Shown here piece by piece: positions 1 through 64,000 of a DNA stretch of 64,000 bases. Positions within the stretch are counted from its first letter, which is position 1; every line of letters starts with the position of its first letter. Source of the stretch: Ferruginibacter paludis (GTDB taxonomy: Bacteria; Bacteroidota; Bacteroidia; Chitinophagales; Chitinophagaceae); NCBI RefSeq assembly GCF_030409685.1, contig NZ_JAUFQJ010000003.1, positions 1-64,000 on the forward strand. Direction: 5' to 3'. The notes below the pieces were generated by a model. It saw only the letters and a list, made by a program, of their open reading frames with translations, was not told the DNA's origin and did no database searches. The position numbers were made by a program, and so were the translations under genes.

Positions 1-302
1 GGTCATTTACCGGTGCTGCAAACTATAACAACGCAAGTGGTACTGTTAATGATGTGATCGCTAAAGCTGATCCTACCGTTACTGTTACTCCTTACAGTGT
101 GACCTACGATGGCAATGCTCATACAGCTACTTACACCATCACTGGTGTGAATAGTGAATCAGGTGCAACTGTCGGAACAATCAATGTATCTGGCACTACG
201 CATACCAATGCAGGAACGTACAATAATGATCCGTGGTCATTTACCGGTGCTGCAAACTATAACAACACAAGTGGTAATGTTAATGATGCGATCGCTAAAG
301 CA
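1..302 (+). repeat. Tandem MBG-unit coding repeat, 234-bp period
   Basis: Bases 1-67 and 235-301 are nearly identical (a handful of substitutions over 67 bases), giving a 78-codon repeat period. The array probably continues to the left of the window. Confidence 0.85.
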
Positions 303-1646
303 AACACCAGTATTATAGCTGCTAATGCAAGTGGTACAACAGGTGGAACTACTACCCTTAAGGCTACATTAAAAGATGTTTCAAATAATCTTTTCTTAAG
401 TGGCAAAACCGTAACATTTAAAGTTAATGGTAGCACGGTTGGTACCGGAACAACAGACATTAATGGTGTTGCAAGCTTAACATTTAATGTTTGCGTCACT
501 AATGGAGCTACAATTCAGGCAAGCTTTACTGAAGAATCAAATTACCTGGGTTCAGGTTCTAATACTGCTACATTATCTGTAACTGCTGCACCGACATATG
601 TATGGTCAGGCACTAATGTTAATGGAACGCCTCAACAACTTCCCGCAAGCGGAGGTGTTACAATTACACCGACAGTGACATTTACCGGAGTGACATTGAC
701 AAACGTAACTGTCAACTGGGATGATAATACAAGTTCTGCTGTAATGGTTGGTCCTTACACAAACTTAATTTCACTTGGTTCACATAATTATAGTACTCCT
801 GGGGTTTATGCTCCTAAAATTACCGGCACCGATGCCTGTGGTAATAGTATTACAAATATGTTCCAATACATTGTTATTTACGATCCAAACGGTGGTTTTG
901 TAACAGGTGGCGGATGGATCAATTCTCCTGCAGGTGCTTACATAGCTAACCCTACATTAACTGGTAAAGCTAATTTTGGATTTGTTGCAAAGTATAGAAA
1001 AGGTTCTACTACAATTGTAGATGGAGAAACTGAATTCCAGTTCCAGGCAGGTAACCTTAAATTCAATAGTTCCTCTTATACAGACATGTCTTTGGTAATT
1101 GGTGGAGCAAAGGCTAGTTACAAGGGATCGGGAACAATTAATGGTACTGGCAGTTACAAGTTTATGCTGACTGCAATTGATGGTGATGTAACTAATGGAG
1201 GAGGCCAGGATAAAATAAGAATGAAAATTACTGATCTTGCGGGAGTTACTGTCTATGATAACCTGGTAGGTGGTGGTGGTGATAATCTTGATCCAACCAC
1301 TGTGATAGGCGGCGGATCAATTGTGATACATAGCACTTCAAAAAGCGCAAGAACCATGGAAGTGGCTGCACCGGCTTTGATAGAATCTTTGGCAACCAAA
1401 TTCACAGCCAAAGTGTTACCAAACCCATCCCACAATCAGTTTACCTTCTTATTTAGTTCTCCATCTAAAGAAGTGATAAAAATGAATGTGCTTGATTACA
1501 ATGGCCGATTGATCGAACAAAGCAAGAACATTTCTCCAACACAATCATTGCAGATTGGCCAGCAATACAGGCCTGGAGTTTACTACGCTGAGTTCATACA
1601 AGGATCCGAAAAAATACTAATCAAACTGATTAAAGAAGCTAATTAA
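1..1646 (+). CDS. T9SS-secreted MBG/Ig-like domain protein, 5'-truncated by window edge
   Basis: The frame is open from base 3, so the true start lies left of the window; the GTG at 54 is internal. What is visible: one complete MBG-type unit (motifs VTYDGNAHTATYTI and FTGAANYNN) preceded by the tail of an earlier unit, with a period of 234 bp (78 residues). An Ig-like domain follows (about nt 300-580, motif TVTFKVNGSTVGTG), then a PKD-like segment (about 600-880), a domain opening with GGFVTGGGWI (about 890-1330), and a C-terminal sorting domain (about 1400-1643, LPNPSHNQFTFLF to KILIKLIKEAN). The last domain is the standard type A T9SS signal, so the protein should be exported across the outer membrane and anchored or released. 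Such repeat proteins are usually adhesins or surface-layer proteins; no enzymatic domain is seen in this part. Confidence 0.9.
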   Translation, partial: SFTGAANYNNASGTVNDVIAKADPTVTVTPYSVTYDGNAHTATYTITGVNSESGATVGTINVSGTTHTNAGTYNNDPWSFTGAANYNNTSGNVNDAIAKANTSIIAANASGTTGGTTTLKATLKDVSNNLFLSGKTVTFKVNGSTVGTGTTDINGVASLTFNVCVTNGATIQASFTEESNYLGSGSNTATLSVTAAPTYVWSGTNVNGTPQQLPASGGVTITPTVTFTGVTLTNVTVNWDDNTSSAVMVGPYTNLISLGSHNYSTPGVYAPKITGTDACGNSITNMFQYIVIYDPNGGFVTGGGWINSPAGAYIANPTLTGKANFGFVAKYRKGSTTIVDGETEFQFQAGNLKFNSSSYTDMSLVIGGAKASYKGSGTINGTGSYKFMLTAIDGDVTNGGGQDKIRMKITDLAGVTVYDNLVGGGGDNLDPTTVIGGGSIVIHSTSKSARTMEVAAPALIESLATKFTAKVLPNPSHNQFTFLFSSPSKEVIKMNVLDYNGRLIEQSKNISPTQSLQIGQQYRPGVYYAEFIQGSEKILIKLIKEAN

Positions 1647-1666
1647 ATTTAAAAAAATCAGTTGAT

Positions 1667-1696
1667 AAGGTGGCCTTTTACGGGCCACCTTTTTTA
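1667..1696 (+). terminator. Rho-independent terminator after the T9SS protein gene
   Basis: AAGGTGGCC (1667-1675) pairs perfectly with GGCCACCTT (1683-1691) around a 7-nt loop and runs into a T-tract. It lies 21 nt after the TAA stop. Confidence 0.9.
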
Positions 1697-1911
1697 TTAT
1701 CAACTTATTCGCTGTACATTGAACAAGCTTGCAACTTTAGCAAAAGGTCAATATATCTCGGTCGACACAATTTCGCAGTTGAAAAAATTAACTAATTTAT
1801 TTATCAACCAAAACAATATTTCATTTATTTATATTGTTTAAGCCCCGTGCAGTATTAAACGATGAAAATGCATTTTTTGTCGACCTCCCATTCCATTTAT
1901 TCGTTTTGTTA

Positions 1912-1945
1912 TTGGTACGGGTGTTTAACAAAAGCTATACATTTG
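1912..1945 (+). promoter_or_regulatory. Candidate Bacteroidota promoter for the 1975 gene
   Basis: A TACATTTG box (1938-1945) fits the Bacteroidota -7 consensus TAnnTTTG. A TTG at 1912-1914 lies 23 nt upstream, slightly longer than the usual 19-21. The box ends 29 nt before the ATG at 1975, which supports that start over the upstream TTG. Confidence 0.45.
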
Positions 1946-1974
1946 CACTTAAAATATTTATAATATACATATCT

Positions 1975-3015
1975 ATGAAAAAAGAGGCTTTGGTATTGCC
2001 GTTGGGCATTTTTTCCTTATTTCTTGCATTGAGCAACAGCGCCTGCAATCAACCCGACGCAAAGGCTGCCGCAACAAAGGACTCAGCAACAACAGCAACT
2101 GCCACGGTGAGCACCGTAAAACCGGTCCCAACCGTATTGGATACAGCAGATTACGACAAAAAAATGCTGGCATTGAGTAATCATGATACTACTGGTAAGT
2201 GGCCGGCAAAAGCAGCCTATCCCCTGCCCGGCGCTGTATTACCCTATAACAGGATTGTGTCTTTCTACGGCAACCTGTATTCTAAAAAAATGGGTATCCT
2301 TGGCCAGATTCCACATGATTCCATGATTGCCCAGTTACTGCATGAAGTAGCCAGGTTTCAGGCTGCAGATACTACCGTTCCTGTAATTCCCGCTTTGCAT
2401 TATATTACCACTACGGCCCAGGCTGCTGCCGGCAAAGATGGCATGCACCGTTACCGCATGCCGGGAAACCAGATAGACACCATGATTAGCTGGGCCAAGC
2501 CTATCAATGCGCTGGTATTTGTTGATATCCAGGTAGGACATAGCACTGTAAAAAATGAAGTACCTTGGCTGGAGCCTTATTTAAAGTTGCCGAATGTGCA
2601 TCTTGGAATTGACCCTGAATTTTCTATGAAACACGGAGAAGTTCCGGGCAGAAAAATAGGCACTTTTACGGCGGAAGACATCAACGACGCCGTGGATTTT
2701 CTGACTGATGTAGTTCGTAAAAATCACCTGACCCCCAAGATATTAATTGTACATCGCTTTACACAGGGCATGGTGACAGGATACGAAAGAATTAAAACCA
2801 CACCAGAAGTACAGGTGGTAATGGATATGGACGGGTTCGGTGATAAAATTTTAAAGCGCTCTACTTACCTGCGTTATATTTATAGGGAGCCTGTACAATT
2901 TACAGGGTTTAAATTATTTTATAAAAATGATACCAAACCCGGCACCACCGGCATGTATACGCCCGAAGAGTTGATGAAGTTTGTACCAAAACCAATTTAC
3001 ATCCAATTCCAGTAA
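1975..3015 (+). CDS. Conserved hypothetical lipoprotein, 346 aa
   Basis: The chosen ATG at 1975 gives a lipoprotein signal (MKKEALVLPLGIFSLFLAL, then SNSAC), followed by a low-complexity Ala/Thr linker typical of a tether. The mature part has motifs such as ALVFVDIQVGHS, LGIDPEFSM and ILIVHRFT: beta-strands ending in acidic or His residues, which suggests a TIM-barrel or glycoside-hydrolase-like fold. No family is recognised with certainty. It lies 20 nt upstream of, and in the same direction as, a polysaccharide deacetylase lipoprotein, so the two are probably co-transcribed and may act together on an envelope or extracellular glycan. That last point is inference. Confidence 0.75.
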   Translation: MKKEALVLPLGIFSLFLALSNSACNQPDAKAAATKDSATTATATVSTVKPVPTVLDTADYDKKMLALSNHDTTGKWPAKAAYPLPGAVLPYNRIVSFYGNLYSKKMGILGQIPHDSMIAQLLHEVARFQAADTTVPVIPALHYITTTAQAAAGKDGMHRYRMPGNQIDTMISWAKPINALVFVDIQVGHSTVKNEVPWLEPYLKLPNVHLGIDPEFSMKHGEVPGRKIGTFTAEDINDAVDFLTDVVRKNHLTPKILIVHRFTQGMVTGYERIKTTPEVQVVMDMDGFGDKILKRSTYLRYIYREPVQFTGFKLFYKNDTKPGTTGMYTPEELMKFVPKPIYIQFQ

Positions 3016-3035
3016 TCGTTCCAATTCCCCGAAAA

Positions 3036-3896
3036 ATGAAATATATTTCTTTTAAACATTGTTTAATTATTTGCCTGATAGCCAGCTGCCAGGCTGCACC
3101 TCAAAAGGAAAAGACTGCGACAACAACTGCCAGTTCAGTTGATTCTTCAGTAAAAGTTGTTGCCGCTCCACAGGCCACAGCAGCCAGTTTGCAGGAAATG
3201 CTTGCTAAAAAAGAAGTGCCGGTTTTATGCTATCATCATATCCGGGAAGCAAAGGCCGGACAGAGCGAATCTATGAAGAGTTATTCTGTTTCGCCTGCCC
3301 AGTTTGCAGAACAAATGAAGGCTTTACACGACAGTGGCTACCAGACGGTGTTGCCAGACCAGTTGTACGAATACCTGGTGCACAATGGCCCAATGCCTGC
3401 AAAACCTGTGATGCTGACTTACGATGATACGGACGAAGAACAATACAGTATTGCGGTACCTGAAATGAATAAATACGGATTTAAAGGGGTTTACTTTATC
3501 ATGACGATCTCTATCAACCGCCCCCGTTATATGAGTAAGGAACAAATCAAGACTTTGTCTGACAGCGGCCATGCCATTGAATCTCATACCTGGGATCATC
3601 ACATGGTAACCAAATACACGCCCGCTGACTGGGATATGCAGTTAAGTAAGCCGGAAAAAACCCTGAATGATATAACCGGGAAGAAACCAACCTATTTTGC
3701 ATATCCGTTTGGCTTGTGGAACCAGGCGGCAATTCCGGAATTAAAAAGCCATGGCTACAAAATGGCCTTCATTTTGTCTACTAAAAGAGATACAACAGAA
3801 CCCTTGTACACCATTCGCAGAATGATTGTACCAGGCCAATGGTCAACCAAAGGTATGATGAGTGCTATGAAGTCTACTTTTGGTAAAAAAGGATAG
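3036..3896 (+). CDS. Polysaccharide deacetylase family lipoprotein
   Basis: A 286-residue protein of the carbohydrate esterase 4 (NodB-homology) type, predicted to remove N-acetyl groups from a polysaccharide outside the cytoplasm. The N-terminus is a short lipoprotein signal ending LIASC. NodB motifs in order: PVLCYHHI; MLTYDDTDEEQY, which keeps the two acidic residues of the usual TFDDG but replaces Gly by Thr; SHTWDHH, the metal-binding H-x3-H motif; and FAYPFG. The family assignment is secure, the substrate unknown. It is the second gene of a probable two-gene unit with the hypothetical lipoprotein upstream and ends at a strong bidirectional hairpin. Confidence 0.9.
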   Translation: MKYISFKHCLIICLIASCQAAPQKEKTATTTASSVDSSVKVVAAPQATAASLQEMLAKKEVPVLCYHHIREAKAGQSESMKSYSVSPAQFAEQMKALHDSGYQTVLPDQLYEYLVHNGPMPAKPVMLTYDDTDEEQYSIAVPEMNKYGFKGVYFIMTISINRPRYMSKEQIKTLSDSGHAIESHTWDHHMVTKYTPADWDMQLSKPEKTLNDITGKKPTYFAYPFGLWNQAAIPELKSHGYKMAFILSTKRDTTEPLYTIRRMIVPGQWSTKGMMSAMKSTFGKKG

Positions 3897-3925
3897 TAGT
3901 ATTCACAAGCAACTTATCTGTATAA

Positions 3926-3970
3926 TGCAAGGGCCTGTTTAATTCGATTAAACAGGCCCTTGCATTTATT
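3926..3970. terminator. Bidirectional terminator between convergent genes
   Basis: A perfect 18-bp stem (3926-3943 with 3947-3964) around a 3-nt loop (tcg), with T-rich sequence on the right and A-rich on the left. It separates the plus-strand deacetylase gene from the minus-strand DJ-1/PfpI gene and can serve both. Confidence 0.9.
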
Positions 3971-3996
3971 TTACCTTGCATTTAAAAAGAAGATAA

Positions 3997-4680
3997 TTAC
4001 TTATCCAGCAACTGTAATAACTTTTCCGCTACCAATTCAGACGAGGCCGGGTTTTGGCCGGTAATTAAAAGTCCGTCCTGTATGGCATACGGCTGCCAGT
4101 TGGCTACTTTACTATATTCGCCGCCTTTTTCTTTCAGCATATCCTCTACTAAAAAAGGTACTACCTTGGTCAGTTGTACAGCTTCCTCTTCTTCATTGGT
4201 AAAGCCAGTTACCTTTTTCCCTTTTACCAGTGGTTCACCAAGCGTATTTTTTGCGTGCTGCAACACCCCCGGTGCATGACAAACCGTTGCTACCGGCTTG
4301 TTGTTTCTATAAAAAGACTCTATCAGGTGAATTGAATTTTTATCATTGGCAAGATCCCATAGCGGTCCATGACCCCCGGGATAAAATATCGCATCAAACG
4401 CTTCCTCCTTCATCAGCGAAAGCATGCTTGTGTGCGCCAGCTTTTGCTGCGCTTCCGTATCTGATTTAAATCGCAACGTTGCGGGCGTATCGTTGCCCGG
4501 CCCTTCACTTTTGGGATCAATTGGCGGCTGTCCTCCTTTAGGCGATGCCAGTGTAATCTGAACACCGTTGTCTAAAAGTTTGTAATACGGTGCTGCAAAT
4601 TCTTCTATCCAAAAACCAGTTTTCTCTCCTGTATTTCCCAACTCATCATGGCTGGTTAAAACAAATAATACTTTCTTCAT
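3997..4680 (-). CDS. Type 1 glutamine amidotransferase domain protein (DJ-1/PfpI, Hsp31-like)
   Basis: 227 residues, full length for the Hsp31/YhbO-like branch of the DJ-1/PfpI superfamily. The nucleophile elbow is ATVCHAPGVL with Cys134 and His135; the acidic partner is in GFWIEEFAAPY (Glu26/27); the oxyanion segment is YPGGHGPLWDL (100-110). Members act as glyoxalase III, protein deglycase-like or chaperone proteins against carbonyl stress; the exact activity cannot be told from sequence. The gene stands alone on the minus strand. Confidence 0.92.
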   Translation of the reverse strand: MKKVLFVLTSHDELGNTGEKTGFWIEEFAAPYYKLLDNGVQITLASPKGGQPPIDPKSEGPGNDTPATLRFKSDTEAQQKLAHTSMLSLMKEEAFDAIFYPGGHGPLWDLANDKNSIHLIESFYRNNKPVATVCHAPGVLQHAKNTLGEPLVKGKKVTGFTNEEEEAVQLTKVVPFLVEDMLKEKGGEYSKVANWQPYAIQDGLLITGQNPASSELVAEKLLQLLDK

Positions 4681-4901
4681 TTAATAATTTTTTGTGATTG
4701 ATAATTCATTTTACAATTCGGGGATATAGCCAAAATAACATTTCGTTTTCTTCCGGAAGCTATAAATACGGCTTGAATACGATATGTTTTTAACAAGCAA
4801 CCGGGCAAAATGTTTTGTGGGCCCATAAACGGTATGCGATTACCAGGCCAAATCTGTTAGCGTACATTGTGAAAGAGTTAATTTAAGAAGGAATACCAGC
4901 C

Positions 4902-5915
4902 TCAGTAAGCAAAATAAATTTCCGTAGCTCCGTAACCGTAGAGATGGTTGTACTGATTTACGAAGGATTTTACTTCCTTTTTTGTTTTTAAGATAGCATG
5001 AATTTCGTCTCTTAATTTGCCCACCCCCACACCATGAATAATGGTTAACGTAGGTTGAAAATGCGACACGGCCAATTCGTAAAAATGCTCAAAAGTTTTT
5101 AACTGCAGGGTTAGTATCTCAAAGTTGCTCAGGTGTTTCCAGCTATCTGTTAATTTTTCTATGTGCAGATCAACCACCGTTCTTGCAGGGGGCAGTAACT
5201 CCTTCACTCTTGATAAATCGTATACTCTATACCCGGCGTTGCCGAGCTTGTTGATATCTACTTTTTCTTCTTCTACCTTATCGGGAAAACGGTCAAAAAG
5301 CGGGTATAAAAAGCTGGCTTCGTTTTTTAATTTTATTTCCTCAATTTTTTTAAAAATCTGTTTTGCTTTTAGTTTTAAAGAAGTCTCATAATAAGGTGCT
5401 TTCTTTTTATCGGGATTGGAGAGCGTGAACTCCACATCAAAACGCGGATTGTCACTCAGATCGTCAAAGTTAATATCGTGTAAATAAAATTCATGCAGTG
5501 GTTCGATGGTATTGGCCAGGTCAAAGCTGCTTTCGCCATTAAACAGCAAATTGTATTTAAATCCAAACGAAGAAGTGGTTTGATTAACAAGATAAATTTT
5601 TAATTTCTCTACGACATCATCATCAAAAACGTCCTTATCAAAAACAGGCACAAAACAAATAAACATGCCTTCATCCTTTTTATCTCTTGCTACACCTTTT
5701 TCTTTAGGCAGGTTATCCACATATATTTTCTTTTTTTCGACTATTTTTTTTTGAGAAAACATATTAAAGTAAGGAAAATCAATTTGGTCCATATAGGCCG
5801 GAAAGCGAACACCTTTTACTTCAATCATTACCATTTTTTCATTCATAATTTCTACCACCTTACCCTCTTCATTGGTAAGCAGCACAATTATTTTATCTCC
5901 TATTTCGTATTTCAT
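4902..5915 (-). CDS. DUF2027 / Smr-domain protein
   Basis: 337 residues. The N-terminal ~55 residues form a small beta domain (YEIGDKIIVLL, GKVVEIMNEKM), the middle is the DUF2027-type region seen in Bacteroidota, and the C-terminal ~95 residues are an Smr (MutS2 C-terminal) domain with VVDLHIEKL and the HGVGVGKLR loop. Smr domains bind or cut nucleic acids, and the Bacteroidota proteins of this architecture are not characterised in detail. It is the last host gene before the genomic island. Confidence 0.88.
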   Translation of the reverse strand: MKYEIGDKIIVLLTNEEGKVVEIMNEKMVMIEVKGVRFPAYMDQIDFPYFNMFSQKKIVEKKKIYVDNLPKEKGVARDKKDEGMFICFVPVFDKDVFDDDVVEKLKIYLVNQTTSSFGFKYNLLFNGESSFDLANTIEPLHEFYLHDINFDDLSDNPRFDVEFTLSNPDKKKAPYYETSLKLKAKQIFKKIEEIKLKNEASFLYPLFDRFPDKVEEEKVDINKLGNAGYRVYDLSRVKELLPPARTVVDLHIEKLTDSWKHLSNFEILTLQLKTFEHFYELAVSHFQPTLTIIHGVGVGKLRDEIHAILKTKKEVKSFVNQYNHLYGYGATEIYFAY

Positions 5916-6165
5916 TGCCCCTGGCTATTTAATAAGTATAGCGGCAAAGTTAGGTTAGTTTGTGAGGCAAAAAATTAATGGAAAGCGAAAATGGGTAAAA
6001 GCATTTTAAAACAACTTACCCTGGTGAGAAGGTGTGCTTTACCATGACACTTCATTCGAATCAGTATATTTTTTACTTTTCTGCAGTAGCTACTTTACAA
6101 TTGAATCCAATTATTCAATATCAGCAGCCATATCTACACGTCAATAAAGTCGCCATAAAAATATA

Positions 6166-6196
6166 GTACAAGGGTGCGACGCCCGTGCAGCTCCAC
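6166..6196 (-). repeat. Left half of the island-split dispersed repeat (attL side)
   Basis: Read on the minus strand, 6166-6182 matches the conserved end of the repeat at 25411-25463 in 15 of 17 positions. The match continues on the far side of the island at 20434-20454. The last 11 bases (6186-6196) are the att core. Confidence 0.7.
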
Positions 6197-6220
6197 TAAA
6201 ATCAATACCAAATTATGCTA

Positions 6221-6255
6221 AAAGCCTGCAAACTCAATGTTTGCGGGCTTTTTTC
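6221..6255 (+). terminator. Terminator just inside the left island end
   Basis: AAAGCC-t-GCAAAC pairs with GTTTGC-g-GGCTTTTTT (a 13-bp stem with one G-T pair) and is followed by T-rich DNA. Its place directly after the att core fits an attachment site whose inner arm restores the terminator of an RNA gene target. Confidence 0.85.
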
Positions 6256-6291
6256 ATTTTAGGGAATCACCAAAACGTACAGGAAAAAGCA

Positions 6292-6316
6292 AATTTCTGG
6301 TGAGTGATTCGGTGAG
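6292..6316 (+). repeat. 25-nt repeat also present near the right island end
   Basis: It matches 20335-20359 in 24 of 25 positions (core TGGTGAGTGATTCGGTGAG) and contains two GGTGAG units 12 nt apart. Part of it (6296-6305) is inverted at 6338-6347. Being shared by both ends, it is a candidate arm-type integrase binding site. Confidence 0.6.
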
Positions 6317-6373
6317 TAGGATCAATGTTGCAACATTACTCACCAGACTTGCCCAAACTCACTGACAATCAAC

Positions 6374-6392
6374 ATGTTCAAAATTTGAACAT
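6374..6392. promoter_or_regulatory. Perfect 19-nt dyad upstream of the integrase promoter
   Basis: ATGTTCAAA-a-TTTGAACAT is a perfect 9-bp inverted repeat with a one-base centre, placed directly upstream of the -33 region of the integrase promoter. A second perfect palindrome of 14 nt lies at 6324-6337. Both could be operators or recombinase sites. Confidence 0.5.
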
Positions 6393-6393
6393 C

Positions 6394-6424
6394 TTGTCTT
6401 GCTTCTGCTGCAATGCTAATTTTG
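6394..6424 (+). promoter_or_regulatory. Promoter of the truncated integrase gene
   Basis: TTG at 6394-6396 and TAATTTTG at 6417-6424, separated by 20 nt, fit the Bacteroidota -33/-7 consensus. The ATG follows 22 nt later. Confidence 0.6.
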
Positions 6425-6446
6425 TTAACCTAAAATGAGTAAAATC

Positions 6447-6605
6447 ATGAAGACAAATTTTAGCATGCTTTTTTACCTGAAAAAGCAGAAAAACTACACA
6501 TCAGGTACAGCACCAATTTATTTAAGAATTACAGTAGATGGGCAACGTGCAGAATTAACTGCCAACAGGGAATGTGAGCCTGAGTGGAAAACCCACGCAA
6601 ATTGA
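6447..6605 (+). pseudogene. Tyrosine-recombinase (site-specific integrase) N-terminal fragment
   Basis: The ATG at 6447 opens 52 codons (MKTNFSMLFYLKKQKNYTSG... PIYLRITVDGQRAEL... CEPEWKTHAN) and then a stop formed at the edge of the IS element. This is the start of the arm-type DNA-binding domain of Bacteroidota integrases (usual length about 400 aa). The SAM-like core-binding and catalytic domains are absent, and no remnant of them appears on the other side of the IS (after 9264). The gene was therefore cut and the rest lost, not merely split. Confidence 0.8.
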
Positions 6606-6760
6606 CCCCCTTCCGCCAAAACAAACTGACCCCCTCCGGCCATTTTAAATTGACCCCCTGATACCGGCTGAAATTGACCCCCTAAATCGTTGAATAAAGA
6701 GCAGTTGTTTTTGTAGGATAATAATCGGTTGTTTTAACCAAAACAACGGGAGATTATTTT

Positions 6761-8317
6761 ATGTCCAACAAAACAATTGATATGTTTAAAATCAGGCAAA
6801 TATTGCGACTTTATTCAGAAGGAAGAGGCAGTAAGTTCATCAGCAAAACAACAGGTACGGCACGCAACACGGTAAAGAAATACCTTCTGCAGTTTGTAGA
6901 GTTGCGGCTTACCATTGAGCGGGTAGAAATCATGACTGACGGGGAGTTAGCCAAAGCCTTTTTGATTGTAAAGCCAAAAAAAGAAAGCAGCCGTGTAGTT
7001 GATCTGGAAGCGTTGTTACCAGAGCTGACAGCCAGGTTAAAGAAACGTGGTGTGACCAAGCAAATGGTTTATGCCGACTACATCCGGCAGTGCCCTGATG
7101 GGTACAAGCACTCCGCTTTCCTGGTGCGCCTCAATACATTCATGGGCATGAGTAAGCCATCTATGCGTGTGCCTCACAAGGCCGGCGATAAACTCTTTAT
7201 TGATTTTACCGGAAAGCGTTTACAGGTAGTAGATATAAGCACCGGCGAGGTACAGGATGTAGAAGTTTTTGTAGCCATCCTGGGCTGCAGCCAGCTCACT
7301 TATGTAACAGCAGTAGCCTCTCAAAAGAAGGATGATTTTATATTGGCCTGCGAGCGGGCGCTGCATTTTTATGGCGGTGTACCCGAAGCCATTGTTCCTG
7401 ATAATTTAAAATCCGCGGTAAAAAAAGCCGGGCGGTATGAGTCGGAACTCAATGATAGTTTTGCCGCATTTGCAGCCCATTACAACACGTATGTTTTTCC
7501 TGCAAGGGTTTATAAGCCTAAAGATAAAGCGCTGGTAGAAGGGGCTGTAAAAATAATCTACACCAGCATCTTTACTAAAATAGATGAAAAGGTATACAGC
7601 AGCTTAGAAACGCTCAATGAGGATATTTTAATTTACCTGCTGGCCCACAACAGTACATTGCTTACGGGCTGTGATTATAGCAGGTTGCAGCAGTTTGACG
7701 CACTGGAAAAAAATGTTTTAAAACCGCTGAACAAATATCCCTATGACCCCATGACCAGCAAAACTGCCACGGTCGGTAAAACAGGTTACGTTACCGTCGA
7801 TTACCGTTATTACAGTATACCCTATAAATTTATTGGTATAAAAATCAAACTGATGTACAACTGTACAAAGGTGGAAGCATTTAGCGAGCATGAATTAATT
7901 GCTGTTCATGTTCGTTATTTTGGCAAAGACAAATACATACAAAACGAAGACCACCTTGCCTCCTGGCACCGCTATCCTACGGAATGGAACCCTGAAAAAT
8001 TTATTGCCGATGCCGCATTGATTGGTGAAGTAGTAGTAGCCTACATTAAAAAAGTATTGTCCCGAAACGAGTATCCCGAAAAAAATTACAGAGCCTGCCA
8101 GGGCATCATCAATTATAAAAAACGGGTAGGCGAAACAAGGCTTATCAACGCCTGCAAAAGAGCCGATAGCTTTAACGTGTACAACTTTGGAATGATAGAA
8201 CGCATACTAAAATCAAAAGCAGATTTTATTCCATTGGAAGATGAACAAAAACCTTCGGGCGATGACACCTGCATGCCCGTGCACGACAATATCCGGGGAG
8301 AAGATTACTATCAATAA
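6761..8317 (+). CDS. istA: IS21-family transposase IstA
   Basis: 518 residues, full length. An N-terminal helix-turn-helix (about 8-42, MFKIRQILRLYSEGRG and ARNTVKKYL) is followed by an rve-type DDE catalytic core: Asp148 in LFIDFTGK, Asp214 in IVPDNLKSA and Glu260 in KALVEGAVK, then a C-terminal beta domain. IstA makes the strand cuts and joins at the element's ends, with IstB as ATP-dependent helper. The reading frame is intact, so the element may still be active. It lies 43 nt upstream of istB. Confidence 0.96.
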   Translation: MSNKTIDMFKIRQILRLYSEGRGSKFISKTTGTARNTVKKYLLQFVELRLTIERVEIMTDGELAKAFLIVKPKKESSRVVDLEALLPELTARLKKRGVTKQMVYADYIRQCPDGYKHSAFLVRLNTFMGMSKPSMRVPHKAGDKLFIDFTGKRLQVVDISTGEVQDVEVFVAILGCSQLTYVTAVASQKKDDFILACERALHFYGGVPEAIVPDNLKSAVKKAGRYESELNDSFAAFAAHYNTYVFPARVYKPKDKALVEGAVKIIYTSIFTKIDEKVYSSLETLNEDILIYLLAHNSTLLTGCDYSRLQQFDALEKNVLKPLNKYPYDPMTSKTATVGKTGYVTVDYRYYSIPYKFIGIKIKLMYNCTKVEAFSEHELIAVHVRYFGKDKYIQNEDHLASWHRYPTEWNPEKFIADAALIGEVVVAYIKKVLSRNEYPEKNYRACQGIINYKKRVGETRLINACKRADSFNVYNFGMIERILKSKADFIPLEDEQKPSGDDTCMPVHDNIRGEDYYQ

Positions 8318-8360
8318 AATCAAACCACTTCATTTATTAACCAGTTAAAAAAACACAGCA

Positions 8361-9119
8361 ATGAACAAAGACAGTTTAGAAAAGATGAGTCACATGCGGC
8401 TGCTGGGTATGCACCAGGCCTACAAGGCCAGTCTGGAAGCAGATCAGCGCCAGCAACAGTTTACCAATGATGAACTGGTACAGTACCTGGTGCAAAGCGA
8501 ATGGGACGACAGGAAGCATCGAAGCGTACAAAGAGGGCTTAAGAACGCTAACTTCCGCTACAGTGCCAGTATCGAACAATTGGATTATTCCGGCGACCGC
8601 GGGTTAGATAAAAACATTGTACAACGTTTATCTACCTGCGATTTTATAAAAAAAGGCGAAGATCTTTTTATCACCGGCAGTACCGGAACGGGAAAAAGTT
8701 TTTTGGCATCTGCCCTGGGCCAGCAAGCTTGCTTAATGGGATATAAAATTTTGTACACTAACACTGCTAAATTAATGTCTCATTTAAAAATGGCCAAAGC
8801 GGATGGCGCCCATTTAAAAGAGCTTTCTAAAATAGAAAAACAGGATGCCCTTATCTTAGATGATTTTGGTGTACACCCCTTCGATGCAGGAAGCAGGGCT
8901 TTACTATTGGACATTATCGAAGACCGTCATGGCAAAAGATCTACCATCATCACCGCACAAGTACCTGTAAAAAAATGGCATGAAGTCATAGGAGAAAAAA
9001 CACTTGCTGATGCTATACTCGACAGGATTGTCCATCAATCTATCCGGATAGAATTATACGGTGAATCTTTAAGAAAAAAACAAAAAGGAAAAGCAGAACC
9101 AATGGAATCATATTTATAA
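8361..9119 (+). CDS. istB: IS21-family helper ATPase IstB
   Basis: 252 residues, a DnaC/DnaA-like AAA+ ATPase. Walker A is GSTGTGKS (106-113) and Walker B is DALILDDFG (162-170); an N-terminal helical region of about 85 residues matches the IstB-like family. It assembles on target DNA and stimulates IstA. The gene is intact and ends 145 nt before the right end of the IS. Confidence 0.96.
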   Translation: MNKDSLEKMSHMRLLGMHQAYKASLEADQRQQQFTNDELVQYLVQSEWDDRKHRSVQRGLKNANFRYSASIEQLDYSGDRGLDKNIVQRLSTCDFIKKGEDLFITGSTGTGKSFLASALGQQACLMGYKILYTNTAKLMSHLKMAKADGAHLKELSKIEKQDALILDDFGVHPFDAGSRALLLDIIEDRHGKRSTIITAQVPVKKWHEVIGEKTLADAILDRIVHQSIRIELYGESLRKKQKGKAEPMESYL

Positions 9120-9277
9120 AAAACGCCGGCAAAAATTAATCACTATTTTTAGCCTCCAAAACAACAGTTCTTTATCTTCTTTTTAGTCCTCTTCACCAGG
9201 ATTTTTTTAGGCCCTTTTGTAATCGCTTTTTAGGGGGTCAATTTAAAATGGCGGAAGGGGGTCAGTTTTGCTGGGAT

Positions 9278-9667
9278 TTACAGGTTACATTGTTCTGCTG
9301 ATAATATTGTAAGTACAAGCATCCAATCATTTTTATTAACCGGTTTATCTGCACAGCCACATGCCACGTTAGTGGAATCATGAGGCTTCAACAGTATTTG
9401 TTTCAATTGAATACTATCTTTTTCGGGAAACTCATAAACTAACTTAAAATTTGCTTTGACATCGAAATCGCTATCGTTTATTGCCACAAAAGTTAATGAT
9501 GAATTGCAGTCCAAATTGCAATCAGAATAATTATACGTATCTACACGAAGATTTCGCGTAGTGGTTGAACCAATAAGTTTACGATTCTTTTTGCAACTAG
9601 AAAGAGTGATAAAACAGGTAATGGAAAACATTGCTATACCACCAAAAAAAAGGAGACGAATTTTCAT
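9278..9667 (-). CDS. Small hypothetical lipoprotein, last gene of the island operon
   Basis: 129 residues with a lipoprotein signal (hydrophobic 5-24, lipobox LSSC with Cys25). The mature part is rich in Cys (DCNLDCNSS, VACGCAD, EQCNL) and looks like one small beta domain; no family is recognised. Its start overlaps the stop of the preceding gene by the 4-nt ATGA, so translation is probably coupled. The stop lies only 13 nt from the IS21 right end and no terminator is present, so downstream operon genes may have been lost in the deletion next to the IS. Confidence 0.8.
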   Translation of the reverse strand: MKIRLLFFGGIAMFSITCFITLSSCKKNRKLIGSTTTRNLRVDTYNYSDCNLDCNSSLTFVAINDSDFDVKANFKLVYEFPEKDSIQLKQILLKPHDSTNVACGCADKPVNKNDWMLVLTILSAEQCNL

Positions 9668-10185
9668 TTTATTTCAATTATTAGGTTTTTATCGGGACAT
9701 GAATTAGGGAACTCAGTTCCGTAAAAAGCAATCCTTAGTTTAAAGAGTGGATGTTCTTTATCAATGAAAACAGATTGATCAGCCGATTTATTTGCCGGAC
9801 CAAGTAGTATGCATCCTTTAGAATGTTGAGGTTTATTTCCTGCATGCAAAAGAATATCACTTCTGCCAGGTACATCTTTCATTTCAAGAAGAAAGTCTCC
9901 TGATTTTGACAACGAACCTAATTCCGACTGAACAAAGTTTTTTCCGGAATGGTATCTCATGTTTCCAGAGTATTTCCCGGTTGGAATTTTTAGATCATTG
10001 TTTTCATAGCAGTTGCCAAGTAGTTTATTATCTAAAAATATTTGGCCCATTACGAGATTGTTTTCTACTTTACCTCTGACAATTAAAATATTGAAATCCG
10101 TTGCTGGCAACCATTCTGATTTCTTTGAAGCTGAAACCATAATAAAAGAAAGTAGTACAAAGACCAAACTTATTTTCCTTTTCAT
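9664..10185 (-). CDS. Secreted DUF5675-like protein with L,D-transpeptidase-type Cys motif
   Basis: 173 residues with an N-terminal signal peptide (about 1-20). The centre (GRSDILLHAGNKPQHSKGCI, 107-126) carries His114 and Cys125 in the spacing H-x6-S-x-G-C of DUF5675 proteins, which resembles the catalytic His/Cys signature of YkuD-type L,D-transpeptidases. I infer an envelope enzyme or binding protein acting on peptidoglycan or a peptide, but activity is unproven. It lies 24 nt after the giant lipoprotein gene and overlaps the next gene by 4 nt, so it belongs to the same operon. Confidence 0.75.
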   Translation of the reverse strand: MKRKISLVFVLLSFIMVSASKKSEWLPATDFNILIVRGKVENNLVMGQIFLDNKLLGNCYENNDLKIPTGKYSGNMRYHSGKNFVQSELGSLSKSGDFLLEMKDVPGRSDILLHAGNKPQHSKGCILLGPANKSADQSVFIDKEHPLFKLRIAFYGTEFPNSCPDKNLIIEIK

Positions 10186-10209
10186 ATTATTAGTTTTGTT
10201 TAAAGGTGT

Positions 10210-13200
10210 TTACTTATATATTGTTTTGATGCCCGATTTATTAAATAATGCCAAAGGATTAATGACGCTATTCACTTTCTTTCCGTCAGACTTAAATGCA
10301 GAAAGAATAAATGTCGCCAATGTTTTAAACTGTTCTTCCAATAGATTGCTTTCACGAATACGTGGAATATTACTCAGGTTTTCGTCGATCACTGCCTGGC
10401 TCATAGCATTTTTTAAATTCTCTTCAAATAAACTTCGTTCAATCGTCTTTTCTGTTTTAATCTTTTTGCCGTCTTTGTCGTCGATCAGGAGTAAAACGTC
10501 TTTAGATGTCTTAACAAATGCCAGTAATTGTCGTACATGATTTTCTGTTTCCATGAAATCTATTGCAACATTTGCGCTGCTGTCTGTAATCAGAAGGTTG
10601 AATAGACGGTCAAAAAATACCTGGTGATTAGCAATAACTGTCGGGAAGTTGAAAAAATCCCCTCTGTTTCCTTCTAATGAAAAGAATCCGGCTGGATAAA
10701 GAAGTTCTTTTTGCACAAAAGGTTTCATGGAGTTTTGGTTATCCAATAAATATAGATGCGATGGCGAAGCCAAGCTGATCCATCCAGCCCTGTTTTTATC
10801 TGCGGCAAAAAGTATTTTATTTTGCAACGTGCCGGAACTATAGAGAAAGCTTAGCAAACTTCCAAGCAGTGGGTTTTCTATAAACGTTGACTTCGTTACT
10901 GGTTTTTCTACTATGCCTAAAGCCCGACTCAGATCATTCTCGGTGAAATTGATGGTTTTGATACTTTTTTCATTTCCTACAACAAAGAAGGTCTTCCATT
11001 TATCTCCTTCGGGAGAAGTAATAGGAGTGACACGCACACTTGTATCCAATTTAATCACGTTACAGAAATAATCATCAGATATTGGTTTGTTTGCAATTTT
11101 CAGGTTTGCATAATCAACGAATTTATAAACTGCCGATCTTTCAACATTTCCATCTTTTATGTGTGATCTCAATGCTTGCAATATGTTTGATGCAGGCACT
11201 TCTGTTTCGCATGAAGAAATAATCTGAAAGAGCGAAGCGGCATCCAGATCCACCACTATCTTGTTGGTGAATTCAATATAATCTTTAAAATAATCTGATC
11301 CTATCTCAGCAACCGCTATGGGAGTGTCGGATTCTTCTGCAATCCAATATTCTTCATTCCCAATTTGAATTATGTAAATGAAGAGTTCACTTGAAAAGTC
11401 TCTGAACGCTATTTGTCCGTAAGCATAAGGGTAGTCGGTAGATAAATTTGTTTTCTTCTTTTCTTCTACATATTCAACTTTACCCTGATTGAATACCCTG
11501 CGATATGCGTTAGTTATAAAACAAGGCGGGTGATTATGACCGTTGCCTGCAGTGCTGGTAATAGAAGTTGCTGCAACTGATTTCTCGGTCTGTGCAGTTG
11601 CCATTTGAAAATTTAAATGATAAAGATCGTCATAATCTACTACGTGTTTTGTTTGATACAGCCAAGATAGTGATTTGGACGTCTTATTGCAATCTGCAGT
11701 GAGAAGGAAATTGTAAAATGACGATGCAGTTACCAAAAATGCCTTGGCTTCATTGTCGTTGTAAGCAAGAATAAAATTATATGCAGGAAATGCCAATTCG
11801 TTTGTAATAATGCTGTTTCCGCCAATACTGTAAGTTTTAGGATCGACAGTTGATCGTGTGAGGTTCAAGCAAAATTTATCAGACATTTTAAAATCATCAA
11901 TGCCTTCTTTTGCTGGCAGCAGAGCTGATAGTGAATAGTTAGTTTTATTGTCTAATAACATATTTGCAGCCGAGAATCCTAGAATAACGCATTCCCCTTT
12001 TGCCAATTGATAATACCCGCTCTGTTCATTTCTACTAGGATACTTCAAAACAAAGCTGACCGACTTTTCATTTTTCACAACTTTGAAATCAAAAGGCAAC
12101 CTTTGCGGTTCATTGCTATTATTTAAATAGATAAAACAGTAATAGGAAGAAAAATCCAATCCCGGATTGCATGCACTTACATAAGTGCGATAATCTTTCA
12201 AGGGAACGCAGAGCTTATTACTGATGGCAATATAAACTGATTCTTCTTTTCTCGAAAGATCGTTATACCTCACGAAAGTGTATCCAATATCGCTATTACC
12301 ATCCATGTTTGCTATTTCTATTTCCGATGATAATTTTCCGGATACTCCCGTTTTGTTACGGTCTTTTTCATTACTTGGTTTATTTGAATTATTTCCTCCT
12401 GGCCTTCCACCACCGGGTTTATCGTTGTCACCATTGTTGCCACCGAGATTTCCACCTAGGTTGCCTCCAGGATTTCCATCTGCATTGCCATCAAGACCAC
12501 CTTCCTTGTCATTAAATTCCCGAGAGTCATTACCCTCCGGACCACCACCCAATGACAAATCCATCTTAGGAAGATTCAAAAGCGCTTTGGCAAGTTCTTC
12601 GGGACTTAACATTCGTTTCAAAAGCTTAATAATCTCATCCCTTATATAGGTAACCGATATTGCATCCACTCCGGGGAAGTGTAACGTAAGACCTAATCCC
12701 ATCACATAGAAATGAACTTCTGCAAAGTGTTCATTTGCTTCTATGGAGAATTTACTCAAATCGAATCCGCACAGTGTAACATCTCCACCTACTTTCATGA
12801 ATGGATCTTTGATAAAACCTTGTAGGGGCGAATAAACAAAGGAAGTTCCAACAGAGCCTGTCAATGTCCCTACCGGCAAACCGAACCTTCCAGTACCTGA
12901 AAGTTTAATAGCCTCTGAAAGCGTATCAATGGCTCCGGTTACATCTAGGGCTCCAGTTGCCACATGCAGCAAGTCTACGGTTCCAATAGTGCTAAAGCTA
13001 TAATCACCATTCGGCGTTTTTCCGAATCGTGTGGTCTTATCTAATTTCAAAATCTTTTGCGCCATGCCGGTAGTTCCTTCAGACAAAGTCACTTCTGCTT
13101 CGGGTATTATGGTGATAACACCTCTACTTTTGTTAAGTGGGAAAAAACTCACCAATATCAAATCACCGTTGTAATCTACTTTGCCAATATCTTTTTTGCT

Positions 13201-16200
13201 GTAGGGGATATTGAAATCACCTTTTATTTTTACAAGCTTGGCGATGCCTCTAACACTTTGGTCAATACCCATGCTAAAGTCGCCTTTAAAAGACAGTTCT
13301 TTGTTGTCAAGATCAAGTATGATTGTTGGATCTATAAGTGAACAATAAGGAGGGGCAATTGGTACAATAATTGGAACAGTTAAAGAAGGTTTGAAATCGA
13401 AATCTATTTTGTTTTCTCTCAGAGTGAACTTTACAGTAGGCAACTTTATCTGATCCCAAATTTTAATATCGGCAGTTCCGCTAATAGTATGCGCTTTAAA
13501 ATCTATAGGATTTATTTTAATAGCGTTTTCATCATCCATTAGTGCCGCAAATAGGTTCTGCAATAATATACCAGCAATCTGGCCTTCAAGATTTTTGGGT
13601 TGATTGATATCGATCTTGCCCGTTGCATAATCAATTTCAATCGGTACGTCTACATTAATGTCACCATGAAAGACCATTTTCCCATTAAGTGTCAGTTTAT
13701 GCGTTAATAGATCAATTCCTGCAACAGATAGTTCCATATCCGCATAATCAGCAATCTTTACTTTGCCTTTAAAATCTGCGAAATATTTTGTTATTACATT
13801 TAAAGCAGCGGTCTGTAAATCTTTCAACTCAGTTCTTGAGTCAATAGCACTGGTCTGGGTGTTTATCGTTATTGTATGAATGATGCCATCAAAATTAATT
13901 TCGGTGATTTTTAAACGGGCGCGAATGATAATTTCATCTGTAACATCGGCTTCGAATATCACTTTGTCTTTTAACCCGACTGTTTCATTTAATTGCTTTA
14001 TCAATAAATCAGCAATTTGCTTTTTATCTGCACTGACTACTTTAAATTGATCATTTTCCCTGATAAACTTGAGTGCGATGTCTTCATATCTGGCTACGCC
14101 TTCAACTTTTCCAGATACGCAATTAATTTGTACAACCTTGAATGGTAAACCAAAAGAAGGCAACACAGAATTGTTTAATGATTCACACGTCCGTCTGAGC
14201 GCTTCCTGACCGGCTTTGATTACCGCTTTCTCAGCCGCTGTCCTCGAATAATCAATCAATATATCCTTATAGTTACGCACGTAATTTGTTGCAACTTCTT
14301 TTATCACAGCCAACATTTCCGGTAAAGTCTTAAACAAATAAGACTTTCCTTCGCACATAAGTTTGAAACTTTTATCCTCAAGATTGAATTCAAAAGAAGA
14401 AATATTCAATACAGCTGCGGCGTGTGTTACAACACCAGGCACACTTTCGGAAAGGACATCCGTTATTTTTGTTATTTCGCTTTGAAGTTCTGTTTTTATT
14501 TTATCTCTCAATGACGGCAATGCATCAACGAGCGAAATCCTTGACATGGTTAACTGTGCTTCGTTCTGCAATAGACTATAACCAAATCGGATTGTCACAT
14601 GGGGCACATTGACGTTAAGAATTGGGAAACGGACATTTTCTAATTGTAATTTTCCGCTGATGTATTCGTTGTTCTTCGAAAACGGGTCGAGTGTGAAATT
14701 GTAAACCCGTTCTGAATTAAAAAAAGTTTTCAGTTGATTTAGTTTGCTGTCGTTCGCTGCTGTTTTTATTTGTTCCCAGATTTTTGTAATGGCGGCTTCA
14801 CGAAGAGCTGCACGAAATTCTTCCGGATTTCGACTTAATAAATCATCGAGTGTTACAGAAAACGATGTGAGCGTTGGATCATTATTGAATATTTGCTCAA
14901 AGAAAGACTGAGGAGTCCAGCTAATACCAAAACTGATTTGCCAGGTGTCAGGATCAATTATCAGCCTTTTCAAGTTTACACCCAATACAACAGGCAAAGA
15001 TAGCAGTTGATTTGCTCCCTGTAAGGTAGAAGCATCGTAAGTAAACTGATTCCAGATTCCCTTTTTGGGTAATTGGATTCCGATACTGATACTAGGGTCT
15101 GAAGCTTTTAAAATATATGATTGATTTGCTGGCATTTCCTTCGATAGATTAATATCTCTTATGGTCAATCCCAAGGGGATCTCTGTTATGAGTTTACCAG
15201 CTTTTCCATTTAAATCGGTGATCTTCTGGTCTTGAGTCATCTTTTCAAATTCAGGCTCCTCTTCGCCAGCTATCCAGTAAACAATACTGGCACTCGCTTC
15301 GGTAAACTCAATTTTTTTATCAATCGACAAACGCCCAAAAGTTCCTTTCTTAAAACGCAAACGCACAAAATATTTAGACGCGGCTGATCGCATTACATCA
15401 ACATAGTCTCCTTCCCCCGGAATTATTTTGGAAGCGAGATAATCATTTTTTGCGCGAAAATCCTCCAGTGCATTGGCGACATTTTGCACAGCTGGATTTA
15501 ATTCTTTGTATTTGTTATTAAGATCCTCTATTGTCGTCCGCAACCCTTCGCATTGTTTTAATAAAGCCGTTCTTTTCGCAAATCGCTCAGCATAGGTTTT
15601 AGTAAATTCCGGATCGGTTGCTTTAATATTGAAGTTCTTTGCTTCGTCAGGATTTGCAGAGGGATAAAAAGAAACCGCAAACAAGCTTTGATAATCTTTA
15701 AAGCTTGCGATGATTTCTTTAACCTTCGAAGAACTGTTTCCTATTCTGTCAAGAAGTTCAGTTTTCCCGGAGGCGAGTATTGGTTGAAAACACTGAATAA
15801 GAATTTCATCTTTTCTCAGTTCAATGTATTTTTCTACAATCGTCTCAGCGGTAATGGCGTCTTCTGAAAGAATATCGCTCAACTTCGGAGCCATCACTTC
15901 AAAGGCATACAAAACTCTTAAGAAAAGATTTCGTTCCAGTTGAAAGCTTTCATTTTTTTGATTGTCGAACTGGTTTGTAAATTCTGCTATTTGCTCTTTT
16001 GCTTTTACAAACTGATCTTTTAATGCAGGAGAAAGCAATTCTTCCAATTTGCCTTTTTGAATAGCCTCAAGTGCTACGTCTTTTTTTTCTGCCGCGATTT
16101 GTAAAGAGTATAGAATTTCCTTGAAAACCCTGCTTGAATTAGGTGCGGCAACTATATTGATATCGAAGATATCTGCACCTTCACTGTTCCAGTCAAAACG

Positions 16201-16386
16201 TTCGTGAGTAAAAGCAGTATCAAAATAGTAAAGCAATTTATCATTCAGCTCCGATACTTGGGCTATCTCGTCATGCGACCATGCATGGGGATTTAAGTTT
16301 TCATCCGTCACGACTGTGGTATTGTCGTTGCACCTGGTAAGATGAGCAATAACGAGAATTGCAAGGAGAATCCGGCTCCATGCCAT
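10210..16386 (-). CDS. Giant predicted lipoprotein (about 2058 aa) of the motor-like operon
   Basis: The start chosen is the ATG at 16386, 4 nt after the stop of the preceding gene, giving MAWSRILLAILVIAHLTRC, a lipoprotein-like signal with a weak lipobox (LTRC, Cys19). An ATG at 16413 would overlap that gene by 23 nt. Layout: mostly helical region about 25-330 with a likely coiled coil near 260-320; a long beta-rich region about 330-1270 made of repeated amphipathic strands (SGTGRFGLPVGTLTGSVGT, LTLNGKMVFHGDINVDVPI), reminiscent of AsmA/lipid-transfer-type repeats but not a clear match; a Gly/Asn/Asp-rich linker about 1275-1344 (GGNLGGNLGGNNGDN); and a C-terminal region of about 700 residues with no known family. 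It probably spans the periplasm as the load or partner of the upstream motor subunits. Confidence 0.8.
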   Translation of the reverse strand: MAWSRILLAILVIAHLTRCNDNTTVVTDENLNPHAWSHDEIAQVSELNDKLLYYFDTAFTHERFDWNSEGADIFDINIVAAPNSSRVFKEILYSLQIAAEKKDVALEAIQKGKLEELLSPALKDQFVKAKEQIAEFTNQFDNQKNESFQLERNLFLRVLYAFEVMAPKLSDILSEDAITAETIVEKYIELRKDEILIQCFQPILASGKTELLDRIGNSSSKVKEIIASFKDYQSLFAVSFYPSANPDEAKNFNIKATDPEFTKTYAERFAKRTALLKQCEGLRTTIEDLNNKYKELNPAVQNVANALEDFRAKNDYLASKIIPGEGDYVDVMRSAASKYFVRLRFKKGTFGRLSIDKKIEFTEASASIVYWIAGEEEPEFEKMTQDQKITDLNGKAGKLITEIPLGLTIRDINLSKEMPANQSYILKASDPSISIGIQLPKKGIWNQFTYDASTLQGANQLLSLPVVLGVNLKRLIIDPDTWQISFGISWTPQSFFEQIFNNDPTLTSFSVTLDDLLSRNPEEFRAALREAAITKIWEQIKTAANDSKLNQLKTFFNSERVYNFTLDPFSKNNEYISGKLQLENVRFPILNVNVPHVTIRFGYSLLQNEAQLTMSRISLVDALPSLRDKIKTELQSEITKITDVLSESVPGVVTHAAAVLNISSFEFNLEDKSFKLMCEGKSYLFKTLPEMLAVIKEVATNYVRNYKDILIDYSRTAAEKAVIKAGQEALRRTCESLNNSVLPSFGLPFKVVQINCVSGKVEGVARYEDIALKFIRENDQFKVVSADKKQIADLLIKQLNETVGLKDKVIFEADVTDEIIIRARLKITEINFDGIIHTITINTQTSAIDSRTELKDLQTAALNVITKYFADFKGKVKIADYADMELSVAGIDLLTHKLTLNGKMVFHGDINVDVPIEIDYATGKIDINQPKNLEGQIAGILLQNLFAALMDDENAIKINPIDFKAHTISGTADIKIWDQIKLPTVKFTLRENKIDFDFKPSLTVPIIVPIAPPYCSLIDPTIILDLDNKELSFKGDFSMGIDQSVRGIAKLVKIKGDFNIPYSKKDIGKVDYNGDLILVSFFPLNKSRGVITIIPEAEVTLSEGTTGMAQKILKLDKTTRFGKTPNGDYSFSTIGTVDLLHVATGALDVTGAIDTLSEAIKLSGTGRFGLPVGTLTGSVGTSFVYSPLQGFIKDPFMKVGGDVTLCGFDLSKFSIEANEHFAEVHFYVMGLGLTLHFPGVDAISVTYIRDEIIKLLKRMLSPEELAKALLNLPKMDLSLGGGPEGNDSREFNDKEGGLDGNADGNPGGNLGGNLGGNNGDNDKPGGGRPGGNNSNKPSNEKDRNKTGVSGKLSSEIEIANMDGNSDIGYTFVRYNDLSRKEESVYIAISNKLCVPLKDYRTYVSACNPGLDFSSYYCFIYLNNSNEPQRLPFDFKVVKNEKSVSFVLKYPSRNEQSGYYQLAKGECVILGFSAANMLLDNKTNYSLSALLPAKEGIDDFKMSDKFCLNLTRSTVDPKTYSIGGNSIITNELAFPAYNFILAYNDNEAKAFLVTASSFYNFLLTADCNKTSKSLSWLYQTKHVVDYDDLYHLNFQMATAQTEKSVAATSITSTAGNGHNHPPCFITNAYRRVFNQGKVEYVEEKKKTNLSTDYPYAYGQIAFRDFSSELFIYIIQIGNEEYWIAEESDTPIAVAEIGSDYFKDYIEFTNKIVVDLDAASLFQIISSCETEVPASNILQALRSHIKDGNVERSAVYKFVDYANLKIANKPISDDYFCNVIKLDTSVRVTPITSPEGDKWKTFFVVGNEKSIKTINFTENDLSRALGIVEKPVTKSTFIENPLLGSLLSFLYSSGTLQNKILFAADKNRAGWISLASPSHLYLLDNQNSMKPFVQKELLYPAGFFSLEGNRGDFFNFPTVIANHQVFFDRLFNLLITDSSANVAIDFMETENHVRQLLAFVKTSKDVLLLIDDKDGKKIKTEKTIERSLFEENLKNAMSQAVIDENLSNIPRIRESNLLEEQFKTLATFILSAFKSDGKKVNSVINPLALFNKSGIKTIYK

Positions 16387-16390
16387 TTTT

Positions 16391-16987
16391 CTATTGTGAC
16401 TCAGGAACATCAATTTTAAAATTTATTGTTGAGTAATTGCCTAAAGTGACCCACTTATGAACAACAGTATCAGAAAGCATATGGGGCAGTCTCCAACTAT
16501 GAATAACTTCAATAGAATCGTTGATATTAAATGAATCATCATTTTTGATCCCTGAATTATCGTAATATAACACACCAATTATCCATGGCCCCCCCTTCTG
16601 TATGGTGGAGAATACATTAAATTGATTCGGCGTTTTACCTTGATCGCTGTATTCGGTAACTGGTCCCCAGATAAGAAGTTTACCAACTTTTTTTTCACCA
16701 GACTTGTCTGCATTTTTTAAAAAGAAGTTTGTGTCTGTAATGGCGCCTATGCTACTTTGGCTTTCCACCCATTGGCTTGTTTCACCGGATTTGACTATTA
16801 TGTTGAAGTGTGCGCCCGTATCCGGACTTGAAACTCTATAGTGTATGAATTCGCGGGGAATACCGGCTTGTTTTGCTATCGCTTTTCCTTTGTTAACCGA
16901 AAGCACCATCATTAATATAATTGAGCTACCCAGCGCCGTTGCGAGTAGATCGATAAATATCAATATTCGAAGATTGCTTCCACGCAT
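16391..16987 (-). CDS. ExbD/MotB-like single-pass subunit B
   Basis: 198 residues: a very short cytoplasmic N-terminus, one transmembrane helix (about 8-31, FIDLLATALGSSIILMMVL) with Asp13 at the ExbD/MotB position, then a predicted periplasmic beta domain of about 165 residues. ExbD, TolR and MotB use this Asp to carry ions through the channel formed with ExbB, TolQ or MotA. The periplasmic part lacks an OmpA-type peptidoglycan-binding domain. It is 8 nt from the preceding, different ExbD-like gene and directly before the giant lipoprotein gene. The family call rests on topology, motif and context. Confidence 0.72.
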   Translation of the reverse strand: MRGSNLRILIFIDLLATALGSSIILMMVLSVNKGKAIAKQAGIPREFIHYRVSSPDTGAHFNIIVKSGETSQWVESQSSIGAITDTNFFLKNADKSGEKKVGKLLIWGPVTEYSDQGKTPNQFNVFSTIQKGGPWIIGVLYYDNSGIKNDDSFNINDSIEVIHSWRLPHMLSDTVVHKWVTLGNYSTINFKIDVPESQ

Positions 16988-16995
16988 AATTATAT

Positions 16996-17652
16996 CTATT
17001 GTGTATCGATTTTTACTAGTTTATCGAGATCCGCCAACTTTCCGATGTCTATGTGTATTTTAAGTTTATTGATATTTTGCACCCTGGTCGGCGGAACATT
17101 AAAAAGACCAGGAAAATTATCTCGTTGTGAGCTTCCTTCAATAATCATAACCTCTACTATCGGTTTATCTCCGGGATCTTGGCTTTCCAGTGAACCTCCC
17201 ATATCCCCCGGTATTTCAAAGTCGATGGGTAGCATGCCATTGGCAGTGATAATAAAAGAAATTCCATTCGGTTCTTCTTTAATTTGGAACCTTAATGATT
17301 CAGAAAGATCTTCTCGATTATCAGGTATTGATATAGTCCAGAAACTTTTTACGTTGTCACTTTTTGCGCGAATAATACCAAGATTATCTGGACTAAGATT
17401 GGAGATTTTCACAATCCTGATAGCGCCCATTGATTTTGACTTTCCATCATCACCCATCATTGACGACATATTTGCAAACTGACCATCGCTATTGGCATTA
17501 TCAGCCTGCTGCATTTGACCAACAGAGTTTCCTATAATTTTTATCGAAAAAATAAAAAACAAGATGATGCAACCGCCCAATCCGCAAGCAAGAAGATCCA
17601 CAATCAGCGATTCTACATCGAGCTTTTCAATGGCCTCGTCCTTAACTTTCAT
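16996..17652 (-). CDS. ExbD/MotB-like single-pass subunit A
   Basis: 218 residues: cytoplasmic N-terminus of about 16, one transmembrane helix (about 17-40, LIVDLLACGLGGCIILFFIF) with Asp19 in the VDLL motif of ExbD-type proteins, then a periplasmic domain with a polar Gln/Asn/Ser linker (about 46-75) and a beta-rich part. It overlaps the upstream ExbB-like gene by 11 nt. Sequence outside the helix is unlike subunit B, so the two are not a recent duplication and could form a heterodimeric rotor inside one ExbB-like ring (inference). Confidence 0.74.
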   Translation of the reverse strand: MKVKDEAIEKLDVESLIVDLLACGLGGCIILFFIFSIKIIGNSVGQMQQADNANSDGQFANMSSMMGDDGKSKSMGAIRIVKISNLSPDNLGIIRAKSDNVKSFWTISIPDNREDLSESLRFQIKEEPNGISFIITANGMLPIDFEIPGDMGGSLESQDPGDKPIVEVMIIEGSSQRDNFPGLFNVPPTRVQNINKLKIHIDIGKLADLDKLVKIDTQ

Positions 17653-18847
17653 TCCAGGTTACATTTTTATATTTTAAGATCAATTCCGTGGTAAGCAAAA
17701 GCATTAGCAGTATCAAACCAACAAGTGTTGACGTAAATGCAACACCCATTGTTTCAGATACAGAAGACACAGCCAGTGCCTGATTGATCTGCGTATTTGC
17801 CCGGACAATAGTATCAGCTTTACCAAGCGCTTCACTTAAGCCTCTTTTTGTTCCAATGAAGCCTAATGATGGAAGTGCGATTAATACCCATCTGTAGAGG
17901 ATCAGTGAATATTTTTCGACATTGGTTAAAGAAGGTTCTGACTTATTAATGTTTGTCAATGATGCTTTGTATTGAGCCGCTGCTGGGTTGCTGCGAATAA
18001 TCTTCATATTTTGAATCAGTAACAATAAGCCTATACAGAATACTATATACATAAAGAATTGCTCTGGCCCTTCAAGAACTGTAAACCAATTTTTCGCAGA
18101 ACTTACTTTTGGATCGTCATGAATGGAGACAAGCATTCGTTGGAAGTACTCACTTACTTGTCTGTATGATTCAACGGGTGTTATTCCTTTGCCGTCTGGG
18201 TCGCCAAGAGGGAGATTATCATATTTTTCTGCTATGCGTGAATTCAGAAAAAGAAGATTTACAATCTCCGATTGATCTGAGGCTTTTCCCCAAAGCCCTC
18301 CTAATTGTTTTGGGAAAAGAAAGGAAAGAAAATTTTCATGGTAATCGGGAAGTTTATCAATTGAAGACCCTACAGCATCGCCATAAACTTTAAAGGCATT
18401 CGGCCCTCCAGCTAGGCAAGCAGCAATAAGATTCTCTAGGTTATCTTTAAATTCTTGAGCCTGATTTTTACTTCCGACCATTTCCGATACCCTGATAAGA
18501 TGCTGAATGGTGGTGGTGGTCTGAAAAGTTTCCTTTTCGGCAATTATTGCCTGTTGCATTTGAGCGGAAACATTGTCTGTTGTAGTTTCCCAACTCAATA
18601 TTCCCATGTTTACAAACATCCGCCAGGGTAGTTTATCGTCGATTTTCCTATTGGCAGTATTATGATCTTTTGCAACAAAACGCTTAGAGCCGAAAGAAGG
18701 ATCGCGATTAAAAATTATTTCGGTAAATTTTGATTGTCTGATCTTGCTCTTAAGATTAAAGTAAGACAAAGAGATCAGGGTAAAGTGAACAAGTACACCC
18801 AATAAAAAACCGGCCATAACGATTTTTATAAAAACAGGAAGTTTCAT
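17642..18847 (-). CDS. MotA/TolQ/ExbB-like proton-channel protein with extra periplasmic domain
   Basis: 401 residues. Predicted membrane segments: 9-29, 264-283, 317-335 and 367-391. The last three match the ExbB/TolQ/MotA core: LPSLGFIGTKRGLSEAL aligns with the GLLGTVxGM signature and MGVAFTSTLVGLIL with the final channel helix and its Thr/Ser residues. Unlike ordinary ExbB, an extra N-terminal helix and a domain of about 230 residues (30-260, predicted outside) precede the core. It is the first gene of the six-gene operon. Role inferred: the stator ring of an ion-driven motor working with the two ExbD-like proteins downstream. Confidence 0.85.
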   Translation of the reverse strand: MKLPVFIKIVMAGFLLGVLVHFTLISLSYFNLKSKIRQSKFTEIIFNRDPSFGSKRFVAKDHNTANRKIDDKLPWRMFVNMGILSWETTTDNVSAQMQQAIIAEKETFQTTTTIQHLIRVSEMVGSKNQAQEFKDNLENLIAACLAGGPNAFKVYGDAVGSSIDKLPDYHENFLSFLFPKQLGGLWGKASDQSEIVNLLFLNSRIAEKYDNLPLGDPDGKGITPVESYRQVSEYFQRMLVSIHDDPKVSSAKNWFTVLEGPEQFFMYIVFCIGLLLLIQNMKIIRSNPAAAQYKASLTNINKSEPSLTNVEKYSLILYRWVLIALPSLGFIGTKRGLSEALGKADTIVRANTQINQALAVSSVSETMGVAFTSTLVGLILLMLLLTTELILKYKNVTWNES

Positions 18848-19780
18848 TTAATAGATTTAGGGATGTGTACGAAAACTTAAATTATCAAGCCAACTGTATG
18901 GTAATTTTCGGGGGGAACAAATTAGCTGGCGAACTATAAGAATTCAAAAGATAAAATAAATCGGTGGAATAAAAAAGAATAATTTTTTCACTAATTTTTT
19001 TGCGAATCGTAATTGCAGGGGATGCTGCTTGAATCCATCAGAGCACCAAACTAGGATTTAACTTTCGGTTTTTCCTAATGATAACTGATCATTTTGATAT
19101 CTGCAAGTGTGATATTTATGATTGTTTTTTCAAAATTGCTACTTTCTGTTCGTGAGTACCAAGAAAAAGAGTATGCTTACTAACAAATAGTATCAAGTAC
19201 TACAGAACATTTGCCTTAAAGAACTTGCTCGATATTTTTGTGTTTTTTGATTGGTTTCTTGAAGTTTTTCATCCTGAACCGAAAAAAATTGGGAAAACAG
19301 TGGGAGGTCAGTTGATTTCTAAAAGACGATGGAAAAGCAAGAAGAAATGGCTTTGTCAATGGTTAAATTATGAGAGGCTTTGCAATTGATTTTGTTTTCA
19401 TAGTTGCTTAAATATGGAATCTCAGAATTGATTTGCTTAGTTTTAACTTGGATGAGGGATGTGGATACTTGAAGGGTATTTATTCGGACATTTTACATTC
19501 TCACTTTTGAAAAAGATCATAAGGGAAGAACTTACGGTTAGAAAACTGAACCCGCCCTGTTCGCGTTAATTTGGTTAAAACCCGGACTGTAATGTTATTA
19601 CTAAATAGCAAATATTTAGATTGTTAATTAACAGTACTGAAGTTATGAAGCAGAAATGACTGTATAAGTTTGTTGTTAACTATAATTTTTATTAGAATGA
19701 TTTTAAAACTTAAAGCAGTTATCAATTATTCTGGTAACTTGTATTGTAATTTATTTATATTTAATTTTTAACCGTTTGTT
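18848..19780. other. AT-rich gene-poor stretch upstream of the operon
   Basis: About 930 bases without a convincing gene on either strand. A stop-free stretch of 77 codons on the plus strand (19156-19386, ending NYERLCN) has no ATG and no recognisable family; it may be a decayed gene. The promoter of the six-gene operon should lie near 18850-19050, but no exact TAnnTTTG box is seen on the minus strand there. Confidence 0.5.
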
Positions 19781-20212
19781 ATGATTAAGCCATTACTTAT
19801 TTTTTTCGCAATTCTGTCAATAAGTGTTCATTTTGTCACAGCGCAGAAATATACTCCTCTAGTCCCTTCAATGCGGCCTGCGGCTCCTGGAGCTACGACA
19901 AATGTACCTAACTATGGGGGATTATTAATAACCATCCAGAATGAAATTTTGCAATGGGCTAATAATAACTGTCAGGAATTGATTAATAAACAAGTTTCAG
20001 ATAATTTAGAAAAAGAGAGAAGTACGGTAAAGAAAATGACAACATATCTTGTCGTGGTAAATATTACTGACAAAATGAAGTGTGTGGTTGAGACTTTTAG
20101 AGCTTTGAAAACCAATGAAGATCCCTCAATAATTCATGATGACAAGACTAAATACCTAGTGTATACTCTTGATATTTACCCTTGGATTATTTATAAGAAT
20201 AAACGCTATTAG
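19781..20212 (+). CDS. Small secreted hypothetical protein on the island
   Basis: 143 residues with a clear signal peptide (MIKPLLIFFAILSISVHFV, cut after TA-Q near residue 21). The mature part has a Pro-rich start (SMRPAAPGATTNVPNY), a helical middle and a C-terminus ending in basic and aromatic residues. No family is recognised. It is transcribed away from the six-gene operon and is the last gene before the right island end; it may be a partner or immunity-type factor, but nothing in the sequence proves that. Confidence 0.65.
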   Translation: MIKPLLIFFAILSISVHFVTAQKYTPLVPSMRPAAPGATTNVPNYGGLLITIQNEILQWANNNCQELINKQVSDNLEKERSTVKKMTTYLVVVNITDKMKCVVETFRALKTNEDPSIIHDDKTKYLVYTLDIYPWIIYKNKRY

Positions 20213-20334
20213 AATAAATCAAAGTTATTGCTACTTAAGCTCATCCTAGGAGATTACACGTTTCAAGAATTTCCTTAATTAAATTTTCAATGTTGCTTAT
20301 CTTGTGGTCTAGCTTTGCAGCTAAAAGCAACAAT

Positions 20335-20359
20335 AATTTTTGGTGAGTGATTCGGTGAG
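20335..20359 (+). repeat. Right-end copy of the 25-nt island repeat
   Basis: It is identical to 6292-6316 except for one base and lies 64 nt inside the right att core. It is in the same orientation as the left copy. Confidence 0.6.
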
Positions 20360-20408
20360 CAGAAGTTTAAAACCGATCTAAAATATTGATTTTGTAAGTG
20401 ATATAGGT

Positions 20409-20433
20409 AGGGTTCGATTCCCTGCAGCTCCAC
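20409..20433 (+). other. tmRNA-3'-end-like attachment sequence at the right island end
   Basis: AGGGTTCGATTCCCT (20409-20423) forms a T-arm stem-loop with a canonical TTCGATT loop and runs directly into GCAGCTCCAC, which matches the acceptor strand of bacterial tmRNA. No tmRNA body lies upstream, so this is a fragment carried by the element (its attP arm), not an RNA gene. Confidence 0.6.
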
Positions 20434-20454
20434 ATTGCTTCTTAGCCCGGGCAA
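20434..20454 (-). repeat. Right half of the island-split dispersed repeat
   Basis: The stretch CTTCTTAGCCCGGGCAA and its left neighbours match the end of the repeat at 45483-45534. The last 26 positions through the att core agree in 22 of 26. Confidence 0.7.
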
Positions 20455-20463
20455 CTATTTTTT

Positions 20464-22206
20464 TTAATTCGCCAGTTTACTTTTTTTATATCCGTACAAC
20501 AGGTAAATCACCAGCCCGATTAACAACCAGCCAAGAAACCATGCCCAGTTATTTTTTGTCATACCAGTTAGTAAGTACAAACAGGTAATAAGGCCCATTA
20601 AGGGAATTAAAGAATATTTTTTTAAAAAGGTTACCACTGCCAGCGTTAAGGCGCTTAACCAAAAAATAATGAGGGTAATATTAGGTGTTGCCATGTCCAT
20701 AAAACTTTGTTTTCCCTGCGTATAATCTTCATTGCTGCCAAAGTCAAAATTAAACATGTCGGTAAAATAACTGGCCGACAACTGGTGCGCAAGGAAAAGG
20801 GAAGCAACTACAATCAATGGAAAAATATATTGTCCGTTAATATATGGAATGTGAAATTTGCCTGCTTCTTTTACTTTTCTAGGTATCAGCAATACACCGC
20901 CACAAACCAATACAAAGGCAAACAAAGTAGCGATACTGGTAAAGTCCAGCACAAATGTTTTATCTGTAAACAAGATGGGTAAGCCAACTACCAACCCGGT
21001 AACAATGGTAGCAAATGATGGGGTTTTATATTTTGGATGAATCCGCTGAAACACTGGCGGCATAAGACCATCGCGGCTCATGCTCATCCAGATGCGGGGT
21101 TGGCCCATTTGAAAAACCAGTAGCACGCTCGTCATGGCAACCACCGCGGCGATGGCTACAAAAAACTGCATCCACCCAACGTTGAGGTTTTGCTTTTCAA
21201 AAATAAATGCCAGCGGATCTCCTACTCCATCGAAATTTTTATAGTTTACAGCACCTGTTAAAACCAGTGTTAGTAAAATATAAACAACGGTGCAAATAAC
21301 CAGCGATAATATCATGCCCCTTGGCAAATCGCGTTGGGGATTTTTAGCTTCTTCCGCCAGTACGCTCACCGCGTCAAAACCAATATAAGCGAAGAACACA
21401 CCACTTACAGCAGCCATCACACCGCTAAATCCCCTGGGCATAAATGAATGCACACCTTCGTCATTGGGCGGTGTCCAGTTGGGTGTTAACCCATGGGAAA
21501 AAACCAGGTAGCCGCCAACAATAATCACCAGTGCTACCACAATCATTTTTAGTATCACCATCACATTGCTAAAATTGCGGCTTTCTTTTACTCCGCGGAA
21601 TACCAGTAAGGTGATGAGAATATTAATAATAAATGCAGGCAAATCAAAAATAATTTTTAAGCCGCCAATCACAGGCGCCGTTTTATATGCCTCCAACACG
21701 TCGGGATTAGTACTGCCTGCTGCCATGGCATGTTTTACTTCCATGTAACTCGTGCAGAGGTATTGCGGAATGTGCACGCCCATTTTTTCCATTAAAGAAG
21801 TAAAGTAATCGCTCCAGCTGTAGGCCACATAAATATTGCCGATGGAATATTCCATGATGAGCGCCCAGCCAATAATCCAGGCAAACAATTCACCGAAAGA
21901 AGCATATGCATAGGTATAGGCGCTGCCTGCAACAGGTATACGACTTGCGAATTCTGAATAACAGAATGCGGTAAAGGCACAGGCAATCGCCGTAATTATA
22001 AATAAGATTACCACCCCCGGCCCCCCATGAAAAACGGCCCCACCGAGACTACTGAAACTTCCTGCACCGAGAATGGCGGCTATGCCGAAAAAGGTAAGGT
22101 CCTTCATGGATAGTACGCGCTTTAAGCCATGCCCGCCATGGGGATCATCTCCGCCTTCGGCTAAAATGCTTTCAATCTTTTTTGTTCTGAATAAGGAGTT
22201 AGACAT
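20464..22206 (-). CDS. Amino acid permease (APC superfamily, cationic amino-acid transporter type)
   Basis: 580 residues with 12 or more predicted membrane segments, matching the longer CAT/YfnA-like branch of the APC family. The N-terminus carries HGLKRVLSMKDLTFFGIAAI followed by the signature GAGSFSSLGGAVFHGGPGV of TM1, then YSEFASRIPVAGSAYTYAY (TM2-3). It should import amino acids by proton or ion symport or antiport; the substrate cannot be read off. It is the first host gene to the right of the island and is intact; the insertion lies 3' of it. Confidence 0.92.
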   Translation of the reverse strand: MSNSLFRTKKIESILAEGGDDPHGGHGLKRVLSMKDLTFFGIAAILGAGSFSSLGGAVFHGGPGVVILFIITAIACAFTAFCYSEFASRIPVAGSAYTYAYASFGELFAWIIGWALIMEYSIGNIYVAYSWSDYFTSLMEKMGVHIPQYLCTSYMEVKHAMAAGSTNPDVLEAYKTAPVIGGLKIIFDLPAFIINILITLLVFRGVKESRNFSNVMVILKMIVVALVIIVGGYLVFSHGLTPNWTPPNDEGVHSFMPRGFSGVMAAVSGVFFAYIGFDAVSVLAEEAKNPQRDLPRGMILSLVICTVVYILLTLVLTGAVNYKNFDGVGDPLAFIFEKQNLNVGWMQFFVAIAAVVAMTSVLLVFQMGQPRIWMSMSRDGLMPPVFQRIHPKYKTPSFATIVTGLVVGLPILFTDKTFVLDFTSIATLFAFVLVCGGVLLIPRKVKEAGKFHIPYINGQYIFPLIVVASLFLAHQLSASYFTDMFNFDFGSNEDYTQGKQSFMDMATPNITLIIFWLSALTLAVVTFLKKYSLIPLMGLITCLYLLTGMTKNNWAWFLGWLLIGLVIYLLYGYKKSKLAN

Positions 22207-22327
22207 GTATATTTTGGTTTAACGACGTATTAGTCTCCAAAATAATTAATAAAACTGAAGTATGCGCTTTTTGATGCTTTTAAAAAGGAGGAAATAATCG
22301 CAGGGATATTTTGCAAGGCATACAGGA

Positions 22328-23293
22328 TTATGATTCCCGTTGTATTAAATAACCCGCCAAATCCATCAAAGGTTTTTTACGGCCGCTTGTTACGGCTGTA
22401 TCTTCCAGGTGTTGCAACGCGGTTTGCAGGTATCTGTCTTTTAATTTTTTTGCCCAATCATCTACTTTACAATCCCTGAATATTGTTGTTACCCGTTCCA
22501 CTTTATCCGGTGCGTTTTCCTGCATCAAACTTTGCAATACTGTTAGCTGTTCAGCCGATGCGTTTTCCATCACATATATTTGCAGAAAGGTTTTCTTGTT
22601 GCTTAGAATGTCGCCTCCAACCTGTTTGCCAAATTTTTCGGGATCCCCAAAAACATCCAGGTAATCATCTTGTACCTGGAAAGCAATACCCAGGTTTTTA
22701 CCAAACTCATACAGGTGTTGCTGGTTGCCTTCGCCGGCGCCACCTAATATAGCACCCAACTGCAGGCTAGCGGCCAGCAATACAGAAGTCTTCAACGTAA
22801 TCATGCCTACATATTCGTCAAGGCTTACCGTTGCTCTTTTTTCAAAGTCCATATCCAGCTGCTGCCCTTCGCAAACAGCCGCGGCTGTTTCATTAAACAG
22901 GTGCAGCACTTTTTGCAGGTTATTGACTTCAATTTTATTGAGGTATTCATAAGCCCGCACAAACATTACATCTCCCGCCAGCAACGCGGTTGATTCGCCG
23001 TATTTCTGGTGCACTGTTTCCATTCCCCGGCGCATGGGCGCCTTGTCCATAATATCATCGTGTATCAAACTAAAATTATGAAACAGTTCAATTGCGGTGG
23101 CGGCGTGGAATGCATCTGGAATAATCTCTGCAAACAATTCGTTGCCCATCAGTACACAAACCGGCCGTACTCTTTTCCCGCCCAGTTGCAAAATGTACTG
23201 CGCCGGATCGTACAGCGTGGTGGTATGCAATGGAAAATGCCGTGTATTAAATTTGTCTTCAAAAATTTTTGCCAGTTCTATAAAGGAGTGCAT
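22328..23293 (-). CDS. Polyprenyl synthetase (trans-isoprenyl diphosphate synthase)
   Basis: 321 residues. The first aspartate-rich motif is LIHDDIMD (Asp79, 80, 83) followed by RRG, and the second is QVQDDYLD (Asp209, 210, 213); GGKRVRP (38-44) and GKQVGGDI are the other family signatures. It condenses isopentenyl diphosphate with allylic diphosphates in the cytoplasm, supplying quinone or carotenoid side chains. An aromatic residue (Phe74) five positions before the first motif suggests a short-chain product, but chain length is not certain. Confidence 0.93.
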   Translation of the reverse strand: MHSFIELAKIFEDKFNTRHFPLHTTTLYDPAQYILQLGGKRVRPVCVLMGNELFAEIIPDAFHAATAIELFHNFSLIHDDIMDKAPMRRGMETVHQKYGESTALLAGDVMFVRAYEYLNKIEVNNLQKVLHLFNETAAAVCEGQQLDMDFEKRATVSLDEYVGMITLKTSVLLAASLQLGAILGGAGEGNQQHLYEFGKNLGIAFQVQDDYLDVFGDPEKFGKQVGGDILSNKKTFLQIYVMENASAEQLTVLQSLMQENAPDKVERVTTIFRDCKVDDWAKKLKDRYLQTALQHLEDTAVTSGRKKPLMDLAGYLIQRES

Positions 23294-23346
23294 AGGTGCT
23301 GTAATAAAAATTGCTGAAACATCTGTTCAGCAATTTACGTGTAAAA

Positions 23347-25350
23347 TTATTTCTTGTGTTTGGTCTGCTTTTTTGCTTTTGCAATATTCAGTTCGGTTTT
23401 TCCTTCGTCCTGCACCCAATGATAGTCCAGCTGGCGTTTTTCCAGGTTGGCCGCTACCACTTTTATTCTCACCGCGTCGCCCATCCTGAACTTCTTTCCC
23501 GTACGCATACCAACCAATGCATAATCAGCATCATCCAGCTTAAATTCATCAAATTCGTTCAGGTCTCTTACGGTAACCATACCCTCGCATTTATGCAAAA
23601 CCGTTTCTACAAAAAAGCCAAAACTGGCTACCCCGCTGATTATTCCGTCAAATTCATCTCCCAGGTAGTCCATCATAAATTCAACCTGCTTGTATTTATT
23701 GCTCGCTCTTTCTGCTTCCATCGCCTTACGCTCGCGGTCACTGCAGTGCTTGCATTTCTCCTCCATCTTTTTATCCGGCTTCACATTTTTATCAAGACAC
23801 TCCTGTAATATCCGGTGCACCATTACATCCGGGTAGCGGCGGATGGGCGAAGTAAAATGACAGTAATGCTCAAAGCCTAAACCGTAATGCCCAATATTTT
23901 TAGAAGTGTACACCGCCTTTGCCATTGTACGAATGCCCAATTGCTCCAGCACATGTTGCTCAGGTTTGCCACTTACATCTTTCAGTAAATTATTAAATGA
24001 TGCCGCCACGGCTGCATCATCATGTATGTTGAAGGTGTACCCGAATTTTTTTGCAAAGGCTGCAAACGGTTTTAATTTTTCATCATCCGGTGTGTCATGT
24101 ATCCTGTAGGGAAATGGTACCGGCTCCTGGTTAATTTTTATCCGGCTCACATATTCCGCGATGGTTCTGTTGGCCAGCAACATAAACTCTTCCACCAGTT
24201 TGTGTGCGTCTTTACTTTCTTTAATTACAATGCCAATTGGCTTACCCTTTTCATCCAGTTGAAACCGCACTTCCTGCGAGGAAAAATTAATGGCCCCGGC
24301 CTCAAACCTTTCCGCTCTAAACCCTTTTGCCAGTTTATCCAGCAATAAAATCGCTTTGTGGTTCAGCCCGTCTTTTGTTTCAATAATGGTCTGCACATCC
24401 TCGTAAGTGTACCGGTGATTGCTGTGGATGATTGTTCTGCCAATCCATTTGTGTTTAATTTCGCCACGGTTGGTAATTTGGAAGATTACAGAGAAGGTAT
24501 ATTTATCTTCATTGGGCCGCAACGAACACAATTCATTGCTTATTTTTTCCGGCAGCATCGGGTTTACCCTGTCTGGCAAATACACGCTGGTGGCTCGTTC
24601 GTACGCACTCTTATCCAGGATGCTATCAGGCTTTACAAAGTGGCTTACGTCTGCAATATGTACGCCTATTTCATAATTTCCGTTGTCTAAATTCCGGATA
24701 GAGATAGCATCATCAAAATCCTTCGCGTCAACCGGGTCGATCGTGAAAGTTAAAATATCCCTGTAATCCTTTCGCTTTTTTAATTCCTCTCTTGTAATAG
24801 TTTCTGATAATTTCATGGCATCATCCAGCACCGCTTTTTCAAATGCCAGCGGAAACCCGGCTTCAATTAAGATTTCTTTCATCGCCATATCGTTTACATC
24901 TTCCGACTTCAGGATGCTTACAACTTCACCTTCCGGTTTTTTATCCGATTTATCCCATTTCACTATTTTAGCCACTACCCTTTCTCCATCTGCGGCACCA
25001 TTTAATTTTTCAATAGGAATATAAAAATCAGGCATTGGCTTTTCTGTTGCTGCTTTAAAAAAGGCCACATTTTTATTCAAAGAAATATTCCCGATAAAGG
25101 TTGTCTGATTGCGTGTAACCACCTCCGTTACCTTGCCTTCTGTGCGCCGGCCACGTCCGCTGTCCGGGCTAATTTGTACTTTCACCATATCACCGTGAAA
25201 CCCACGCCCAATATCATTTGGCCTTACAACAATATCCTTGTCCATTCCTTCCACAATTACATAGGCCATTCCACTTCTCGAAATATCCAACTTGCCTTTA
25301 ACAGTGCTGGTTTGGGATGATTTCTTTTTTGTTGTTTTATCTTTACTCAT
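23347..25350 (-). CDS. rnr: Ribonuclease R
   Basis: 667 residues: N-terminal cold-shock/OB-type domains (GKLDISRSGMAYVIVEG, RPNDIGRGFHGDMV), a central RNB exonuclease domain with DPVDAKDFDDAISI and its metal-binding Asp residues, the CHFTSPIRRYPDVMVHR signature, an S1 RNA-binding domain (about 575-650, FDGIISGVASFGFFVET) and a Lys-rich tail. It degrades structured RNA 3' to 5'. It sits 53 nt upstream of the polyprenyl synthase gene on the same strand. One copy of the dispersed repeat (25411-25463) lies about 60 nt upstream of its start. Confidence 0.95.
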   Translation of the reverse strand: MSKDKTTKKKSSQTSTVKGKLDISRSGMAYVIVEGMDKDIVVRPNDIGRGFHGDMVKVQISPDSGRGRRTEGKVTEVVTRNQTTFIGNISLNKNVAFFKAATEKPMPDFYIPIEKLNGAADGERVVAKIVKWDKSDKKPEGEVVSILKSEDVNDMAMKEILIEAGFPLAFEKAVLDDAMKLSETITREELKKRKDYRDILTFTIDPVDAKDFDDAISIRNLDNGNYEIGVHIADVSHFVKPDSILDKSAYERATSVYLPDRVNPMLPEKISNELCSLRPNEDKYTFSVIFQITNRGEIKHKWIGRTIIHSNHRYTYEDVQTIIETKDGLNHKAILLLDKLAKGFRAERFEAGAINFSSQEVRFQLDEKGKPIGIVIKESKDAHKLVEEFMLLANRTIAEYVSRIKINQEPVPFPYRIHDTPDDEKLKPFAAFAKKFGYTFNIHDDAAVAASFNNLLKDVSGKPEQHVLEQLGIRTMAKAVYTSKNIGHYGLGFEHYCHFTSPIRRYPDVMVHRILQECLDKNVKPDKKMEEKCKHCSDRERKAMEAERASNKYKQVEFMMDYLGDEFDGIISGVASFGFFVETVLHKCEGMVTVRDLNEFDEFKLDDADYALVGMRTGKKFRMGDAVRIKVVAANLEKRQLDYHWVQDEGKTELNIAKAKKQTKHKK

Positions 25351-25816
25351 AAATATGTTGCTATTTCCGTTGCCTGAACCAAGCTGGAAAAAATGGTTTT
25401 CTTTTATTTTTTTGTCCGGGCATATTCAGCATTGGTCGACATCGTTGCGTCGCCCTCTTGTACCAGTTATCATTATTAAACTTTCATCTAAGCGTATCTT
25501 GCATTATTTGCCAGGCTGCTTTAATTTTAATGTCTTCATTCAAAAGTACACAATGCCCAAAGCTATAATCTTGCAAAGGTAATCAAACTATTGCTACGGG
25601 GAAAACCTTGCACAAAGCATGTAGCTCTGATGCAGGATGCAGCTATTGGTAAGTACGATTGGATAGCCATGACGTTGGCACAAAAATAAAATACCCAAAT
25701 AGTGTAACCGGTAAAACAAGGCATTCTCAAATCAAGTCAGCATTCAAAAAATTCTAAACGTCCACTGTAAAAAAATGCAACCATTATTTCACTAACTTTA
25801 TTTTAAACTTTTTAAC
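25351..25816. other. Intergenic region with a dispersed repeat copy
   Basis: 466 bases between the divergent rnr and 101-aa genes. It holds repeat copy A at 25411-25463; the rest is AT-rich with no gene or hairpin I can support. Confidence 0.6.
25411..25463 (+). repeat. Dispersed intergenic repeat, copy A
   Basis: It begins TTTGTCCGGG and ends GCGTCGCCCTCTTGTAC, with a 26-nt variable middle. It shares both ends and the spacing with the copies at 34848-34900 and 45483-45534 and with the island-split copy. Confidence 0.75.
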
Positions 25817-26122
25817 ATGGAAAATTACGACACAGTAACTGAAGCAGTAAACGGGCTAAAGGCCAAAGGATATACAATGGATTTTAATATTGAATTCGAT
25901 AAAATAATTTGCAAACAAAATAATTATTGTTTAAATCCAAACGAGTTTGAAATAACAGAAGTGTACCGTTTTGAAGGCGACACTGACCCGGGAGATGAAG
26001 AAGTGGTGTACGCCGTAGAATCGAAAGATGGCAAAATGAAAGGCGTATTTACAGGCGCTTACGGAATGTACGCTGATAGCATCAGCAATGAAATGATTCA
26101 AAAGTTATCCATGCACAGGTAA
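25817..26122 (+). CDS. Conserved hypothetical protein, 101 aa
   Basis: A small acidic cytoplasmic protein with no signal peptide. Motifs are YDTVTEAVNGLKAKGYTMDF, ITEVYRFEGDTDPGDEEVVY and KGVFTGAYGMYAD. Homologues in Bacteroidota databases often carry the name phosphoribosylpyrophosphate synthetase, but at 101 residues with no PRPP-binding loop this is not supported. It lies 29 nt upstream of the next hypothetical gene and is probably co-transcribed with it. Confidence 0.8.
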   Translation: MENYDTVTEAVNGLKAKGYTMDFNIEFDKIICKQNNYCLNPNEFEITEVYRFEGDTDPGDEEVVYAVESKDGKMKGVFTGAYGMYADSISNEMIQKLSMHR

Positions 26123-26151
26123 ATAATTTCTATAACAAAATTTGCTGCCCG

Positions 26152-26658
26152 ATGCACCTGGAAGACGAAATATTGAAAGAGCATTCAAGAGAACAATGTA
26201 ATACGATCGTGCAATGGGTCGGCAAATCCCAACAACGGTTTGATGAATTATTTGCGCTGTTTTTACGAGGCGAATACAGGATAACACAAAGATCATCCTG
26301 GCCCCTGAGTTATTGCGTAGAAGCACACCCGGAGTTTATTAAAAATCATTTTGAAAACCTCCTGAACAATTTACAAAGGCCGGGGGTACATGATGCGGTT
26401 AAACGAAATACCATCCGTTTGTTGCAGTATGCTGATATTCCGGAAAAATTCAGGGGTAGGGTGATGGATACTTGTTTTAAATCTGTAGCCTCGCCGACAG
26501 AAGCCGTCGCTATCAAGGCCTTTTCGTTAACGGTGTTGGGCAACCTTGCAAAACAATATCCCGAAATATTACCCGAAATAAAATTACTGGTTCGGGAGCA
26601 ACTGCCCTATCAAACAGCGGCTTTCAAAAGCAGGGCAAAACCATTTTTACAACAATAA
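26152..26658 (+). CDS. HEAT-repeat-like hypothetical protein, 168 aa
   Basis: All-helical cytoplasmic protein with successive helix pairs (DAVKRNTIRLLQYADIP, AVAIKAFSLTVLGNLAKQYP, EILPEIKLLVREQLP), the look of HEAT/Armadillo-type repeats. No catalytic motif is seen. It forms a probable two-gene unit with the 101-aa gene upstream and converges on the TPR gene, whose stop is only 6 nt away. No function can be assigned. Confidence 0.8.
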   Translation: MHLEDEILKEHSREQCNTIVQWVGKSQQRFDELFALFLRGEYRITQRSSWPLSYCVEAHPEFIKNHFENLLNNLQRPGVHDAVKRNTIRLLQYADIPEKFRGRVMDTCFKSVASPTEAVAIKAFSLTVLGNLAKQYPEILPEIKLLVREQLPYQTAAFKSRAKPFLQQ

Positions 26659-26664
26659 AAATAG

Positions 26665-27912
26665 CTACCGAAAAACAGTTACCCAACTGTTGATCACAAA
26701 CAGTACGATAAATACGGTGCCTATAATCATGGCTGCATCCAGGTTGATAAATGCAGCGATTACTGTAAGTATGCCCAGCACAACTAATACCATCGCTATT
26801 TTATTTTTACCAGTATAGGCTTTAAAAGAAAGCGGGTATTGAATATTGCCAAGCGGCAATGCCATGGCCCAAAATGCAATCGCTGCAACCAGCATCGGCG
26901 GATATATCTCTCCGGGAATAATTATGCAGGCGATTAAAAATACAGTCACTCCAATTGCCAGTGATCCTACTACCGTGAGAGCCGTCCATTTCTCGGTTGC
27001 ATCTACTGCATGTTTTCCATCCTTATGAAATAAAAGAAAAAAATTGGCCAGCGGATGTATCAGCCAGGTAGTTAATACAAACACAAGATAAAGGGCGATC
27101 AGCACCGCACCCACAGTTTGTGTAGCGGCATTCGATTGTAAAAGTGAAGCAGATAGCCGCACCAAAACATACAAGCCGACAGGAATAACCCACCGCACTT
27201 TTTTGCCTTTGTTGTTTAACCAAAAACTATATTGCAACAACCAGCGGTATGGTGGTATTAATGATTTCAGCGCTTCTTTTAATCCACGCCTTGCATTGAT
27301 GTTATTGGGGTTGATGCGCAGGGCTTCCCTGAAATGTGTGGCAGCCACTTTATTTTTTCCCTTTTCCAGGTAATTCCATCCGGCGGTGGAATGCGTAAAT
27401 TCATTATCCGGATCCTGCGATAATGCATATTGCATGGTAGCAATGGCATCATCAGTCCGTTTTAATTTGTTCAGCGCAACGCTTCTTGCATTTAAGCAGG
27501 TAATGTTTTCAGGGTCAATTTCCAGCCCTTCATTGGCTTTCAGCAATGCCTTCTCAAATGCCTTATCTTCAATCAGCACAAGTGCCAGCAAACCATAGCT
27601 TTCGCAAAACCAGGGGTTAAGTTCGATAGATTTTTGCAGGTATTCAATGGCTCGGGGATTATCATTTTTGCGGTAGTAACCGAATGCAAGTAAATAATAA
27701 TAATAATGATTGGCAGGATCAATGGCGATTGCACGAAGGGTGGTCTTAATTCCTTCATCAAATTCCTTTTTATCAAAATAGCAGCGGGCATATAAGGCCA
27801 GGGCTTCATCATTATCGGGGTTTTGCTGAAGGGCATTTTTTAACTGGGTAATAGCATCATTTACACGACCTTGTCTTAAAAGCAGCGAAGCTCTTTCGAT
27901 GTATGGATCCAT
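26665..27912 (-). CDS. TPR-repeat membrane protein
   Basis: 415 residues. The N-terminal ~230 residues are about six tetratricopeptide repeats (LRQGRVNDAITQLKNALQQN, ALALYARCYFDKKEFDEGI and similar). The C-terminal half has about five membrane segments (VGAVLIALYLVFVLTTWLI, MIIGTVFIVLFVINSWVTVF). The TPR part should face the cytoplasm and bind partner proteins. It is directly downstream of a TPR-AAA+ ATPase gene on the same strand (126-nt gap), suggesting a functional pair. The biological role is unknown. Confidence 0.85.
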   Translation of the reverse strand: MDPYIERASLLLRQGRVNDAITQLKNALQQNPDNDEALALYARCYFDKKEFDEGIKTTLRAIAIDPANHYYYYLLAFGYYRKNDNPRAIEYLQKSIELNPWFCESYGLLALVLIEDKAFEKALLKANEGLEIDPENITCLNARSVALNKLKRTDDAIATMQYALSQDPDNEFTHSTAGWNYLEKGKNKVAATHFREALRINPNNINARRGLKEALKSLIPPYRWLLQYSFWLNNKGKKVRWVIPVGLYVLVRLSASLLQSNAATQTVGAVLIALYLVFVLTTWLIHPLANFFLLFHKDGKHAVDATEKWTALTVVGSLAIGVTVFLIACIIIPGEIYPPMLVAAIAFWAMALPLGNIQYPLSFKAYTGKNKIAMVLVVLGILTVIAAFINLDAAMIIGTVFIVLFVINSWVTVFR

Positions 27913-28038
27913 AACTTCATTTTGCGGGTTGGAGGCTGAAAGCTTAAAGCCGGAGCTAATTTTATTGAAAGCCTTTTCATGTGCTTTTGCCTTTAAGCTT
28001 TTTGCTTCAGACTTTTCGCCTTCAGCTTTAAGCTTTCC
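27913..28038. repeat. Short AGCTTTAAG-type repeat cluster
   Basis: This spacer contains several variants of AAAGCTTAAAGC/GCTTTAAGCTTT in both orientations. A related string (GGAAAGCTGAAAACTTAAAG) lies at 41399-41418 after the lactonase gene. It is probably a low-complexity intergenic repeat. Confidence 0.4.
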
Positions 28039-29352
28039 TTATTTTTTAATCTTAAGGTACTTCAATATATCATCATATAAACCCGACTCATTTGAATACA
28101 GGGCGTAGTTGCGTGCGGATGCAAACCATTCTGAAGTAGTTGGTTTGTGCTGCTTAACAGCCGATAATAAATCTTTGGTTGTTAACACCTGTATGCTTCC
28201 CTTACTCATCGATTCCCTCAGCTTTTCTTCTACCGCAATATCAATCACGGCATTTAAATCAGCACCTGAATAATCGGTTGTTGCAGCAGCTATCTTTTTA
28301 ACATCTATTTCACCAACAGGTTTTGCTTGCAGCATTGTTTGCAGCATATTTATCCTTGCTGCCTCATCCGGGGGCGCTACAAAGATTATCCGGTCAAAAC
28401 GTCCCGGCCGCCTGAAAGCCGCATCAACACCCCAGGGCGCATTGGTGGCCGCTAATACCAGCACACCTTCATTGTCGCTGCTTACACCATCCAGCTCCGC
28501 TAAAAACTGGTTAATAACATGGCGCATGGCAGACTGTTTTAAATCGCTCCTGCTCGCCCCCATGGCATCTACTTCATCAAAAAATAATACACAGGGTTTG
28601 TTACGCCGTGCCATTTCAAAAATCTCATGCAGGTTTTTCTCGCTGTTACCTATCCACATGTCTAAAATATCATGTAAACCGATGCTGATAAATTTGGCAT
28701 CTATTTCGCCGGCGGTGGCTTTGGCAATAAATGTTTTGCCACAACCCGGGGGGCCGTATAATAAAATTCCGCCTCCGCTCTTTTTTCCAAATGCTTTGTA
28801 GAGTTCCGGATTTTTTAATGGCTGAATGATTTTGATAGAGATTTCTTCTTTTACTTTTTCCATTCCACCCACATCTTTAAATCTGAGCGAAGGCTTTTCC
28901 ATCAGGTATTCCTCATCATCCAGAAAATCAAGATCGTCATCCATTGAATTGCCTGCCGAAGGCATGCGCAAATGACTGTCAATTTCTTCATCTGTAAACC
29001 CGGGATTTAACGCCAGCACTTGCTGATAATTATTGAGCGCCTGTTCCATTGATCCCTCTTTTATCAGGGACTTAATGTATAATACCTGGTCGGCTATACC
29101 CATATCATTTTGCATTTGCTCATACACGATAATGGCCGCTGAATATTTTTGCTGATAATAATAACCCGCAGCAAGCCCTGCCTGGGCTTTTGCATTTCCA
29201 TAGCTCCGCTGCAAAACATCCTGGTATTGCCTTGTTGCTTCGTCGTATTTTTTTTCAGCCATCAACATGCCCGCAACCTGCAAACGCAATGGTACATTTT
29301 CAGGCGATACTTCAAGCGCCTCCAGTAAATTTTTTATTATTTCATCCGACAT
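28039..29352 (-). CDS. TPR-fused AAA+ ATPase
   Basis: 437 residues. N-terminal ~135 residues form about three TPR units (VAGMLMAEKKYDEATRQYQ, EQALNNYQQVLALNPGF). After a linker comes a classical AAA domain: Walker A GPPGCGKTF (about 200), Walker B VLFFDEVDAMG, sensor and second-region-of-homology AATNAPWGVDAAFRRPGRFD with arginine fingers, then a lid domain. It looks like the FtsH/Vps4/p97 AAA branch without protease or membrane segment. It probably remodels a protein bound by its own TPRs or by the downstream TPR membrane protein (inference from adjacency). Confidence 0.9.
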   Translation of the reverse strand: MSDEIIKNLLEALEVSPENVPLRLQVAGMLMAEKKYDEATRQYQDVLQRSYGNAKAQAGLAAGYYYQQKYSAAIIVYEQMQNDMGIADQVLYIKSLIKEGSMEQALNNYQQVLALNPGFTDEEIDSHLRMPSAGNSMDDDLDFLDDEEYLMEKPSLRFKDVGGMEKVKEEISIKIIQPLKNPELYKAFGKKSGGGILLYGPPGCGKTFIAKATAGEIDAKFISIGLHDILDMWIGNSEKNLHEIFEMARRNKPCVLFFDEVDAMGASRSDLKQSAMRHVINQFLAELDGVSSDNEGVLVLAATNAPWGVDAAFRRPGRFDRIIFVAPPDEAARINMLQTMLQAKPVGEIDVKKIAAATTDYSGADLNAVIDIAVEEKLRESMSKGSIQVLTTKDLLSAVKQHKPTTSEWFASARNYALYSNESGLYDDILKYLKIKK

Positions 29353-29414
29353 GCGTAATTATTATGTTCTAAAAAAAACCGAAAACTGCTGAATTTGCCT
29401 TTATCTGCTGCCAA

Positions 29415-30653
29415 CTAATATAACATCCTCACTTTAATGGTATCCTTCACGTTTTTCAGCAAGGCAAGTGCGTTATTGCTTAAACTCTTGTCTACGTCCA
29501 GTACCACATAACCAATGGCATCATTGGTTTTTAAATATTGCCCAAGGATGTTGATTTTATGTTTGGAGAGTTGGGTATTTATTTCAGACAATACTCCCGG
29601 AACGTTTCTATGGATATGCAATATGCGATGTGTTCCCTCCTGTGGCGGTAAACTCAACGCAGGTATCGTATGCGATCCAAAACTAACTCCCTTTTCCAGG
29701 TAGTTAAATAACTTGCTGCTCACGTCATCGCCTATATTATGCTGCGCTTCCTGCGTACTGCCACCGATATGCGGGGTAAGTAGCACGTTGCTTAAACCCT
29801 GCAGCGGACTCGTAAATTTGTCGCCGTTTTTTTCGGGTTCCCAGGGAAACACATCAATGGCGGCACCACTCAATTGCCCGTCTGTTAAGGCTTTCGCCAA
29901 TGCATCCAGGTCAACCACTTCGCCCCTGGCATAATTAATCAATATACTACCCTTTTTAAACGACTTCAGGATATTTTTATTGATCAGATTTTTTGTGCTC
30001 GCTGTTTCCGGTACATGCAGCGATACTATATCTGCTGCGGACACTAATTCCTTCAGTGTTTTTTTAGGTTCTGCGTTACCCAATGGCAGCTTGGTTTCGG
30101 CATCATAAAAAATTACTTTCATTCCCAGCCCTTCGGCTAATACACTCAGCTGACTGCCAATATTGCCATAGCCAATGATTCCCAGTGTTTTGCCCCGCAA
30201 TTCGTAACTACCTGCTGCATCTTTGTTCCACGTACCTTCATGGGCAGCTTTATTTTTATCTATGATCTTCCTGATCAGCATAATAGACGAACCTATCACC
30301 AGTTCGGCAACACTTCTTGTGTTACTGTAAGGTGCATTAAAAACCGCAATACCATGCCCTGTTGCCGAAGCAAGATCTACCTGGTTAATACCAATACAAA
30401 AACATCCGATAGCTTGTAATTTTTCAGCAGCTTCAATTACTTTGGCTGTTAATTTAGTTTTGCTTCTTATGCCCACCAGGTGCACATTTTTTATTTCTTT
30501 AATCAGTTGTTCTTCGCTCAATGCTCCGTTTAATTTACGAACGTTGGCATAACCTTTATCGTTAAAATATTTTACTGCGACGTCACTTATATTCTCCAAA
30601 AAAAGAATATTAATTTTCTCTTTTGGATAACTTGTTAATTTTTTCTCTGCCAT
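29415..30653 (-). CDS. serA: D-3-phosphoglycerate dehydrogenase
   Basis: 412 residues, the length of the E. coli-type enzyme with one ACT domain. The NAD-binding motif is GIIGYGNIGSQLSVLAEGLG; the catalytic region includes SILINYARGEVVD and the His in PHIGGSTQEAQ; the C-terminal ~75 residues are an ACT domain (HRNVPGVLSEINTQLSKHKI), the usual serine-binding feedback site. It commits 3-phosphoglycerate to serine synthesis in the cytoplasm. A TATATTTG box on the minus strand (30676-30683) lies 23 nt before the ATG and is a likely -7 element. Confidence 0.95.
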   Translation of the reverse strand: MAEKKLTSYPKEKINILFLENISDVAVKYFNDKGYANVRKLNGALSEEQLIKEIKNVHLVGIRSKTKLTAKVIEAAEKLQAIGCFCIGINQVDLASATGHGIAVFNAPYSNTRSVAELVIGSSIMLIRKIIDKNKAAHEGTWNKDAAGSYELRGKTLGIIGYGNIGSQLSVLAEGLGMKVIFYDAETKLPLGNAEPKKTLKELVSAADIVSLHVPETASTKNLINKNILKSFKKGSILINYARGEVVDLDALAKALTDGQLSGAAIDVFPWEPEKNGDKFTSPLQGLSNVLLTPHIGGSTQEAQHNIGDDVSSKLFNYLEKGVSFGSHTIPALSLPPQEGTHRILHIHRNVPGVLSEINTQLSKHKINILGQYLKTNDAIGYVVLDVDKSLSNNALALLKNVKDTIKVRMLY

Positions 30654-30706
30654 GAATTTTACTTGTTATTTTGCACAAATATATTCTATCTATTTCTTAA
30701 TATTTT

Positions 30707-32065
30707 ATGATCGCATTAAAAAGATACTCCTGCCACAATCTGTCGACGGTTGCTGGCAACCATATACGTTATTCAATTTTGCTGATGCCATTACTTTTTA
30801 CGGCATGCAATTCCGCGGCTCCTAAAACGGCGGTAATTGAAAAAGATTCGACTGGCCTGTTACTCAGCGCCGCTCCCATACCCCTCTCAAAAGCAGAAGC
30901 ACAGCGGCTTTACGATGGTTGCGCCCAATGGTACGACAGTGCACTGAAATTAAGAGGTTTTAACGGGGGCATTGTAGTTGCCAAAAATGGCAATATTGTT
31001 TTTGAAGCATACAATGGCAATGCACATATAAACCGCAAGGAGCCCATCGATTCATTAAGTTCTTTTCACATAGCATCCGTATCAAAAACATTTACTGCTA
31101 TGGCTGTTTTAAAATTATGGCAGGATGGCAAACTCAATATTGATGATGAATTCAGCAAATACTTTCCAGCATTTAATTACCCTGGAGTAACTGTGCGCAG
31201 CTTGTTAAATCACCGGAGTGGTTTGCCAAATTATTTGTATTTTATGGAAACACTTGGATGGGACAAAAAAACACTGATAAAAAACGAAGATGTCTTAAAT
31301 TATTTAATTACCCGCAAGGCAGAGCTCACCAATATTGCAACTCCAAATACCCATTTTACTTATTGCAATACCAACTATGCTTTACTTGCTTTACTTGTGG
31401 AAAAAATAAGTGGCACCAATTTTCCGAATTACCTGCAGCAAACTTTTTTTTTACCGCTGCAAATGAAACATACCTTTTTATTTAACAGCCTGGATACTTC
31501 TAAAGTAAACCCCAGCTACGACTGGCGTGGACGGCAGATTCCCCTTGGATTTTTAGACGGCGTATATGGTGATAAAAATATTTATACCACACCAAGAGAT
31601 TTATTAAAGTGGGACAGGGCACTGACCGGCGGTAAGCTATTTACAAAACAAACACTGGAGCAGGCTTATACACCTTACAGCAATGAAAAAGCAGGCGTAA
31701 AAAATTATGGCCTTGGCTGGAGGATGAACATTTTCCCCAACGGCAAAAAAACCATTTACCACAATGGATGGTGGCATGGCAGTAATGCAGCCTTCCTTCG
31801 CTTGCTGCCCGATTCGGTCGCCATTATTGTTATTGGTAATAAATACAACAGTAATATTTACCATGCAAAGGAATTGGCCAATTTATTCGGCGACTACAAT
31901 GGCAGAGGTAGCGAAGAAGATGAAACTGAGAATTCAAAAGTAAAAGAGATTTTGCTGCCGATAAATGGCGTACCTGCAACCATTCAACAACCAGCTCTTT
32001 TAAATAAAAGTGCACAGGTCCAGCCAAAATCGAAACACAAAAATAAAAGACATAAACGCCGTTAA
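30707..32065 (+). CDS. Serine hydrolase lipoprotein (beta-lactamase/DD-peptidase family)
   Basis: 452 residues. The N-terminus ends in a lipobox (LLFTAC), so it is an envelope lipoprotein. Class C beta-lactamase-like motifs: SVSK (Ser nucleophile and Lys) at about 127, YCNTNY as the YxN motif, and HNGWWHG as the third motif in place of KTG. A basic C-terminal tail (KHKNKRHKRR) follows a low-complexity stretch. It may be a peptidase, esterase or amidase acting on peptidoglycan or peptides; beta-lactam hydrolysis is not implied. Its promoter region is shared with divergent serA. Confidence 0.9.
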   Translation: MIALKRYSCHNLSTVAGNHIRYSILLMPLLFTACNSAAPKTAVIEKDSTGLLLSAAPIPLSKAEAQRLYDGCAQWYDSALKLRGFNGGIVVAKNGNIVFEAYNGNAHINRKEPIDSLSSFHIASVSKTFTAMAVLKLWQDGKLNIDDEFSKYFPAFNYPGVTVRSLLNHRSGLPNYLYFMETLGWDKKTLIKNEDVLNYLITRKAELTNIATPNTHFTYCNTNYALLALLVEKISGTNFPNYLQQTFFLPLQMKHTFLFNSLDTSKVNPSYDWRGRQIPLGFLDGVYGDKNIYTTPRDLLKWDRALTGGKLFTKQTLEQAYTPYSNEKAGVKNYGLGWRMNIFPNGKKTIYHNGWWHGSNAAFLRLLPDSVAIIVIGNKYNSNIYHAKELANLFGDYNGRGSEEDETENSKVKEILLPINGVPATIQQPALLNKSAQVQPKSKHKNKRHKRR

Positions 32066-32073
32066 AAAAAAGT

Positions 32074-32110
32074 AAGCCTGGCAGCAATTAACAATGCTGA
32101 CAGGCTTTAA
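32074..32110. terminator. Terminator between convergent genes
   Basis: AAGCCTG-g-CAGCA pairs with TGCTG-a-CAGGCTT around an 8-nt loop, with A-rich DNA to the left and T-rich to the right. It serves the serine hydrolase gene and probably the SpmAB-like gene. Confidence 0.8.
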
Positions 32111-32144
32111 ACTGTTATAAAAAGGAAGCGTCTTAAAACGTCGT

Positions 32145-33425
32145 CTACATGCTATTGCCAAAAAACAAATAACACAAAATGATCGCCGTGATCACACCCA
32201 CTAAATCGGCTATCAACATAGATCCTATAGCATACCGGGTATTCTTTATACTCACAGAGCCAAAGTAAACCGCCACCACATAAAAAGTGGTATCAGATGC
32301 GCCCTGGAAAATACCTGACAACTTACTTGCAAACGAATCAGGACCAAAAGTGGTCATTGTACTCACCATCATTCCTCTTGCTGCACCACCGCTTAAAGGT
32401 CTTATCAATGCTGTTGGCAGGCCATCTACAAAACGGGTATCGGCACCAAGTAGGGCAAAAAAATGTTTCATTCCACTGATAACCGCATCAAATGTGCCAC
32501 TGGTACGTAACATACTTACTGCAACCAATATCCCCAATATATAAGGTATAATTCTGATAGCGGTATCAAACCCGTTTTTAGCCCCGTCTATAAACGCAGC
32601 AAACAAATCAATTTTCTTGTACAAGCCCCCAAGCACTATCAGCAAAAATACCAGCAAAATAATGCCGTTACTCAGCTTGCTGGAAAACAGCTGAATACCC
32701 GCTGCATCCAGCCTGGTAACATAATATACAAGCAAGGCAATCACCGCGGAAATGCCCAGCACCCAGGTCAATATTACAGGCTGAAATAGATTAATTTTTT
32801 GCCTGAAGGATACGATGATCATGGCGGCCATGGTACCCACAAAAGTTACAATCATACAGGGCAAAAAAACATCGGTGGGGTCCGAGGCATGTTGTGCCGC
32901 CCGTACAGCAATTACACTCACCGGAATTAAATTTAACCCGGCGGCATGCAGGCACAAAAACATGATCTGCGAGTTGGAGGCTACTTCTTTATCGGGGTTC
33001 AGCTCCTGCAGGCTTTCCATGGCCTTTAAACCAAATGGCGTTGCAGCATTATCAAGGCCCAACAAATTCGCAGAAAAATTCATAATCATATGCCCCATGG
33101 AAGGATGCCCCCTGGGTACTTCAGGAAAAAGTTTAGAAAAGAAGGGACCGGCAATACGGGATAAAAGCCTTATTCCGCCAGCCTTTTCGGCAATATTCAT
33201 AAAGCCGATAAACAGTGCCAATATACCCACCAGCTTAAGACAAATATCTACTGCAACCCAACAGGTTTCAATAATCCCGTCCAGTTTAAGCGGATTCAGC
33301 GGATCACTGGCTTTACCGCTTACCATCCAGGCAAACAGCTGGGCGTCGCCAAAGAAAAAACATTTAATGCCCGCTACCGTGATAGCAATAATGATAAAAG
33401 CCGACCAGATTCTGCTTAATGCCAT
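32145..33425 (-). CDS. Nucleoside-recognition (Gate) domain membrane protein, SpmA/SpmB-fusion type
   Basis: 426 residues, polytopic, with two Gate/nucleoside-recognition domains: the first around MNFSANLLGLDNAATPFGLK (the SpmA hallmark, about 110-130), the second around PTALIRPLSGGAARGMMVS (SpmB hallmark, about 340-360). Spore formers use SpmA and SpmB in spore core maturation, but Bacteroidota carry fused versions without sporulating, and their substrate is not known. Transport of a small molecule across the inner membrane is a fair guess. Confidence 0.9.
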   Translation of the reverse strand: MALSRIWSAFIIIAITVAGIKCFFFGDAQLFAWMVSGKASDPLNPLKLDGIIETCWVAVDICLKLVGILALFIGFMNIAEKAGGIRLLSRIAGPFFSKLFPEVPRGHPSMGHMIMNFSANLLGLDNAATPFGLKAMESLQELNPDKEVASNSQIMFLCLHAAGLNLIPVSVIAVRAAQHASDPTDVFLPCMIVTFVGTMAAMIIVSFRQKINLFQPVILTWVLGISAVIALLVYYVTRLDAAGIQLFSSKLSNGIILLVFLLIVLGGLYKKIDLFAAFIDGAKNGFDTAIRIIPYILGILVAVSMLRTSGTFDAVISGMKHFFALLGADTRFVDGLPTALIRPLSGGAARGMMVSTMTTFGPDSFASKLSGIFQGASDTTFYVVAVYFGSVSIKNTRYAIGSMLIADLVGVITAIILCYLFFGNSM

Positions 33426-33668
33426 AATGATAATGGATAATTAATAATTTGCTTTTGAGTATTGATAAAGGTTTTCCGTTTTGATGAACTACCATTTTAC
33501 CATGATCACAAATTAGCGTTTTATCCCGAAACCCAAAATTTGATTGCAAACCTTACCTTTGCAGCCTGAAAATTTGTTCTGTTGTACTAAACAGCCTGAT
33601 CATCATTATTTAAACAAATGATACAGCGGAGAGTAACAGCAATCAACCAACCAAAAATAATTAACAAC

Positions 33669-34769
33669 ATGGCTTTAAAGGCAGGTATCGTGGGGTTACC
33701 CAATGTAGGAAAATCAACTTTATTCAATGCTGTAAGTAATAGTGCCAAAGCGCAGGCCAGCAATTACCGCTTTTGTACCATTGAGCCCAATACAGGTCTT
33801 GTAAATGTACCCGATCCAAGAATGGATAAGCTTGCAGAACTGGTGCAACCCCAACGCACGGTTCCTACACAAATTGAAATTGTTGATATCGCCGGCCTTG
33901 TGCGTGGCGCCAGCAAGGGCGAAGGCCTGGGCAATAAATTTTTAGCCAACATCCGCGAAGTAGATGCCATCATCCATGTGATCCGTTGTTTTGAAGATGA
34001 AAATATTTTAAGGGATGAAGGCGCCATCAACCCGTTAAGCGATAAAGAAATTATTGAAACAGAACTTCAGTTGAAAGACCTGGACGGTGTAGAAAGAAAA
34101 ATTGCCCGCACAGAAAAAATGCTGAAAACCGGTGATGCAAAATTAAAGCTGGAATACGATGTGCTGCTGCGCTGCAAAGAGCATTTAAACAAAGGCAAAG
34201 GCATTATCTCCATGGGTTTAACCAAAGACGAAAAAGAGGCTATTGCTGAAAATTTCTTTTTAAGTGATAAGCCCGTGCTGTATGTAGCCAATGTAGACGA
34301 AGCCAGCATGCATACCGGAAATAAATTTTCTGATGCACTTGTAGCTGCCGCAAAAGCAGAAGGCTCCGAAGTAATTGTGATGACCAATGCCATTGAATCG
34401 CAAATTGCAGAACTGGAAGATCCGGAAGATAAAGCCATGTTTATGGAAGAGTATAAAATGACAGAACCTGCATTGGACAGGCTGATTCATTCCACTTATA
34501 AACTACTCAACCTCTCTACTTATTTTACCGCCGGCGTACAGGAAGTAAGGGCCTGGACCATCCACCAGGGCTGGAAAGCACCGCAGGCTGCAAGCGTTAT
34601 CCATACTGACTTTGAGAAGGGTTTCATCAAAGCTGAAGTAATCGCCTACGATGATTTTATTACCTATAAATCAGAGGCTGCCTGCAGGGAAAACGGCAAA
34701 CTAAGAATTGAGGGAAAAGAATACATAGTGCATGATGGCGACGTGATGCATTTCAGGTTTAATGTGTAG
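33669..34769 (+). CDS. ychF: Redox-regulated GTPase/ATPase YchF
   Basis: 366 residues from the ATG at 33669; upstream in-frame codons from 33618 add non-conserved residues. G1 is GLPNVGKST at the extreme N-terminus, G3 is DIAGLVRGASKGEGLG, and the specificity motif region is VLYVANVDEAS. The C-terminal TGS-like domain ends KEYIVHDGDVMHFRFNV, nearly invariant in YchF/OLA1. It binds ribosomes and hydrolyses ATP in preference to GTP in studied relatives. A TACCTTTG box at 33554-33561 is a possible -7 element. Confidence 0.96.
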   Translation: MALKAGIVGLPNVGKSTLFNAVSNSAKAQASNYRFCTIEPNTGLVNVPDPRMDKLAELVQPQRTVPTQIEIVDIAGLVRGASKGEGLGNKFLANIREVDAIIHVIRCFEDENILRDEGAINPLSDKEIIETELQLKDLDGVERKIARTEKMLKTGDAKLKLEYDVLLRCKEHLNKGKGIISMGLTKDEKEAIAENFFLSDKPVLYVANVDEASMHTGNKFSDALVAAAKAEGSEVIVMTNAIESQIAELEDPEDKAMFMEEYKMTEPALDRLIHSTYKLLNLSTYFTAGVQEVRAWTIHQGWKAPQAASVIHTDFEKGFIKAEVIAYDDFITYKSEAACRENGKLRIEGKEYIVHDGDVMHFRFNV

Positions 34770-34847
34770 CCCCCATCCCCTAAGAGAGTTAATTTGAAAA
34801 TATCTCAGCTGTTGTAAAGTTTCACGGCGGGCATGGAATATCAATAA

Positions 34848-34900
34848 TTTGTCCGGGGCTAAGATGCTATGCGGAACATCGTTGCATCGCCCTCGTGCAC
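34848..34900 (+). repeat. Dispersed intergenic repeat, copy B
   Basis: It begins TTTGTCCGGG, has a 26-nt middle, and ends GCATCGCCCTCGTGCAC. The middle and end share ACATCGTTGC with copy A. Confidence 0.75.
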
Positions 34901-35091
34901 ACGTTGATTTTTTCGGAGCCTTACGATGCAGAATATATTCTTTGCATAACTTAAACAGCAATTTATTAAAACTCTATTGCAGGTTCAATAATTTGCGTTT
35001 CCATACAAGATCAATAACGCTTTAATATACAAATTTGCCGAGCAACTCCAGCTCTCCATAGACTCTTAGCCTGCACAAAAATTATTTAAAA

Positions 35092-35118
35092 AACAAATGG
35101 CTTCACCAAGGTGAAGCC
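35092..35118 (-). terminator. Terminator of the fasciclin gene
   Basis: GGCTTCACC (35099-35107) pairs perfectly with GGTGAAGCC (35110-35118). On the minus strand it runs into a T-rich tract. Confidence 0.85.
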
Positions 35119-35140
35119 GTTGAAATATTTTAAGTAAAAA

Positions 35141-36397
35141 TTATTGTGGTAATAACACCTTATCTATAACATGTAGCACACCGTTTACTGCGTGTTTATC
35201 CATTCCTACAACATTGGCTGCTCCGCCGCTGAAAGGTGTCCCTCCCGGCGGGAAGGTTCCAAGGCCTGTGAAGGTTAGTTTTGTAACAAATGGACCAGTA
35301 TAAGTAGCCTGCGCAAGCACGCCGGGATGCACGCCAAATGAACTATTTACCAACGTCTTTACCAATGTGGGTGTTGCGCTGAAGTCGGTTGAGAATGCCC
35401 GGATATCAGGCTTATAAGAACCGGTTGAGTTTGAAGCGAGCAGATGATAAGCTAAAATACCTCTCACTGAAGACGCAGGTAGTACGGCCCCAAAGGTGGT
35501 GTCCATGAATATTGCAGGCCCGGCTGCCAACGCTGCTTTTGCCAGTGAATCCGCCTTCTGCGGCGGCGCTCCATGTGCTAATGCGTTACCATATACACTG
35601 CCATAAATCAAATTTTGAAAAGCGGCATTATTAGGCGCCAGTACCGTCATATTTGTAACACCATATTTAAGCAAAGAGTCGAACTTGTTCAATCCAACTT
35701 GTCCGCTATCGCCGCGTGCGATTGCCGCAGTAAAATAAGATAAGTCAGGATCAGTATAAATTAATCCGGCAAGCACCGTGGTAGGCGGCGCTACAACAGT
35801 TGCCACATGGTGTATTATGCCGTTTGAAGCAACGGCGTCAACGGCAGTAACTGGAATATTATTTACATAAGCAAGTTTGGGAGCAAAAAAAGTAGTAGCC
35901 CTTATGAGAGAATTTACTGGAGGTGCTTGCGGCAGAATTATCTGTGTAGGCAATTGAAAATTTGGAAAAGTAGCCGGCACTTTCGCAGATAAAATTGTTT
36001 GGCCGATAATATTATAACTTACAATGCCAGCCGCGGAAGCTACGGGAATGTTAGCTGCAATAAATCCAGAGAAAACCGCATCGGGTGCCTGAATCGGTAC
36101 TTGACCTTTAGAAATAAAATTGATAAAAGCTTTCATGCCGTTATTATCGGGCACCAACATGGTGTAATTAGCAGCCTTATTATTAATGGTTGACAAAAGC
36201 CCCGATTTTATTATCAAACGATAATACAAACTATCAGTAGGTGTTGCAGCGATCGTCTCGCCCAGTGTTTTACCGCCTGGTGGCGTTACCGGTGTTTCTG
36301 TAAACTGCTCCACATCTTTGTTGCAGGAAGCTAATATCAGCATGACTGCTACTAAGTGCAACAAATTATTTTTCAATATTTGGGTAATGTATTTCAT
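35141..36397 (-). CDS. Fasciclin (FAS1) domain lipoprotein
   Basis: 418 residues. The N-terminal signal ends in a lipobox (LILASC, Cys25). Two FAS1 domains follow: about 45-200 (TLGETIAATPTDSLYYRLI, AANYTMLVPDNNGMKAFI) and about 210-418 (YFTAAIARGDSG, VTNMTVLAPNNAAFQNLI, ending AVNGVLHVIDKVLLPQ). FAS1 domains mediate adhesion or ligand binding at the cell surface. It lies 45 nt downstream of a TonB-dependent receptor gene, so it may be that receptor's surface-lipoprotein partner; this is inference. Confidence 0.9.
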   Translation of the reverse strand: MKYITQILKNNLLHLVAVMLILASCNKDVEQFTETPVTPPGGKTLGETIAATPTDSLYYRLIIKSGLLSTINNKAANYTMLVPDNNGMKAFINFISKGQVPIQAPDAVFSGFIAANIPVASAAGIVSYNIIGQTILSAKVPATFPNFQLPTQIILPQAPPVNSLIRATTFFAPKLAYVNNIPVTAVDAVASNGIIHHVATVVAPPTTVLAGLIYTDPDLSYFTAAIARGDSGQVGLNKFDSLLKYGVTNMTVLAPNNAAFQNLIYGSVYGNALAHGAPPQKADSLAKAALAAGPAIFMDTTFGAVLPASSVRGILAYHLLASNSTGSYKPDIRAFSTDFSATPTLVKTLVNSSFGVHPGVLAQATYTGPFVTKLTFTGLGTFPPGGTPFSGGAANVVGMDKHAVNGVLHVIDKVLLPQ

Positions 36398-36442
36398 ACA
36401 AAAAGTTTTATTTTTTATTACGTTGTAAATGCGGGGTTGTTA

Positions 36443-39166
36443 TCAATAAACATTAAAGCCGAAACTCAGGTAATACAATCCACCGATGCGGCTGTTACCA
36501 ACAGCATTGTAGTAATATTGATTGAGCAGGTTATTGGCCCCTAACTTAATAATAGATTTTGATGAAGGAATTTTATAACTCACCTGCGCATCCACTGTTT
36601 GAACAGATGGTAAATTGCCGTTGGCTAAATCTCCCTGGAAATAAAACGCATCCTGCCAGCGATAAGCAACAGCAAAGCCGAGTCTGTTGTTTTTTCCAAA
36701 ACCATTGTTGGCAAAAGTGGCGTTCAGTTTATATTTGGGTGAGTTGAAAGACGCAATAAAATTGGTTGGCACATCGGTTAAATTATCAGAAGCGGCATTT
36801 ACACTCAGCGAATAATTGCGGCTAATTTTATAATCCATGCCAATACCAAAACCGTAGGTTTTAACTTTCGATGTGGAATTAATTGGTACAGAATAAATCT
36901 GCCCTGCATCTGCATCAGCCGGCGTAATCGGAGCGCCTGTGCGTGATTGAACTACTACTTTTCTCGCAAGGAAATTGGTATACTGACCATAGTAACCATA
37001 AATGTCAAGTAATAATTTCGAATCAGCAATCAGCCCCTTGTATCCGGCTTCAAAAGAAGAGATGGCTTCTGGTTTTAACGTGGCAAAGTTTTGCTGCACC
37101 GTTTTACCCGCTTTTAACGAATCCCTGTCATAAGCAGGATTGGAATCAAAATGATAAATATTTTTAAAGGCTTCATTGCCACCGATCAGTTTGTAGGAAA
37201 CAAGGTCCAGGTTAATCCATTGCATTTGGGTAGAAGGAAAACGGTAAGCTGTTTGGTAACTCAACCGGAAATTGCTGTTTTCCCCCGCTTTAATTACAGC
37301 AGTAACTCTTGGTGTAAACCGGCCTTTAAAATTTTGGTTTTTATCATACCTGCCGGAAGCTGTTAATTTAATACCGGGGGTAATGGCTTTGGACGCCTGT
37401 AAGAATGCGCCCATTTCGTTGATGCCGATCGTTCCCGCTGTATCTGCAAACAATGTTCCCTGTGAGTTCAATACATATCTTTTGTAATTGGCACCTACAA
37501 TGATGTCTGCAAAAGACTTTGCGGAAGAAGTTAAATTGTAGCTGCCTTCTGCACCATATAAATCTGTTCTGTCTAATAATGCGCCTCCCTTCGGCACGGG
37601 TATTTTGCGCACCCGGTTGTAAATATCATTGAATTCGGAAGTTCCTACCACTGGTCTTCCCACATCCGCAGTTGCCCTAGCCACTGTATGCGCATCCGCA
37701 TCGGTAGCACCTCCTAATTTAGCTGCCAAAAAAGCCTGCCCGTATTGCGCATACCAGCCCGTGGAACCGCCACTTGGTTTCCATGCTTCATTAAAATTCT
37801 GAGTGGTTGCTCCAAGGTTATAAGATTCACCCGCGTTCTCCTGCGTGGTATAAGCCCTCAGCATCCAGTTTTTGTTGTTCAGTTCCAGTTTGTACTGGCC
37901 CATTTTAAAATCTTTAATGGAATATCTTGAAGCGCCGGTATATACCGTGTTTCCTGTGCCCCAATAGCCGGCCAGCGTTGTTTCTGTACCAGGCGTTAAT
38001 TTATAATGAAGCGAAGCGCCAAGCTTAAAATTCACTGTGTTGGGGTCAAGTATCTGTTGTTCGGTATAACCGGTACGGGATACGTTGATTGGTTGCGAAG
38101 TAAGAGTACCAATGAACGGCGCTAAAAACGGCGCTTGTCCTGCCACGCCATTTAATACCTGGCGAATATCTGCAGTTGTTTCATCTCCATAAACGTTCAC
38201 GCCATCATAGTTAGGATCGGTGGCTCTTGTGCCAGCCCGTAACTTTCCGTTTGACCGGTCGTAATCCCTATAGTCGGTGCCTATCCAGTCTTTAGCCTGT
38301 ATTAATTCCGTGGTTATTTTAAAGGCAAATTTATCAGACACTTTTACGCCCCATCTTAAAGCCCAGTTGTGATAGGGAGCGGGTGATCTTTCGCTGCCAT
38401 CTGTGTGCATAATTCCTTCTTTCACTATAAAAGATAAACCTTGGTATTTAAATGGGTTTTTACTTGTCATCAGCATGGTCCCATTCATACCACCTGAGCC
38501 GTATAAAGCAGATGATGCACCGGGAAGCAATTCAATATTATCTACATCCAGTTCATTTAAACCAATAATCGCACCTACGGAAAAATTCAATCCCGGTGCC
38601 TGGTTATCCATTCCGTCAACCAATTGGTTAAACCTTACATTACCACTTCCGCCAAAGCCTCGGGTGGTGGGCGTTTTAAAGGTAAGGGAAGAAGTAGTTA
38701 CATCCACTCCTTTTAAAGTACTTACTACATCGTAAAAGTTAGCCGACGGAGCGTTGCGTATGTTGGAAGCGCTTAATCTTTCAATGGAAACAGGTGATTC
38801 CAGTATTTTTTGCGGAACCCTTGAGGCAGATACCACTACCTCCTGCCCCAATGAGTTGGCTGGTTCCAGTTTTATGTTGATTGATTGTTCTGTGCCCGAA
38901 ACTTCCACTTCTTTCAGGCCATATCCTACGGAAGATATGATGAGCGTTACCGGTAATTTCTGTGTTACGGAGATTTTAAAATTTCCTTTATCATCAGAAA
39001 AGGTCCCTGCATCTGACCCTTTTACCAGAACAGATACGGCGGATAGCCTTTCATTATTTACCCTGTTAAAAATAGTGCCGGTGATAGTGTTGGTTTGGGC
39101 AAGGGCAGGCATGGTAACAAGCGTAATTAGCACCATAGCGCAAATATAGGTTACACATTTTTTCAT
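36443..39166 (-). CDS. TonB-dependent outer-membrane receptor
   Basis: 907 residues. Signal peptide MKKCVTYICAMVLITLVTMP...ALAQ; an N-terminal carboxypeptidase-regulatory-like beta domain (TNTITGTIFNRVNNERLSAV, about 25-110); the plug (VVVSASRVPQKILESPVSIE to about 250, TRGFGGSGNVRFNQLVDGMD); and a C-terminal 22-strand barrel ending in an aromatic strand (YYLSFGFNVY). It imports an unknown substrate using TonB energy. No metal or siderophore enzyme sits nearby, so the substrate is open. The fasciclin lipoprotein gene is 45 nt downstream in the same operon; it is divergent from purC. Confidence 0.93.
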   Translation of the reverse strand: MKKCVTYICAMVLITLVTMPALAQTNTITGTIFNRVNNERLSAVSVLVKGSDAGTFSDDKGNFKISVTQKLPVTLIISSVGYGLKEVEVSGTEQSINIKLEPANSLGQEVVVSASRVPQKILESPVSIERLSASNIRNAPSANFYDVVSTLKGVDVTTSSLTFKTPTTRGFGGSGNVRFNQLVDGMDNQAPGLNFSVGAIIGLNELDVDNIELLPGASSALYGSGGMNGTMLMTSKNPFKYQGLSFIVKEGIMHTDGSERSPAPYHNWALRWGVKVSDKFAFKITTELIQAKDWIGTDYRDYDRSNGKLRAGTRATDPNYDGVNVYGDETTADIRQVLNGVAGQAPFLAPFIGTLTSQPINVSRTGYTEQQILDPNTVNFKLGASLHYKLTPGTETTLAGYWGTGNTVYTGASRYSIKDFKMGQYKLELNNKNWMLRAYTTQENAGESYNLGATTQNFNEAWKPSGGSTGWYAQYGQAFLAAKLGGATDADAHTVARATADVGRPVVGTSEFNDIYNRVRKIPVPKGGALLDRTDLYGAEGSYNLTSSAKSFADIIVGANYKRYVLNSQGTLFADTAGTIGINEMGAFLQASKAITPGIKLTASGRYDKNQNFKGRFTPRVTAVIKAGENSNFRLSYQTAYRFPSTQMQWINLDLVSYKLIGGNEAFKNIYHFDSNPAYDRDSLKAGKTVQQNFATLKPEAISSFEAGYKGLIADSKLLLDIYGYYGQYTNFLARKVVVQSRTGAPITPADADAGQIYSVPINSTSKVKTYGFGIGMDYKISRNYSLSVNAASDNLTDVPTNFIASFNSPKYKLNATFANNGFGKNNRLGFAVAYRWQDAFYFQGDLANGNLPSVQTVDAQVSYKIPSSKSIIKLGANNLLNQYYYNAVGNSRIGGLYYLSFGFNVY

Positions 39167-39218
39167 ATAGCATTGTTTAGTTTAGTAAATATCGGGCAAA
39201 ATAAGCATTGTTACTATG

Positions 39219-39260
39219 GTGTTGAAATTTTATTTGGCACGTTGTGTTGAAATTTTATTT
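39219..39260 (+). repeat. Two direct 17-nt repeats between the TonB receptor gene and purC
   Basis: GTGTTGAAATTTTATTT occurs at 39219-39235 and again at 39244-39260, a 25-bp period, in the shared upstream region of two divergent genes. A paired site on one DNA face could be an operator. Confidence 0.5.
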
Positions 39261-39305
39261 AAGGGTAAATTGGGTGATTAGACGAGTTGCCTGTAATTTA
39301 GCCGA

Positions 39306-40235
39306 ATGGCAACATTTAATTTTACCGGGCAAACAAAATTCTACAGCGGAAAGGTGAGAGATGTTTACACAATTGATGATAAATGGCTGGTAATGATAGC
39401 CAGTAACCGGATATCTGCATTTGATGTAATACTACCAAAACCCATCCCATTTAAAGGACAGGTATTAAACCAAATAGCTGCTTACATGCTAAAAGCAACA
39501 GCTGATATTTGCCCCAACTGGCTGGTGAATACACCGGCTCCCAACTGTGCTATTGGTAAAAAATGTGTTCCCTTTAAAGTAGAAATGGTGATAAGGGGAA
39601 ACCTGACAGGCCACGCCTGGCGTACTTATAGCAGTGGTACAAGAATTTTATGCGGTGTAACGATGCCGGAAGGAATGAAAGAAAATGATTTTTTTCCTGA
39701 GCCGATTATTACTCCTTCTACCAAAGCCGAAGTTGGGCATGATGAAGACATCAGCCGGGAAGACATCATTAAAAAAGGCATAGCTTCTGAAGCCGATTAT
39801 GCTGTAATGGAAAAATACACACGGGCACTATTTGCAAGGGGCAAAGAACTGGCGGCTAAACAAGGATTGATTTTAGTTGATACCAAATATGAGTTCGGTA
39901 AAATCGGTAATGAAGTTTACCTGATGGATGAAATACATACGCCCGACAGCAGCCGTTATTTTTATGCAGAAGGATATGAGGAAAGACAATCAGCAGGCGA
40001 AAGGCAGAAACAGCTGAGTAAAGAATTTGTAAGAGAATGGCTGATTGAAAATAATTTTATGGGCAAACAGGGGCAGACCGTTCCGGAAATGACAGACGAA
40101 TGGATCACTACCATCAGCAACCGCTACATTGAGTTATATGAAAAAGTAATCGGCGAAAAATTTGTGCCGGAACTTTTGACCGATACCGAAACTTTTAACC
40201 GCATCACTGATGCTTTGCAAGAAATAACGGCTTAA
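39306..40235 (+). CDS. purC: Phosphoribosylaminoimidazole-succinocarboxamide synthase
   Basis: 309 residues. Substrate-binding motifs include [59 protein letters not shown] and [11 protein letters not shown], the SAICAR synthetase signatures. The enzyme joins CAIR and aspartate with ATP in step 8 of purine synthesis. The length fits the longer yeast-like form found in Bacteroidota. The gene is alone; a TAATTTAG box just before the ATG is only an imperfect promoter match. Confidence 0.95.
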
Positions 40236-40275
40236 AGAATCATCAACAATCATCTCCTATTTTAAATAAGATACC

Positions 40276-41394
40276 ATGCGTTTTGTAATAGCATTGCTTA
40301 GTCTTTTTATTACCCAAATTTTAGTGGCTCAAAAAAATCCCTACCTGCTGGTAGGTACTTATACTTCCGGAAAATCGGAAGGCATTTATGTGTATTCTTT
40401 TGATGAAAAAAATGCAACTGCTGATTTAGTTAGCGTAGCTAAAACAAAAAACCCCTCCTACCTTGCCGTTGCCCCAAATAAAAAAACAGTGTATGCAGTT
40501 AATGAAACTGCTGATACAACGGGTTCGGTTGTTGGCGGTGGCGTTACCGCTTTTTCATTTGCAGGTGGAAAACTTACAGCTATGAGCACGCAGTTATCTG
40601 GTGGTACAAATCCCTGTTATGTGTCAGTTACCAAATCGGGCAAGTGGGTTTTTGCCGGCAATTATTCCAGCGGGACTCTATCCGTATTTCCTGTTACCGC
40701 GGGTGGTGATCTGAAGCCCGCAAGCCAAACAATTCTGCATACCGGAACCGGCCCCAACAAAGACAGGCAGGAAGGACCACATGTGCATTCAACTGTTTTA
40801 TCCCCTGATAATAATTATTTATTTGTGCCAAACCTTGGTATAGATAAGGTGATGATTTACCGCTTAAATAACAACACGGGATATCTCAGACCTGCAACGG
40901 TTCCCTTTGCCGCAACCGAACCAGGAAGCGGTCCAAGACATTTTGATTTTGCTCCCAATAATCACTTTGCTTACCTGATGGAAGAGATGTCGGGGAACGT
41001 GGTGGCTTACGCCTATAGCAATGGCGCATTGAAACAATTTCAAATCGTCAGCAGCATTCCCAAAGACTTTAAAGGAACCATCGGCGCAGCAGATATTCAT
41101 GTGTCGCCTGATGGCAAATTTTTGTATTGCAGCAACCGTGGCGATGGCAACACCATTACTATTTTTTCCATTAATCAAAAAACAGGCAAACTGTCATTAG
41201 CAGGCTACCAGTCTACCTTAGGTAAAACGCCCCGCAATTTTAATTTTGATCCCTCAGGCAATTTTTTACTGGCAGCCAACCAGGCAAGCGACAACATTGT
41301 TATCTTTAAAATTGACAGAAAAACGGGTTTACTGACGGACACAGGTAAACGCATTGACGTGGCTAACCCAGTATGTATTAAGTGGATTTTTTAA
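40276..41394 (+). CDS. Lactonase family beta-propeller protein (6-phosphogluconolactonase-like), secreted
   Basis: 372 residues with a signal peptide (MRFVIALLSLFITQILV-AQ). The mature part is a seven-bladed propeller of the YbhE/lactonase family: repeated blade motifs NPSYLAVAPNKKTVYAVNE, GPRHFDFAPNNHFAYLMEE, ADIHVSPDGKFLYCSNRGD, TPRNFNFDPSGNFLLAANQ. Because it is exported, a role in cytoplasmic pentose-phosphate metabolism is unlikely; it may hydrolyse a sugar lactone in the periplasm. It is 40 nt downstream of purC, but joint transcription is uncertain. Confidence 0.9.
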   Translation: MRFVIALLSLFITQILVAQKNPYLLVGTYTSGKSEGIYVYSFDEKNATADLVSVAKTKNPSYLAVAPNKKTVYAVNETADTTGSVVGGGVTAFSFAGGKLTAMSTQLSGGTNPCYVSVTKSGKWVFAGNYSSGTLSVFPVTAGGDLKPASQTILHTGTGPNKDRQEGPHVHSTVLSPDNNYLFVPNLGIDKVMIYRLNNNTGYLRPATVPFAATEPGSGPRHFDFAPNNHFAYLMEEMSGNVVAYAYSNGALKQFQIVSSIPKDFKGTIGAADIHVSPDGKFLYCSNRGDGNTITIFSINQKTGKLSLAGYQSTLGKTPRNFNFDPSGNFLLAANQASDNIVIFKIDRKTGLLTDTGKRIDVANPVCIKWIF

Positions 41395-41586
41395 AGTCGG
41401 AAAGCTGAAAACTTAAAGCCGAAGGCCCCATGCATTTTTTTACCCGCAAGCAGATTTGTTCTGTACTGATTTTAAAACTTTTGCTAAAGTCCAGGGAGTA
41501 TTTTATTTTCTGCCTGAAGTTCATCCATTTAATCATCATTGGATGCGATACATTGAAGATTGTATTAAGCACTGAGTTATGTTCTT

Positions 41587-42636
41587 TTATCCCTTAGCAT
41601 TTCTTTCATTCAGCCTCGGCCTTAAGCGCTGCTTACTTTTATTGAATATCATTGTTCCCTTTTTGATGCCTTTGCGCATTTCTTTTTGTACTTCTATTGG
41701 CAGGTTATACACCGTCTGGCAAGCTTCGCTGCAGCAACCATCATATTTTTCTGCGCAGGCCGCACATTGTATAAAGAGCAAATGGCAGGCTTCATTTTTA
41801 CAATTGGTATGGGTATCTGCAGGTTCGCCGCATTGGTGACAGCGGGCAATAATATCGTTGGTAATCCGCTCCCCAAGCCTGTCGTCAAACACAAAGTTTT
41901 TACCTATGAATTTGCTGTCTAAATTATTTTCCTTTGCCTGTTTTGCATAATTGATAATGCCGCCTTCAAGGTGAAATACATTGTTGAAACCGTTGTGCAA
42001 CATATAAGCACTGGCCTTTTCGCAACGGATGCCGCCGGTGCAATACATGATGATGTTTTTTTCTTTTTTATCCTGCATCATGTTTACTGCCATCGGTAAC
42101 TGTTCACGAAAGGTATCGCTGGGTATTTCGATGGCTTTTTCAAAATGTCCCACTTCATATTCATAATGGTTGCGCATATCTATCACCACCGTATCTTCAT
42201 CCTGCAGCAATTCATTCATCTGTATGGCATTCACATAGCGGCCTTTATTTTCCATACTAAACGCCGGATCGGTAATACCATCTGCTACAATTTTTTGGCG
42301 CACTTTAATCTTCAAAACCCAAAAAGATTTCCCGTCATCATCCACCGCGATATTCAAACGCAGGCCATTCAGTGGTGCAATGGAATAAAGATAGTTTCTG
42401 AACGCTTCCACATTATCGGATGGCACACTTACTTGCGCATTGATGCCTTCTTTGGCGATATAAATGCGGCCAAATACTTTTAATGCATTGAGGTGGATGT
42501 ACAATTCGTCCCTGAATTGTTGCGGATCATCGACTGTGAAATATTGATAGAAGGAAATGGTTGTACGGGGAGTAGTTTCCTGGTACAGTAGTTTTTTGAG
42601 CTCCTCCTGGGAAACCCGGTTGTGTAATACGGCCAT
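41587..42636 (-). CDS. trhO: tRNA uridine-34 hydroxylase TrhO (rhodanese-domain, UPF0176)
   Basis: 349 residues from the ATG at 42636 ([13 protein letters not shown]); 21 upstream codons from 42699 are not conserved-looking. An N-terminal acylphosphatase-like domain (about 25-120, [19 protein letters not shown]) is followed by a rhodanese domain with active loop [11 protein letters not shown] and then a Cys-rich segment ([28 protein letters not shown]) and a basic tail. TrhO makes 5-hydroxyuridine at tRNA position 34 using oxygen in studied relatives. Confidence 0.93.
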
Positions 42637-42760
42637 ATGATTTAATTTGATCCCGGTTGTTTCGGGAAATCTTTGAAAGATTGGATGCTTGCAGGGCAAA
42701 CCAAATTGCGGCGCAAAGATAAATTAAATAAGGCTATTTGTAATCTCCGGTACAAAGATT

Positions 42761-45307
42761 TTAAAACCCGTTCGTCTTGTCTGTATTCACAACTTTATTG
42801 ATAGTACCACCCAGCAAACCGCCAAAACCGATGCTGATAGCGCTTGTGCGTCTTCTACCACCATTTTCAAAGGCCGTAATAAAATCTACCCGGAATATTT
42901 TCAGGATATTCTCAAGCCCGATAAATAACTCAACGTGATTGCTGAGCTGGTTTATGTAAAACGTGTTGGTACCTGCTACCAGGTTCCAGTTTAACTGGTT
43001 AAACCCAGGAATTTTATTGGTGAGCAATCCATTGAAATGATGTTCGATATGTGCCATTCCATAAAACTTAGCAGTTGTGCTGTTGGCATAATAAGAAGAC
43101 AACTGAAAGCTATTTAAGTACTCCGCGGCCAGCGTACTTCTGTTACCGTTAAAATGCTGGTAATCCTGTATGTAAACTGTTTTGTTATTCAAAAAACCGC
43201 CGACACCGACATTGTATTTCAGCAGCCCCCAAAGCTTAAAATTATTATCGTTGGCAACATTGAATTTCCATTTATCGAAATTTACATCACTCCCAAAAAT
43301 ACCATTCAAACCCCTGGTATAGTTCAGGGTGAAAGTAGGATACTTTGATCCGATTGCTACTTTGCGATAAGGAAATTGTACGTACTGCTGACCGGGCTTA
43401 TAACTAATGTCGGTACTTACTATTACCGCCTGGTAACGGTTAAACTGGGTGGCTATTTTTTCATACGGATAATTGGGAGTTATATCAACGCTGTCACTTT
43501 TAAACACCGTGAATTTAGTAGTGTTGTTTAAAGGTATCCGGTCTTCGTACAAAGCCTTTATGCTAAAACGTAAACCACTTTCGTATCGTTTGGTAAAGCC
43601 GGTGGCTACGAAATAATTTTCGTAAGTCTTCATAAAGTTATCGCCATACAGCAATGTACTGATGCTGTTTACCAATGGCGTAATCGGACTTTCTTTATTA
43701 AACTGGCTTACTCTTTTACCCGCTGAAAAAGCCCATTCTTCCCGCTTTATTTTTTTATCCAATTCAAGGTCTCTTGAACGAAGTGTAATATCTGTCCATG
43801 CATTTAAATGGGCATTGCTAAAACCATAGCGGATATTGGGCATTACAGTCAGCCGCCTGGCAGCCGGCAGATTCTTCTCATAATAGCCGCCAACATTCAA
43901 CACCAAACCTTCTGCTGTATTGTATTCAAGGTTTTTCAGCAAAGAATTTACGCCCCAGTTGTAAGTGTGCAATTTGCTGTAATGCGTACGACTGATGCCG
44001 CTCCAGAAAACGTCCAGTACTTTAACCTTCCCCTGCTTTTTCTTTAAAGAATCAATCGCTGTTTTGCTGATAGCAGAATCTTTTTGCCGCTCAAATAAAC
44101 TGTCTTTTACCAGGTAATCTTTTACTTCTTCCTTTTCAAGCGGCACAGGGCGGATGCTGTCCCAGTAGGCGGCGGGCTTTTTATTTACATTGGTATCATA
44201 TTTAATAATTACCCGGTCAAAATAATTTTTAGCGAATTTTGCAGCTACGTTATAATCTGTGTAGACATTTACAAAATTCCCAATTGCATCAATCCCAAGT
44301 TTGTTAAAATTAAAATGCAGCAACTGGTTTTTTACCCGCCACACTTCGTCATTTACGGGCACATGAAATTGTGTTATCTGCAATGTGTCAATAATTTCGA
44401 GTTGCGATTTTTTGGTAAGCTTTAAATCAAAACTATGAATGCGCCAATCGTTTTCGGTGATATTAATGATACCAGAAAAAAGCGGCTCATAATCCCTGCG
44501 GGGTATTACGCGGATGCTGTTGATTTCTTTGCCGTTTTCCCAAAAGCTACCCAAAAATTTAAATTTATAAAAACTGATGGCCTTATCGGCAAGGGGCGAA
44601 ATAAAGCCCCTTGGGTTAAGTTGTTCAGCGAAAATGGTTACGGTATTTTGATATAAACTGATGAACGTTGGAAAGCTGAAACCAAAGCCACTGCTGCCAC
44701 TTACGCGGCTGCTGACAACCTGCATTTTAAATTTATCGGGTTGCTGAATAGCCACTTTGGCCACCGACTCCGATAAATAAATAATGCCTACGCCCAATGT
44801 ATCCAGCATCATTTCCTGGCGGTCTGCATCCGGAATTTTTCTGCCGAAAATTTTTGTTGGCAGGTGCCGCAGTTTAATCATATCCTTGGCATACAGATCG
44901 CAGGTAAATGCATTTACCTGTTTAAAATAACCGGGTCTTTTTTTAATGGCTTCGCGGATGATCTGGTAGGCCGGATCTTCCCCGTTGCTTTTTACCACTA
45001 CTTCTTTCATCACCAGTTTTTGCTCAGCCAAAATAAAAACCACTTCTTCATCGTGTGTATTGATAGTGATTGCTTTTTCCTGCGTGGTATAACCGATGTG
45101 CTGGCAAACGATGATATAATTTCCGGGGGTTACATTAAACGCAAAACGGGCCCTGTTATTGGCGCTGGCACCGGTGGTAGTACCCTTGATAGTGATGGAA
45201 GAATAAGGCAGCAGGTCGCCCTTTGCGTTGAAGACAGTGCCGTATATTTTTTGTGCTGATGTTTTAATGGCAATCAATATGGCAAGAAGCAAAAAAAATT
45301 TCCTCAT
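42761..45307 (-). CDS. DUF5686 and carboxypeptidase-regulatory-like domain outer-membrane protein
   Basis: 848 residues. Signal peptide (MRKFFLLLAILIAIKTSA-Q), a carboxypeptidase-regulatory-like domain (about 20-105, KIYGTVFNAKGDLLPYSSIT), then the DUF5686 region with long amphipathic beta-strands suggestive of an outer-membrane barrel, ending in GFGGLLGGTINKV. This architecture is common in Bacteroidota and its function is not established. Single gene, with promoter facing the intergenic repeat copy C. Confidence 0.9.
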   Translation of the reverse strand: MRKFFLLLAILIAIKTSAQKIYGTVFNAKGDLLPYSSITIKGTTTGASANNRARFAFNVTPGNYIIVCQHIGYTTQEKAITINTHDEEVVFILAEQKLVMKEVVVKSNGEDPAYQIIREAIKKRPGYFKQVNAFTCDLYAKDMIKLRHLPTKIFGRKIPDADRQEMMLDTLGVGIIYLSESVAKVAIQQPDKFKMQVVSSRVSGSSGFGFSFPTFISLYQNTVTIFAEQLNPRGFISPLADKAISFYKFKFLGSFWENGKEINSIRVIPRRDYEPLFSGIINITENDWRIHSFDLKLTKKSQLEIIDTLQITQFHVPVNDEVWRVKNQLLHFNFNKLGIDAIGNFVNVYTDYNVAAKFAKNYFDRVIIKYDTNVNKKPAAYWDSIRPVPLEKEEVKDYLVKDSLFERQKDSAISKTAIDSLKKKQGKVKVLDVFWSGISRTHYSKLHTYNWGVNSLLKNLEYNTAEGLVLNVGGYYEKNLPAARRLTVMPNIRYGFSNAHLNAWTDITLRSRDLELDKKIKREEWAFSAGKRVSQFNKESPITPLVNSISTLLYGDNFMKTYENYFVATGFTKRYESGLRFSIKALYEDRIPLNNTTKFTVFKSDSVDITPNYPYEKIATQFNRYQAVIVSTDISYKPGQQYVQFPYRKVAIGSKYPTFTLNYTRGLNGIFGSDVNFDKWKFNVANDNNFKLWGLLKYNVGVGGFLNNKTVYIQDYQHFNGNRSTLAAEYLNSFQLSSYYANSTTAKFYGMAHIEHHFNGLLTNKIPGFNQLNWNLVAGTNTFYINQLSNHVELFIGLENILKIFRVDFITAFENGGRRRTSAISIGFGGLLGGTINKVVNTDKTNGF

Positions 45308-45482
45308 GGTTAAATATAAATAGCTGCGAATTTAACAGTGATTATGTTATGAAGCTGTAAATGGGAGCAAAAATTTGGGAGATGCCGGTAACTATCCAGT
45401 TTTTATGCTGGCTTAAGAAGTTACCATTAACAATTAATTCTAAAAAGTTTTCAATCCGAAAGCGTTCCACTCAGCTGCAAAA

Positions 45483-45534
45483 GTACAAGAGGGCGATGCA
45501 AGAATTTACCACATGGCTGCTTAGCCCGGACAAA
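45483..45534 (-). repeat. Dispersed intergenic repeat, copy C (minus orientation)
   Basis: On the minus strand it starts TTTGTCCGGG, has a 25-nt middle and ends GCATCGCCCTCTTGTAC. This copy is the closest match to the island-split site. Confidence 0.75.
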
Positions 45535-45540
45535 AACAAA

Positions 45541-45882
45541 TCAACTGCGTCTTAAATAACTGCCGGATAAAGCGGCAAAACCTGCTACCAGTGCGCCTAT
45601 AAGGGCGGTGATGCCAATGAGCATAAAGGGACTATCTGTTTTAAACATCAGCATGCTTACTTTATGGGCCAGCAAATGATTGTTGTTACTGCTGATATAC
45701 CAGGATAAAGAACCCCATAACAACAGGATGGAAATGAACCCTGTTAAAAAAGATTTACCCGGGTGCTGTGGTATTAAGGCTGATACAACGAATGCAACAA
45801 ATGCAATGCTCCACCAGGGCAGGTACAGGCAGGCCGCCACACTTAACAAGGCAATCAATACTAAAGAGACGATAAATTTCAT
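45541..45882 (-). CDS. Small membrane protein, hypothetical (113 aa)
   Basis: The ATG at 45882 (MKFIVSLVLIALLSVAACLY) is preferred; the upstream ATG at 45960 would overlap the preceding gene and add polar residues before a membrane segment. Four predicted helices (about 3-20, 23-40, 45-65, 85-106) and a basic end (LRRS). It resembles small uncharacterised Bacteroidota inner-membrane proteins. It follows the penicillin acylase gene by 53 nt on the same strand. Confidence 0.7.
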   Translation of the reverse strand: MKFIVSLVLIALLSVAACLYLPWWSIAFVAFVVSALIPQHPGKSFLTGFISILLLWGSLSWYISSNNNHLLAHKVSMLMFKTDSPFMLIGITALIGALVAGFAALSGSYLRRS

Positions 45883-45935
45883 ATAATCTGTTTGAAAATT
45901 AAGGATGGTTGTTGCAAAAAAATATTGCAACGTTA

Positions 45936-48365
45936 CTAATTGCTGAAACTCATTTTCCATTTTATCCTGCCGTCTTTTTCTTCACCAGCTTTCATCATCC
46001 ACAGCGGGTAGTATTTTCCCGTTACCCACTGGTCAACAAAATTATCGTAGAATTTACTACCGGGGTTGCCACTTTGTCCGCCGGGATAAACGCCCCAGGC
46101 TTCTGTTTTTTCTGTAAGGCTTACAATCATCCTCCAGCTGGGACCATGATCTGACTTGGTGGCGTTGATACAATGTGAACCGCCACCAACCGGCAAGTTC
46201 AACCTGCTGAAAGGTTCCAGTTTTGCCAAATGGTTTATCCTTGTTGCCTTAAATGCCGCCCATGTTAAACGGAATTTGCCTTCTTCAATTTTTAACTGCT
46301 GTGTTGCGGCTTTAAAGGCGGCAGTCACATCATCTGCAAGTGTTTCCTTTACGGGTGTTTCTATATTATCTAAAAATTTATAGCTGCTGTCTCTTAATAT
46401 GCCGTCCAGCAAACTGCTCTCAAAAGGATGTGAGATTACCTGGGGAGCTTTTTTAAATTCATCCTTCAACACAACACTATCAAAACAAGTCCAGAGAACT
46501 GAAAAAATGGTTGGGCCCGTTGCATTAATGTCGTTGTTGAGGTCCCATTTTTTTAACATGCCCAGGTATTTTTTGCCATTTTCATCCAGCTTACCTTCAT
46601 CAATATTTTTTAAAAATAAGGGCCGTGCCATTTCGGCGAATACATCGTAGTTGCTGGTTTGCATGGCCATCATATCCTGCGGCGTGATGGCGCTCATGGC
46701 AGTCAATTTCCTGTTGATGATCAAACCACGGTAAGGCGGATAATCACGGCCAAGGTAATATGGATACGTGGAGTCGGCCGGCTTTTGATTGGCACTGCTA
46801 ACAAAGCCTCTTTCGGGGTTGTACTGAAACGGGTTTTCATCCTGGGGTATCATGCCCTGCCACATGTAGCTGCTGTCGGTACCGGGCATAATAAAATCGC
46901 CCTGCCCTTTCCATTTCGCAGGCCACTCGCCTTGCGTGCGCATGGCAATATCTCCATTTTTGGCTGCAAAGGCGAAGTTTTGCCCGGGTGTATGCATGTT
47001 GGTGACAGCCGCTAAATAATCTGCATAATTTTTTGCATGGTTTAGCATATTGAAGGCCAGCAGTTCTTTACTGGGATCGTGCGCTTTCCATCTAACGGCA
47101 TAATATTTATTGCCCGTAATTCTGCTGCCGCTGAAAGTTTTATCGTACATCACCGGGCCAAAAACCGTGTAGGCAACTTTATCAATATAATCCGGCTGGT
47201 CTTTTATTTTAATAGTTTCTATACGGAACTCCGTTTTCTTCCAGGCACTGTCAAACCAGTATTCATTGCGGCTTTCGTCTTTAAATTTTATTTCATAGTA
47301 GTCCCTTACATCGCGGCCACCATTGGTAACGCCCCAGGCTACGTTATCATTAAAGCCGATGATTACACTGGGTGCGCCGGGAAAGGTAGCGCCATACACG
47401 TTAAAGTTGGGAGTGCTTAGCTGCATCTCGAACCAAAGCGATGGCAGGTTTAAACCCAGGTGCGGATCGTTGCATAAAATGGGCGCACCGCTTTTTGTTT
47501 TGCCGCCTGCAGCCACCCAGTTGTTGCTGCCATTTTCCGGATCGGGCTTTTCTTCCTGCATTACCAGCAAATCTTTATTGGCGAAGTAAACAGAATCTGC
47601 TGTGGCAGGCGCTTTCACCAATACTTTGGGTGCTGCATATATTGTTCCTTTGGGAATAATGGGATCCAGGGAATCTTGTTTGGAGGGATATAACAAATCA
47701 AAATCTGCGGGGCTGAAATAAGTTTTCGCATTCGTCATTTCAATATCATCATCATGCGCCGCCAAATCGTACGACATGTATTTTAAAAATAAAGCCGTTT
47801 TTAAATTGGTCCAGGGCTCTGGCTGATAGCCTATTAATTTATATTCGATGGGCAATTTTGCTTCTGTAAGATTGCTGATATAGGCGTTTACACCCGCCGT
47901 GTAAGCGTCGCAGGAAGCCTTGGTTGTTGGGTCTGCTTCCATTTCTTTCAATGAAATTTCCGCGGCATACACCATACCTAACCGCCTGAACTCACGGTCA
48001 TGCGTAAGCGCTTTTTCACCAATAATTTCACTTGCCCGTCCGGCAGCGGCATGGGTTTGCAATTCCATTTGCCATAGCCTGAATTTAGCATGCAGGTAAC
48101 CCTGTACAAAATAGGCGTCGTTTTCCTGTTCGGCAAAAACATGCGGCACCAGTCTGTCATCGAGGTACACATTGACTTTAGCTTTCAACTGAGGAAAATT
48201 AAACGTTTCATTAAAGGTCGCATCAGCATTTTCGGCATTCTGCCAAACACCGTGTTGCGGACTCAGCAATTTGCCAAGTGGTGCAGGTAATAACAGTTTT
48301 GAATTAAGGGTAATTATCAAACCGGTTGTTACAGCTGCGGAAAGAATGCATGGCAAGAGTTTCAT
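45936..48365 (-). CDS. Penicillin acylase family protein
   Basis: 809 residues with an N-terminal signal/anchor (about 5-25). The Ntn-hydrolase hallmark is ENGSNNWVAAGGKTKSGAPI, where self-cleavage before the Ser of GSNNW would create the catalytic nucleophile; NDPHLGLNLPSLWFEM and WGVTNGGRD are further family motifs. Relatives hydrolyse amides such as penicillins or N-acyl-homoserine lactones; the natural substrate here is unknown. Periplasmic maturation into alpha and beta chains is expected. Confidence 0.92.
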   Translation of the reverse strand: MKLLPCILSAAVTTGLIITLNSKLLLPAPLGKLLSPQHGVWQNAENADATFNETFNFPQLKAKVNVYLDDRLVPHVFAEQENDAYFVQGYLHAKFRLWQMELQTHAAAGRASEIIGEKALTHDREFRRLGMVYAAEISLKEMEADPTTKASCDAYTAGVNAYISNLTEAKLPIEYKLIGYQPEPWTNLKTALFLKYMSYDLAAHDDDIEMTNAKTYFSPADFDLLYPSKQDSLDPIIPKGTIYAAPKVLVKAPATADSVYFANKDLLVMQEEKPDPENGSNNWVAAGGKTKSGAPILCNDPHLGLNLPSLWFEMQLSTPNFNVYGATFPGAPSVIIGFNDNVAWGVTNGGRDVRDYYEIKFKDESRNEYWFDSAWKKTEFRIETIKIKDQPDYIDKVAYTVFGPVMYDKTFSGSRITGNKYYAVRWKAHDPSKELLAFNMLNHAKNYADYLAAVTNMHTPGQNFAFAAKNGDIAMRTQGEWPAKWKGQGDFIMPGTDSSYMWQGMIPQDENPFQYNPERGFVSSANQKPADSTYPYYLGRDYPPYRGLIINRKLTAMSAITPQDMMAMQTSNYDVFAEMARPLFLKNIDEGKLDENGKKYLGMLKKWDLNNDINATGPTIFSVLWTCFDSVVLKDEFKKAPQVISHPFESSLLDGILRDSSYKFLDNIETPVKETLADDVTAAFKAATQQLKIEEGKFRLTWAAFKATRINHLAKLEPFSRLNLPVGGGSHCINATKSDHGPSWRMIVSLTEKTEAWGVYPGGQSGNPGSKFYDNFVDQWVTGKYYPLWMMKAGEEKDGRIKWKMSFSN

Positions 48366-48434
48366 AAAAAAATTTGTATGCGTAAAATAAGTAAATCCAT
48401 CTTTAACAAACTAATTTCAATTATTTATTTTTGT

Positions 48435-49049
48435 ATGATGCAGACAGACAGTATTGATGTTAAAAATATTCTCGGCTTACAATTACCTACCGACCCCCGC
48501 TGGATCAACCTCGCTGAAATGCAACTGGAAGAAATACTGACTGACCATGCTTATTGCGAGCAAAAGGCGGCTACCACTTGCATTACACTCATTCAACGTT
48601 ATAGTGATAAGGAAAAATTAGTTACCAGTTTAAGCCCGATTGTTACAGAAGAATGGGGCCATTTTCGCCTGGTGCTTGCTGAACTGCATAAAAGAAAATT
48701 ACAACTGGGCAAGCAAAGAAAAGATGTGTATGTAAATAAATTAATTGAGTTTCAGCAGAAAGGTGGTAGCCCCGATGACCGGATGCTGGACCATTTACTA
48801 ACCATGGCATTGATAGAAGCCCGCAGTTGCGAACGTTTTAAAAGATTAAGTGAAGGGTTGAATGATGCCTACATGAGAAGATTTTACCGCCGCTTTATGG
48901 AAAGCGAAGCCGGGCATTATACTTTGTTTATTGAACTCGCTGAAACCTATTGCAAAAAAGATAAAGTTCGCAAGCGCTGGAAAGAATGGCTGGTGCATGA
49001 GAAGGCCGTGATGGATGAGATGGAAGTAAGGGGGGATCGGATACATTAG
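48435..49049 (+). CDS. miaE: tRNA-(ms2io6A)-hydroxylase, ferritin-like di-iron enzyme
   Basis: 204 residues from the ATG at 48435; another ATG follows at 48438 and an upstream one at 48378 adds non-conserved residues. Di-iron ligands appear as EILTDHAYCEQKAATTC, TEEWGHFRLV, EARSCERFKRLSEGL and ESEAGHYTLFIELAE, the E-ExxH pattern of MiaE. It hydroxylates the isopentenyl group of modified A37 in tRNA with oxygen. Divergent from the penicillin acylase gene and ending at a terminator. Confidence 0.92.
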   Translation: MMQTDSIDVKNILGLQLPTDPRWINLAEMQLEEILTDHAYCEQKAATTCITLIQRYSDKEKLVTSLSPIVTEEWGHFRLVLAELHKRKLQLGKQRKDVYVNKLIEFQQKGGSPDDRMLDHLLTMALIEARSCERFKRLSEGLNDAYMRRFYRRFMESEAGHYTLFIELAETYCKKDKVRKRWKEWLVHEKAVMDEMEVRGDRIH

Positions 49050-49051
49050 TG

Positions 49052-49086
49052 AGTGGCCCCCTAAATCCCCAAGGGGGGACTTTTTT
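49052..49086 (+). terminator. Terminator after miaE
   Basis: AGT-gg-CCCCC pairs with GGGGG-g-ACT around TAAATCCCCAA and ends in TTTTTT. The CCCCCTAAATCCCC string is of a type often met in Bacteroidota intergenic DNA. Confidence 0.7.
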
Positions 49087-49208
49087 GGAGTGCACACTTC
49101 GGAGTTTATTTGCTTAATGCCGCAGCTAGCAGGAAAGGCTCCGATGGTCAATTTAATTTCTTGTTTTGTGATTTTAGATCTACTATTCCCATTATCCGTT
49201 TTCATCCG

Positions 49209-50216
49209 CTACATCTGCGTTTCTATATTTGCAAAATAGCTTCGCTCCGCTTCAAAATTGATGTAGGGATATTGACTGTTTAGCTGGTTTACTTTTTCCA
49301 GGTTTGTTTGTAAGAATTTTTTGTGCTGCTGCGATGTTGGGTTAAATGGTTTGTGACTTTTGGCGGCATTGATACTATTGATTTCGGCCATCAGTTTTTT
49401 TGTTGTTTCATCAATACATACATCCACAAACTTTTCCCATACATAATTTGTCGCCGCATAATTTGGATGCACCATGTCTTCTGCATAAAAACGGTAATCT
49501 CTTAAATCGTCAATCACCAGCTCATAGGCAGGAAAATAAAACCGGTTCTGGTCGTTTTCAATCAATGTATGTACTGCCTGTATCAGCGTGGCTTTGCTGC
49601 GGTTGTTTTCTACAAACCCATCCCTTAAATGCCGCACCGGGCTGATGGTAAAAATTATTTTTATTGTTGGATTAATGATTTTAATATCTGTAATCATTTG
49701 CTGCAACGCCGTTGTGATTTCTTCTACGCTCAGTAATTTTTTATTGAATTTATCTGTCGGCACTTTGTGGCAGTTGGCTACCACTTCTCCCTGCAACCCT
49801 GCACTACTGCCCGTTGCCAGCGTATAGGCAAATGCAGAGCCCAGGGTTAACAATAACCAGTCTGCATTTTTTAAAAATGTATGTGCTTTTTGTTGCGACT
49901 GATTTATACCTTGTAAACATTGTTCCAAGTCAGGATGCGAAAAACGGCTGTGGTGCTCCCAGCTGTTCCAGCATTCGTTCTGGTAAAATAAATCTGCTGC
50001 TGCGTATTGTTTGTTATGAATGTAAGAGTTGATGGATTTGGTAATACTGATGGGATTGAATAAAATTCCATTGGGATTTTCAAGCACATCAAATTTGTGC
50101 TGCTTTAATTTAGCGCCCATATTTTCTGTAAAGCAGGATCCAATCAGCAACAATTTTTGCTGGTGACTAATAGTGGTTGCGAATGGTTTGGGTGAAAAGG
50201 CCAGGTGAAAATTCAT
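49209..50216 (-). CDS. GSCFA domain protein
   Basis: 335 residues. The family name motif appears as LLIGSCFTENMG near residue 24-35, with ENPNGILFNPISI and the later HPNYAATNYVWEKF. GSCFA proteins are SGNH-hydrolase-like and share conserved Ser and His with esterases, but no activity is established. No signal peptide. A CAAAATTA on the plus strand at 50221-50228 reads TAATTTTG on the minus strand just before the ATG, so the transcript could be leaderless (tentative). Confidence 0.88.
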   Translation of the reverse strand: MNFHLAFSPKPFATTISHQQKLLLIGSCFTENMGAKLKQHKFDVLENPNGILFNPISITKSINSYIHNKQYAAADLFYQNECWNSWEHHSRFSHPDLEQCLQGINQSQQKAHTFLKNADWLLLTLGSAFAYTLATGSSAGLQGEVVANCHKVPTDKFNKKLLSVEEITTALQQMITDIKIINPTIKIIFTISPVRHLRDGFVENNRSKATLIQAVHTLIENDQNRFYFPAYELVIDDLRDYRFYAEDMVHPNYAATNYVWEKFVDVCIDETTKKLMAEINSINAAKSHKPFNPTSQQHKKFLQTNLEKVNQLNSQYPYINFEAERSYFANIETQM

Positions 50217-50356
50217 TAAGCAAAATTACTGGATTGTTTTTTATGGATAGAACACTATTGGATGGAACGCTGATGACACTGATTGGGCAGCATTTGAACG
50301 GATAATTTAAAACTGATAAAATACGGATATTGGAAGTGTATTAAGTTGGTACGGTA

Positions 50357-51223
50357 TTACACAAATATTTCATTGGCAATATCAATGCATTCTGATAAAG
50401 CCTGTTCATTTAAATTATTGAGCAAATTCAATTGATTGAAACAGGGGATCATTAACGCAGTGTCCATATTACCAACGAGTTCATCTCCAGCCATCGGGCA
50501 CCCGCCGATGCCTTTTAATGCACCGTCAAAACGACGGCAGCCAGCCTGCAAGGCCGCATCCAGTTTAGCTTTCCAATTGTGTGTTGTAGAATGCAGGTGA
50601 ACGCCGATGGTTGTGTCCGGATACGCAGGTATCACTGTTTTTAAAATGGACCCTACTTGTTGTGGCGTGGCAATGCCAATAGTGTCGGCAATTGATATAA
50701 TGCTTATATCCATTGCTGTCATGGTTTCCAACCACTGCATAACTATGCTTTCATTATAGGGATCGCCATATAAATTACCAAAACCCATGGAAATATAAAT
50801 GACCAGTTTTTTTTGATTTTTTATACAGAGATTTTGAATCTCTTCCACAGTCTGCAGTGATTGCTCCATACTGCTGTTGGTATTGCGCAATTGAAAAGTA
50901 GGTGATATGGAAAAAGGAAATCCCAGGTAAGTGATTGCATTGTGTACCATTGCATCCTGGGCGCCGCGGGTATTTGCCACAATGGCGAGCAGTTTTGTTT
51001 TTGATCCATCTGAGTTAAGCCCGCGGATTACCTGTTCTGTATCGGCCATTTGCGGAATGGCCTTATGAGAAACAAAGCTGCCAAAATCAATGGTATTAAA
51101 ACCTACTCTTAGTAAGGCGTTGAGGTACTGTATTTTTTTGTGAGTAGGTATAAAGTGGGGCCAGCCCTGCATGGCGTCCCTGGGGCATTCAATTAGCTGT
51201 ATAACAGGTGATGCAATGTTCAT
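50357..51223 (-). CDS. Hydroxymethylglutaryl-CoA lyase-like protein
   Basis: 288 residues, a DRE-TIM metallolyase. Hallmarks are IQLIECPRDAMQGWPHFIP near the start (the catalytic Arg in PRD), VHLHSTTHNW (metal-binding His pair) and IGGCPMAGDELVGN with the flexible-loop Cys of HMG-CoA lyases. The usual reaction splits HMG-CoA to acetyl-CoA and acetoacetate in leucine breakdown. The loop after GGCP departs from the usual GGCPYAxGASGN, so the natural substrate should be regarded as likely rather than certain. Confidence 0.85.
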   Translation of the reverse strand: MNIASPVIQLIECPRDAMQGWPHFIPTHKKIQYLNALLRVGFNTIDFGSFVSHKAIPQMADTEQVIRGLNSDGSKTKLLAIVANTRGAQDAMVHNAITYLGFPFSISPTFQLRNTNSSMEQSLQTVEEIQNLCIKNQKKLVIYISMGFGNLYGDPYNESIVMQWLETMTAMDISIISIADTIGIATPQQVGSILKTVIPAYPDTTIGVHLHSTTHNWKAKLDAALQAGCRRFDGALKGIGGCPMAGDELVGNMDTALMIPCFNQLNLLNNLNEQALSECIDIANEIFV

Positions 51224-51232
51224 TGCTACAAG

Positions 51233-51269
51233 TTAAAAAAAGAGCAGCATATTTTAGTATGCTGCTCTT
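51233..51269 (-). terminator. Terminator of the TPR-like secreted protein gene
   Basis: AAGAGCAGCAT (51240-51250) pairs perfectly with ATGCTGCTCTT (51259-51269); on the minus strand the stem is followed by a T-tract (complement of 51234-51240). Confidence 0.9.
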
Positions 51270-51290
51270 ACAAATTAATTCAACAAACTA

Positions 51291-52559
51291 TTATTGCGCT
51301 TCTTTTATTTTTTTATCGTATGCTGCAGATTTAACAGCATCTTTTTTTACATCATAGATGTTCTTCAGAATTGAAAGTGCCTGTTTGTAATTTACTTTTT
51401 CGCCGGCCTTTGGTTTAGGATTTTCCGCATACAGGCTCACCACTTTTTCGGCATAAGGTATGGCATCATTCATTTGCTTTGTAGCATTGGCTTCCATATC
51501 TTTTTTTGTTTTAAGATCGGCCGGCTTTGGTCCTTTTATTTTTCTTGCATCTTCTGACAGATCAATAGAATTATTGTATAAGAAATTAGCCATTAAAAAA
51601 TTAGCCTCCTGTGTTGATTTGACAGCAATGGCTTTCTTCAAAACTTCTGGTAATTTCTCTTTAAAAGGAGTTGTATTGGCTGTTTTCATTTCGTCTGAAT
51701 AAATATACCTGTACAATTCGACACTATAGTTGAAAGGAAGCACGTAATTATCAGGATACTTTGCCATTAAGGCATCATATTTATCGAAAATCTGTGGCTT
51801 TTCTACACCATCGGTAGCCTGTTCAATTTCAAGTGCCGTCCAGTAATCCGCGTTTTTAGGATATGACTTTTTACCTTTCTCTATTATATCTGTAAAGGCT
51901 GCCTGGTCCTTTTTATTTTTGTAATAATCTGCCAGGTATTGGTAAGCATCTACGTATTGGGTATCAGCAATATTGGCATCTACCAGTTTTTTATAAAAAA
52001 TAGCCGCATCATCTTTTTTCTTAGCATCGTTTGCAGCTATTGCTGTATACAAAGTTAACATGGTATCGATACCATTGAATTTATATTTATTGGCACCTTC
52101 CAGCCCTTTTGAATAAATAAAATCATGTACTTCGATGGCCTTTTTAAAATTTTCAAAAGCTACATCATAATTTTTCTGCGTGTAAGCTTTTACGCCCAGG
52201 TCAGACGAAAAACCGGCATACAAATCGAACAGAACTGAATTGTTTTCGTCTTTGGAAAGGGGTGCTTTTGGATCGAGCTGAAAATATTTTTGGATTGCAT
52301 TAAATGCTTCGGTTTTCATGGCACCTGCATCCGTAATGCTCATTGCTGAATCTTTCGATGTTAAATCATACGCAAAGCCTTTATAATACCAGCCATCCGG
52401 CTTTTGAGCATTTTTTTCTACCGCAAGATATTTATCTACAGCTTCTTTTGCTTGTTTTGTCTGACGCAGCAAAACATATTTTTTAACATCATCAATGCTT
52501 TGTGCAAATGCAATGTTAACCAACAGTACTGCGGCTGCGAAAAAGGAAAGTTTCTTCAT
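51291..52559 (-). CDS. Secreted TPR-like hypothetical protein
   Basis: 422 residues with signal peptide MKKLSFFAAAVLLVNIAFA-Q. The mature protein is helical with TPR-like units (KNYDVAFENFKKAIEVHDF, AYQYLADYYKNKKDQAAF, LEGANKYKF) and Lys-rich. It should be periplasmic. No enzymatic motif; such proteins often scaffold envelope complexes. It has its own terminator. Confidence 0.85.
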   Translation of the reverse strand: MKKLSFFAAAVLLVNIAFAQSIDDVKKYVLLRQTKQAKEAVDKYLAVEKNAQKPDGWYYKGFAYDLTSKDSAMSITDAGAMKTEAFNAIQKYFQLDPKAPLSKDENNSVLFDLYAGFSSDLGVKAYTQKNYDVAFENFKKAIEVHDFIYSKGLEGANKYKFNGIDTMLTLYTAIAANDAKKKDDAAIFYKKLVDANIADTQYVDAYQYLADYYKNKKDQAAFTDIIEKGKKSYPKNADYWTALEIEQATDGVEKPQIFDKYDALMAKYPDNYVLPFNYSVELYRYIYSDEMKTANTTPFKEKLPEVLKKAIAVKSTQEANFLMANFLYNNSIDLSEDARKIKGPKPADLKTKKDMEANATKQMNDAIPYAEKVVSLYAENPKPKAGEKVNYKQALSILKNIYDVKKDAVKSAAYDKKIKEAQ

Positions 52560-52946
52560 TTCAAATTTTATTTTAGGCGTTAAAGGTATTAGTTTGTTGT
52601 TAATTAGGATAAAAAGATCATGGAAATTTCATAAACCATGCCATAATTGGGGCTCTTTTACAAATTATTGCCAAAACTGCCGCTGCACGGAAAACATCGC
52701 GTTTATCGGTCCTATAAAGACACAGGCTGAAACAGCTTACACTTCGATTCAGCTGCGCCAGGGATGGCAGCGGCACCCCGCAAAGCGCCGTAAACACGCC
52801 GGTTATTGGCACTTGGTCACTATGGCGCTGCGGAGTAGAGCGGACAGCCCGCCCGGGCGCTCAAAAGAATCAGCGCCTGGAGTAATGCTCTATTCATCAT
52901 AAAGACATTGTTATTACATTTGCCTAAATAAAACAACACCTAACTT
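52560..52946. other. Intergenic region with a REP-like palindromic repeat
   Basis: 387 bases between divergent genes. The GC-rich part 52755-52865 is the REP-like element listed separately; the remainder has no gene and no clear promoter box for dnaG. Confidence 0.6.
52755..52865. repeat. REP-like palindromic element upstream of dnaG
   Basis: CCGCAAAGCGCC (about 52778-52790) pairs with GGCGCTGCGG (about 52824-52833), leaving a 2-nt bulge. The stem is flanked by AGGGATGGCAGCGGCACC and AGTAGAGCGGACAGCCC. These flanks resemble palindromic intergenic repeats I know from other Bacteroidota genomes; only one copy lies in this window. Confidence 0.55.
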
Positions 52947-54890
52947 TTGATTTCTCCTAATACCATACAGCAAATTCTCAGCAGGATTGATATTATTGAG
53001 ATAGTGGGCACTTTTGTAAAACTAAAAAAAAGGGGCACCAACTATCTGGGCCTGTGCCCTTTTCACAACGAAAAATCACCATCTTTTACGGTATCGCCGG
53101 CAAAGGAAATTTACAAGTGTTTTGGTTGCGGCCGCAGTGGCAACAGCATTGGCTTTTTAATGGAGCATGAAAAGTACACCTATGTAGAAGCGCTTCGCTG
53201 GCTGGCACAACGGTACAATGTGGAAATTGAAGAGACAGAGGTTTCGCCGGAACAAAAATTACAACAACAGAGTGCGGAGAGTTTATTTATCATCAACAAT
53301 TTTGCGCAGCAATTTTTTACCAATCATTTATTAAATACCGAGGAAGGCCAGGATATAGGCCTGAGCTATTTAAAACAACGTGGTTTCCGCGAAGAGATCA
53401 TTAAAAAATTTCAGCTGGGCTTTAACCCGGAGGCCAGGGATAGTTTTGCAAAAGCAGCCATTCAGGCGCAATACAATGTGGAGCTGCTGCAAAAAAGCGG
53501 GTTGGTGGCCATCAGGGATGAGCGGCCGGTGGATAATTACCGCGGTAGAATTATTTTTCCAATACATAACCAAAGCGGTAAGGTGGTTGGTTTTGGGGCA
53601 AGAATTTTAAAAACAAATGATAAGGCGCCGAAATACATCAATACACCGGAAAATGAAATTTATGTAAAAAGTAAAATTTTATACGGCAGTTATTTTGCCC
53701 GCATGGCTATTGATAAAGCAGATGAATGTTTGCTGGTGGAAGGCTATACCGATGTGGTGAGTCTGCACCAGGCTGGTATTGAAAACGTAGTGGCCAGCGG
53801 CGGTACGTCGCTTACACCCGACCAGTTGCGGCTGGTAAAAAAATACACCAACAACCTCACGATTATTTATGATGGTGATAGTGCCGGTATTAAAGCGGCG
53901 CTGCGGGGGATGGATCTTGCGCTGGAAGAAAGCCTGAACGTAAAACTGGTATTGATACCGGATAAAGAAGATCCGGACAGTTATGTAAATAAAGTGGGCG
54001 CTGCCGCATTTAAGGAATTTATTGCTGCCAATAAAAAAGATTTTATCCTGTTCCAGCTGGAAGTTTCTTTAAAAGATGCCGGCAATGATTCAGCAAAAAA
54101 ATCGGCGGTGGTAAACCAGGTAGCAGAAACGATTTCTAAAATAAACAAGGCGGAAGACTTTACCCGTCAGCAGGATTATATTAAACAAAGCGCTGAATTA
54201 TTAAAGATCGAAGAAGGTGGTTTGCATGCGCTGGTGAATAAATTTATACGGGAAAAAATTACCAGTGAAGAAAATAAAACGAACCGCAAAGAAGCCAATG
54301 ACAATTTTGCTGCGCCTGCCGCTCCTTTTGAAATTGAAGATGACGCTGTTGGATTATTAAACAGGGATGAACAGCAGGAACGGGCCATGGTAAGGAGTTT
54401 GCTTGAATTCGGTTTAAAAGAATGGGATGGTGAACAGCGTGTTGCAGACCATATGTTTGCAGAAATTGAGCACAACCAGCTGGAAGAAATGATTGACAAT
54501 AAAAGCCTGATTGACCTGATAAAGACCTATAAAACCTGGTACGATAACGGGCTGGAGCCGAATGCGAAAACATTTTTATACCATGAAGATTTTGCGCTGA
54601 GCGCCCTGGTGGTAAGTGTAATGGACTATAATTTTGAGATAAGCCATAACTGGAAAAATGTGTTTGAAGGGAAGATAGCTACAAGAGAAGATTTATATAA
54701 GGAAGAAGTATTCAGCACACTGAATTATTTAAAATTGCGGAAGATAAAACGCATGATGGACGAAAACCAGCGGGACATGGAGAAAGAGCAAACAATGGAA
54801 GAACAGCTGGTATTTCTACAGATTCACCAGCACCTGAAACACATGGAAATTGAATTGACCAAACAGTTGGGAACGGTTATTTTCAGATGA
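52947..54890 (+). CDS. dnaG: DNA primase DnaG, TTG start
   Basis: 647 residues. The frame starts with TTG at 52947 (encoded start then ISPNTIQQIL); no ATG lies between it and the zinc finger, so the TTG start is well supported. The CHC2 zinc finger uses Cys37, His40, Cys58 and Cys61 (GLCPFHNEKSPSF, YKCFGCGRSGN). The primase core follows, then a TOPRIM domain with LVEGYTDVVSL and IYDGDSAGIKAA, and a C-terminal helicase-binding region. It makes RNA primers for replication. Confidence 0.96.
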   Translation: MISPNTIQQILSRIDIIEIVGTFVKLKKRGTNYLGLCPFHNEKSPSFTVSPAKEIYKCFGCGRSGNSIGFLMEHEKYTYVEALRWLAQRYNVEIEETEVSPEQKLQQQSAESLFIINNFAQQFFTNHLLNTEEGQDIGLSYLKQRGFREEIIKKFQLGFNPEARDSFAKAAIQAQYNVELLQKSGLVAIRDERPVDNYRGRIIFPIHNQSGKVVGFGARILKTNDKAPKYINTPENEIYVKSKILYGSYFARMAIDKADECLLVEGYTDVVSLHQAGIENVVASGGTSLTPDQLRLVKKYTNNLTIIYDGDSAGIKAALRGMDLALEESLNVKLVLIPDKEDPDSYVNKVGAAAFKEFIAANKKDFILFQLEVSLKDAGNDSAKKSAVVNQVAETISKINKAEDFTRQQDYIKQSAELLKIEEGGLHALVNKFIREKITSEENKTNRKEANDNFAAPAAPFEIEDDAVGLLNRDEQQERAMVRSLLEFGLKEWDGEQRVADHMFAEIEHNQLEEMIDNKSLIDLIKTYKTWYDNGLEPNAKTFLYHEDFALSALVVSVMDYNFEISHNWKNVFEGKIATREDLYKEEVFSTLNYLKLRKIKRMMDENQRDMEKEQTMEEQLVFLQIHQHLKHMEIELTKQLGTVIFR

Positions 54891-54980
54891 GGCGTGAGTG
54901 GTGAGTTGTCAATGGTGAATAGCGAGTTGTGAGTTGTGTGCGGTGGTTGGTCGGACTGCATTTAATTATCCATTAATCAA

Positions 54981-55661
54981 TTATCCAATTCCATGTCCCT
55001 GCTTCTCCCCATGAAATTTAGACACCCCATCTTTATGCAGCAACATTTTTACCAGTTGTATCACCGCTGTTAAAGCGAATATGCCACCGATTACCCAGTT
55101 TAAATATTGCTGACTATTGGCAATTCTTTGCACCATCCATTTACCACCAAAAATAAAAACGCAGTTACCCATCAACGTTCCAATGCCGATGCCAATGATG
55201 TAGACATTGTACTGACTTTGTACAGGCTGCAGGATATTTTTTGTAAATAACACCGTACTCCAGCCAAACCAGAATGGTATCTGGACAGGATTAATAGCAC
55301 ACATCAGCATACCCAACAAAAAACGGTGCAGATGATTATTGAGCATGATATTTTTTGTATTACCACCACCTTTGGCAGCAGCAACAAAACTACCGATTGC
55401 CAGCGCCACAATTATTGCAAGGGTAACCCATTCCATCCATTTCATTAGTGTGGCCTGCTTGCGCACCCAATCAATACCAACCAGCGAAATACGCACATAA
55501 ATCATTTCTACCAGCAATGAACCAAAAGAAAACCAGATGGCTTCCCGGATACTTTCCTGTATACCAATTTGCATAGCGGCTACATTCAGCGTGCCCAATG
55601 GAAGCGATCCTAAAAAACTGATGACAAGTCCCCAAAGAAAAACCTTTATAATATTTGGCAT
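54981..55661 (-). CDS. LysE-family translocator
   Basis: 226 residues from the ATG at 55661 (MPNIIKVFLWGLVISFLGSL); the upstream ATG at 55745 adds 28 polar residues before the first helix. Six membrane segments with PLGTLNVAAMQIG, the LysE/RhtB N-terminal motif, and INPVQIPFWFGWS in the middle. It should export an amino acid or other small molecule. Divergent from the type III PKS cluster, with about 100 nt between the starts, so shared regulation is possible. Confidence 0.85.
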   Translation of the reverse strand: MPNIIKVFLWGLVISFLGSLPLGTLNVAAMQIGIQESIREAIWFSFGSLLVEMIYVRISLVGIDWVRKQATLMKWMEWVTLAIIVALAIGSFVAAAKGGGNTKNIMLNNHLHRFLLGMLMCAINPVQIPFWFGWSTVLFTKNILQPVQSQYNVYIIGIGIGTLMGNCVFIFGGKWMVQRIANSQQYLNWVIGGIFALTAVIQLVKMLLHKDGVSKFHGEKQGHGIG

Positions 55662-55763
55662 AACGCAAAGATAAGTGGTTGAATATTTTGCTGTGCTAAT
55701 GCTGTCTGCCTCAGGAGGTTTTTTGACCTGCTGGCTTAAGTGCATTAAATTACAGCATAAATT

Positions 55764-56630
55764 ATGCTCTTGATAAAATCATCCACTATACAACTACTGC
55801 GGTTTCATTTTTCGTTTTTCCTGATGCCGGTGTATTGGTTTGCTTTGAGCCAAACACCGCAAATCAATACTGGCCGGGCTATATTGATTTTTGTCATTTT
55901 GCATTTGCTGGTATATCCCGCCAGTAATGGCTATAATAGTTATATGGACAGGGATACTGAAAGCGTTGGGGGGATAAAAAACCCCATGCAACCTACACCG
56001 CAGTTATTTTACGTGACAGTTTTGCTGGATGCTATTGCAATCGCATTGAGTTGTTTCATCAGCATTTATTTTGTGATTGGTATACTGGCTTACATTCTCG
56101 CTTCAAGGGCTTACAGTTACCGCGGCATTCGTTTAAAAAAATATCCAATCGCAGGCTATGTAACCGTTATTTTTTTCCAGGGGGCGGTCACTTTTTTTTT
56201 GGTGATGCATGGCGGCAGCAACGATAAAACACTTGCTGTACCATTGTTTGGCATGATTGCGGCTTCCCTGCTGATTGGCGGCTTTTATCCCCTTACGCAA
56301 ATTTACCAGCACCAGCAGGATAAAGCCGATGGAGTAAATACACTGAGTTTACTACTCGGGTACAAAGGCACTTTTATTTTTACCGCCATTGTGTACTTCG
56401 TTGCTGTTTCAACACTGGCATATCAATTGTTATCCACACTTCAGAAAAACAGTTTTTTTATCATTCAAATCTTTTTTATCCCTGTGCTCGTATATTTTTT
56501 CTGGTGGTTCAGGCAGGTAACCCTTAAACATACAGCTGCAAATTTTGTTAACACCATGCGCATGACGCTGCTGGCATCTGTTTGCACCAATGCGGCCTTT
56601 ATTACTTTATTTTTAATTGAAAAACTTTGA
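55764..56630 (+). CDS. UbiA-family prenyltransferase, first gene of the type III PKS cluster
   Basis: 288 residues, about eight membrane helices. The two Asp-rich motifs of UbiA proteins are NGYNSYMDRDTESVGG (about 55-70) and QHQQDKADGVNTLS (about 188-200). UbiA enzymes attach a prenyl chain to an aromatic or related acceptor. Its stop overlaps the TTG start of the polyketide synthase gene by 4 nt, so it is the first of four overlapping genes; the acceptor is therefore probably the polyketide product (inference). Confidence 0.85.
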   Translation: MLLIKSSTIQLLRFHFSFFLMPVYWFALSQTPQINTGRAILIFVILHLLVYPASNGYNSYMDRDTESVGGIKNPMQPTPQLFYVTVLLDAIAIALSCFISIYFVIGILAYILASRAYSYRGIRLKKYPIAGYVTVIFFQGAVTFFLVMHGGSNDKTLAVPLFGMIAASLLIGGFYPLTQIYQHQQDKADGVNTLSLLLGYKGTFIFTAIVYFVAVSTLAYQLLSTLQKNSFFIIQIFFIPVLVYFFWWFRQVTLKHTAANFVNTMRMTLLASVCTNAAFITLFLIEKL

Positions 56631-57727
56631 GCAAAATTATTTCGATAGCCACAGGTGTACCACAATACAAACACCAGCAGGATGCTATTTTTGAGTTTGC
56701 TGATACTATTTATAGTGAAAGTGAAACCGACAGCAGGAAATTAAAATTTTTATATCGTCATAGCGGGATAGACACCAGGTTTAGTGTACTGCCCGATTAT
56801 AGCAGCAATGCGGAAGACCGCCAATTCTATTCCAAATCAAAGAGCCTGGAACCTTTTCCTGACCTTGAAAAAAGAATGCAGTGGTTTGCCTGTAACGCTG
56901 CTAAACTTTCTGTAGAAACCATCCTGGATTGTATTGCAGACAAAATTGAGCCAGCCGAAATTACGCACCTGATAACGGTTAGTTGTACAGGTATGAGTGC
57001 GCCGGGAATGGATCTTGACATTATGGAAACACTAGGTTTATCTCCCAATATTTTCCGCACATCGGTAAATTTTATGGGCTGCTATGCCGCCATACATGCA
57101 TTGAAAATTGCTGATGCACTTTGCAATGGCGACGAAAAGGCAAATATAATTATTGTATGTACTGAGCTTTGTACACTGCATTTTCAAAAAGAAAATTCAA
57201 TTGATAATATTACCTCAACCCTGCTGTTTGCCGATGGTTGCGCCGCAGTTTTAATGCAGAATAACACTGCAAGCGCCAGAGGCATGACGTTGAAAAACTT
57301 TTTCTCTGATGTTGCCTTTAAAGGCAAAAAAGATATGAGCTGGCAATTATCATCCCGCGGCTTTTTGATGACTTTAACAGGATATGTGCCTGATCTTGTA
57401 AAGGAAGATTTTGACAGTTTATTAAACAAGGCCCTCCTGAATGCAGGGATGGACAAGGGAAGTATAAGTCATTGGTGTATACATCCCGGCGGAAAAAAAA
57501 TACTGGAGGCCATTCAACAGAGCACGGGGTTAAAAGCAGCGCAGCTGCAGTTTAGCTACGACGTGTTAAGGGAATATGGCAACATGAGTAGTCCGACAGT
57601 TTTGTTTGTTTTAGAGAAAATTTTACGTGAATTAAAAGAAGGCACGGATATTAAAGATGCCGCTGTTTTTGGAGCGGCCTTTGGCCCGGGCTTAACAATG
57701 GAAACATTTATTGCGACCTATGATTAA
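56627..57727 (+). CDS. Type III polyketide synthase (chalcone/stilbene-synthase family)
   Basis: 366 residues with a TTG start overlapping the previous stop (TTGA). The catalytic triad is in place: Cys in NFMGCYAAIHAL (about 147), His in HWCIHPGGKKIL (about 283) and Asn in REYGNMSSPTVLF (about 316). GFGP-loop counterpart reads GAAFGPGLTMET at the C-terminus. The enzyme condenses malonyl-CoA units onto an acyl-CoA starter to give pyrones, resorcinols or phloroglucinols. The stop overlaps the next gene by 8 nt. Confidence 0.93.
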   Translation: MSKIISIATGVPQYKHQQDAIFEFADTIYSESETDSRKLKFLYRHSGIDTRFSVLPDYSSNAEDRQFYSKSKSLEPFPDLEKRMQWFACNAAKLSVETILDCIADKIEPAEITHLITVSCTGMSAPGMDLDIMETLGLSPNIFRTSVNFMGCYAAIHALKIADALCNGDEKANIIIVCTELCTLHFQKENSIDNITSTLLFADGCAAVLMQNNTASARGMTLKNFFSDVAFKGKKDMSWQLSSRGFLMTLTGYVPDLVKEDFDSLLNKALLNAGMDKGSISHWCIHPGGKKILEAIQQSTGLKAAQLQFSYDVLREYGNMSSPTVLFVLEKILRELKEGTDIKDAAVFGAAFGPGLTMETFIATYD

Positions 57728-58427
57728 CCTTGCCAACAGATCCGCTGACAAAGAAATTCTGGACAAAGACAATATTGCTTTTGCCGACATAGAACAAAAT
57801 ATGCGGGAGCTGAACCTAATCAACACCTGGCTGGGCGGTCATGGTATTACCATAAAAGGTATGCAACAATTACTGCAGCATTGCAAAACAAATCAACTTA
57901 TCACCATCTGCGAAATGGGTTGTGGCGGTGGCGATAATTTACAGGCTATAAACAAATGGTGCACAAAAAAAGGTATTGCTGTAAATTTTATCGGGATTGA
58001 TATCAAGCAGGAATGTATTGACTTTGCAAAACAACAATATCCCGATTTGCCTTGTCAGTGGATGGTAAAAGATTACCGGGATGTTTGGTTTGACGACATG
58101 AAGCCGGATATTATATTTTCTTCACTCTTTTGTCACCACTTTACAAACGAGCAATTGCTTAAAATGATGCAGTGGATGCGCAGGCAAAGTCGTACCGGCT
58201 TTTTTATCAACGATCTTCACAGGCATTGGCTGGCGTATTATTCTATCCGGCTGATTACGCGAATTTTTTCTTCCTCTTACCTTGTAAAAAATGATGCGCC
58301 CCTTTCTGTTGCCCGGGGTTTTAAATTATGTGAATGGAATAGTATATTTACAGGTGCGGCCATAAAAAATTATTCTATCAGCTGGAAGTGGGCTTTCCGG
58401 CATTTAATTGTTTGCATCAATGACTGA
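57720..58427 (+). CDS. SAM-dependent methyltransferase of the PKS cluster
   Basis: 235 residues from the ATG at 57720, which overlaps the PKS gene end by 8 nt. Class I fold: motif I is ICEMGCGGGDNLQ (about 63-75), then FIGIDIKQECIDFAKQQYPD with the acidic end of strand 2, and DIIFSSLFCHHF at the motif IV position. A hydrophobic C-terminal third suggests contact with membrane or a lipid-like substrate. It resembles the PKS-linked O- or C-methyltransferases of phenolic lipid clusters. Confidence 0.88.
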   Translation: MINLANRSADKEILDKDNIAFADIEQNMRELNLINTWLGGHGITIKGMQQLLQHCKTNQLITICEMGCGGGDNLQAINKWCTKKGIAVNFIGIDIKQECIDFAKQQYPDLPCQWMVKDYRDVWFDDMKPDIIFSSLFCHHFTNEQLLKMMQWMRRQSRTGFFINDLHRHWLAYYSIRLITRIFSSSYLVKNDAPLSVARGFKLCEWNSIFTGAAIKNYSISWKWAFRHLIVCIND

Positions 58428-59559
58428 AACGACACAATACGATGTAACTATTATCGGGGGCGGGCTTGCAGGGCTGGCACTTTCCATTCAACTGGCGGCC
58501 AAAAAATATTCAGTGGCGCTTTTTGAAAAAGAAGAATATCCTTTTCACAAAGTTTGTGGCGAGTACATCAGTCTTGAAAGCTGGGATTTTATTGAACGAT
58601 TAGGAGTACCGTTATCAGCAATGCAATTGCCTATTATAAAAAAGTTAATTGTAAGTTCTCCTAACGGAAATGCATTGCAATATCAATTGCCATTGGGCGG
58701 TTTTGGCATCAGCCGTTACACCATTGACTTTGAATTAAAGAAAATTGCTGAAGCTGCCGGAGTATGCGTGCATGAGCACTGCAAAGTAGAAGATGTAATT
58801 TTTACAAACGGGCAATTTGAACTGCATACTGCAAAGGGAAACTTTACCAGCACCATTTGTGCAGGAAGCTTTGGTAAAAGGAGCAACCTGGATGTAAAAT
58901 GGAAACGAAGTTTTATCCTGAAAAAAAATAATAAGCTCAGTAATTATGTCGGCGTAAAATACCATATCAAAACAGAGTTTCCGGCTGACACGATTGCGCT
59001 GCACAATTTTAAGGACGGCTACTGCGGCATCTCGAAGGTAGAGGATGATACTTACTGTCTTTGTTATTTAACCAATGCTGCCAATTTAAGAAACAATGAT
59101 AATTCCATCAGGGAGCTGGAAAAAAATGTGTTGTATAAAAATAAACATTTAAAAAACATTTTTGAAACAGCCACCATGCTGTTTTCTACACCCGTCACCA
59201 TTTCCCAAATATCTTTTGCAAAAAAATCGCAGGTACAAAACCATGTATTGTTATGTGGTGATGCCGCCGGAATAATCACACCCCTGTGCGGAAACGGCAT
59301 GAGCATGGCTTTGCACAGCAGTAAAATTGCAGCGGAAGCCATTACTGATTTTTTGGAACATACTACCACCAGACCACAAATGGAAGACGTTTATGCCCGT
59401 AACTGGCAACATTTATTTGGTAAAAGGGTGTTTGCCGGAAGGCTGATACAGGAGGTTTTTGGCAAAACATGGATCACCAATCTTTTTATCAGCATAATGA
59501 AAAGGCTGCCGTTTTTAACAGGCTGGCTGATTAAGCAAACTCATGGTCAGCCATTTTAA
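58420..59559 (+). CDS. FAD-dependent oxidoreductase of the PKS cluster
   Basis: 379 residues from the ATG at 58420, overlapping the methyltransferase gene by 8 nt. The FAD-binding Rossmann motif is IIGGGLAGLALSIQLA near the start; HKVCGEYISLESWD is the second signature and VLLCGDAAGIITPLCGNGM is the GD motif of geranylgeranyl-reductase/PHBH-type flavoproteins. It would hydroxylate or reduce the polyketide or its prenyl chain. Last gene of the four-gene cluster; no clear terminator follows. Confidence 0.9.
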   Translation: MTETTQYDVTIIGGGLAGLALSIQLAAKKYSVALFEKEEYPFHKVCGEYISLESWDFIERLGVPLSAMQLPIIKKLIVSSPNGNALQYQLPLGGFGISRYTIDFELKKIAEAAGVCVHEHCKVEDVIFTNGQFELHTAKGNFTSTICAGSFGKRSNLDVKWKRSFILKKNNKLSNYVGVKYHIKTEFPADTIALHNFKDGYCGISKVEDDTYCLCYLTNAANLRNNDNSIRELEKNVLYKNKHLKNIFETATMLFSTPVTISQISFAKKSQVQNHVLLCGDAAGIITPLCGNGMSMALHSSKIAAEAITDFLEHTTTRPQMEDVYARNWQHLFGKRVFAGRLIQEVFGKTWITNLFISIMKRLPFLTGWLIKQTHGQPF

Positions 59560-59659
59560 TGTCTTCAAAAAATCCCTTCTAAAAAGCGTACAACCATGTT
59601 GGGATAGGCAACAATCGAAAAAATTCAGTCATCAAAAAATCAGACATCTGCTATGCTCT

Positions 59660-60709
59660 CTATCCTATTTTTAAATCCAGGGCTTTTCTTTCTGCACCCA
59701 CTTTTCTTGATGCCGCTAAAAACTTTCTGCCCCTGCTAAACGACCAGGGTAAAGCGCCTTGTTGCCTGTTATATTTACTGATCTGGTACAGTGCTTTCCA
59801 ATGCTTTAATATTTCTTTATAAGCACCTAATAAAGTATACCCAGTATCATAAAAATGATTGGGTTCTGCACCGCAGCCATTGTATTCCAAAATAGTAAAA
59901 TTTTTACCTGCCTTCAGGTCTTCCACATTGCTGCACATAATATCGTACCTGCCATAATAAAACTCATTCCCTGTACTGCTGATACCATCAAACAAAGCGG
60001 TGAGCTGGTCATCTATAGCATGCTTTAAATCCACAAAACGGGCGCCACGGTTATGGTTAGCAGCATAACTGAGCAGGTATCTTTCCCCTTCTGGTATAAC
60101 CTGCAGCCAGTTTTTCTGGTGCTTCGCCTCCAGCAAAGCAAGCTGTTTATTACCCTTGGGATGCTGCATCACAAGGCGCTGCAATGTATCAGTTCCGTTG
60201 CCCGTTACCTGCAGCGGAATTTTATGTAAAAAACCAGTAACTACTCCCCTGCTCTCTTTGGGATGGCGGATGTAAAATACACTCACTTCCATGGGATATT
60301 GCACCAGTTGCTGTACAATATAGTCCCATGGCATTAAAGTGTGATAATGTATTAATTCATTTTGGTTATTGATTTTCCTTAAAAGAACGCCCTGTTCGCC
60401 CACTTCCGGCTTTACTATAAAAGGAAAGTTGATATTGTGGGTTGTTAATTGCTGTTCAACAGATGAAATGGCTTCGTTTGCTGAAACAAAAAATGTAGGT
60501 GGGTAAAGTTCTTTAGGCAACAAATCATACATCTCTTTTTTGGGCTCTCCTTCCAATCCACCAAAAGTAATTTTAGGATTACTGGAAGTAAAAAACCATA
60601 CTGCACGTGACCTGATGATATACCACAGCCAGAATACAGACAATGGTGCGTATAATATTCCAAATGGCCATGCTTCCCAGTTTGTAATGCGGTGTAAAAT
60701 GTTTTTCAC
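59660..60709 (-). CDS. ATP-grasp domain protein (D-Ala-D-Ala ligase-like)
   Basis: 349 residues. The ATP-grasp features are FPFIVKPEVGEQGVLLRKI (about 95-113, ATP-binding loop) and FTILEYNGCGAEPNHFYD (metal-binding Glu/Asn near the C-terminus). An N-terminal hydrophobic segment (about 13-32) may anchor it. Related Bacteroidota proteins are often named D-alanine--D-alanine ligase, but it lacks the full Ddl layout, so the amide- or ester-forming substrate remains unknown. Confidence 0.82.
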   Translation of the reverse strand: MKNILHRITNWEAWPFGILYAPLSVFWLWYIIRSRAVWFFTSSNPKITFGGLEGEPKKEMYDLLPKELYPPTFFVSANEAISSVEQQLTTHNINFPFIVKPEVGEQGVLLRKINNQNELIHYHTLMPWDYIVQQLVQYPMEVSVFYIRHPKESRGVVTGFLHKIPLQVTGNGTDTLQRLVMQHPKGNKQLALLEAKHQKNWLQVIPEGERYLLSYAANHNRGARFVDLKHAIDDQLTALFDGISSTGNEFYYGRYDIMCSNVEDLKAGKNFTILEYNGCGAEPNHFYDTGYTLLGAYKEILKHWKALYQISKYNRQQGALPWSFSRGRKFLAASRKVGAERKALDLKIG

Positions 60710-60809
60710 TAGATAAGTTGTCAGTCAAAATTAACCACTTCCCTGCAAAATAAACACCCTTATAAAACAATGAACATTTAATACATTTGCTATACTCAAC
60801 TCAAAATGT

Positions 60810-61586
60810 ATGCAGGTACCAACAATGGCGGCCATGACGGCAAAAGGCGAAAGTCCGGAAGTATTATTTTGGGTTGGCTGTGCAGGCAGCTTTGACCAGC
60901 GGGCGCAAAAAATTACCAAAGCCTTTGTTACCATTCTGGACCGGTTGAAAATCAGCTACGCCATATTGGGCAAAGAAGAAATGTGTACGGGAGATCCGGC
61001 AAGAAGGGCCGGTAATGAATTTATGTTTCAAATGATGGCTTACCAGAACATACAGGTTTTGAACGGCTACAATGTTAAAAAAATCGTGACTGCCTGCCCG
61101 CATTGTTTTAATACTTTAAAAAATGAATACCCCGAATTAGGCGGCAATTACGAAGTGGTACATCACACCAGTTTTTTACAACAATTAATTGACGAGGGGA
61201 AAATAAAACTGCGGGAAAACGGCAGCTTTAAAGGAAAAAAAATCACCTATCACGACAGCTGTTATCTTGGACGGGCGAATAATATTTATGAGGCGCCGCG
61301 GAAGGTACTGGAGGCGCTCGATGCAGAACTGGTAGAGATGAAACGCTGTCGCAGCAATGGTTTGTGCTGTGGTGCTGGTGGCGCCCAGATGTTTAAGGAA
61401 GAGGAAAAGGGAGACATCCGCATTAACCAGGAAAGAACAAAAGATGCACTGGAAACAGGTGCAACCATTATTGCCGCGGCATGCCCTTTTTGCAATACCA
61501 TGATGACAGATGGCGTAAAAAACAGTAATAAGGAAGAAGATATCCAGGTGCTGGATATTGCTGAGCTTATTGCCGCAAGTTTATAA
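60810..61586 (+). CDS. (Fe-S)-binding CCG-domain oxidoreductase subunit (LutA/GlcF/HdrB-like)
   Basis: 258 residues with two cysteine-rich CCG-type domains: WVGCAGSFDQRAQ with ACPHCFNTLKNEY in the first half and YHDSCYLGRANN, LCCGAGGAQMF and ACPFCNTMMTDG in the second. Each domain can carry a non-cubane or [4Fe-4S] cluster. Partners in lactate, glycolate or glycerol-3-phosphate oxidation and in heterodisulfide reductase share this module; the partner is not in this window, so the pathway is undecided. Confidence 0.88.
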   Translation: MQVPTMAAMTAKGESPEVLFWVGCAGSFDQRAQKITKAFVTILDRLKISYAILGKEEMCTGDPARRAGNEFMFQMMAYQNIQVLNGYNVKKIVTACPHCFNTLKNEYPELGGNYEVVHHTSFLQQLIDEGKIKLRENGSFKGKKITYHDSCYLGRANNIYEAPRKVLEALDAELVEMKRCRSNGLCCGAGGAQMFKEEEKGDIRINQERTKDALETGATIIAAACPFCNTMMTDGVKNSNKEEDIQVLDIAELIAASL

Positions 61587-61598
61587 TAATTTTGTAGT

Positions 61599-62123
61599 AT
61601 GAATATCAATTTTAAAGAACAGATACCAGCCGATTTTTTACCCTCCTCCAGGGTGTGGATTTACCAGTGCAGCCGCTTGTTTTTTTTAAGCGAGGCATTG
61701 CAGATAGAAGAGATTCTGGAACAATTTGTAAGCAGTTGGAAAAGTCACGGGGCAACCGTAAAAGGATATGGCAACTTATTTTTTGGACAGTTTATTGTGC
61801 TGATGGCGGACGAATCTGCAGCCGGTGTTAGTGGCTGCAGTACCGACAGTTCGGTGCATGTAATAAAAGAAATTGAAAAGTTGTTTAAAGTAGATTTATT
61901 CGACCGGCAATCGCTTGCTTTTATAATAAAAGATAAAGTACAACTGCTGCCGTTATCGCAGTTGAATTATGCTGTTGAAAACAATTTTATTGATGGGTCT
62001 ACTATTTATTTCAATAATACAGTTACCTCAAAACAGGAATTACTCCAAAACTGGATGGTTCCCGTTAAAGACAGCTGGCTTGCAAAACGCATCAATCACC
62101 TTTTGGTAACAGGCACTGAATAG
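61599..62123 (+). CDS. Conserved hypothetical protein, 174 aa
   Basis: Cytoplasmic protein with a WIYQCSRLFFL segment near the start, a middle with YGNLFFGQFIVLMADESAAGVSGCSTDSS and a C-terminus ending SWLAKRINHLL. Database relatives are sometimes called ABC transporter ATPase, but no Walker A or B motif is present. It is 12 nt downstream of the Fe-S protein gene and likely co-transcribed with it. Its stop abuts the convergent YdeI-like gene directly. Confidence 0.8.
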   Translation: MNINFKEQIPADFLPSSRVWIYQCSRLFFLSEALQIEEILEQFVSSWKSHGATVKGYGNLFFGQFIVLMADESAAGVSGCSTDSSVHVIKEIEKLFKVDLFDRQSLAFIIKDKVQLLPLSQLNYAVENNFIDGSTIYFNNTVTSKQELLQNWMVPVKDSWLAKRINHLLVTGTE

Positions 62124-62786
62124 CTATTTTTCAGAGGGATTTTTTCTGCCGTTGTTTAATTTTTCTATGGTAGATTTTAACCTGGCTGTTCTCGTATCCT
62201 CTTTTTTGGATCCGGTTATCCAAACAACATATTCCTTTTTATTGGTAAAAGAAAGGCTGTCAAAAAATTGCCTGGCCGTGGCATTTTCAGTAAATAATTC
62301 TTCCAGCTCCGGCGGTGTAGTTATTACTCTTGCGTGGGTATCAACATAGTCCAGTTGAACTGAATCTTCAAAAATATGTTTCACCTTTTCAGCCTTCTTA
62401 AAACGCATGGCGCACCATACATGATCCAGCGAAATCATCCTGACACCTTCATATCCTAACTGGGCTACGCATTCCCAGTTGCAGTCTCTGGATAAATCGC
62501 TTACAATTTTCGATGTCTGCTTGGGATAAGCAATCCAAAGTTTCGCGTCTTCATTTAATGCTGGCAACACGTCTTTTAAAATATCTCTTAGCTGCTGCTT
62601 ACTGATGGCGAAAATTAATGCGAAATCAATCTTTTTAATTTTTAAAAGCGGGGTAATATTCTTGGCAAATGATAATTTGATAAACTGTTTTTCAATGGTG
62701 GACGGCAGACCTTGTATCAACAGATTTCTTTCATCCTTTAACTGAAGTTTTTCTAAAATTGTTTGTGACGGTACTAATACTTCCAT
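62124..62786 (-). CDS. YdeI/OmpD-associated family protein with DUF3052-like N-terminus
   Basis: 220 residues. The N-terminal ~130 residues look like the DUF3052-type fold (LKIKKIDFALIFAISKQQLR, DAKLWIAYPKQTSKI). The C-terminal ~65 residues carry the YdeI motif (PPELEELFTENATARQFFDSL, the later KKEYVVWITGSKKEDTRTAR and a basic tail). YdeI proteins are associated with bacteriocin or polymyxin protection, but the molecular role is not defined. The stop directly abuts the convergent 174-aa gene. Confidence 0.82.
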   Translation of the reverse strand: MEVLVPSQTILEKLQLKDERNLLIQGLPSTIEKQFIKLSFAKNITPLLKIKKIDFALIFAISKQQLRDILKDVLPALNEDAKLWIAYPKQTSKIVSDLSRDCNWECVAQLGYEGVRMISLDHVWCAMRFKKAEKVKHIFEDSVQLDYVDTHARVITTPPELEELFTENATARQFFDSLSFTNKKEYVVWITGSKKEDTRTARLKSTIEKLNNGRKNPSEK

Positions 62787-62936
62787 AATTAAAATGATTT
62801 AAATAGGTGGTAAAAATAGATTACCTGTACATACACTAATAGGTATAGTAAGGAGTTTTTAAAAAGAAATGGATAATACTGCGACAAAAATGTAATTGGA
62901 ATGCGCAAAGTTACCGCTTTTTTTGGAACGGCAAAT

Positions 62937-62965
62937 AAAAAGACCCTCCTGAAGGAAGGTCTTTT
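62937..62965 (-). terminator. Terminator of the M48 protease gene
   Basis: AAAAGACC-c-TCCT pairs with AGGA-a-GGTCTTTT around a 2-nt loop; on the minus strand it is followed by T-rich sequence. It lies 21 nt after the M48 stop codon. Confidence 0.85.
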
Positions 62966-62985
62966 ATTCACAACTAAATTCAATT

Positions 62986-63789
62986 TTATTTTACAGGCTT
63001 GTAGTAACTCAATGCCTCATTCATGAATCCCTTTATTTTCTCAATTCTGTTGGCATCTGCCGGATGCGTACTTAGTAATTCAGGTGGCTTCTGCCCTCCG
63101 CTGGCTGCAGCCATTCTTTCCCAAAAAGTAACCGCTTCCCTGGGATTATAACCTGCCATAGCAGCGAATATTAATCCAAAATGATCGGCCTCATACTCCT
63201 GGCTCCGGGAATTGGGAAGCGCATAACCTAGTTGACTTCCCGGTCCATATACTGTATTAAAGATGCTATTTACTTTGGGATTATTAGCGGTAGCAACGTT
63301 TACAAGCGAACCAAGTCCCTGCGTAAGCATTTCCTGGCTCATCCGCTCGTTTCCATGCCTGGCCACAGCATGGGTAATTTCATGCCCTAACACAATAGCC
63401 AATGCTGCTTCATTTTGGGTAACCGGCAACAGGCCGGTATATACTACCACTTTCCCCCCCGGCATACACCAGGCATTTACTTCTTTGTTGTCTACCAGGT
63501 TAAATTCCCAGTTGTAGCCCGATAATACGTCTCCCTTACCTTGTTTGGTGTAATATTCTGTAATTGCTGAGGCAATTCTTGACCCTACTCTGCGGACCAT
63601 CTCTGCATCTTTACTAGCACCTGTACTTACCACCTTGTTTTGGGAAAGGAAGGTTTTATATTCTGTTAAGGCCATTTCCTGCAACTGGCTTTCCGGCAAT
63701 AAACTTAGTTGCCTGCGCCCTGTCACTGCATTCCGGCTGCATGCTGCAAAAACAGAAGTAGCAACCAATAGAAAAATTAATTTTTTCAT
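62986..63789 (-). CDS. M48-family metalloprotease lipoprotein
   Basis: 267 residues. Lipoprotein signal ends at VFAAC (Cys17). The zinc-binding HExxH is in VLGHEITHAVARHG (about 141), and the third ligand Glu is in SRSQEYEADHFG (about 195-206). This is the BepA/YcaL/LoiP-like branch of M48 peptidases, which act in envelope protein quality control in the periplasm. Single gene with its own terminator. Confidence 0.93.
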   Translation of the reverse strand: MKKLIFLLVATSVFAACSRNAVTGRRQLSLLPESQLQEMALTEYKTFLSQNKVVSTGASKDAEMVRRVGSRIASAITEYYTKQGKGDVLSGYNWEFNLVDNKEVNAWCMPGGKVVVYTGLLPVTQNEAALAIVLGHEITHAVARHGNERMSQEMLTQGLGSLVNVATANNPKVNSIFNTVYGPGSQLGYALPNSRSQEYEADHFGLIFAAMAGYNPREAVTFWERMAAASGGQKPPELLSTHPADANRIEKIKGFMNEALSYYKPVK

Positions 63790-64000
63790 TGTGATATATT
63801 TTTATCCTACACAAAACAATTGGTGTACCAATTTAGCCTGCAGCAGTTTGCAAACATTATTTATCAATATGGCGAAGATTTGGAAAGGCTTCATTTTCGC
63901 CGGGCACGACGTCTGTCCCGGTACTTTAAGATGGGAATACGGCTTTCGTTACCACGAAGGATTTTCACTATGTTTTTCTGGTGGGTAAGAATGATCATAG
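63790..64000. other. Right-edge segment without a convincing gene
   Basis: A minus-strand frame open from the window edge to a TAA at 63949-63951 codes for 16 residues (YDHSYPPEKHSENPSW) and might be the C-terminus of a gene entering from the right. A plus-strand ORF of 39 codons (from 63870) has no support. Neither is called as a gene. Confidence 0.35.

Follow-up and report, generated by a model that had tools for sequence, protein, structure and literature searches.

The 64,000 nucleotides of Ferruginibacter paludis DNA analyzed here (the window) carry, on the minus strand, a six-gene operon that joins a predicted ion motor to exported partners, a gene set that is undescribed as far as the libraries and literature searched show. 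The motor very probably belongs to the ExbBD/TolQR/MotAB superfamily, whose ion motors power flagella, gliding, secretion, nutrient uptake and envelope upkeep as well as phage defence by Zorya, and it probably does its work outward, on the periplasmic side. For the whole account that we prefer, in which an ion-driven motor carried on islands works outward on an exported giant and serves as an envelope-level defence, our confidence lies somewhat below even, and for the defence function taken by itself it is scarcely higher. The sequence-only reading of this DNA knew of no named system with this set of genes, and we too found none in Pfam, NCBIfam, PADLOC or the literature searched.

The six open reading frames are open throughout 9278–18847 and form a single unit. 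In order of transcription they encode B (17642–18847; 401 residues), with a MotA/TolQ/ExbB-type core at residues ~315–387; D1 (16996–17652; 218 residues), an ExbD-like protein with one N-terminal membrane segment; D2 (16391–16987; 198 residues), a second, distinct ExbD-like protein; a giant exported protein (10210–16386; 2058 residues from the ATG at 16386, or 2067 residues, 10210–16413, from a TTG at 16413); an exported DUF5675 protein (9664–10185; 173 residues) with an L,D-transpeptidase-like motif; and a small lipoprotein (9278–9667; 129 residues). Successive genes are separated by an overlap of 11 nucleotides, gaps of 8, 4 (from the ATG of the giant) and 24 nucleotides, and an overlap of 4, in agreement with the close packing (overlaps of 11 and 4, gaps of 4–24) and the length of ~2058 residues for the giant that had been read from the letters. 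The view that the partners of the motor are exported is likewise supported for the giant, the DUF5675 protein and the lipoprotein.

The genes for B, D1, D2 and the giant recur in the same order and on the same strand in Agaribacillus aureus and in its relative G1370, at 22–33% identity. Because four genes are co-ordered in two further genomes, and because 11 homologous pairs among the three operons had E < 0.01 (at 20-Mb database scale) and shuffled copies gave none, the cassette is more than a chance association. The D1 and D2 pairs of the window and the third operon (G1370) had E > 0.01 at the 20-Mb scale, the D links running via A. aureus. Conserved cassettes are few (three genomes): the best 80 of at least 535 relatives were taken, and more cassettes may exist. 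Among the matches listed, 69 of the 79 loci other than L027 could be mapped (in the other ten the open reading frame was not located by the search pattern), and a neighbor of more than 900 residues lay within reach only at L028, a Spirochaetes locus. The system is rare, the giant being found in one of 395 genomes of the phylum and one of 395 of the class, and B in one of 294 of the family (E ≤ 0.001); a search of genome contigs gave no relatives of the giant. Two matches in genome G478 were dropped, one because its frame contains a stop, the other because it falls in an ABC-permease-like reading frame, as was one in G1369 that covered 118 model positions inside a transporter-like frame of 594 residues.

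That the first three genes encode a MotA/TolQ/ExbB core and two ExbD-type subunits was borne out chiefly through relatives. Window B itself scored below the Pfam MotA_ExbB cut-off (E 0.0022; 18.2 versus 22.9 bits), and three of its relatives exceeded it (27.5, 26.7 and 28.5 bits); a relative above the cut-off shares 30% identity with window B over 383 residues. A profile of B met MotA among solved structures at E 0.18–0.2, and the single sequence P0001 used alone as a query gave no match. Structure prediction had been proposed earlier as a check: the single-chain model of B had a mean pLDDT of 57.5, with block means of 76–88 for residues 321–390 only, and no ExbB or MotA structure was found among the Foldseek matches of this low-confidence model. 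Asp19 of D1 and Asp13 of D2 are invariant in the three homologs, and hydropathy gives each protein one hydrophobic segment. Neither window protein matched any Pfam family, ExbD included, and they did not match each other, which indicates two separate conserved subunits. In hhalign, the membrane segment of D2 aligns at E 2.3e-5 with the corresponding segment of ExbD-like proteins from other operons; the D2 profile gave nothing useful against solved structures.

The topology of B suggests the direction in which the motor works. By hydropathy, window B has four hydrophobic segments, with a loop of 238 residues between segments 1 and 2, only 30 residues between segments 2 and 3, and a tail of 16; over the three cassettes the loops measure 238, 238 and 241 residues, the spacings between segments 2 and 3 30, 25 and 12, and the tails 16, 20 and 11. 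The loop of ~240 residues had no Pfam family match in the window copy or its relatives. We infer that it is periplasmic and that B has almost no cytosolic part, and B would therefore work outward, unlike Zorya. Like Zorya, the cassette has a MotA-type membrane core with a single-pass partner and lies on islands, and the cores of two relatives gave weak matches to ZorA2 in PADLOC (4.9e-4 and 0.014), where window B had none. Zorya, as described in PMC11890865, combines a ZorA whose cytoplasmic tail is long with a ZorB that binds peptidoglycan and with effectors that are soluble. The cassette differs in its short B tails, its two D subunits and its exported partners; no OmpA-like match was found in D1 or D2 (Pfam and PADLOC for all three operons, NCBIfam also for the window), and ZorC/D, ZorE and ZorF/G effectors were absent from the window operon and the PADLOC-scanned neighbors. 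The earlier judgment that this is not Zorya therefore stands.

Other relatives of the motor are also distinct from it. The Ton and Tol-Pal systems (ExbBD-TonB and TolQRA) resemble the cassette in having an ion-driven core that acts on periplasmic and outer-membrane partners, but the cassette has two D subunits, a giant exported protein and a large extra loop in B, and Pfam scans of the six window proteins and of the core proteins of the relatives turned up no TonB, TolA, TolB or Pal domain. Nor did Pfam or NCBIfam match any window protein to a GldL or GldM family; GldLM is the motor behind type 9 secretion and gliding. The "generic ion transporters," as PMC12505986 describes them, have A subunits with added N-terminal domains of unknown function, such as DUF3450 and DUF2341, on an Exb/Tol scaffold, whereas the loop of ~240 residues belongs to no Pfam family and the partner set is another one.

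The giant had no family in Pfam, NCBIfam or PADLOC for the window copy, and its profile gave nothing useful against solved structures. Its middle is rich in amphipathic-beta pattern, with a Gly/Asn-rich linker near residues 1300–1370. Its description as a lipoprotein is doubtful, because two of the three giants lack a lipobox (read by eye, P0007 and P0009 have no Cys at that position) and in the window copy the sequence is LTRC, where Arg precedes the Cys. These sequences make it unlikely that the giant is a lipoprotein throughout the family.

The Cys/His protein had been described as DUF5675-like, and this held (Pfam, E 2e-14), with the addition of an L,D-transpeptidase-like motif. Window residues His114, Ser122, Gly124 and Cys125 have counterparts in the A. 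aureus enzyme, and we take the His...Ser-x-Gly-Cys motif of DUF5675/Tlde1 proteins to be of the L,D-transpeptidase type. By family profile and motif the protein is thus L,D-transpeptidase-like, a putative enzyme. The A. aureus protein is over the Tlde1_dom cut-off (E 3.1e-7), but the window protein falls in DUF5675 with a sub-threshold Tlde1_dom match (0.11), and its profile gave nothing useful against solved structures. The two proteins, which as a pair had E > 0.01 (20-Mb scale), are linked by these family matches and common residues. A gene of this type is present in two of the three operons (the window and A. aureus); in the third, the three genes that follow include none. The small lipoprotein does have the lipobox expected of it (LSSC), but its gene is not intact: the 3′ end is truncated by an IS21-like element, whose end supplies the TAA stop (9280–9278). 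Neither of the other two operons was found to contain it.

An island of ~14.2 kb (6186–20433) has the operon as its main cargo, and the placement on an island is supported by its tmRNA-end repeats and broken integrase. On the plus strand, the left end (6186–6196) reads TGCAGCTCCAC, a sequence also present in the 3′ end of this genome's tmRNA, and the right end (20423–20433) repeats TGCAGCTCCAC inside a longer tmRNA 3′-end-like stretch (20409–20423 scored 11.1 bits against Rfam tmRNA, below the cut-off). Inside these ends lie 28-nucleotide direct repeats, 93% identical (6292–6319 and 20335–20362, plus strand), which are possible integrase arm sites. The 5′ remnant of an integrase gene (6447–6584, plus strand; Arm-DNA-bind_5, E 5.2e-8 over the 48 residues scanned) is broken by the IS21-like element (6585–9282, plus strand), which has imperfect inverted ends, carries istA (6761–8317) and istB (8361–9119), and abuts the operon. 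The sole other intact cargo gene seen encodes an exported protein of 143 residues with no family match (19781–20212, plus strand). PADLOC matches of IstB to DrmD (2.9e-27) and of an amino-acid permease to a CRISPR-candidate model (9.4e-15) were not taken as defence.

In the mechanism that we favor, B subunits (five, by analogy) would form a ring around one D1 and one D2, and ions passing the Asp residues of D1 and D2 would turn or move this two-part axle. The periplasmic heads of D1 and D2, with the loops of B, would grip the giant and shift it between the two membranes, and the L,D-transpeptidase-like enzyme may remodel or anchor peptidoglycan around it. The machine would serve as a horizontally acquired defence, for example against phage DNA entry or other envelope attack. 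We count in favor of this account the rarity of the system and its place on an island with almost no other cargo; against defence we count that the system's proteins matched no defence family except for the weak ZorA matches to the MotA core. Of the genomes with the same gene order and defence neighbors that the sequence-only reading proposed looking for, two were found with the order, and defence genes adjoin one of the three loci only. In A. aureus the cassette lies between DarTG and Druantia/DISARM-like genes (DarT, 7.9e-62; DarG, 1.4e-124; DruE-like, 4.9e-92; DpdE/DrmD-like, 3.6e-163; DrmMI-like, 3.4e-82); the same end also has an integrase. No defence genes were found at the third locus, where one of ten flanking proteins had a PADLOC match, an OmpA-like domain that matched ZorB (2e-9) and was set aside, this domain being common to ZorB.

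The context at that one locus tentatively favors defence over the other use envisaged earlier, transport or lipid transfer. Transfer of lipids or glycolipids is nevertheless the main rival, if an unlikely one: the giant would be a long groove protein between the membranes, powered by B, D1 and D2. AsmA/TamB-type proteins are thought to carry lipids between membranes. Consistent with such a role, residues 801–1400 of all three giants are richest in the amphipathic-beta pattern (0.29–0.57 of positions per 200-residue block, and at most 0.25 outside 401–1400), helices and sheets alternate in the model of the giant, and there is a weak internal repeat (9.1% probability versus 2.2% for the best of equally many shuffled comparisons). 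But the model, at pLDDT 34.9, is too low in confidence to be used for a fold, Pfam held no lipid-transfer family for any of the three giants, and a patchy mobile distribution is uncommon for envelope biogenesis. We consider it improbable that the motor instead pushes the giant as far as the outer membrane or across it, in the manner of GldLM, as a device for export, surface display or contact-dependent competition. Beside the giant there are indeed a motor and a peptidoglycan enzyme, and the curated family closest to that enzyme includes Tlde1 (a T6SS effector family, according to the title of PMC9638812), but the window enzyme's Tlde1 match is below cut-off and profile scans of the operons revealed no outer-membrane channel, secretion-system or immunity gene.

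Still less credence goes to a sensor or regulator in which ion flow would signal the state of the envelope. Outside the cassette, the sequences of the phylum that come closest, over the core only, are those of ExbB/ExbD-like pairs adjoining Ser/Thr kinase, FHA and PP2C-like genes (nine neighborhoods, by eye), and the membrane segment of D2 matches their ExbD-like proteins. Yet the similarity is confined to the membrane core; those pairs have cytosolic signaling neighbors, no giant and 137–149 residues between segments (in the two measured), whereas the three cassettes lack kinase, FHA and phosphatase genes and the cytosolic part of B would be just 12–30 residues and a short tail. Equally remote in our estimation is a function for the mobile element itself, such as exclusion of other elements or help in transfer. 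In the window, the integrase-bearing island carries little besides the operon, and the A. aureus locus has an integrase too, but no copy was found on plasmids, phages or viral contigs, and by eye no integrase was noticed in the reading-frame lists around the third operon.

Returning to the outward-acting motor, a bolder form of the proposal, itself unlikely, is a mobile, ion-driven trans-envelope machine for defence or transfer: an ExbB-type ring turned inside out, its soluble mass mostly periplasmic, with a D1/D2 axle and an exported moving part of ~230 kDa. If true, such a machine would be the outward-working counterpart of Zorya and would extend the uses to which trans-envelope ion flow is put, through a mobile motor that has traded the cytosolic part of B for a periplasmic one. 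The cassette is compact enough to test, coming down to two Asp residues, a single question of topology and one giant protein.

Finally, the Spirochaetes MAG locus mentioned above (L028) bears a partial likeness to the cassette. Its B core is 44% identical over 73 residues, ~212 residues precede the third segment, and B is adjoined by an ExbD-like gene and a signal-bearing protein of 2667 residues. The gene order is different, the contig breaks off beyond its first ExbD-like gene, and the large protein, which has WD40-like repeats, was rejected as a homolog of the cassette giants for want of detectable similarity. A search with it found 9 of 208 Spirochaetes genomes, namely its own and eight that matched residues 207–487, the WD40-like part, only.

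The gene set at positions 9278-18847 of the window is real, conserved and mobile. As the sequence-only reading had described, an ORF check found six open minus-strand frames there, which encode B (a MotA/TolQ/ExbB-type subunit), D1 and D2 (ExbD-like single-pass subunits), a giant protein, a putative enzyme (the DUF5675 protein) and a small lipoprotein. From their coordinates, the successive spacings are an overlap of 11 nucleotides, gaps of 8, 4 and 24, and an overlap of 4, the gap of 4 before the giant holding only if its start is the ATG at 16386. B matched Pfam MotA_ExbB (E 0.0022, 18.2 bits; cut-off 22.9) and the fifth gene matched DUF5675 (2e-14), a domain that is named in two phage genome papers. 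The other four genes gave no useful Pfam match, and the set as a whole gave no match above chance level to NCBIfam or PADLOC.

When 84,980 species genomes were scanned with an alignment of three B sequences, at least 594 stretches matched; among the matches listed were 535 relatives, 80 of which were kept. One of the 80, from Agaribacillus aureus (Bacteroidota, Cytophagales), aligned over B residues 2-393 and has the gene order of the window: B, D1, D2, a giant of about 2097 residues and the enzyme gene. Searching 146 relatives of A. aureus with the giants yielded one further cassette, composed of B, D1, D2 and a giant of 2078 residues (genome G1370, hereafter the third operon), and 59 relatives of that genome yielded no additional one. 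Pairwise identities in the three operons are 30.3, 30.5 and 23.7% for B, 28-31% for D1 (two pairs), 24-33% for D2 (two pairs) and 22-27% for the giants. Shuffled sequences gave zero matches at the same limit, at which D1 and D2 did not cross-match.

The only match to the giant was its own in 395 genomes of the phylum, in 395 genomes of the class (profile A4) and within its own genome, and there was none in the plasmids or phages searched. B matched only itself in 294 family genomes. Counting its own genome, it had five matches at E <= 0.001 in 98 relatives and matched seven genomes at E <= 0.01 among the 395 of the phylum; apart from the rejected matches in genome G478, the others in relatives and phylum cover the membrane core only. 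Inspection by eye of nine core-match neighborhoods revealed kinase, FHA or PP2C-like genes adjoining the ExbB-like gene, with an ExbD-like gene, or a contig end where one might come next, in eight of them.

All three copies of B have four hydrophobic segments, a first loop of 238, 238 and 241 residues, a stretch between segments 2 and 3 of 30, 25 and 12 residues, and a tail of 16, 20 and 11. The match to the core implies that segments 3 and 4 correspond to the pore helices of ExbB; if they do, the ExbB topology would place the long loop in the periplasm and leave almost nothing of B in the cytosol. An alignment of 17 sequences shows no variation at Pro326, Gly329-Phe330, Gly332-Thr333, Ala370-Phe371 and Thr374; threonines of this sort line the ExbB pore. 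D1 and D2 each have a single N-terminal segment with an invariant Asp. Judged from sequence, the core belongs to ion motors of the ExbBD/TolQR kind by way of relatives that exceed the Pfam cut-off, and the system would work like such a motor.

By eye, the giants begin with hydrophobic stretches resembling signal peptides. Also by eye, a Cys occupies the lipobox position in the window copy alone, where Arg precedes it. The amphipathic-beta pattern of the giants is strongest at residues 801-1400. The enzymes of the window and A. aureus share His114, Ser122, Gly124 and Cys125, and the A. aureus copy scores over the Tlde1_dom cut-off; according to PMC9638812, a Tlde1 has an LD-transpeptidase fold in altered form. 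By Pfam, none of the three genes that come next in the third operon encodes an enzyme of the DUF5675/Tlde1 kind.

The genes, their order and conservation, the hydropathy, the invariant Asp residues and the island are demonstrated directly. In the arrangement we favor, B would form a ring, of a stoichiometry we infer, around a D1/D2 axle; ions would flow through this motor, which would grip the giant on its outer side, and the enzyme would remodel peptidoglycan. The biological use may, tentatively, be envelope defense. As proposed from sequence, the operon differs from Zorya, for which PMC11890865 describes a long cytoplasmic ZorA tail, a peptidoglycan-binding ZorB and soluble effectors: of three defining Zorya features tested, none was found. 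According to PMC12505986, generic transporters of this type bear varied extra domains without assigned function, so adding a domain to a B subunit is variation of a sort already known. Searches of open-licence PubMed Central papers yielded no description of the cassette's other genes as a partner set, nor, in keeping with the earlier claim, of a named system with this gene set.

Defense context was seen at one of the three loci, that of A. aureus. There, DarT and DarG, with an integrase ahead of DarT, precede B and stop 2.6 kb short of it. On the other side, a DruE-like gene starts 2.2 kb past the enzyme gene, and DpdE/DrmD-like and DrmMI-like genes lie beyond it. Scanned against PADLOC, ten neighbors in the window gave only matches read as non-defense, and ten proteins around the third operon gave one match, an OmpA-like domain. 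A TPR-like protein that ends in an OmpA-like domain (L132, 2673-4628) is encoded about 5.7 kb upstream of this operon and on its strand, and a tandem series of similar exported lipoprotein-like ORFs of about 195-210 residues (L126, 1-2629) also lies near the operon.

The operon of the window lies on an island. The sequence TGCAGCTCCAC occurs at both 6186-6196 and 20423-20433, and its first ten bases are found at these two window sites only, on either strand. The tmRNA of the genome, whose intact copy is on contig C7, has this sequence as its 3' end. A 28-nucleotide repeat, 93% identical, lies just within both island ends, at 6292 and 20335. The start of an integrase gene (6447-6584; Arm-DNA-bind_5, 5.2e-8) is interrupted by an IS21-like element (6585-9282; IstB, 4.9e-65), whose far end reaches into the operon's last gene and provides the stop codon of that gene. 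The two flanks of the element show no matching target-site duplication; a deletion has therefore probably removed the remainder of the integrase gene. Besides the operon, the only intact cargo gene seen is at 19781-20212 and has no family match. The chromosome beyond the island carries DJ-1/PfpI, Smr-domain, amino-acid permease, polyprenyl synthetase and RNase R-like genes. Downstream of a polysaccharide deacetylase gene, positions 3924-3966 contain a terminator-like perfect 20-bp inverted repeat with a 3-nucleotide loop. Besides the intact tmRNA, 13 weaker tmRNA matches are listed for the genome, with 3'-end-like ones on C21 and other contigs; some are short (model positions 346-363 or 348-362), and these may point to further islands at the same site.

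Finally, we note other ExbB-type loci. In a Spirochaetes MAG (L028/L129), an ExbB-like and an ExbD-like gene adjoin the gene for a protein of 2667 residues that bears a signal and contains WD40-like repeats; the contig ends there. Its B is 44% identical over 73 core residues and has its own long stretch, of 212 residues, ahead of the third segment; its giant has no detectable relationship to those of the cassettes. This locus may be a parallel system of motor and giant. The ExbB/ExbD-like pairs at L007-L010, L022-L026 and L029 adjoin Ser/Thr kinase, FHA and PP2C-like genes, and some of the ExbD-like proteins have a C-terminal VWA-like or beta-sandwich-like domain; these pairs look like a signaling-linked motor family. 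Of 79 loci, 69 were mapped, L028 and L029 among them; within this group (L030-L106), many gammaproteobacterial loci share a repeated order in which an ExbB-like ORF of about 266 residues is preceded by ORFs of about 800 residues and followed by ORFs of about 450, 365 and 330.
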